Shown piece by piece: positions 1 to 37,087 of a DNA stretch of 37,087 nucleotides; the first letter of the stretch is position 1, and every line of letters starts with the position of its first letter. Origin of the DNA: Burkholderiales bacterium (GTDB lineage Bacteria; Pseudomonadota; Gammaproteobacteria; Burkholderiales; Burkholderiaceae_F); contig OMSW01000290.1 in the NCBI GenBank assembly GCA_900290295.1, positions 360-37,446 of the forward strand, given 5' to 3'. The notes beneath the pieces are model-generated. The model saw only the letters and a program-made list of their open reading frames with translations. It had not been told where the DNA came from and searched no databases. A program made the translations under genes and the position numbers.

Positions 1-1101
1 GGTCACCGACGGCTCATACGAGGTCTTGAGCGCCTCCATGCGGCGCCGGACCTCGTAGAGCCGCTCAAGCGGGCTTGCGAAGCCGACCGGTAACTCGACG
101 GCTATGATTCCGAACCGGTTTCCCAACTCCAGGCCGCTGCCGGGGGGACGAAGATTTATGGGCACCAGCGCCCGTAGTTCGACGCCAGCGGTGTGGTCGC
201 CTTTTTCTTCCAGATATCCTTTGATGGCTCCGGCGACGGCCGCAAGCAGCATATCGTTCACCGAGCAGCCGAGCGCCCGGCTCACCGCCTTCACTTCGGG
301 CAGCGGGATCGGATCGGCCCAGGCCACCCGTTTGTCGCCAAGCGGCACCCCCTTGAGGCGGGTCGTGGTGTCCATGGGCATTAGTAACAGATAGGCGAGC
401 TCGGCCGCTACCCCCGTGCCTTGACGAAGGTAATCAAACGCCCGGGTCGGATGCGCCGCGACCTCGAGCGAGGCCTTCCAGACATCGTCGGACACCCGCA
501 ATCCGGTGCCGACCAGACGGCCCGCCATTCCGAACATGTCCTCCCATGCGACGCCGGCGCCCGGCTCTTTGTGGACGTTGTCCTTGCGCCTCGCGATGGG
601 CGCATCGGGCCGGTCGTCGGTCAGTGACAGCAAGACGTTGACGAGCGCGATGCCATCCGCGATGGCGTGATGGATCCGCATGACCACGGCGGCGCCGCCC
701 TCGTAATCCTCGACGATATGGTATTCCCAGAGCGGGTGCGCGCGGTCGAGCGACCGCCCCGCAAGCTCGGCCACGAAGCGCTGGAGCTCGGGCTTGCTGG
801 CGGCGCCCGGGAGGCGCGCGCGCTTAATGTGGTGCGTGAGGTCGAAATGCGGATCGTCGCACCACCAGAAACTGCCGGCGCGGGTCTCAACCCGCTGTCG
901 GAACCGGGAAAACGTGAGAATCCGCGTGGCGATCGTAGCTTCAAGCCGCTTGATGTCCACCGGCCCAGCAAGGGTCAGCACGCCGACGATAATCATCAGA
1001 TTGGCCGGTCGATCCATGCGCAGCCATGTGATATCGACCGGGTCCATGGGTTCGCTGTGTGACGTTTTCCGCGCTCTTGAGTCCGCGACTGGCTTCGTCA
1101 T
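1..1101 (-). CDS. Wax ester synthase/diacylglycerol acyltransferase (WS/DGAT) family, 3' end truncated by window edge
   Basis: Manual minus-strand translation from ATG at 1101: MTKPVADSRARKTSHSEPMDPVDITWLRMDRPANLMIIVGVLTL... with the HHxxxDG catalytic motif (MRIHHAIADGIALVNVLLSL, ~645-680). Open to the window edge, so missing from the ORF track. Confidence 0.9.
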   Translation of the reverse strand, partial: MTKPVADSRARKTSHSEPMDPVDITWLRMDRPANLMIIVGVLTLAGPVDIKRLEATIATRILTFSRFRQRVETRAGSFWWCDDPHFDLTHHIKRARLPGAASKPELQRFVAELAGRSLDRAHPLWEYHIVEDYEGGAAVVMRIHHAIADGIALVNVLLSLTDDRPDAPIARRKDNVHKEPGAGVAWEDMFGMAGRLVGTGLRVSDDVWKASLEVAAHPTRAFDYLRQGTGVAAELAYLLLMPMDTTTRLKGVPLGDKRVAWADPIPLPEVKAVSRALGCSVNDMLLAAVAGAIKGYLEEKGDHTAGVELRALVPINLRPPGSGLELGNRFGIIAVELPVGFASPLERLYEVRRRMEALKTSYEPSVT

Positions 1102-1537
1102 AGGGGGATCGTCCTTTTTGTTCAGACCGTTACGGCCGGCGGCGAAATTCATCGATCGATCAGCACCTCGCCCCGGTTAACGCTGTCGATGCCAGCAAGA
1201 CTCCCGATTCGTGTCACGCAACGGATTCTTGGGCCAAGGCGCAGCAATTTGCATGAAACCCTCGCCGACCCCATCATAGCGGTTGCAACGCGCGGCGTAC
1301 GTCTCAAAGCGCGCCGTACGCTTGCCATGGAACACGCGGCCGCTTGACTTGGTGTGATCGCCCGCCGACGGCGCAGCTCCCGAACCTTGCAATCAACGCA
1401 CCGGACGATCCGTGGATTTCGGGCGATGTGATGGTTCCCGGGTTGGAACTTGGCGTTTCGGCGCCGCGCTCGGATCGGACACAGGGGCGTGGCGCTCGGG
1501 TAGCGGCGGCATTTGCGCTTGGCGCGGGTGGACCTTC

Positions 1538-2245
1538 ATGAAAGACCGAGAGGACGTAGTCGAGCGACTGACGCAACAGCTCGACCGCGCCGCAGCGCTT
1601 CGTGCCGCTGCCGGAGGCGACCCCAAGCTCGAAGCGGCCCGAGAGCGCCTGCGCGCCTGGCAGGCTGCGCGGCTCGCCCGCACCCATGCCGACCTGCTCG
1701 CAAGTCCGCGCATGGGGCTCGCTGCCACTTTCTTTCTGACCGATCTCTACGGCGCCGAGGACCTCACCAAGCTCGACGCCAATGTCAGGCGGGTCGTGCC
1801 GGCGATGACGCGGCTGCTGCCCGCCGCCGGTCTCGAGACCGTGGCGGAGGCCATCGAGTTGGAGACCCTGTCCGAAGATCTCGATTTCGCAATGGCGACG
1901 GCACTCGGGGCAAAGTCCGGCAAGCTCACGGCGGCGAGCTACGCGGCCGCGTATCGCGCCGTCGACCGCCGCGCCGATCGCGAGCGGCAGATTCATATCA
2001 TCGAGGGTCTCGGTGCGTCGCTCGATCGCCTCGTCCTCCAACCGTTCGCCGGGACGACCCTAGCGATGATGCACTGGCCAGCGCACCTTGCCGGCCTCGG
2101 CGTACTCCAGGACTTCCTGCAACGCGGTTACACGGCCTTCGTCAAGATGGGTGGCGCCACCGATTTCCTGGACTTGGTTGTCGGCCGGGAACGCAAGCTG
2201 CTCAAGGCCCTGTTTGCCGGCGACGACAGCCTGCTCGGCGGCTGA
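1538..2245 (+). CDS. Conserved hypothetical protein (contains FFLTDLYG motif)
   Basis: ORF 1412..2245, more likely starting at ATG 1538 (MKDREDVVERLTQQLDRAAALR...). Acidic, helix-rich, coding-like composition; no function recognised. Confidence 0.7.
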   Translation: MKDREDVVERLTQQLDRAAALRAAAGGDPKLEAARERLRAWQAARLARTHADLLASPRMGLAATFFLTDLYGAEDLTKLDANVRRVVPAMTRLLPAAGLETVAEAIELETLSEDLDFAMATALGAKSGKLTAASYAAAYRAVDRRADRERQIHIIEGLGASLDRLVLQPFAGTTLAMMHWPAHLAGLGVLQDFLQRGYTAFVKMGGATDFLDLVVGRERKLLKALFAGDDSLLGG

Positions 2246-2564
2246 CAACGCAGCGCAGGCGCCGCCCGGCTTGGTTGCCTGGCCGGGGCAGGTGCCTCAT
2301 TGCGGGCCATCGAGACGGCAAAGTGCGTATCTGGGATGGCCTGCGCAGGCAGTTTGCGCGAGAAATTCCGGGGGCGAAGCATTTCCTACCGTTCTATGTG
2401 TGTCACGCAATAGTGGCCAATTCGCAATGGGTGACGCCACCTGGGCGTTCAACTGCCCGCAATCGATACGAGGGGACGCGCCTTGGGTCGATTCGATCCT
2501 GCCCACGCTTGACGGACGTTCTCCCGCGGGCGTTCTGGCCAGGCGCGTGTTTCGGCAATTGCAT

Positions 2565-4478
2565 TCACGGCTGCGGCGTCGGCACGTCCGGCGACGCTGT
2601 GCGCGCCAGCGCGCGCAGCAATTCTCCCAGCGACCAGGCCTGAAATGGGCAGCCGCGCGGCGCATGCGGCGGGTCGCCGTCGGCTATTTCGCAAACGTGG
2701 CCGAGTCCAGCAACGCGCAAGTGATCGAGCAGCGGCGCGAGAAACCTGTGGCGCGCCTCGGCGCGGCGCGCGCGGTCGTCGCCGTTGACGATGAGCCATG
2801 CGTCGACGAACGGACCGATAAGCCAGGGCCAGACCGTGCCTTGATGGTAGGCAGCGTCACGTTCGGCGATCCCACCTTCATAGCGTGGACGATACGCCGG
2901 ATCATTGGGCGCCAACGAGCGCAGGCCCATCGGCGTCAACAGTTCGCGTTCGACGGTTTTCACGACGGCGGCCGCGATGCTGCCCGATACGATCGGAAAG
3001 GGCAGGCCGCCTACGGCCAGGATCTGATTCGGGCGGACGCTTGCATCGAGGCGGCCGGCAACGTGGTCGACATCGACGACGTCGTAGAGGCACATTGCTC
3101 TCTCGTTCCAGTAGCGCTTTTCGAAGGCCGCACATGCCCGATCGGCCGTCTTAAAAAAATGCGGGCCCGCGCAGCGCAGCGCGTTAATCCACAATGCCTG
3201 AACCTCCACCGGCTTGCCGATACGCGGCGTGATGACGCGGTTGCCAACCTTGGCGTCCATCCACGTAAGCTGCGACCCCGGTACTCCGCACGCGAGCAAG
3301 CCATCGACGTCCATGCGTATGCCGAAGCGAGTCCCCGCCGCATAGCTTTCGAGTATCGCCGTCGCAGCGCCGAGAAGTCGTTCGCGAAATTCGGGCGGGG
3401 GCCGCGCCATAGTAAGGTATTCATACACGACGACCACAAACCAGAGCGAGGCGTCGACCGAATTGAACTCTGGCGTCTCCCCATTATCGGGAAAGCGATT
3501 CGGCACCATCCCCTGGGAGACCGTACCGGCCCAGGTTTCCAATATCGACGCTGCGATATCGAAGCAGCGGCGTCCGAGGACAAGACCGCGCATTGCAATG
3601 AAGGTATCGCGCCCCCAGTCCGTGAACCACGGATAGCCGGCAATGATGGAATGCCCCGTGCCACGACGAATGATGTAGGCCTCCGCCGCCCGGTCGAGCG
3701 GTGCAAGCGCCTTGCGTCGCCGCGCCTCACGAGCGCGGATCTGCGCCGCAATCGCCACTGCATTGCCCCCCGCGTTGTCCGCGGCCCGCAGCACGAGCAC
3801 TGCATCGGTTTTGTCGAGGGAGAAGCGAAATGTCCCGGGAGCAGCCAGATCTTCGATGCACTCCAGTCCGCGTTCGGCTTCCTCGCGATAAAGAAAATTT
3901 CGATACCACGTGGGCTCCTGCGTATAGTGCCCGTTTGTTAGAGCGGCGACGCCGGGAAGACCGGCATAGGGCCGCCACGTCGCGTTTCCATCGACGATCT
4001 GTGCCGTGAAGTCGAACGCCGGATTCTCCTTTGTCAGCGCGTGGAAGCTGCGCCCGGAGAGCAGCGGCCGCACGGAAAGTGTCGTGGCGCAAGCGTCTCC
4101 GGTCATTCGCCACGTGAGCAGCACTGTGCCGTCGGAGCGATCGACGACGATCTCATGAACGATGTAAACGCCGCTCGCGACGCAAAACGTCCATTGTGGC
4201 CAGGGATCGCGGGCGAAGTCGACGAGCCCGTCGATGCCGCGCGGATAGATGACATCGGGCGCGTATCGGTGCGTGCTAAGTGGAACCCTGTCGAGCCCGA
4301 TCTCGATCCACGATTCCACACCGTTCACCAATGCCACTCGGTCAGCAGGCGGGTGCCGGGGGGCCAGCAGCAGGGCGTGATAGCGCCGGGTGCGGATGCC
4401 GCCGACCGTGCCGGAGGCAAACCCGCCCAGCTCGTCGCTCTCAAGCCATTCGGCATCCTCGGGGGCACGCTCGTTCAC
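2565..4478 (-). CDS. Amylo-alpha-1,6-glucosidase / glycogen debranching enzyme (GDE) family
   Basis: 637 aa; N-terminal [31 protein letters not shown] and [22 protein letters not shown] typical of the bacterial GDE family. Confidence 0.9.
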
Positions 4479-7267
4479 GGATCCGGCTCTTTGAGGAACA
4501 ACTCGCCACCGTCGACCAGACTGGGCGGCTTACCTTGCAGGGCGTATTCCCCGTATTGTTGAATGAGCTTGGCGACGACCCCGGTCCAGCCAGTCTGATG
4601 GCTGGCCCCGAGCCCCGCGCCGTTCTCGCCATGGAAGTACTCGTAGAACAGGATGAGGTCGCGCCAGTGGGGGTCGGTCTGGAACTTCTCGCGGTTGCCA
4701 TACACCGGCCGGCGTCCGGACTTGTCCTTCAGGAAAATACTGATTAGCCGGTACGACAAATCGGTTGTGACATCCCACAGCGTGGCTTGCGTTCCCGATC
4801 CCTGCGGCAACTGGACTTTGAGGGCGTCACCGAGGAAGTAATGGTGCTTCTGCAGCGCTTCGATCAACAGAAAATTCAAGGGAAACCAAACAGGTCCTCG
4901 CCAGTTGGAATTGCCGCCGAATAGCCCGCTCGTTGACTCTCCCGGTTCGTAATCGAGTATGAACTGATGCCCGTCAAGTTGCAGGACGAACGGCTGCGCG
5001 GCGTGGCGCTTCGACACCGATCGCACGCCGTAGGGGCTCAGCATCCCGTCGGGGTCGAGCACGTGCGCGAGGATGCGCTCGAGCTTGTGCGAATCCACGA
5101 GCGCAAGGCGGAAGCGGTCCTCGATCCCGACGTGGGTAACGTCCGCAAGGCCCTGCAGCAGATCCGGCCGATACTGGTTGAACCAGCGAACACGCCGACC
5201 AAAATCCGCAAAGCGCCGAATATTTGCGCGATCGCCGATCGCAATCGCCATAGCCGGTATCAGGCCGGCGATCGTCTGCGCCATGATCGGAATGGAGCGT
5301 CCATCCGGCAGTTTCAACTCATCGAAATAAAAGCCCTCGGCCTCGTGCCACAAACCGCCCCTGCGCCCGCCCATGCGATTGACCGCGGCGCCAATGTAGA
5401 CAAAGTGCTCGAAAAATTTGGTGGCGAGATCCTCGTAGACATGATCCTCCTCCGCCAGGGCGAGCGCTATGGTGAGAAGATTCAGGCAATACGTCGCCAT
5501 CCAGCTCGTCCCATCGGCCTGCTTGAGCTGGCCTCCGGATGGCAATCCCGACGAGCGATCCAGCACACCGATGTTGTCGAGTCCGAGGAAACCACCTTCA
5601 AAGATGTTGTTGCCTTCAGCGTCCTTGCGGTTGACCCACCAGGTGAAATTGATCACAAGCTTCTGAAAGATTCGCTCGAGAAACGCCCGGTCCTTCCGAC
5701 CGTACATCTTTTCCTCGATCTGAGCCACGCGAATCGCTGCCCAGGCGTGCACCGGCGGATTGACATCGCCGAACGCCCACTCGTACGCGGGGATCTGTCC
5801 GTTCGGATGCATATACCACTCGCGCGTCAACAGCAGCAGCTGCTCCTTCGCGAAATCCGGATCGATCATTGCGAACGTTACGACATGGAACGCCAGATCC
5901 CACGCCGCGAACCACGGGTACTCCCACTTATCCGGCATCGAGAGCACGTCACCCGCGGCCAGATGCCACCAGCCATGATTGCGTCCGCGCTTGCGCGCCT
6001 CCGGCGGTTTCGGCCCGGCCGGATCGCCACTAAGCCATCGAACGACCATGTAGCGGTAGTATTGCTTCGACCACAGCATTCCAGCGAACGCCTGCCGCTG
6101 GATGTTGCGCATGTCGTCGGGAAGCGCGAACGGCGTGATCCGGGCATAGAATTCGTCGGCCTCGCGTCGTCGCAGCTCGAGCGTGGAATCGAACTCGCCT
6201 GCGGCCGGCGCAGCCGGATCCGCAGCGGTGCAAAGGCGCAGCCGGATGACGGTGCTCTCGCCGCCCGCAATCGCACGCACGTAATGCGCCGCGGCCTTGG
6301 TCCCGCTTTGCCCGGGGCGTACGGCGTCAGGACGCCCATCGACGACATGTGAATGAAACGCGTCCTTCACGAACGGCGATGCGTTCGGAACACCAAAGAG
6401 GCGCTCGTAATTGGTTTCATTTTCCGTGAACAGCAGCTCGTCCGGCACCTCGCCGTGGAGCCAGTACGGCTCGAGCAGTCGATGCGCTGTCTTGAGCACG
6501 AAACGCTCGCCATCGACGCGTGCCACGTCGATATGCGGCTTAGGCCGATCCAGGTACCACGACCAGTCATTCTTGAACCAAAGCGTCGGCAACAGATGCA
6601 ATGTCGCGACCTCGGGCCCCCGGTTGACGGCGGTTATCCGGATTAGGACGTCATCGGGCGCGGCCTTTGCATACTCGACGAACACGTCGAAATATCGGTC
6701 ATCGTCGAAAATGCCCGTATCAAGCAACTCGTACTCCGGCGCCTGTCGGCCACGTCGGCGATTCTCGGCCTCCAGCTGGGCGTAGGGAAATGCCCGCTGC
6801 GGATACTTGTAAAGGAGTTTCATGTACGCGTGGCTGGGTACGTTGTCCAGGTAAAAGTAGTACTCCTTGACGTCCTCGCCGTGGTTGCCCTCGTTGCCGC
6901 TAAGCCCGAACATCCGTTCCTTGAGAATCGGATCGGCGCCGTTCCACAGCGCGAGCGCGAAGCAAAGCAGCTGGCGGTCGTCGCAGATGCCGGCAATGCC
7001 GTCCTCGCCCCAGCGATAGGCGCGCGAGCGCGCGCTGTCGTGCGGAAGATATTCCCAAGCGGTGCCGTCGGCGCTGTAATCCTCGCGCACGGTTCCCCAC
7101 TGCCGTTCGCTTAGGTACGGACCCCAACGGCGCCACGCTTGCGTGCCCGCGCGGGACGCCGCAAGCCGTTTTTCTTCTTCAGTCACATCCGCACCCCGTC
7201 GCCACAGCGTCGCGGCAACAGTCGTTGAGAAGTTCGCGTTGCCTGGATCTCGACGTTCTCCGGCCAA
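4475..7267 (-). CDS. Glucosidase, GH63 / MGH1-like (alpha/alpha)6-barrel glycoside hydrolase
   Basis: ~900 aa; [63 protein letters not shown] is characteristic of the family. Start may be GTG 7186 (VTEEEKRL). Stop overlaps the next gene's ATG (4475-4478). Confidence 0.88.
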
Positions 7268-7551
7268 ATTTTGACACTGCTGTCGGGGTCGCCGTGCCGG
7301 TCAACGCGTCACCCATACAGGGTATAGCATCGTATTGCCCTTGTACGCGCCAATGACAATGCAAGACGATACTGCATCGGCAGCGCGGATCTGCGGCGTG
7401 GCCGGCGTATGATTTAAAAGAAGTCAACAATCGAGCGACGCATTGAAAATCGGGACTGATTGAAGCGCAATGTGACCAACGCTTCAGCGGGCGCCAACCT
7501 TGGTGTGCCGCCGTCCATTCACGCCGTACTGGCAATTTCGTAGGCCGCGCG

Positions 7552-8637
7552 ATGAAAGCGACGCAAAAACTCCACGAGTTAGGCCAGAGCATCTGGCTCG
7601 ACAACATTACCCGTGACCTGCTGACAACTGGAACGCTCAAGCGCTACATTGACGAGATGTCGGTTACCGGGCTCACTTCGAATCCCACAATTTTCGACAG
7701 TGCGCTCAAGAGCGGCGCCGCCTACGATGCGGCCATTCGTGATAAGAGGCGACGGGCCCGGTCACACGAGGAGCTGTTTTTCGATCTGGCGCTGGAGGAC
7801 ATCACGCGGGCCGCGGACCTGTTGCGTGCGACCTATGAGCGGACTTGCGGCGTCGACGGGTTCGTGTCGCTCGAGGTCTCGCCGCTGCTTGCGCATGATG
7901 CCAAGGCCACGCTTGCCCAGGCCAAGGAACTAGCCGCGCGCGCTGGGCGGCCGAACCTGTTGATCAAGATTCCGGGAACTGTCGAAGGTCTTCGGGCAAT
8001 CGAGGAGGCAATCTTTGCCGGTGTTTCGATAAATGTGACGCTGCTGTTTTCGCCTGAGCAATATATTGCGGCGGCGGAGGCTTATCTGCGCGGCATCGAG
8101 CGCCGCATTGCCGAAGGGCTTGCGCCGAGCGTCACCTCGGTCGCGTCGCTTTTCGTCAGCCGGTGGGACGTCGCCGTGATGGGCAAGGTGCCCGATTCGC
8201 TGATCAACCAGCTCGGCATCGCCGTGGCGCGGCGTACGTACAAGGCATACTGTGACCTGATCGCTACGCCGCGCTACCTGCGCGCGATGAATGCGGGCGC
8301 ACGGCCGCAGCGCCTGCTGCTGGCAAGCACGGGAACGAAGGATCCGAAGGCGTCCGATATCCTGTACGTCAAGGCACTGGCGGCACCGCAAACGGTCAAC
8401 ACCATGCCCGAAGGCACGTTGAGAGCCTTTGCCGACCACGGCGAAGTGGGGGAACCAATGCCAGCGGACGGCGGAGACTGCGAAGCGGTGCTTGGCCGGT
8501 TCGAGAACGCCGGGATCGATGTCGACGCGCTCGCCGTGAGGCTGCAGGACGAAGGGGCAGATGCGTTCGTCAAATCGTGGAACGATTTGTTGGCCGTAAC
8601 GGCCTCGAAGAGCGCCGCGCTGGAGAAAACGGGTTGA
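7552..8637 (+). CDS. tal: Transaldolase
   Basis: MKATQKLHELGQSIWLDNITRDLLTTGTLKRYIDEMSVTGLTSNPTIFDSAL; NLLIKIPGTVEGLRAIEEAIFAGVSINVTLLFSPEQY. Confidence 0.95.
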   Translation: MKATQKLHELGQSIWLDNITRDLLTTGTLKRYIDEMSVTGLTSNPTIFDSALKSGAAYDAAIRDKRRRARSHEELFFDLALEDITRAADLLRATYERTCGVDGFVSLEVSPLLAHDAKATLAQAKELAARAGRPNLLIKIPGTVEGLRAIEEAIFAGVSINVTLLFSPEQYIAAAEAYLRGIERRIAEGLAPSVTSVASLFVSRWDVAVMGKVPDSLINQLGIAVARRTYKAYCDLIATPRYLRAMNAGARPQRLLLASTGTKDPKASDILYVKALAAPQTVNTMPEGTLRAFADHGEVGEPMPADGGDCEAVLGRFENAGIDVDALAVRLQDEGADAFVKSWNDLLAVTASKSAALEKTG

Positions 8638-8712
8638 TTCGCGCGGCAAGGAAGCGGCGTACGCCCACGACAGGAGAGCGACTTCTTGCCAAGGAACGAC
8701 ACTAGGCCCTCT

Positions 8713-9411
8713 ATGAAAGTGCTCGTCGTTGATGTTGGCGGTACCCACGTCAAGATCCTCGCAACGGGACGGCGTGCCAAGCGGGAATTTCTCTCCGGTC
8801 CCTCGCTTACCGCGGAACAAATGGTCGCCGGCGTCAAGAAGCTCGCGCGAGGTTGGACGTGTGACGTCGTGAGCGTCGGGTACCCCGGACCGGTACTGCG
8901 CAATCGCCCGGTCGCTGAGCCGCACAATCTGGCGGCCGGGTGGGTCGGGTTCGACTACGCCGGTGCATTCGGACGGCCGGTCAAAATGATCAACGACGCG
9001 GCGATGCAGGCGCTCGGCAGCTATCGGGGTGGCAACATGCTCTTTCTGGGGCTTGGAACGGGCCTGGGCTCGGCGCTTATTGTCGGCGGCATCGTTGAAC
9101 CGATGGAACTCAGCCACCTCCCATATCGAAAAAAGACCTACGAGGACTACGTCGGGCTGCGGGGCCTTACCAAGCTGGGCAAGAAGAAGTGGCGCGAGTG
9201 TGTAAACGACGTCGTTGTTCGCCTGCGCGTGGCTCTGGAGCCGGATGAGGTCGTGATCGGGGGAGGCAACGCGGCGCTACTTGGCGATTTGCCTCCGGAT
9301 TGCCGGCTGGTTGACAACTCGAGCGCCTTTCTCGGTGGCTTCCGGATTTGGGAGAACCCCCACGCCGAGGTGGCTTGCAATTGCAATGGGAGGAGTCCGT
9401 CATGCAGTTAG
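8713..9411 (+). CDS. ROK-family kinase, polyphosphate glucokinase-like
   Basis: MKVLVVDVGGTHVKILATG (ATPase fold phosphate-1), NDAAMQALGSYRGGNMLFLGLGTGLGSALIVGGIVEPMELSHLPYRKKTYEDYVG resembles PPGK-type ROK kinases; no Cys-rich zinc motif seen. Confidence 0.85.
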   Translation: MKVLVVDVGGTHVKILATGRRAKREFLSGPSLTAEQMVAGVKKLARGWTCDVVSVGYPGPVLRNRPVAEPHNLAAGWVGFDYAGAFGRPVKMINDAAMQALGSYRGGNMLFLGLGTGLGSALIVGGIVEPMELSHLPYRKKTYEDYVGLRGLTKLGKKKWRECVNDVVVRLRVALEPDEVVIGGGNAALLGDLPPDCRLVDNSSAFLGGFRIWENPHAEVACNCNGRSPSCS

Positions 9412-10316
9412 GAATGATCGGCCTTGGCCGAATGGGCGCGAACATGGTGCGAAGGCTCATGCGGGGCGGGCATCATTGCGTCGTCTTTGATATGTCGCCC
9501 AAGGCTGTGGCAGAGCTCGCGCGGGAAAACGCCGTCGGCACCGCGTCGCTTGGGGAATTCGCCGCGAAGCTCGTGAGGCCGCGTGTTGTCTGGCTGATGG
9601 TGCCAGCGGCCGTGGTCGACAAGACGATTGCCGACCTTGTGCCACAACTGGACGCCGACGACGTTCTGATCGACGGCGGTAATTCGTATTACGTCGACGA
9701 CATCCGCCGCGCGAAGGAACTTGCGCCCAAAGGCATCCATTACGTCGACGTCGGGACGAGCGGCGGCGTCTGGGGGCTTGAGCGCGGCTATTGCATGATG
9801 ATCGGCGGCGAGACGGCAAGCGTCAGTCGTCTTAGCCCAATTTTTGAAACGCTTGTCAAGATGGTCCACAACGGCATCGAATACGGCATCATGGCTGCAT
9901 ACGCCGAGGGCCTGGGCGTATTGCGCGCGGCCAACGTCGGCAAACAGATGTCCGCCGCCGATTCCGAGACGACACCGCTGCGAGATCCTGAACACTACCA
10001 GTACGACTTGAACCTGCCGGAGATCACGGAAGTTTGGCGCCGTGGCAGCGTCATCACGTCGTGGTTGCTCGACCTCATCGCAACGGCGCTGCTCCAGGAT
10101 CCGGCACTCGCGCGGTTTTCCGGTCGCGTTTCCGATTCCGGCGAAGGCCGTTGGACGATCAAGGCCGGCATCGACGAGTGCGTCCCGACACCCGTACTCA
10201 CGACGGCGCTCTACGAACGATTCAGCTCGCGCGGTGAGGCCGATTTCCAGAACAAGTTGCTTTCCGCGATGCGCTACGAGTTCGGCGGCCACCTCGAGAA
10301 GCCCGCCGCCAAGTAG
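9402..10316 (+). CDS. gnd: 6-phosphogluconate dehydrogenase, decarboxylating (short ~300 aa GndA-type)
   Basis: [77 protein letters not shown]. Overlaps the ROK gene by 10 bp. Confidence 0.94.
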
Positions 10317-10338
10317 CCGTGCGCAAGGTGAACTCCCG

Positions 10339-11718
10339 ATGAGCGAACCGCATTCGGACGCGCTGGTTTTCTTCGGTGCTACCGGGGACCTCGCGTACAA
10401 GAAGATCTTCCCTTCGCTGCAGGCGATGGTCAAGCGCGGGCACCTCGACGTGCCGGTCATCGGCGTGGCCAAGGCCGGTTGGAACCTGGAACAATTAAAG
10501 GCCCGTGCCCGCGATAGCCTCGAGAAGCACGGTGGAGGGGTTGATCGCGCCGCCTTTGACAGGCTTTCGCAATTGTTGCGTTACGTCGACGGCGATTATT
10601 CCGATCCGACTACGTTTGGAGCGCTGCGCAAAGAGCTCGGCGCGGCCCAACGGCCGGCGCACTACCTCGCCATTCCGCCGGCGCTGTTCGGCACCGTGAT
10701 CGAGCAGCTCGCGCAGGCCGGTTGCACGCGCGGCGCGCGGGTCATCGTGGAAAAGCCCTTCGGGCACAGTCTCGAATCCGCACGCGCGTTGAACAAGATC
10801 CTGCTTGGTACGTTCGACGAACAGCGCATTTTTCGCATCGACCATTACCTCGGCAAGAGGCCGGTGCACAACCTGGTCTTTTTCCGCTTCACCAACGCGT
10901 TCCTGGAGCCGCTTTGGAGCAACAAATACGTGAAAAGCGTGCAGATCACAATGGCCGAGGACTTCGGCATTCAGGGGCGCGGCGCGTTCTATGACCAGAT
11001 GGGCACGATCCGCGACGTGATCCAGAACCATCTGTTCCAGGTGCTCGCCAACATCGCGATGGAGCCGCCCGCACGAATCGACAGCGAGTCGATGCGCGAC
11101 GAGAAAGTGAAAGTTCTCAAGTCCATTTTGCCGCTCGGCGCCAAGGATCTCGTTCGCGGGCAATTTGCCGGCTATCGCAAGGAGCCCGGCCTGGCGGCGG
11201 AATCGCAAATCGAAACCTTTGCCGCGCTACGCCTCGAAATAGATTCGTGGCGTTGGAGCGGCGTGCCGTTTTTCATTCGCTCCGGTAAGTGCCTGCCGGT
11301 GACCTGTACCGAGGTCGTGGTTCGTCTGCGCCATCCGCCGAAGATCTTTCCCGCGGTCTCCACGCCGCCGAACTATGTCCGCTTTCGCATCAATCCCGAC
11401 GTTGCAATCGCGTTGATCGCGACCGTCATGGATGCGTCCGACACGATGGTCGGCGAACCGATCGAACTGCTGGCGAGCCGGCATCCCGGTGCGGACGAGA
11501 TCAACGCCTACGAGCGGGTCCTTGGCGACGCGATGGCCGGTGACGCGATGCTTTTTGCGCGCGAAGACTACGTCGAGGAAGCCTGGCGCATCGTCGATCC
11601 GGTGCTGCAAGAGCGGACGCCCGTGTACGAATACGCGCCCGGCACGTGGGGTCCTCCTCAGGTCGAAACGGCGCTTGTGCCGCCCGGCGGTTGGCACAAT
11701 CCGAGCCTCGTGGAATAG
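10339..11718 (+). CDS. zwf: Glucose-6-phosphate 1-dehydrogenase
   Basis: [63 protein letters not shown] (active-site region). In-frame start 10339 inside ORF 10042..11718. Confidence 0.96.
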
Positions 11719-11723
11719 CGAAG

Positions 11724-12413
11724 ATGCAGTTGGAAGTTCTGGCCGACGCCGACGAGGTGGCCCGCAAGGCGGCGGCGCTGATTGCCAGGGAGGCGCGCGC
11801 GGCGGTGGCAGCGCGTGGTCGCTTTGCCATGGCGCTAAGCGGTGGCAGCACGCCGTGGCTCATGCTTGGCAGGCTCGCGGCGGAGGACGTGCCCTGGCCG
11901 GGCGTGCAGATCTTTCAGGTCGACGAGCGCGTTGCGCCGGAAGGCGATCTTGATCGCAACCTGACGCACCTGCGCGAGTGCCTCATCGAGCGGGTACCGA
12001 TCCGGCCGACGCAATTTCACCCGATGCCGGTTGAGGCGGCCGATCTTGGTTTGGCAGCAGCGCAATACGCGGCGGCCTTGCGTGCGGTCGCGGGATCGCC
12101 GCCGGTGCTCGACCTGGTTCATCTCGGGATCGGCGCCGATGGCCACACGGCATCGCTCGTCCCGGGAGATTCTGTGCTCGACGTCACCGACGCCGACGTC
12201 GGATTGACCGGGAGCTACCAAGGATGGCGGCGTATGACGCTGACCTACCCGACGCTCAATCGCGCACGGCGCGTACTGTGGCTCGTGACGGGTGAAACAA
12301 AGGCGCACGCGCTCGCGCGGCTGCGCGCGGGCGACGGGTCGATTCCCGCCGGACGCGTTCGGCAGGAAAATGCGTTGGTACTTGCCGACCGCGCGGCGGT
12401 GCGCGCGCCATGA
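11724..12413 (+). CDS. pgl: 6-phosphogluconolactonase
   Basis: MQLEVLADADEVARKAAALIAREARAA...FAMALSGGSTPWLMLGRLA...VDERVAPEGDLDRNLTHLRECL; LGIGADGHTASLVPGD. Confidence 0.95.
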   Translation: MQLEVLADADEVARKAAALIAREARAAVAARGRFAMALSGGSTPWLMLGRLAAEDVPWPGVQIFQVDERVAPEGDLDRNLTHLRECLIERVPIRPTQFHPMPVEAADLGLAAAQYAAALRAVAGSPPVLDLVHLGIGADGHTASLVPGDSVLDVTDADVGLTGSYQGWRRMTLTYPTLNRARRVLWLVTGETKAHALARLRAGDGSIPAGRVRQENALVLADRAAVRAP

Positions 12414-12585
12414 CCCCGCAGCGGGGGAGGGGTTTTGGCGAGCCTCGCCTGCTGTAGCCGCGGACCTGTTCTGGATACGTTTTGGGGCCGGGCCTTGTGG
12501 CAAAGAGCGGAGGACTAAAGTTTGCCCGCGGGCCTAGTAGTGGGTTGCGAGGATTACATAGAACTAGACAACGAAAGGAGCAAAC

Positions 12586-12615
12586 ATGGCGCCGTTACAA
12601 CGCCAGCAATCGTGA
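12586..12615 (+). other. Nine-codon mini-ORF (MAPLQRQQS) with strong Shine-Dalgarno
   Basis: acgAAAGGAGcaaacATGGCGCCGTTACAACGCCAGCAATCGTGA; AAAGGAG about 5 nt before ATG; stop overlaps the hairpin 12612-12644. Confidence 0.35.
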
Positions 12616-12644
12616 GAGCGCGCGCCAAAGTCGCGCGCTCTCAC
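12612..12644. terminator. Perfect 13-bp inverted repeat, 7-nt loop, between convergent pgl and livK-like genes
   Basis: GTGAGAGCGCGCG-CCAAAGT-CGCGCGCTCTCAC; no clear T tract on either side. Confidence 0.6.
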
Positions 12645-12674
12645 CGCGCGCCGCCCATGCGGCGCGACCGGGCG

Positions 12675-13877
12675 TCATTTGCCCGTCAGGACCTCGCCAA
12701 ACCGGACCCACTGCTTGCCGTCGAATTTCTGCAGCTGCATCGATCGAAACACCGCATAGTTCTCCGCGGATGTATTGATCTTCACGCCAGGCAGGGCCAG
12801 CGGCAACTGGAGATCCTTGATGCTGGCTGCATGTTTCATCACGTTTTCCCGCGTCAGATCGTCGCCGCACTGCTTGATCACGTAGACAAATGTCTGCGCT
12901 ACGGAGTATCCGTAAACATTGTTGCCGTCCAAGGGATTGGCGTCCGGAAGGTATTTCTTCATGAACTCCCTCCATGTATTCATCGCTTCGTCGTTGTCCC
13001 AGGCCTTGTCGGACGAATCCTTGAGGTAACCCGTGGTGATCAACCCGACCGAATTGTCGAGGCCGGCCGGTGTTAGCACGGACCCGATGGATGACGCCAC
13101 ATTGGTCACGTAATGGTCGGGCTTCCAGCCGATTTCGGCCACCTTGCGAATTGCCTGCGCACCGAACTTCGGTGTGGTGATGTCCAAAAACACGTCGGCA
13201 CCGGAGCCCTTGAGCGTTACGATTTGCGACTCAATGGTCGGATCCGTTACCTCGTAGGACTGCTCGGCAACGATGAGCTTCGCCTTGTCCCCAAGTTCAT
13301 CCTTGAAGCCCTTGACGTAGTCCTTGCCGAAGTCGTCGTTCTGGTAGAGGATGGCGATTTTCGCAGCAGGCTTGGTCTTCAGGATCTGCTGGGCGTAAAT
13401 GCGCGCTTCCGTCTGGTAATTCGGCTGCCAACCCATGGTCCAGGGATAGTTCTTCGGGTCGTTCCATTTCGAAGCCCCGCTGGCAACGAACAACTGCGGA
13501 ACCTTCTTGCCGTTCAGATAGCGCTGAATCGCCGAATTTGATGGCGTCCCCAGCGGATCGAACACGAGCAGAACCTCGTCCTGCTCGACCAATTGGCGCA
13601 CCAACTCGACGGTCTTCGGCGGAGAATATCCGTCGTCGAGCGAGGTGAGTTCGATCTTGCGCCCGTTGATGCCGCCCTGTTCATTGATCATTTTGAAATA
13701 CGCGGCCTCGGCTTTTCCGATCTGTCCGTAGGAGGACGCCGGACCGCTGTAGGGCATGGTCTGGCCGATTTTGATCGTCGTATCCGTAGCGCCTACGTCG
13801 TACTTCTTTTCGGCCTGTGCCGGAACAGCGCCGAGGAAGGCGCAGGCCAGCGCTGGAAGCAGGAAGTAGCGTTTCAT
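12675..13877 (-). CDS. livK: ABC transporter substrate-binding protein, Liv/amide type
   Basis: 400 aa; signal-peptide-like MKRYFLLPALACAFLGAVPAQAEKKYDVGATDTTIKIGQTMPYSGPASSYGQIGKAEAAYFKMINEQGGINGRKIEL; upstream AAAGGAG on minus strand. Confidence 0.93.
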   Translation of the reverse strand: MKRYFLLPALACAFLGAVPAQAEKKYDVGATDTTIKIGQTMPYSGPASSYGQIGKAEAAYFKMINEQGGINGRKIELTSLDDGYSPPKTVELVRQLVEQDEVLLVFDPLGTPSNSAIQRYLNGKKVPQLFVASGASKWNDPKNYPWTMGWQPNYQTEARIYAQQILKTKPAAKIAILYQNDDFGKDYVKGFKDELGDKAKLIVAEQSYEVTDPTIESQIVTLKGSGADVFLDITTPKFGAQAIRKVAEIGWKPDHYVTNVASSIGSVLTPAGLDNSVGLITTGYLKDSSDKAWDNDEAMNTWREFMKKYLPDANPLDGNNVYGYSVAQTFVYVIKQCGDDLTRENVMKHAASIKDLQLPLALPGVKINTSAENYAVFRSMQLQKFDGKQWVRFGEVLTGK

Positions 13878-13925
13878 CTGGATCTCCTTTTTCGCGTTCT
13901 TGTCGAGTCCGATCCCTCGGACCCA

Positions 13926-14996
13926 TTATTTCGGGGTGTTTCGCCGCATGGCGAAACGGTGAGTCATCGCTCGGACGCCGCCCGCAATACCGGACGGCAG
14001 GATGAGCATAAACAGGATCAGAAGCGCGCCATAGATCGCCCAGGGTGCGGCGTTTGAGATCTTGTCGGCAATATTTGGAACGAACTGGATGAAAACCGCA
14101 CCATACATCGCTCCGGAGATCGATGCCAGTCCCCCAATCACAATGCCGACGAGCAGCGTGATCGACAGAAACACGCTGAAACTGTCCGGTGCCACGAATT
14201 GCACGGCGATCGCGCCCAGTGCGCCCGCAATGCCGGTTAGCATCGCCGAGATGCCGAAAGCAAGAGACTTGTAGAGGGCGGTGTTGACTCCCATGGCTTT
14301 GGCCGCGATCGGTTGATCGCGAATCGCGACAATCGCTAGGCCAATCCGGCTGCGCAGAAGATTGCGTGTCAGGATGAGTGCGATCAGTACAAAGAACAGC
14401 GTGAAGAAATACAACCATTGGTCTGGATTGAGTTTGAGCCCATACGGCGCGTTCGGCTTGATGATCACGATGCCCTGCACGCCGCCGGTCCAACGCTCCA
14501 GGAATTTCGACTTGAGCAACTGTGGCAAGGCGACAGCTAGCGCAAAGGTGGCCAAAGCAAGATACAAGCCTTCGAGCCGAAGGGCTGGAAATCCAAACAG
14601 GAAACCGATGAACAGGCACACGGCACCGGCGACCGGTACGGTTAGCCAATACGGAATGCCGTAACGGTCCATCAGAATTGCCGCGATATAGGCGCCGATC
14701 GCATAAAACGCCCCATGGCCCAGGGAAATCTGTCCGTTATATCCGGTCAGGATGTTTAGGCCCAGCAATGCGATCGCATAGACCAGCACAAGCGTAAACT
14801 GAAAAATCTGGTAATTGGGCAGCGCGAAAGGAACCGCACAAAGCAGCCCCGCGAAAACGGTGGCGCCGAAGGTGACTCCGAGCAAGCCGGCGCGCCTATT
14901 TTCTTGCGGCAGCGTCGCTATCGCGCCGCTCGTCGTTTCTGCGACGGCGTGCGCCGGCGGCGCCGTCTTCTTCGGGCCATGTACTTTGTCAGGCAT
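13926..14996 (-). CDS. livM: Branched-chain amino acid ABC transporter permease (LivM family)
   Basis: MPDKVHGPKK... hydrophobic; LNILTGYNGQISLGHGAFYAIGAYIAAIL; start at 14996 within ORF 13926..15302. Confidence 0.92.
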   Translation of the reverse strand: MPDKVHGPKKTAPPAHAVAETTSGAIATLPQENRRAGLLGVTFGATVFAGLLCAVPFALPNYQIFQFTLVLVYAIALLGLNILTGYNGQISLGHGAFYAIGAYIAAILMDRYGIPYWLTVPVAGAVCLFIGFLFGFPALRLEGLYLALATFALAVALPQLLKSKFLERWTGGVQGIVIIKPNAPYGLKLNPDQWLYFFTLFFVLIALILTRNLLRSRIGLAIVAIRDQPIAAKAMGVNTALYKSLAFGISAMLTGIAGALGAIAVQFVAPDSFSVFLSITLLVGIVIGGLASISGAMYGAVFIQFVPNIADKISNAAPWAIYGALLILFMLILPSGIAGGVRAMTHRFAMRRNTPK

Positions 14997-14998
14997 GC

Positions 14999-15865
14999 TC
15001 AGACCCGGCTCACGTGAATGGCTCCCAGCAACCCAGCGGGTCGTATGACTAGGACCGCAACGATGATGGCGAGCGCAAACGATAGTTTCAGTTCGTTGCC
15101 AATCACGTATGCGCCGAGAAGATTCTCCAGTACGCCAACGAGGAGGCCTCCCAGGACGGCCCCCAATGGATTGTCGATCCCGCCGACCAGGGCACCCGCG
15201 AATGCATAGAGCAATACCCCGGACATCATGTTCGGATCCAGGAACACGACGGGTGCAACCATCATTCCGGCCACCGATCCGATCGCGCCGGCAAGTCCCC
15301 ACCCCAGCGCAAGCATCCAGCTGACACGAATTCCCACGAGACGGCTCGACACCGGATTCTGGGAGGCGGCACGCATCGCCAGCCCGAGAGGCGTAAGCCG
15401 GAAGAAAATCACGAGCAGCAAAAGAACCACCATCATCACCCCGATGGCACCTAGTTCATGGGCGGACATGTACGTGTTGCCCAGTTCCTTGGGAAACGGG
15501 CTCGGGAACGACTTGATGCTGTAGCCAAACAACCATCCAGCAAGACTGTTGAAGATTGTCAGCAGGCCGACAAACACGACAACCACCGACAGGACGGACC
15601 CGTCCTGGAAGCGGCGGATGATGATTTGCTGGATCGCCGCCCCCAGCACGAACGAGATGGCAATGGTTGCCAGAAAGGCGATCCAGTAGGGAAAGCCGGC
15701 TTGCATGAGAGACCATGCGATATAGGTGGAAAACATTGCGAATTCGCCTTGCGAGAAATTCACAAGATGCGTGGCCTGGTAGATCATCACCAGCGCGAGC
15801 GCGAGACTCGCGTAGATGCTTCCCGTGGCCAGGCCCGCCAATGCTTGATGCAAGAATGCGTCCAT
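14999..15865 (-). CDS. livH: Branched-chain amino acid ABC transporter permease (LivH family)
   Basis: MDAFLHQALAGLATGSIYASLALALVMIYQATHLVNFSQGEFAMFSTYIAW; in-frame start 15865. Confidence 0.92.
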   Translation of the reverse strand: MDAFLHQALAGLATGSIYASLALALVMIYQATHLVNFSQGEFAMFSTYIAWSLMQAGFPYWIAFLATIAISFVLGAAIQQIIIRRFQDGSVLSVVVVFVGLLTIFNSLAGWLFGYSIKSFPSPFPKELGNTYMSAHELGAIGVMMVVLLLLVIFFRLTPLGLAMRAASQNPVSSRLVGIRVSWMLALGWGLAGAIGSVAGMMVAPVVFLDPNMMSGVLLYAFAGALVGGIDNPLGAVLGGLLVGVLENLLGAYVIGNELKLSFALAIIVAVLVIRPAGLLGAIHVSRV

Positions 15866-15924
15866 CGATTTCCAGGAAAGTCGATCGCCTAGCTCCTGCC
15901 GTCCCCAACGCAAAGCGCCACGGG

Positions 15925-16638
15925 TCAGTACCCGAGGTATACACGCCGTACCGTGTCGTGCTCTTGCATTTCCTTCGACGAACCTCCTAGAGCCACGCGT
16001 CCCGATTCGAGCAGGTAGGCAGAATCAGCCAGATCCAGGGCCATCGAGGCATTTTGTTCTACCAGCAGGATCGTGATGCGCTCCGACTCATTGATGCGGT
16101 GCATGATCGAGAAAATCTCCAGCACAACCATGGGTGACAGCCCGAACGATGGTTCATCGAGTAACAGCAGTTGGGGTCGCAGCATCAGGGCGCGCGAAAT
16201 CGAAAGCATTTGCTGCTCACCGCCGGAGAGGGTTCCGGCCTGCTGGCCGCGGCGCTCCTTGAGGCGCGGAAAATGGCTGTAGACACGCTCGAGACCAACC
16301 CGCACTTCAGCCTTGTCGCGCCGCGTATAGGCGCCCAGGCGCAGATTCTCCTCGACCGTCAAGTTGACAAAGGTGCCGCGGCCTTCCGGAACGTGTGCCA
16401 CACCCTTGCGCACGATGTCCTCGGTAGGAAGGCCATCGATTCGGCGGCCATCGAGGGTGACGGTCCCTTGCGTGCGCACCATGGCGCACAACGCGCGCAG
16501 GGTTGTCGTCTTGCCCGCGCCATTGGCGCCGAGTAGCGCCGTGATCGATCCTTGCTGCAGTGAGAAGCTGACACCAAACAGGACACGGGTCGGCCCATAG
16601 GACGCTGAAAGCTCTTGGACTTCAAACCAGCCACTCAC
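15925..16638 (-). CDS. livF: ABC transporter ATP-binding protein (LivF family)
   Basis: Walker A GANGAGKTT, signature LSGGEQQMLSISRALMLRPQLLLLDEPSFGLSP. Confidence 0.94.
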   Translation of the reverse strand: MSGWFEVQELSASYGPTRVLFGVSFSLQQGSITALLGANGAGKTTTLRALCAMVRTQGTVTLDGRRIDGLPTEDIVRKGVAHVPEGRGTFVNLTVEENLRLGAYTRRDKAEVRVGLERVYSHFPRLKERRGQQAGTLSGGEQQMLSISRALMLRPQLLLLDEPSFGLSPMVVLEIFSIMHRINESERITILLVEQNASMALDLADSAYLLESGRVALGGSSKEMQEHDTVRRVYLGY

Positions 16639-16669
16639 GATTCGCCCCAGGCGCTGGATTCACTGTCCT

Positions 16670-17458
16670 TCACGCCGGCGCACCGAGGTAGGCTTGGATG
16701 ACGTCTGCATGCCCACGTACCTGCGCCGGCGTCCCCTCTGCAATCTTGCGACCGAAATTCAGAGCAACCACCTTGTCGGAAACGCCCATGACCAACCCCA
16801 TATGGTGTTCGACCAGCAGGACGCTGATGCGCAGGCGATCGCGAATCTGTCGAATCAGAAGGCTCAAGACGCCAATTTCCTCGTGATTCAAACCGCTGGC
16901 CGGCTCGTCAAGCAGCAAGAGCCTAGGAGTCGATGCCAAGGCGCGCGCCAACTCGACCCGCTTTCGCAGCCCGAAAGGAAGCTCCGTCACTTGTCGATCC
17001 GCGACGAATCCGAGTTCGAGCAGATCAATTAGCTCGTCGGCATGACGTCTCAGATCCGCGTCTTCGCGGCGCGCACGTCTTAGATTCAAAGCGTTTGCCA
17101 GGAAGCCGCTCCGGCATTGGGTATGTCGGCCGATGATCACGTTGTCGCGAACGCTGAGTGAATCGAACAAGGCAAGGTTCTGGAATGTTCTGCTAATGCC
17201 AAGCGCGGCCATGCGGTAACCCGGCATGTCGGTCAGGACCTTTCCGTCGAAGACAATCCTGCCACCACTGCACCGGTAAAACCTGGACACGCAATTAAAC
17301 AGCGTGGTCTTGCCCGCACCGTTGGGTCCAATCAAGCCACAGATCTGTCCACGGGAAAGATCAAACGAAACACCATCGAGCGCGACAACTCCACCGAAGC
17401 GAACCGAAACGCGGTCAACTTCAAGCAGCGGTTTGATCACTTTCTCGTCGTCTCCCAT
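16670..17458 (-). CDS. livG: ABC transporter ATP-binding protein (LivG family)
   Basis: Walker A GPNGAGKTTLFN; ASTPRLLLLDEPASGLNHEE. Start 17458 (MGDDEKVIKPLLEVDR) preferred over 17500: GGAGAG upstream, and predicted promoter too close to 17500. Confidence 0.9.
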   Translation of the reverse strand: MGDDEKVIKPLLEVDRVSVRFGGVVALDGVSFDLSRGQICGLIGPNGAGKTTLFNCVSRFYRCSGGRIVFDGKVLTDMPGYRMAALGISRTFQNLALFDSLSVRDNVIIGRHTQCRSGFLANALNLRRARREDADLRRHADELIDLLELGFVADRQVTELPFGLRKRVELARALASTPRLLLLDEPASGLNHEEIGVLSLLIRQIRDRLRISVLLVEHHMGLVMGVSDKVVALNFGRKIAEGTPAQVRGHADVIQAYLGAPA

Positions 17459-17507
17459 GGCCGTTCTCTCCATGACCTCGACTCGGTAGCCTGGATGCAT
17501 ATGGAAA

Positions 17508-17536
17508 GTTATGCCCGGATTTCAGTGGGGTGTCAA
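17508..17536 (-). promoter_or_regulatory. Candidate sigma70-like promoter upstream of livG
   Basis: Minus strand TTGACA (17531-17536) - 17 nt - CATAAC (17508-17513). Confidence 0.5.
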
Positions 17537-17542
17537 TTGGTA

Positions 17543-17561
17543 TTGACTGCTCAGTAGTCAA
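17543..17561. promoter_or_regulatory. Inverted repeat TTGACT-N7-AGTCAA (candidate operator)
   Basis: TTGACTGCTCAGTAGTCAA, immediately upstream of the candidate livG promoter. Confidence 0.4.
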
Positions 17562-18220
17562 CGATCTGGCGGCTTTCGACCCGCGGCGTGCCGACACTCG
17601 ATGCGCAAAGTCTGGCAACGGTTGACTCGGTTAGTACTGCATTCGGGTCGCGATCCTCATTTTCAATCCCATCGCGTATATCGCAAACGCCACGCGCTCC
17701 CCGAACGATGCGCCGTTTGCTGCCCCCATCTCCTGTAGGTCGTGTTTTCTTGCTTATTGCGCTGCATGATGAGTGTTTGGCACGCGGCCGACTCTCTGGG
17801 GACCGTCACAACGTACTCCCGGAGGTGCCCGCGTAGGCAATGGCGCTGACGGATTTCAGAAAGAGATTTGTCGGACGGCAATGCGCGCGTACCCAGTGTC
17901 TCCACGCGGACGCGCCAAAATGGCGCGCAGGATTTCGGATCCTGACGATTCGGTCAAGCGCAAGGCATGCTCATTTTCACGTCCAATGAATCAGGTCGGG
18001 GCTGCGCAGTGGCTAGATTGCGTGCTCCTGGTCGAACAGAAGCCGCAGATTGCCTTGCGAAGCTTGCAACGAACCTAGCGGATGGGCCATGGTCGGATTG
18101 TGTACGAATCCTCCCCCCACGAATTGCCTGCACGTGCAGACGTGCGTCACGATTGGCTCGAAGTCTGACGGGCAAAAGGTGCGGTAGTCGATTGTTTGCC
18201 CGCCGCGATCGGCACCTGGC

Positions 18221-19246
18221 TTAGCTCCGGGGATCGAGGACTATGCGGCCGCGGATGGAGCCGCAGCGCATGGCATCGAAGACTTCATTGACCGTGGAAA
18301 GGGCGCTGACTTCCACGCGGCAACGCACGAGGCCCCTTGCGGCAAGGTCGAGCACCGCACGCAGGTCCTCTCGCGTACCAACAGCGGAACCCACGATATG
18401 CGCCTCGGCTCCAACGAGCGCGAGCGCTTGGAATTGCAGCGGCACGGAAGGCAGTCCAACGACACACAAGGTTCCATTGGGGCGCAATACCTTCATGGCG
18501 GAGTCGTAGGCAGCCTGCGCGGCCGAGGTGACGACAGCCGCGTGGACGCCGCCGCGCTTGCGAAGGGACCTCAATGCGTCCGGGTCGGTGGCATTTAGGG
18601 CGTGGTGCGCGCCGAGTTCACGTGCAAATGCCAGCTTCTCCTCGGCCACGTCCAGGGCAATCACTTCGGCGCCCATCGCTCGAGCGAGCTGCACGGCCAG
18701 GTGACCAAGCCCCCCAATACCGAACACAGCAACGGCCTGGCCCGCGGCCACGTTCGCCTTTTTGAGCGCACGATAGCTGGTTACGCCGGCGCACAGCAGC
18801 GGGGCGGCTTCCGCATCAGGCAGTTCATCGGGAATACGAACCGCGTAGGCGGAATTGGCGCACATGAACTGCGCATATCCACCGTCCACGGTCATGCCGG
18901 TTACTGCAGCGTTCTGGCGGCAAAGGTTCTCGTAGCCTTCCCGGCACTGTTCGCAAGTTCCGCAGGCGCGGTACAACCAGGGGACCCCGATGCGATCACC
19001 GACCTTGAAGTTTGTAACGGCTGCTCCGCAACGAACGACCCTGCCAACAACCTCATGGCCGGGGATGACGCGCTGTTTCGTAACGGCGCGAAAACCCGGC
19101 AGGTCGCCGTCCGCGATATGCAGGTCGGAGTGACAGACGCCGCACGCCAGTACCTCGAGCAGGACCTCGTCCGCAAGCGGATTGGGAACGGGCACGTTCT
19201 CCAGCAGCAGGGGTTTCCCATAATCGCTCAGCACGGCGGCAAGCAT
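18221..19246 (-). CDS. Zinc-dependent alcohol dehydrogenase (AdhP-like)
   Basis: MLAAVLSDYGKPLLLENVPVPNPLADEVLLEVLACGVCHSDLHIADGDLPGF...IPGHEVVGRVV; GTCEQCREGYENLC structural zinc motif; VFGIGGLGHLAVQLARAMGAEV. Confidence 0.93.
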   Translation of the reverse strand: MLAAVLSDYGKPLLLENVPVPNPLADEVLLEVLACGVCHSDLHIADGDLPGFRAVTKQRVIPGHEVVGRVVRCGAAVTNFKVGDRIGVPWLYRACGTCEQCREGYENLCRQNAAVTGMTVDGGYAQFMCANSAYAVRIPDELPDAEAAPLLCAGVTSYRALKKANVAAGQAVAVFGIGGLGHLAVQLARAMGAEVIALDVAEEKLAFARELGAHHALNATDPDALRSLRKRGGVHAAVVTSAAQAAYDSAMKVLRPNGTLCVVGLPSVPLQFQALALVGAEAHIVGSAVGTREDLRAVLDLAARGLVRCRVEVSALSTVNEVFDAMRCGSIRGRIVLDPRS

Positions 19247-19304
19247 AGTTCGAGCCCTCCCAGTCCTGGCCGATTCTAGCAATGCGCGCGCCGCACGCTG
19301 TGCC

Positions 19305-20262
19305 TTGCTCTACCGAACGGCATCGGCCCGAGTGCAGCGCACCTGTGGAAAAGGTACATTCGACACTACTCGGCTGCAAAACGGAGTTCCCATTTTGGTT
19401 GTCAAGCTCGCCAGGAAGGTTCGATCCGCGCCGGGATCCGTGCTGGCGAAGACGACCGGCCTGAGCCTTGGTAGGCCAGTTCGGCCCAGCGTGCCGCGCA
19501 AGTCCAAGGACGATCGCCATTTCGTTACGGCACTAGCCCGTGGCCTTGAGGTGTTGGCCTGTTTCGGGACGGACGAGAGCACCCTAAGCAACCAGGAGCT
19601 GGCGCAGCGCCGCGAGCTGCCCAAGTCCACGGTGTCGCGCTTGACGATGACGCTGACCAAGCTCGGTTACCTGATTCATGTGGCGGAAAGCGGCCGCTAT
19701 CGCCTCGGCACTTCCTGCCTGGCTCTCGGCAGTGCGATGCTGACTCGCTTGGACGTTCGCAAGATCGCTCGACCGATGATGCAGGAACTGGCCAATTTTT
19801 CCAACCCGACGGTGTCGCTCGGCGTGCGCGACAAGCTGTCGATGATCTACGTCGAGAACTGCCGCAGCGCGGCGGCGCTGACACTGACGCTGGATGTGGG
19901 CGCCCGCATTCCGGTCGCGACCTCCGCCATCGGCCGTGCCTGGCTGGTGGCGGTTCCCGATCGCGAACGGGATGCGTTCATGGAGCCGGTTCGCGAGATA
20001 GACGACGTGGCTTGGCCGGGGATTCTGCATCGAGCGGGCCCGGGAGGACTACCGCACGCTCGGAGTTACCTGCTCGATCGGCGACTGGCAGAAGGACGTG
20101 AATGGGATCGCGCGCGCGTTTTATCCCGGCAACGGTTTGCCGATCATGGCCATCAATGTCGGCGGACCTTCGTTTAACCTGTCCCGCGACTTTTTGCTCC
20201 AGGAGGTACGGCCCCATTTGATCGATCTGGTGACGCGGCTCGAGAGTGCGCTGCCGCGCTAA
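19305..20262 (+). pseudogene. IclR-family transcriptional regulator, frameshifted near 20018-20021
   Basis: Frame 1: ALARGLEVLACFGTDESTLSNQELAQRRELPKSTVSRLTMTLTKLGYL (IclR wHTH) to ~20020; +1 frame continues IERAREDYRTLGVTCSIGDWQKDVNGIARAFYPGNGLPIMAINVGGPSFNLSRDFLLQEVRPHLIDLVTRLESALPR stop 20262. Confidence 0.82.
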
Positions 20263-20291
20263 GCGGCAGCAATGGCGGCCGTCCTGACGCT

Positions 20292-22097
20292 TCAAAACCA
20301 GTTCGGAGCCATCGCGAGCGTCGTGTCGTCCAGGCTGCGCAGCAAAGCGAGCTGGCCATCGGTGCGCGGTAGTTCCCACCGGTAGAACCAGCGACACGCC
20401 TGCAGCTTTCCTTGGTAGAAGCCGGCGTCGTCCGCGCTGGACGCTTGTGGCAGCGCGCGCGCCGCCGCCACCGCCTGGCGCAGCCAGATCCACGCCAGCA
20501 CGGTGTGCCCGAATGCTTCCAGAAAGGCGTTGGCATTGGCAAGCGCAGCCTCCGCGTCGCGTGCCAGTGCGGGCCGCAGCTCGTCTACGGTGCGGGTGAT
20601 TGCGTCCCAGGACCGTTTCAGCGCCGGTACGTGCTCGCGCAAGAGATGGTAGTCATTCGCCTCGGCCAGCGTGGTCTCCATTTCACGCCCGAGCAGCGCG
20701 AGCGCTGCGCCTTCCTTCATGACCACCTTGCGACCCAGCAGATCCATCGCCTGGATGCCGTGCGTCCCCTCGTGGATCATGTTCAGCCGGTTGTCACGCC
20801 AATACTGCTCGACCGGAAAATCACGCGTGTAGCCGTAGCCGCCATGAACCTGAATGGCAAGGCTGTTGGCTTCCAGGCAAAATTGCGACGGCCAAGACTT
20901 GACGACCGGCGTGAGCAGCTCCAGCAGCAGTCCCGCCTCGGCGCGGGCGGCCGCGCTTTCGCCGGTGCGTTGCTCGTCGACAAGACGCGCGGCATACAAA
21001 CCAAGCGCAAAGGCGCCTTCGACGTAGGCCTTTTGTGCCAGCAGCATGCGGCGCACATCGGCATGTTCGATCAGCGGCAGTTGCGGCTCGCGCGGATTCT
21101 TGTTGCCGGGCCGCCGCCCTTGCGGCCGCTCGCGCGCGTAGCGCAGGGCGGCGAGATAGCCGCGGTAACCGAGCATCACTGCGCCCATGCCAACGCCGAT
21201 GCGCGCCTCGTTCATCATGTGGAACATGTACCCGAGGCCTTCGTGCGGCTGCCCCACCAACTCGCCGATGCAGCGTCCGTTCTCGCCGAAGGAAAGCATC
21301 GTCGAGGTCGTGCCGCGCCAGCCCGTCTTGTGGATCAGTCCGGCGAGCGCCACATCGTTGCGCTCGCCGACTTGCCCGTTTTCATCGACGTGGAACTTCG
21401 GTACCGTGAAGAGCGATAGCCCCTTGACGCCCGCGGGCGCGCCCACGATGCGCGCGAGCACCAGGTGGACGATGTTTTCCGCCAGCTCGTGATCGCCACC
21501 GGAAATGAAGATTTTCTGGCCCCTGATCGAATAGCGACCGTCGGGTAGGGGAGAGGCGGTCGTGATGAGGTCCGACAGGCTCGAGCCCGCCTGGGGTTCC
21601 GTCAGCACCATCGTTCCGAAGAAGCGCCCTGTCCGCAGCGCCGGCAGGTAGCGGGTGCGCTGGGCCGCGCTGCCGAATCGCTCGATGACATTCGCGTTGG
21701 CCGATGTCAGGCCGACATAGGAGGTGGTCGCAATGTTGGCGCTGCGAAACAACGACCAGCAGGCTTCCGCCACCACCTCGGGCAGTTGCATGCCACCGGC
21801 CTCGTAGTCGGCGGTCGCGCACTGCAGTCCCGCTGCGCAAATCGCCTGCACTGCCTCGCCCACTTCGCGCACCATCTGCACCCGTCCCTCGACGAGCCGA
21901 GGCTCGTTTTCGTCCGCCAGGCGGTTGTGCGGCGCGAATTTCTCGGTTGCGATCGCAAGCGATGTGTCGAGCGCCGCATCGAAGGTCTCTCGACTGTGGT
22001 CGGCGTAGCGCGGTCGACGTGTCAGCGCCTCGGCATCGAGCACTTCGTATAACTGGAAGGCCAGATCGCGCTGCGAAACGAGTTCATCGGTTGACAT
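20292..22097 (-). CDS. Acyl-CoA dehydrogenase with extended C-terminal domain (DmdC-like, ~600 aa)
   Basis: MSTDELVSQRDLAFQLYEVLDAEALTRRPRYADHSRETFDAALDTSLAIATEKFAPHNRLADENEP...GTMVLTEPQAGSSLSDL...IQVHGGYGYTRDFPVEQYWRDNRLNMIHEGTHGIQAMDLLGRK. ATG at 22097, not 22964. Confidence 0.93.
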   Translation of the reverse strand: MSTDELVSQRDLAFQLYEVLDAEALTRRPRYADHSRETFDAALDTSLAIATEKFAPHNRLADENEPRLVEGRVQMVREVGEAVQAICAAGLQCATADYEAGGMQLPEVVAEACWSLFRSANIATTSYVGLTSANANVIERFGSAAQRTRYLPALRTGRFFGTMVLTEPQAGSSLSDLITTASPLPDGRYSIRGQKIFISGGDHELAENIVHLVLARIVGAPAGVKGLSLFTVPKFHVDENGQVGERNDVALAGLIHKTGWRGTTSTMLSFGENGRCIGELVGQPHEGLGYMFHMMNEARIGVGMGAVMLGYRGYLAALRYARERPQGRRPGNKNPREPQLPLIEHADVRRMLLAQKAYVEGAFALGLYAARLVDEQRTGESAAARAEAGLLLELLTPVVKSWPSQFCLEANSLAIQVHGGYGYTRDFPVEQYWRDNRLNMIHEGTHGIQAMDLLGRKVVMKEGAALALLGREMETTLAEANDYHLLREHVPALKRSWDAITRTVDELRPALARDAEAALANANAFLEAFGHTVLAWIWLRQAVAAARALPQASSADDAGFYQGKLQACRWFYRWELPRTDGQLALLRSLDDTTLAMAPNWF

Positions 22098-22230
22098 GAC
22101 TTCACCTTGGTCCTGGTTGTGCCCCTTGGCGACGGACCTGGGGCCGGATCCGCGGTAGGGCCGCATCTTTGCTATGCAGATCGATGCTGCTCTTTGCCCG
22201 CCGCTCGGTCGGGGGACGCGCGCGCTGCGC

Positions 22231-22259
22231 TTTACAGGGCGCGCACGCGTAACTATTAT
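22231..22259 (+). promoter_or_regulatory. Sigma70-like promoter TTTACA-N17-TATTAT
   Basis: tttaca (22231-22236), 17-nt spacer, tattat (22254-22259), ~95 bp upstream of ATG 22354. Confidence 0.55.
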
Positions 22260-22268
22260 GGCCATAAT
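22255..22268. promoter_or_regulatory. 14-bp perfect palindrome ATTATGGCCATAAT overlapping the -10 (candidate operator)
   Basis: Read directly; located in the divergent intergenic region between ACAD (-) and FadB/J-like (+). Confidence 0.5.
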
Positions 22269-22353
22269 GCAGAACCGGCGCCTGCAGTGCAGAACAATGC
22301 CTCCGGCCTGCTTCCCGCTTGTGCCACCACGCCGTAGCCCAGGACCTCCGCCC

Positions 22354-24444
22354 ATGGATAACCTCTCGTATAGCGTGCGTGGAAATGTCGCCGTGCTGAC
22401 ACTCAACAACCCGCCGGTCAACGGCCTCGGTTTTCGGCTGCGCAGCGATTTGCTGAGCGCGTTTGACCGTGCGCAGAACGATCCCCAGGTGCGTGCTCTG
22501 GTGCTGTACGGCGGTGACACGGTATTTTCGGGCGGTGCGGACGTGCGCGAGTTCGGCTCGCCCAAGGCGTCGATGGAGCCCAATCTGCCAAGCGTGATCC
22601 GCGCGCTCGAATCATCTGCAAAACCAGTGGTCGCCGCGATTGCGGGGAACTGCCTTGGCGGCGGATTGGAACTGGCGCTAGGCTGCCACTGGCGTGTCGC
22701 GAAGGCCGATGCCTCGCTGGGTCTACCCGAGGTGAAGCTCGGATTGCTGCCCGGCGCCGGCGGCACGCAACGCCTGCCGCGTGCCATCGGCCTGGAGCCT
22801 GCGCTGAACATGATCGTCTCCGGCGAGGCGCAGTCGGCCTCCACCTTTGCCGCGACGGCGCTGGTCGACGTGGTGGTCGATGGCGAATTGCTGCCCCAGG
22901 CTCTGGCCTTTGCGGAAAAGCTGATCGCCGACGCGCGACCGCTGCGCCGGCTGCGCGACCTCAAGGTCGATGCGCCTGCGGCCGAAGCCTACCTGCAATT
23001 TGCTCGCAACAGCGTGCGCGCTGGCGCTGGGAACCTGCCTGCCCCGTTGCGGTGCGTTGACGCCGTCGCTGCCTCGGTGAGCACGCCATTCGAAGAAGGC
23101 CTCAGGATCGAACGTGCGGCGTTCATTGAGCTGATGAACACGCCGGAATCGCGGGCGCTGCGCCACGTGTTCGCGGCCGAGCGCGCGGCGGGAAAGGTCG
23201 ATGGCTTGCCTGCCGACACGCCGCTGCGAGAGGTTCGCAGGATCGGCGTCATCGGTGCGGGCACCATGGGCGGGGGAATCGCGATGAGCTTCGCCAACGC
23301 CGCGTACCCGGTGGTGTTGCTCGAAGCCAGCCAGGCTGCGCTCGACAAGGGACTGGCCACGATACGCAAGAATTATCTCCACACCTTGAGCAAGGGCAAG
23401 ATCTCGCAAGAACAAGTCGACCAGCGCCTGGCGCTGATCCAGCCGACGCTCAGCTACCAGGACCTGCGCGGTGCCGACCTGATTATCGAGGCGGTCTTCG
23501 AGAACATGGAAGTCAAGCAACCGGTGTTCGAAATGCTGGATAAGGTGGCCAAGGCGGGCGCCATCCTGGCATCTAACACCTCGACCCTGGACCTGAATCG
23601 CATCGCCGCCTTCACCAAACGGCCGCATGACGTGATCGGCCTGCACTTCTTTAGTCCGGCCAACGTGATGCGCCTGCTCGAGGTGGTGCGCGGCGACAAG
23701 ACGGCGCCCGATGCTCTGGCCACTGCGATGCAGCTGTCCAAGCGCATCAAGAAGGTGGCGGTGGTTTCGGGCGTGTGTGACGGCTTCATCGGCAACCGCA
23801 TGCTGGCGCGCTACGGCGCTGCCGCCAATGACCTGCTGAACCTGGGTGCGATGCCGCAGCAGGTGGACCGCGCACTGGAGCAGTTCGGGCTGGCGATGGG
23901 CATCTTCCGGGTCGGCGATCTGGCGGGCTTGGACATCGGCTGGGCGATCCGCAAGCGCCGCGCTGCCGAGCGTCCGGGCGAGGATTTGCCAACGATCGCC
24001 GACCGCATCTGCGAAGCCGGTCGCTTCGGGCAGAAGACGGGAGCGGGCTGGTACCGCTACGAGCCGGGCCGGCGCGATCCCTTGCCCGACCCTGCGGTCG
24101 AGCGGATTATCGAGCAGTGGCGTAAGGAGCATGGCTACACGCCCCGCATGATCGGCGATGCCGAGATTGTCGAGCGCTGTATCTACGCGCTCGTCAACGA
24201 GGGTGCGCGCATCCTCGAGGACGGCATCGCGCAGCGCGCCTCCGACATCGATGTCGTCTATCTCAACGGTTACGGCTTTCCGCGCTACCGTGGCGGACCG
24301 ATGCGCTACGCCGACGAGGTGGGCCTGCCCAACGTCGTGCGTGCGCTGCGCCGGATAGCGACAGAATCGCCGGCCGATGCCGCCTACTGGGCGCCAGCGC
24401 CCTTGCTGCTGCGTCTGGCCGAAGAGGGCAAGAGCTTCGCCTAA
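22354..24444 (+). CDS. Bifunctional enoyl-CoA hydratase / 3-hydroxyacyl-CoA dehydrogenase (FadB/FadJ-like)
   Basis: [37 protein letters not shown] (crotonase) and [30 protein letters not shown] (HAD NAD-binding); start 22354. Confidence 0.95.
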
Positions 24445-24479
24445 GATCTCGGCCGCGCGCCCGCCAACAGGAGCAACGC

Positions 24480-25658
24480 ATGATCGATGCCGTCATTGTC
24501 GCGACCGCCCGCACCGGGCTGGCCAAGAGCTGGAAGGGCGCTTTCAACATGACCTATGGAGCCACGCTGGGCGCTCACGCCGTGCAACATGCGGTCGCGC
24601 GTGCCGGCATCGACCCGGCGGAGGTCGAGGATGTCATCATGGGCGGCGCCCTCGGCGAAGGCACCACCGGCGGCAACATCGCGCGCACAATTGCGCTGCG
24701 CGCCGGGTTGCCGGTGACCACAGGCGGCGTTTCCATCAACCGCTTCTGTGCCTCCGGGCTGCAGACCATTGCCATGGCCGCGCAGCGCGTGATGACCGAG
24801 GGCGTGCCGGTGATCGCCGCTGGCGGCGTCGAGAGCATCTCCTGCGTGCAGAACGAAGCCAACGCGCACATGCGGCGCGATCCCTGGCTGCTGGAGCACA
24901 AGCCGGAGATCTACTGGAGCATGCTGCAGACCGCCGAGCAGGTGGCCAAGCGCTACCAGATCTCCAAGGAAGCGCAGGACGAGTATGGGGTGCGCAGCCA
25001 GCAACGCGCCACCGCGGCCCAGGCGGCCGGCAGGTTCCGTGACGAGATCGTGCCCATGACGACCACGATGGGAGTGGTGGACAGGGCCACCGGTCGCATC
25101 ACGACTCGAGAGGTGACCATTGCCGCCGATGAGGGTATCCGGCCGGACACCACGCTCGAAGGGGTCTCGAAGATCCGCCCCGCGCTGCCCGGAGGCGTGG
25201 TGACCGCAGGCAACGCCAGCCAGTTCTCCGATGGTGCCTCGGCCTGCGTGGTGATGAACGGCAAGCTCGCGGAGCAGCGGGGCCTGCAGCCCTTAGGCAT
25301 CTTCCGCGGCTTCGCGATCGCCGGCTGCGAACCCGACGAGATGGGCATCGGCCCCGTTTTCGCGATTCCCCGCCTGTTGCAGCGAGCGGGCGTCCGGATG
25401 AACGACATCGACCTGTGGGAGCTCAACGAAGCGTTTGCCTGCCAAGTGCTGTATTGCCGCGACAAGCTGGGCATCCCCGACGAGCGGCTCAACGTCAACG
25501 GCGGCGCGATTGCGGTTGGCCATCCCTACGGCGTTTCCGGCGCGCGCCTCACCGGGCACGCTCTGATCGAAGGCGAACGCCGAGGTGCCAAGTACGTCGT
25601 CGTGGCCATGTGCGTCGGTGGCGGCCAAGGTGCGGCCGGTCTGTTTGAGGTGTGCTGA
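24480..25658 (+). CDS. Acetyl-CoA C-acyltransferase (thiolase)
   Basis: [55 protein letters not shown] (active-site Cys); [33 protein letters not shown]. Confidence 0.96.
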
Positions 25659-25670
25659 GGAGGCGCTGCA

Positions 25671-26444
25671 ATGGCTGTCATGAATCTTTTCCAGCTTGCC
25701 GGCCAGGTGGCTCTGGTGACCGGCGGCTCTCGCGGCCTGGGCTTGCAGATGGCCGAGGCGCTAGGGGAGATGGGTTGCAAGCTGGCGATCAGCGCACGCA
25801 AGGCGGACGAGTTGCGGGCGGCGAAGGCGCAGCTTGAGGCGCTCGGCACCCGGGTGCTGAGCTGTGTGATCGACCTGCAGCAATTCGACCGCATTCCGGC
25901 CCTGGTCGACGAGGTCGTTGCGGAACTTGGCGATATTGACATCCTCGTCAACAATGCGGGCGCAACCTGGGGGGCGCCTGCGGAAAGCTACCCGGACGAG
26001 GCGTGGCACAAGGTGATGAACCTCAACGTTACCGCGCCGTTTTTTCTCGCACGAGAGGTCGGCCGCCGCTGCATGATCCCGCGCCGGCGCGGCAAGATCA
26101 TCAACGTGGCATCGATAGCGGGGCTCAAGGCCGCGGGGCCGGGCATGCATACCATCGCGTACAACACCTCAAAGGCTGCGGCGATCCATATGACGCGTTC
26201 ACTGGCTTCGGAGTGGGGACGCTTCGATATCAACGTCAATGCGATCTGCCCAGGGTTCTTCCCCACGAAGATGTCGGCCGGCCTGCTCGACAAGATCTCC
26301 GATGCCGTGATCGCACACACACCGCTGGGTCGCCTTGGGGGCGACGAGGACCTGAAGGGAGCCGTGGTGTTTCTGGCCAGCCAAGCCTCGCGCCATATCA
26401 CGGGCCAGTATCTCGCCGTGGACGGAGGCTCGTCGGTCGTATGA
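25671..26444 (+). CDS. Short-chain dehydrogenase/reductase
   Basis: [41 protein letters not shown]-terminal [16 protein letters not shown]. Confidence 0.94.
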
Positions 26445-27523
26445 GCGCCACCGCCCAGCAGAGCTTCTCCGGCACGCGGCCCGTAGCACCGCAACACGCG
26501 TTCGACGAGGCGCGGCTGGCCGCATACCTGCGCGAGCACATCGATGGATACGACGGTGAGCTTCGGGTTGATCAGTTCAAGGGAGGTCAGTCCAATCCGA
26601 CCTATCTGCTCACAGCGGGCGGTGATCGTTATGTATTGCGGCGCAAGCCGCCGGGGGTCCTGCTGGCGTCGGCTCATGCGGTCGAGCGCGAGTTTCGTGT
26701 CATGCGTGCGCTCGCTGGGACCGCGGTTCCCGTGGCGCACGTGCATGTGCTGTGCGAGGACCCCGAGGTCATCGGCACCGCGTTCTACGTGATGGACTAT
26801 GTCGATGGCCGCGTCTTCTGGGATTCGAGCCTGCCCGGCATGAGTCCCGGCGAGCGCGCAGCGATCTACGACGAGATGAACCGCGTGATCGCAGCGCTGC
26901 ATCGGGTGAATCCGGCGGCCGTCGGTCTGGCCGACTACGGCAAACCGGGAAATTACATTGCGCGCCAGGTGGCGCGCTGGACCAAGCAGTACCGGGCGGC
27001 GGAGACCGAACGCATCGAAGCGGCCGACCGCCTGATCGAGTGGTTGCCGCAGCACATCCCCGCCGAGGGCGAGACGCGCATCGTGCATGGCGACTTTCGT
27101 CTCGACAACATGATCTTCCACCCCACCGAGCCGCGCATCCTGGCGGTCCTGGACTGGGAACTGTCGACCTTGGGCGATCCGCTGGTCGACTTCGCTTACC
27201 ACTGCATGATTTGGCGCATGCCGGCGGATACCTTGCGCGGTCTTGCAGGGGTCGACGTGCAAGCGCTGGGAATTCCCGGGGAGGCTGCCTACCTGCAACG
27301 GTACCTGCAGCGGATCGGCAGCGAGCGCCCCGTGACGCGCGCCGATTGGACCTATTACCTCGTCTTCAATATGTTCCGACTGGTCGGGATCCTGCAGGGC
27401 GTCGTGGCGCGCGCGCTGCAGGGCAACGCCTCGAGCCCATTGGCGCTCGAGACCGGCAGGCGCACCGGGCCCCTGGCGGACCAGGCATGGGCATTGGCGC
27501 AGACGATTTCGCCGGAGCGCTGA
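26441..27523 (+). CDS. APH-type phosphotransferase, ACAD10/11 N-terminal-like kinase
   Basis: [27 protein letters not shown]; catalytic loop [41 protein letters not shown] 26441 overlaps SDR stop (ATGA). Confidence 0.92.
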
Positions 27524-27551
27524 ACTTCCACATTCGTCGAAAGGATACCCC

Positions 27552-28778
27552 GTGGACTTCGAACACTCGCCCAGAGTCAAGGAGCTGCAGCAACGGCTGA
27601 TTGCCTTCATGGAAGAGCATGTGTACCCGGCCGAAGCGCTCTTCGAGGCCCAGATGGATGCCTTCCGCGCCGCGGGCAACCGCTGGCAGCCGACGCCAGT
27701 CATGGAAACGCTGAAGACCAAGGCCAAGGCCGCCGGGCTGTGGAACCTGTTCCTGCCCGAGTCCAAGTACGGCGCCGGCTTGACCAACGTTGAGTACGCG
27801 CCGTTGGCCGAGATCATGGGGCGTTCCGAGATTGGCTCCGAGCCGTTTAACTGCTCGGCACCGGATACCGGCAACATGGAGACCCTGGTTCGCTACGGCA
27901 CGCTAGAACAGCAGGAACGCTGGCTCCTTCCGCTTCTGGATGGCAGCATTCGATCGGGCTTCGCGATGACCGAGCCGGACGTGGCATCGTCCGACGCGAC
28001 CAATATCGAGGCGCGCATCGAGCGCGATGGCAATCACTACGTGATCAACGGGCGCAAATGGTGGACCTCGGGCGCCAACGACCCTCGATGCAAGATCCTG
28101 ATCTTTATGGGCAAGTCCGATCCGCACAATCCGGATCGACATCGGCAGCAATCGATGATCTTGGTGCCCATGGATTCCCCGGGTGTCAAGGTATTGCGGC
28201 ATTTGCCGGTGTTCGGCTACGACGATGCGCCGCATGGCCATGCGGAGATCGAGTTCACCGGTGTGCGTGTGCCACTGTCCAATATTTTGCTTGGCGAAGG
28301 CCGCGGCTTCGAGATCGCGCAGGGGCGGCTGGGCCCGGGCCGGATCCACCACTGCATGCGCACCATTGGCCGCGCCGAGCGCGCGCTGGAGGATATGTGT
28401 CGCCGCTCGCTGCAACGCGTGGCATTTGGCCGCAAGCTCGCCGACCAGGGTGTGACGCGCGAGCGCATTGCCAATGCGCGCATCCTGATCGACCAGGCGC
28501 GCTTCCTTGTGCTGCACGCCGCCTGGAAGATGGACACCGTGGGCAACAAGGGCGCGCGGCAGGAAATTGCAATGATCAAGGTCGCCGCTCCCTCGATGGC
28601 TTGCCAGGTGTTCGATTGGGCCATGCAGGTGCACGGCGGGGCGGGGGTCAGCGAGGATTTCGGCCTTGCGCGCGCCTACGCCGGCACGCGAACGCTGCGA
28701 TTTGCTGACGGTCCGGACGAGGTGCACCGCGACGCGATTGCCAAGATGGAGCTTGGTCGCTATCGCACGGACCGCTGA
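27552..28778 (+). CDS. Acyl-CoA dehydrogenase, ACAD10/11 C-terminal-like
   Basis: PKxx-type segment [50 protein letters not shown]...[30 protein letters not shown]...[19 protein letters not shown]; closely resembles human ACAD11 dehydrogenase domain from memory. Confidence 0.93.
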
Positions 28779-28929
28779 ACCTTGAAATGCTCACGTTTCG
28801 GCAAGACCGCTCGCACATCGGCCGCCCGCCCATTCGCGGCGGTTGATGCTGCCCGGGATGAACACCATTTACCGCGCCGAAGCCTGTCCAGCGTGCTACC
28901 CCGACTGGCCGTGACCTCATGGAGTCAAA

Positions 28930-29916
28930 ATGAAAGCACTCGTCTGCCGAGCCTTCGGCCCGATCGAAAACCTGCGCGTGGAGGAAATCCCCGCTCCGGT
29001 CCCGGGTCCCGGCCAGCTGCTGATTGACGTGCAGGCTGCGTCGATCAATTTTCCGGACGCGTTGATGGTACAGGGGCTGTATCAGATCAAACCGGCAGTG
29101 CCATTTACCCCAGGCGCCGAACTTGCCGGCATCGTTGCCGCCGTGGGCGAAAACGTCGACGCATTTCGGCCCGGCGACCGCGTAATCGCCTCGCCTGGGA
29201 CCGGCGCTTTCGCCGAAAGCTGTCTTGCCGACGCGACGCGCACGGTGCCCCTGCCCGCTGGCATGGACTTCGAGCTTGGCGCATCGTTCCTGCTTGCCTA
29301 TGGAACGTCCTTGCATGCACTGCGCACCATCGGTCGGGTGCAGGCGGGCGAGACCTTGCTGGTGCTGGGCGCTGCCGGTGGAGTCGGCATCGCTGCGGTT
29401 GAGATCGCCAAGGCGTTGGGCGCGCGGGTCATCGCTGCCGCGTCGAGCGTCGAGAAGCTGGCTTTGGCCCGTCGCGCTGGCGCCGACGAGACCATCGACT
29501 ACACGCAGGAGGGCTGGCGGCGCCAGGTCGAGGCGCTGACCGCCGGCCGCGGCGTCGATGTGGTCTACGACCCGGTCGGCGGCCCGTACAGCGAGAGCGC
29601 AATACGCGCCACGGCCTGGCGTGGCCGCTATCTCGTGGTCGGCTTTGCTGCCGGCGAGATTCCCAAGCTGCCGCTCAACCTCGTTCTGCTCAAGGAGCGA
29701 GTCGTCCTTGGTGTGTTCTGGGGCGAGGCGATGCATCGCGATCCGGTGCAGTGCCGGACCGACATGCGCCAGCTTGGCGATTGGTTCGCCGCAGGCAAGC
29801 TGCACCCGCCGGTCACGGATCGCGTGCCGCTTTCCGGCGCCGCAGCAGCAATCGCCCGGCTCGCCGGACGCCGGGCCATGGGCAAGCTGGTCGTGCTACC
29901 GGGAATTCTCGCATGA
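28930..29916 (+). CDS. NADPH:quinone oxidoreductase (MDR superfamily, zinc-independent)
   Basis: MKALVCRAFGPIENLRVEEIPAPVPGPGQLLIDVQAASINFPDALMVQGLYQ; LVLGAAGGVGIAAVEIAKALGARVIA. Confidence 0.94.
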   Translation: MKALVCRAFGPIENLRVEEIPAPVPGPGQLLIDVQAASINFPDALMVQGLYQIKPAVPFTPGAELAGIVAAVGENVDAFRPGDRVIASPGTGAFAESCLADATRTVPLPAGMDFELGASFLLAYGTSLHALRTIGRVQAGETLLVLGAAGGVGIAAVEIAKALGARVIAAASSVEKLALARRAGADETIDYTQEGWRRQVEALTAGRGVDVVYDPVGGPYSESAIRATAWRGRYLVVGFAAGEIPKLPLNLVLLKERVVLGVFWGEAMHRDPVQCRTDMRQLGDWFAAGKLHPPVTDRVPLSGAAAAIARLAGRRAMGKLVVLPGILA

Positions 29917-30368
29917 CACCCAAGGTCTTTCCTTTTGACAAACTGCAGGAGCTCGTCGGGCAGGCCCTTGGCACTAGCGACTGGATCCTGGTGGATCAGG
30001 CCCGCATCGACGCGTTCGCACACGTCACCGGTGATCACCAGTGGATTCATGTGGATGCCGGACGTGCAGCCGAGGGCCCGTTTGGAAGCACCGTGGCCCA
30101 CGGCTACCTGACGCTGTCGCTGTTGCCAGCGATGGTTGCCACGGCGTTCGAAATCAACGGCAGTCGCATGGGAGTCAACTACGGCATCAACCGCTTGCGC
30201 TTTCCCGCCCCGGTACCGGTCGGCAGTCGCTTGCGTGGCCATTTCAGGCTGCTCGCCTGTGACCCCATCGAAGGTGGCGTCCAGCTCGTCATCGAGGCAA
30301 CGATCGAACGTGAAGGATTTGCAAAGCCTGTGTGCGTAGTCGAGATGCTGGCGCGGCGCTATCGCTGA
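29913..30368 (+). CDS. MaoC-family enoyl-CoA hydratase/dehydratase
   Basis: FAHVTGDHQWIHVDAGRAAEGPFGSTVAHGYLTLSLLP (hydratase-2 motif); YGINRLRFPAPVPVGSRLRG. ATGA overlap with upstream gene. Confidence 0.94.
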   Translation: MTPKVFPFDKLQELVGQALGTSDWILVDQARIDAFAHVTGDHQWIHVDAGRAAEGPFGSTVAHGYLTLSLLPAMVATAFEINGSRMGVNYGINRLRFPAPVPVGSRLRGHFRLLACDPIEGGVQLVIEATIEREGFAKPVCVVEMLARRYR

Positions 30369-30484
30369 TCGCAACCTTGCGTGGATTGCGAACTTGTCCT
30401 AGATTTGCTTATTGGGTCCGACGTTCTGCAACGTATCGCCGATATTGTGCAGGCGCTGTGAATGTTCTCGGCCAGGTGCCGTCG

Positions 30485-31225
30485 ATGCGTGAACGTGTAT
30501 CGCCGCAGGAGTGGAAACTTCGCGTGGACCTGGCCGCCTGTTATCGGCTGGTCGCGCTGTTCGGCTGGGACGACCTGGTGTTCACACACATCTCGGCGCG
30601 CGTTCCGGACGAGCTCGGACATTTCCTGATCAATCCCTATGGACTCTTCTTCGACGAGATCACCGCCTCCAGCCTGATCAAGGTCGACCATTCGGGCGCG
30701 CCCCTGCACGACACGTCGTTTCCGGTCAATCCTGCCGGGTTCGTGATCCACAGCGCGGTCCATGCGGGTCGGCCGGACGTGCACTGCGTGCTGCATACGC
30801 ACACGCCGTATGGCGTGGCGGTTGCGGCGCAGGCCAGCGGCTTGCTGCCACTGTCGCAGCAATCGGCATTTGTGCTGGCAAGCCTGGCGTATCACGACTA
30901 CGAGGGCGTCGCGCTTCGCGAAGCCGAGAAGGCACGCCTGGTGGCTGACCTCGGCGCGGCGCAGCACTTGATTCTTCGCAACCACGGGCTGCTGACCTGT
31001 GGTCGCAGCATCGCGGAGGCCTTCCAGTCCATGTACATCCTGGAGGCGGCGTGCCGCATTCAGGTGCTGGCGCAGGCCGGTGGACCCCTGGTCGAGGTGC
31101 CGCAAACCATCATTGACAACATTGCGGCGCAGGTGCGCGAAGTCACGCAAGGCCTTGGCGCCGCGCTGGTCTGGCCCGGGTTGCTGCGGCTGCTCGATCG
31201 GCGCATGCCGGGTTATGAGGCCTGA
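30485..31225 (+). CDS. Class II aldolase/adducin family protein
   Basis: YRLVALFGWDDLVFTHISARVP...FLINPYGLFFDEITASSLIKVD; metal-binding CVLHTHTPYGVAVAA; LILRNHGLLTCG. Confidence 0.92.
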   Translation: MRERVSPQEWKLRVDLAACYRLVALFGWDDLVFTHISARVPDELGHFLINPYGLFFDEITASSLIKVDHSGAPLHDTSFPVNPAGFVIHSAVHAGRPDVHCVLHTHTPYGVAVAAQASGLLPLSQQSAFVLASLAYHDYEGVALREAEKARLVADLGAAQHLILRNHGLLTCGRSIAEAFQSMYILEAACRIQVLAQAGGPLVEVPQTIIDNIAAQVREVTQGLGAALVWPGLLRLLDRRMPGYEA

Positions 31226-31237
31226 GACGCAGTGACG

Positions 31238-32051
31238 ATGGGCATCCTCGTGCTTAGCGCTCCCTTGCCCTCGGCCCCATTCGTCGCCGCACTGCGCGCA
31301 GCCGCACCCGACGTTCCGGTGTGGAGCGAGCGGGAGCGGCCTCCATCGGACGAGGCTGTGGAGGCAATTCTTGCGTGGCGACTGAAACCGGGCACGGTGT
31401 CGCGGTACCCGAAGCTGCGCGTACTGTGCTCGACCGGTGCCGGTGTCGACAAGCTGCTCGCCGCCTCGGATCTGCCGCCCGACTTGCCGGTGACGCGTGT
31501 GGTCGACCCGTTGCAGGCGCAATCGGTTGCGCAGTATGTGGTGGCGTACACGCTGCGCTTTGCACGCGATCTGCTTGACCCCGCTGGGCTATCCACTTGC
31601 AATGTGGGGACGGCGACGGCGGTCTTTGCCGGTGGGGCGCAGTCTCGCCGGCGACGCAGAGTTACCGCTGCTGCTTGCGCAGTCCGATGTGCTCATCTGC
31701 ACGCTGCCGCTGACGCCGGCCACCCGAGGGCTGCTCGACCGCGCCCGGATGTCGCAGCTGCCGCGCGGCTCATACCTAATCAACGTCGGTCGCGGCGAAC
31801 ATTTGGTGGAAGGCGACTTGCGGGCTCTGCTCGACGAAGATCATCTCGCCGGGGCGGCGCTCGACGTATTCGAGCGCGAGCCGCCGCCGCCTGATGCCTG
31901 GATCTGGCGACACGCGCGAGTGACTGCCACACCGCACATCGCTGGCGAGGCGCGCGACGAGATCGTCGCTGCGCAATGTCTGGACGCCTTGCGCCGCGCT
32001 CGCGCCGGAGCGACGCAGCCATTTGCCGTCGACCAGGCGGCGGGGTACTGA
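31238..32051 (+). pseudogene. D-2-hydroxyacid dehydrogenase (GhrA-like) with internal deletion and frameshift
   Basis: Frame 1: MGILVLSAPLPSAPFVAALRAAAPDVPVWSER...RYPKLRVLCSTGAGVDKLL...VVDPLQAQSVAQYVVAYTLRFARDLL; +1 frame resumes LGYPLAMWGRRRRSLPVGRSLAGDAELPLLLAQSDVLICTLPLTPATRGLLDRARMSQLPRGSYLINVGRGEHLVEGDL...TPHIAGEARDEIVAAQCLDAL. Segment that should carry GxGxxG is absent. Confidence 0.85.
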
Positions 32052-32080
32052 CAGCAGCACAACGGACCGAGGACGCATCG

Positions 32081-33280
32081 ATGGATTTGCGCTTTACTCC
32101 AGAAGAGGAGAACTTTTGCACGGAGGTTCGTGCCTTTCTCGCGCAGAAACTGCCGCCGCGGCTGTCGGAGAGGGTGCGAGCCGGCAAACGCCTGAGCCGC
32201 GCCGACATGGTCGAGTGGCACGCGATTCTGAACTCGCGCGGTTGGCTTGCGAGTCATTGGCCAACGCAGTACGGCGGCCCGGGCTGGAGCGCGGTCCAGA
32301 GGTTTATCTTCGAGAATGAATGTGCCCTGGCGCATTGCCCTCGCATCGTGCCGTTCGGCGTCAACATGCTAGGACCCGTGCTGATCAAGTTCGGAACCGA
32401 GGCACAGAAGCGGCACTGGCTGCCCCGCATTCTGGACGGGTCGGACTGGTGGTGCCAGGGTTACTCTGAGCCCGGCGCCGGTTCGGACCTCGCCGGCGTA
32501 ACGACGAGTGCGGTGCACCAGGGCGAACAGTACGTCGTCAATGGCCAGAAGACCTGGACCACTCTGGGCCAGTACGCGAACATGATCTTTTGCCTCGTGC
32601 GCACGGACCGTGAGGCGAAGAAGCAGGAAGGCATCAGCTTTCTGCTGATCGACATGAGATCGCCAGGCGTCGAAGTCCGGCCGATCATCACACTGGACGG
32701 CGCGCACGAGATCAACGAGGTGTTCCTGACCAATGTGCGCGTGCCGGTCGAAAACCTCGTTGGTCCGGAGAACAAGGGCTGGACCTGCGCGAAGTACTTA
32801 TTGACATACGAGCGCACCAACATCGCCGGCATCGGTTTGTCGGTGGCCGCGTTCGAGCAGCTCAAGGAAGTTGCCGCCACGCAAATGCGCCAAGGCCAAC
32901 CGTTGGCCGAGGATCCCCTGTTCGCAGCACGCATGGCGCGCGTCGAGATCGAGCTGGAGAACATGAAAACCACCAATTTGCGCGTCCTGGCCGCAGCAAG
33001 CGGTGGCGGCGTTCCGGGCGCCGAGAGCTCTATGCTGAAGATCCGCGGCACGGAAATCCGCCAGGAGATCTCGTCCCTGTATCGTCGGGCGATGGGCGTC
33101 CATGCCCGCGCCTATGTGGACGAGGCCCTCGACGACGGCGCCGACGGCCCGTGGGTCGGGCCCAAGGAGGCGGCGGCATCGGCTGCAGCGCGGTACTTCA
33201 ACAACCGCAAGCTGTCGATTTTCGGTGGCTCCAACGAGATCCAGAAGAACATCATCGCCAAGATGATCCTTGGTCTTTGA
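32081..33280 (+). CDS. Acyl-CoA dehydrogenase (PimC-like large subunit)
   Basis: MDLRFTPEEENFCTEVRAFLAQKLPPRLSERVRAGKRLSRADMVEWHAILNSRGWLASHWPTQYGGPGWSAVQRFIFENE; WWCQGYSEPGAGSDLAGV; GGSNEIQKNIIAKMILGL. Confidence 0.93.
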   Translation: MDLRFTPEEENFCTEVRAFLAQKLPPRLSERVRAGKRLSRADMVEWHAILNSRGWLASHWPTQYGGPGWSAVQRFIFENECALAHCPRIVPFGVNMLGPVLIKFGTEAQKRHWLPRILDGSDWWCQGYSEPGAGSDLAGVTTSAVHQGEQYVVNGQKTWTTLGQYANMIFCLVRTDREAKKQEGISFLLIDMRSPGVEVRPIITLDGAHEINEVFLTNVRVPVENLVGPENKGWTCAKYLLTYERTNIAGIGLSVAAFEQLKEVAATQMRQGQPLAEDPLFAARMARVEIELENMKTTNLRVLAAASGGGVPGAESSMLKIRGTEIRQEISSLYRRAMGVHARAYVDEALDDGADGPWVGPKEAAASAAARYFNNRKLSIFGGSNEIQKNIIAKMILGL

Positions 33281-33300
33281 CGGGCTCGTGAGGTTTGCCA

Positions 33301-34462
33301 TGAATTTCGAACACAGCGACGAACGCCGGATGTTGGCCGACACATTGAATCGATTTATCCGCGAGCAATATGGTTTCGCCACGCGGCAGCGTATCTGCGC
33401 ATCGGCGCAGGGCTGCAGCCGCGAGGTCTGGCAGCGCTTGGCCGAGCTGGGCGCGATCGCCGCCTTGTTCCCCGAGTCCGACGGCGGTTTCGGTGGAGCC
33501 GGGTTCGACATCGCCATCGTCTTCGAGTCGATGGGTCGCGGCCTGGTGGTTCGGTGGTCGAGCCGCTGGTCGGCGCCCTAATGGCGGGTCAGGTTTTGGC
33601 CACGGTCGGCACCGAGGCCGCGCGCGCATTGCTGGCCGAGCTGATCGCGGGCGAGAAGATTGTGCTGCTTGCCTACGAGGAGGCCGACACCTTCGCCGAT
33701 CCAAGCCGTATTGCCCTGCGCGCCGAACGCGCTGGCGCTGGCTGGCGCCTCACCGGGAGCAAGTCGGTCGTTCACCAGGCCGAGCAGGCCGACGCCTTCG
33801 TGATCGCAGCGCGTACCAGCGGCGCGGTAGGCGACGAGAACGGCCTTTCGCTGTTCCTGGTGCCGCGGGACACGCCGGGTCTGAGCCTTCGGGGATATCG
33901 GTTGATCGATGGCGGCCGGGCCGCTGAACTGACACTTGGAGCCGTTGCGCTGCCCGCCGTGTCGCTGCTCGGCATGGCCGACAGTGCGCATCCCGTGATG
34001 GAGCGCGCCATCGGCTATGGGGTACTTGCCTTGACCGCGGAGTCCCTGGGGGCAATGGAGGCCGCCAAAGAGGCGACCTTGGAGTACCTGCGGACCCGCA
34101 AGCAGTTCGGCACGCCGATCGGCAGCTTCCAGGCGCTACAGCACCGCATGGCCGCGCTGCTGCTCGAAGTCGAACAGGCGCGGTCGAGCGTGATCAATGC
34201 CGCGGCCTCGCTGGGTGCCGGGCGAACGTTGCGGGAGCGCGCGCTTTCGGCTGCCAAGGTCACCGTCGGCCGTGTCGGGATCTTGGTTGCCGAAGAGAGC
34301 ATCCAGTTGCACGGCGCCATCGGGATGACCTGGGAACTGCCGCTGGCACACTTTGCCAAGCGCCTGGTGATGATCGATCACGAGCTCGGCGACGAGGATC
34401 ATCACTTGGCACGCTTCATTGCGCTCGGTCGAGGCAAGGCACTTGCTGCTGGTGCGCCATGA
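33301..34462 (+). pseudogene. Acyl-CoA dehydrogenase (PimD-like small subunit), frameshifted by an 8-bp duplication near 33545-33557
   Basis: Frame 1 MNFEHSDERRMLADTLNRFIREQYGFATRQRICAS...FESMGRGLVV; resumes in other frame VEPLVGALMAGQVLATVGTEAARALLAELIAGEKIVLLAYEE...; removing 8 nt gives GRGLVVEPLVGAL. Confidence 0.85.
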
Positions 34463-34523
34463 TGAAATACTGCGATACGGCGGTCCACTCGCCGATTGCA
34501 AAAAACGATTGGGGAGAAATCCG

Positions 34524-36137
34524 ATGCTCGGACAGATGATGAAGGTGCCGCTGACCATTCCCTCCTTGCTGGAGTTCGCGGCGAGATACCACGGGGATTG
34601 CGAGATCGTCTCCAAGACCGTCGAAGGCCCTATCCACCGCTACGACTATGCCGGCTTGGCGCGGCGGACCAAGCAACTCGCCAACGCGTTGTGCGGTCTC
34701 GGACTCGGTGATGGCGACATCGTCGGTACCTTGGCCTGGAACGGTTATCGGCATCTCGAGCTCTATTACGGCGTCTCTGGCATTGGAGCGGTCTGCCACA
34801 CGGTCAATCCGCGTTTGTTCGTCGAGCAGATCGCCTACATCATCAATCATGCCGAGGACCGCTACGTCTTCACGGACCTCTCTTTCGTCGGCCTGCTCGA
34901 AGGCTTGGCTGACAAATTGAAAAAGGTCCAAGGCTTCGTGGTGATGACCGACCGGGCCCACATGCCGTCGACCACCCTGCGCAATGCGTTGTGCTACGAG
35001 GAACTGTTGGCCGGACAGCCCGAAACCTTCGATTGGTCCATCGTCGACGAGAACGCCGCTGCGGCGCTTTGCTACACCTCGGGCACCACGGGGAACCCGC
35101 GTGGGGTCCTCTACAGCCATCGCTCGACGGTGCTCCATTCGATGGCCGTGAACTTTGCCGACTCCCTGGCGCTATCGGCTCGCGATGCGATGTTGCCGGT
35201 TGTGCCCATGTTCCACGTCAATGCCTGGGGGATTCCCTACGCGGCGCCGGTTGCGGGCTGCAAGCTGGTGATGCCGGGGCCCAATTTGGATGGCGCCAGT
35301 TTGACGCACTTGATGGAATCGGAGGCCGTAACCATCTCCGCCGGTGTCCCCACTGTCTGGCTCAATCTTTTGGCGCATATCAAGGAAACGGGCAAGTGTC
35401 CTTCGCGCTTGAATCGCGTGGTGATCGGCGGTTCCGCCTGCCCCCCGGCCATGATGGAGGCCTTCGAAAAACTCGGCGTACGTGCCGTTCACGCCTGGGG
35501 CATGACGGAAATGAGTCCCCTGGGTGTGATCAATCAGCCAACGCGCAGGACCGAGGCGCTGGCGGCCGATCAGCGGAGGGAGCTCGCGCTCAAACAGGGC
35601 CGTCCTCTATACGGTGTCGAGATCAAGATCGTCGATGGCGCTGGCGTGGAACTGCCCTTCGACGGTACCAGCTTCGGTAGCCTGAAGGTCCACGGCTACT
35701 GGATCTGCGACAGCTATTTTCGGCAGGAGCCGGTTGCCGCCCATGACGAGCCGGGCTGGTTCGACACCGGCGACGTCGCTACCATCGACGCCGATGGTTT
35801 CGTGAAGATCGTGGATCGCACCAAAGACGTGATCAAGTCAGGCGGCGAGTGGATCAGCTCCATCGATCTGGAGAACGTCGCCATCGCCCATCCGGCGGTG
35901 CGCGAGGCCGCCGCCATCGGCCGTACCGACGAAAAATGGGGCGAACGCCCGGTAATCGTTGCTGTGCTGAAACCGGGAGCGACGGCCACAGCAGAGGAGA
36001 TCCGCGCGTTCTACCGCGGCAAGGTGGGAAAGTGGTGTGAACCGGACGCGGTCCTCATCGTCGAGAGTCTTCCCCACACCGCGACCGGCAAGTTGCTGAA
36101 AACCGAGTTGCGCCGGCTCTACGGCCAGGCCCGCTGA
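34524..36137 (+). CDS. Acyl-CoA synthetase / AMP-forming fatty-acid-CoA ligase
   Basis: [89 protein letters not shown]. Start 34524 with upstream GGGGAG. Confidence 0.95.
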
Positions 36138-36216
36138 CACTGCGGCGGCGCAGCGCGTGCGCGAGCCGGGGCGGTAGCGCGCGGCGTAGCGCCCGCCGCG
36201 GATGGTTGCCGGCGCC

Positions 36217-37087
36217 TCAGTCGACCCTCGGCCGGTTCTCGGGCTGGCCTTCGTACGGATCCGCCGGAAGGAGGCCCTCGACCGCGTGCCGCACCCGGCT
36301 GCTGACCGTGGGAAGAATCCGGGGGTGGGTGAACACGTAGAAGCGCTCGGCGCGGATCGCGTCGAAGGTCATCTGCGCTACCTGGGCGGCGCTAAGTCGA
36401 CTGCTTTCGATCGCCTTTGCCGTCTGCGTATGTGCGGCGCGCTGTGAGGCGGTCGGCGCGGGGCCGTCCGCCGTCCGGTCCGGACGGTTGCGCTCGGAAC
36501 GGCCAATGCCGGTAGCGACAAAAGCCGGGCTCAGCAGCGTGACCCCGATCTTCGAGTCTGCCAGCCGCAAATCGTGGAACAGGGATTCGGTCAGCGCGAC
36601 GACCGCATGCTTGCTTACGCTGTACACCCCCATCAGCGGCGCGCTCAGCCAACCGGCCGCCGACGCCGTATTGACAATATGCGCGGGCTCGCCGGCACGG
36701 CTCGATTCCAGCATTCCCGGCACGAAGTAGTGCAGCCCGTGCACAACGCCCATCAAATTGACGCCCAGTACCCACTGCCAGTCGTGCTCCGTGTTTTCCC
36801 AAACATAGCCGCCGGCGCCGACGCCGGCATTGTTGAACAGCAAGTGAACCGGACCGAACTCGCGCTGCGCGCGTGCCGCCAGGCGCTCGACTTGAGCTGC
36901 CTGCGACACGTCGACCCGCACGCCGATGACATTTGGCTTGTCGCCAAGCTCGGCGACGAGCTCCTCCAGGGCTGCCTGGTCGACGTCCGCGAGCACGAGG
37001 CGCATTCCCAACGATCGCGCACTGCGCGCGAACTCGCGTCCGAACCCGCTCGCAGCCCCGGTTATCACCGCCGTTCGTCCATGGAAG
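36217..37087 (-). CDS. Short-chain dehydrogenase/reductase, 5' end truncated by window edge
   Basis: Minus strand FHGRTAVITGAASGFGREFARSARSLGMRLVLADVD...LLFNNAGVGAGG...YSVSKHAVVALTESL; reading frame stays open beyond the ORF-track start (37068) to the edge. Confidence 0.92.
   Translation of the reverse strand, partial: FHGRTAVITGAASGFGREFARSARSLGMRLVLADVDQAALEELVAELGDKPNVIGVRVDVSQAAQVERLAARAQREFGPVHLLFNNAGVGAGGYVWENTEHDWQWVLGVNLMGVVHGLHYFVPGMLESSRAGEPAHIVNTASAAGWLSAPLMGVYSVSKHAVVALTESLFHDLRLADSKIGVTLLSPAFVATGIGRSERNRPDRTADGPAPTASQRAAHTQTAKAIESSRLSAAQVAQMTFDAIRAERFYVFTHPRILPTVSSRVRHAVEGLLPADPYEGQPENRPRVD

Follow-up and report, generated by a model that had tools for sequence, protein, structure and literature searches.

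The closest described counterparts of the gene analysed here are the GhrA-type glyoxylate/hydroxypyruvate reductases (PF02826; solved relatives 4XA8, 5VG6 and 6P35), and the solved relatives of its orthologue include GhrA as well as NADP-dependent dehydrogenases. A second comparison is offered by frame-broken genes in draft genomes, since assembly errors, which vary with coverage and assembler, account for many of the pseudogenes called in bacteria (PMC11017572). The window, that is the whole stretch of 37,087 nt that was analysed, contains a gene whose two halves both align in order to intact members of the reductase family but which, in contrast to the GhrA-type enzymes, has neither the coenzyme motif nor a continuous frame in the assembled sequence. 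It likewise resembles the spurious pseudogenes generated by assembly errors: the affected genes are frame-broken but constrained, occur several per draft and are few or missing in a closed relative, with the difference that here they are known from the assembled sequence alone. With a probability of roughly 0.6, the absence of 119 nt from this gene is a local assembly error and the dehydrogenase gene is intact in the living organism.

The N-terminal homology runs in frame over 31235–31573, ending at ...AQYVVAYTLRFARDL and encoding about 114–115 native residues; it is lost after 31573 within an ORF (31232–31894) that continues to a stop at 31894. Homology restarts at 31581/31584 (P-LGYPLAMWGR...), one frame over, and the C-terminal part then comprises 155 residues. 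Exactly 43 codons (129 nt) separate RDL/REL from LGY/LGF in all six orthologues L029–L034, and by these landmarks and codon counts, as well as by tblastn, the window shows a net absence of 119 nt and a +1 frame shift (Table 1). In place of a single frame of about 310 codons (orthologues, 308–318 aa), the ORFs 31232–31894 and 31497–32051 lie in different frames. The GxGxxG motif is present as GLGAVG or a one-residue variant of it in L029–L034, and not in the assembled window gene; because the absent stretch carries GLGAVG, the Pfam 2-Hacid_dh_C profile is matched in the window only over its last two thirds (positions 55–178 or 80–178, versus 2–178 in the orthologue L029). The earlier note had proposed, from the letters of the window, an internal deletion in a 2-hydroxyacid dehydrogenase gene and had suggested an alignment to intact GhrA-like orthologues as a check. 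This alignment confirmed the gap, the loss of GLGAVG and the frame change, and for the assembled sequence the family, the position and the +1 shift had all been named correctly; the estimate of about 130 bp for the missing length was slightly high.

Table 1. Features of the dehydrogenase locus and other frame-broken genes of the window (positions counted from the first letter of the window).
Feature	Position	Strand	Evidence
IclR-family regulator, frame-broken	19305..20259	+	Pfam HTH_IclR and truncated IclR_C
Class II aldolase/adducin-family gene, intact, immediately upstream partner	30332..31225	+	Pfam PF00596, E 3.2e-49
GhrA-like dehydrogenase, N-terminal part	31232..31573	+	63–71% identical to L029–L034
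Junction	31574..31583	+	10 nt where orthologues have 129 nt; no Ns, no flanking direct repeat of at least 7 nt
Dehydrogenase, C-terminal part, next frame, to native stop	31584..32051	+	65% identical to L029; Pfam 2-Hacid_dh_C (PF02826), E 1.2e-31
Third acyl-CoA dehydrogenase (ACAD3), frame-broken	33303..34462	+	Pfam Acyl-CoA_dh_N separated by the break from _M and _1

The absent segment was not found elsewhere in the assembly when probed for with a full-length orthologue or with 60 residues spanning the gap, both of which matched only unrelated dehydrogenases; this result fits an assembly error and a real deletion alike. Repeat slippage or k-mer collapse was considered as a cause of the junction and rejected in view of the missing direct repeats; a microhomology of a few bases may nevertheless have been involved.

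Membership in the family is supported by homology over both the catalytic and the coenzyme domains. The six orthologues recovered by the genome scan (L029 from Caldimonas, L030 from Rhizobacter, L031–L033 from Azohydromonas and L034 from a betaproteobacterial MAG) are 59–65% identical to the C half of the window gene (for the N half see Table 1), and three further ones, L054–L056, were obtained by an order-wide search. Since the two halves match the same orthologue, at 71 and 65% and in the correct order, a chance alignment is excluded. PRK15469 GhrA is the NCBIfam model that fits both the C half and the L029 orthologue best; its scores, 125.5 bits with the C half of the window gene and 174.7 bits even with the intact L029, are far under the 403-bit cut-off of the GhrA equivalog NF012013, which places the gene in a GhrA-like subfamily and not in GhrA itself. 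The Arg/Glu/His motifs of the family are kept in the alignment columns of the window C half (NVGRGE, DVFEREPP and ATPHIA), and these Arg, Glu and His positions are presumably the catalytic residues.

Judged from homology and gene order, the broken gene is a predicted accessory GhrA-like D-2-hydroxyacid dehydrogenase, paired with the class II aldolase gene and situated inside a beta-oxidation-type catabolic locus with genes for a thiolase, an SDR, an APH-like protein, three acyl-CoA dehydrogenases, a quinone oxidoreductase, MaoC and an acyl-CoA ligase. The aldolase, whose true start is probably at about 30455–30480, shares 73–77% identity with the gene that directly precedes the dehydrogenase orthologue in L029–L033; as the two genes adjoin each other in Caldimonas, Rhizobacter and Azohydromonas too, they travel as a pair.

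Apart from the junction, no other stop or frame change is present in either half of the 0.8-kb dehydrogenase gene, and dN is much lower than dS in each. The window sequence changes 7 of the 91 positions that are invariant in the nine other sequences, mostly conservatively, a share that falls within the 1–12% of the intact orthologues. Secondary decay, in the form of further stops, indels or relaxed constraint, was thus observed in neither half, although a very young pseudogene would also be free of it. With both halves intact and constrained, any loss is either very recent or not real, and the substitution pattern indicates that the dehydrogenase gene either is still constrained normally or was so until very recently.

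The source assembly is a gapped draft of 316 contigs with a completeness of 88%. Short N runs numbered 34 in the 488 kb sampled from it (10 N in 24 of them, and 2, 4, 6, 7 or 9 N in the others), with none found in 316 kb of the same-genus draft G003 or in 300 kb of the closed same-genus genome G002. A 10-N run inside a gene (L063:4381) stands for roughly 160 nt and a 6-N run inside another gene (L069:5423) for roughly 55 nt, which means that the length of an N run does not reflect the lost sequence; with gap estimates reaching down to 2 N, joins with 0 N are to be expected. Frame-breaking lesions without N were indeed present in unrelated genes of the draft. A gene for a CusA-type RND pump (contig C4, L063 near 2397–2412) has about 109–121 nt missing together with a frame change, its ORF being intact in four same-genus genomes (G001, G002, G003 and G005), and the gene for an AcuI-like quinone oxidoreductase (contig C12, L071 near 7772) is disrupted by a tandem duplication of 19 nt with an exact 18-nt repeat. 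Lesions in the sample are few and unevenly covered: outside the window, a frame-breaking loss of about 120 nt without Ns was clear in only one case, leaving the base rate poorly known. A codon-usage frame-jump scan, whose flags were read by eye, yielded 2 real breaks in the source draft (G000; 293 kb) and about 1 in the closed G002 (300 kb), figures too noisy to be used as a rate, and from a homology-based split scan, in which false events from antisense or low-identity matches were numerous, we retained only the cases with matching sense frames. G004, another same-genus genome, is likewise a draft interrupted by short N gaps; in it, a fadB-like multifunctional gene (L053) is frame-broken with 17 nt missing, the window counterpart of this stretch (22712–22728) being intact.

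An assembly error at the dehydrogenase locus would have arisen from a small gap in coverage, estimated to be nearly zero in length, the edges of which were then joined without sequence and without Ns. Small joins of this kind, with under- or over-estimated gap lengths, would also explain the breaks in the CusA-type, AcuI-like, ACAD3, IclR and fadB-like genes. The N-gapped state of the draft, the N-less lesions in other genes, the lack of decay outside the junction and the published frequency of assembly errors among pseudogene calls count in favor of this explanation; the junction without Ns and the missing flanking repeat that could explain a misjoin count against it. It also counts against it that the gene is accessory and was found in none of the other family genomes searched, so that a real loss would be tolerated, and that three lesions in one locus could represent the real decay of a dispensable operon. 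Since joins of a similar kind are observed in unrelated genes and decay does not extend beyond the junction, an assembly gap is nevertheless likelier than a loss of the coenzyme site by the organism, and we infer that the dehydrogenase join is one of these joins. The claim of the earlier note that the coenzyme site is lost therefore holds for the assembled sequence, from which the motif is absent, and is not established for the organism, given the similar joins in unrelated genes.

The next explanation, to which we give tentative credence only, is a genuine recent pseudogene, in which a lineage-specific internal deletion of the 119 nt would have removed the first Rossmann strand-turn-helix (GxGxxG), shifted the frame and abolished enzyme function, and would mark the beginning of decay of the locus. 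The clean assembled junction would be in line with such a deletion, as would two more frame-breaking indels in the same catabolic locus: ACAD3 has 8 extra nt at 33546–33553 (GTGGTTCG before GTGGTCGA) compared to the intact and contiguous same-genus copy of G004, and the IclR gene has a 5-nt loss near 20028 relative to its G004 copy. Moreover, dN/dS in the C part of ACAD3 reaches about 0.26, the maximum of the locus, compared to about 0.07–0.17 in the correctly framed neighbours, and the aldolase–dehydrogenase pair is missing from the syntenic locus of G004 and hence dispensable. However, the 0.8-kb gene has no additional lesion and still shows normal signatures of selection, operon decay leaves unexplained the similar lesion in the pump gene, of which four same-genus genomes have intact copies, and the draft G004 has its own frame-breaking loss in a gene that is intact in the window. 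A wider version, in which the dehydrogenase, ACAD3 and the IclR regulator were really and very recently inactivated together, as the first step in losing a laterally acquired aldolase–dehydrogenase module and the surrounding catabolic locus, is unlikely. If the deletion were real, the gene would be an ordinary pseudogene, and neither a collapsed gap nor a recent pseudogene is novel. Caution is therefore appropriate: the broken dehydrogenase should not be taken for a gene lost by the organism, and the draft's remaining frame-broken genes need comparison with the reads before operon decay is claimed.

It is highly improbable that the two halves are made as separate functional products or rejoined by recoding: although a GTG at 31497 opens the downstream frame, no recoding would bring back the 40 missing residues that include GLGAVG, the first product would carry about 105 residues of an unrelated reading frame behind its 115 native ones, and no orthologue is split like the window gene.

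The syntenic locus of G004 is 78–82% identical to the window at the nucleotide level and has the end of MaoC joined to the start of ACAD2, and no same-genus or same-family copy of the dehydrogenase orthologue was found among 67 genomes; with the pair missing in G004 and no orthologue in the other family genomes, the pair is accessory, either gained here or lost in G004. The nearest relatives of the pair belong to other Burkholderiales families, those of the dehydrogenase being the orthologues from Caldimonas, Rhizobacter and Azohydromonas. In the window, the stretch occupied by the pair and representing an insertion relative to G004, or a loss there, spans 30369–32069.
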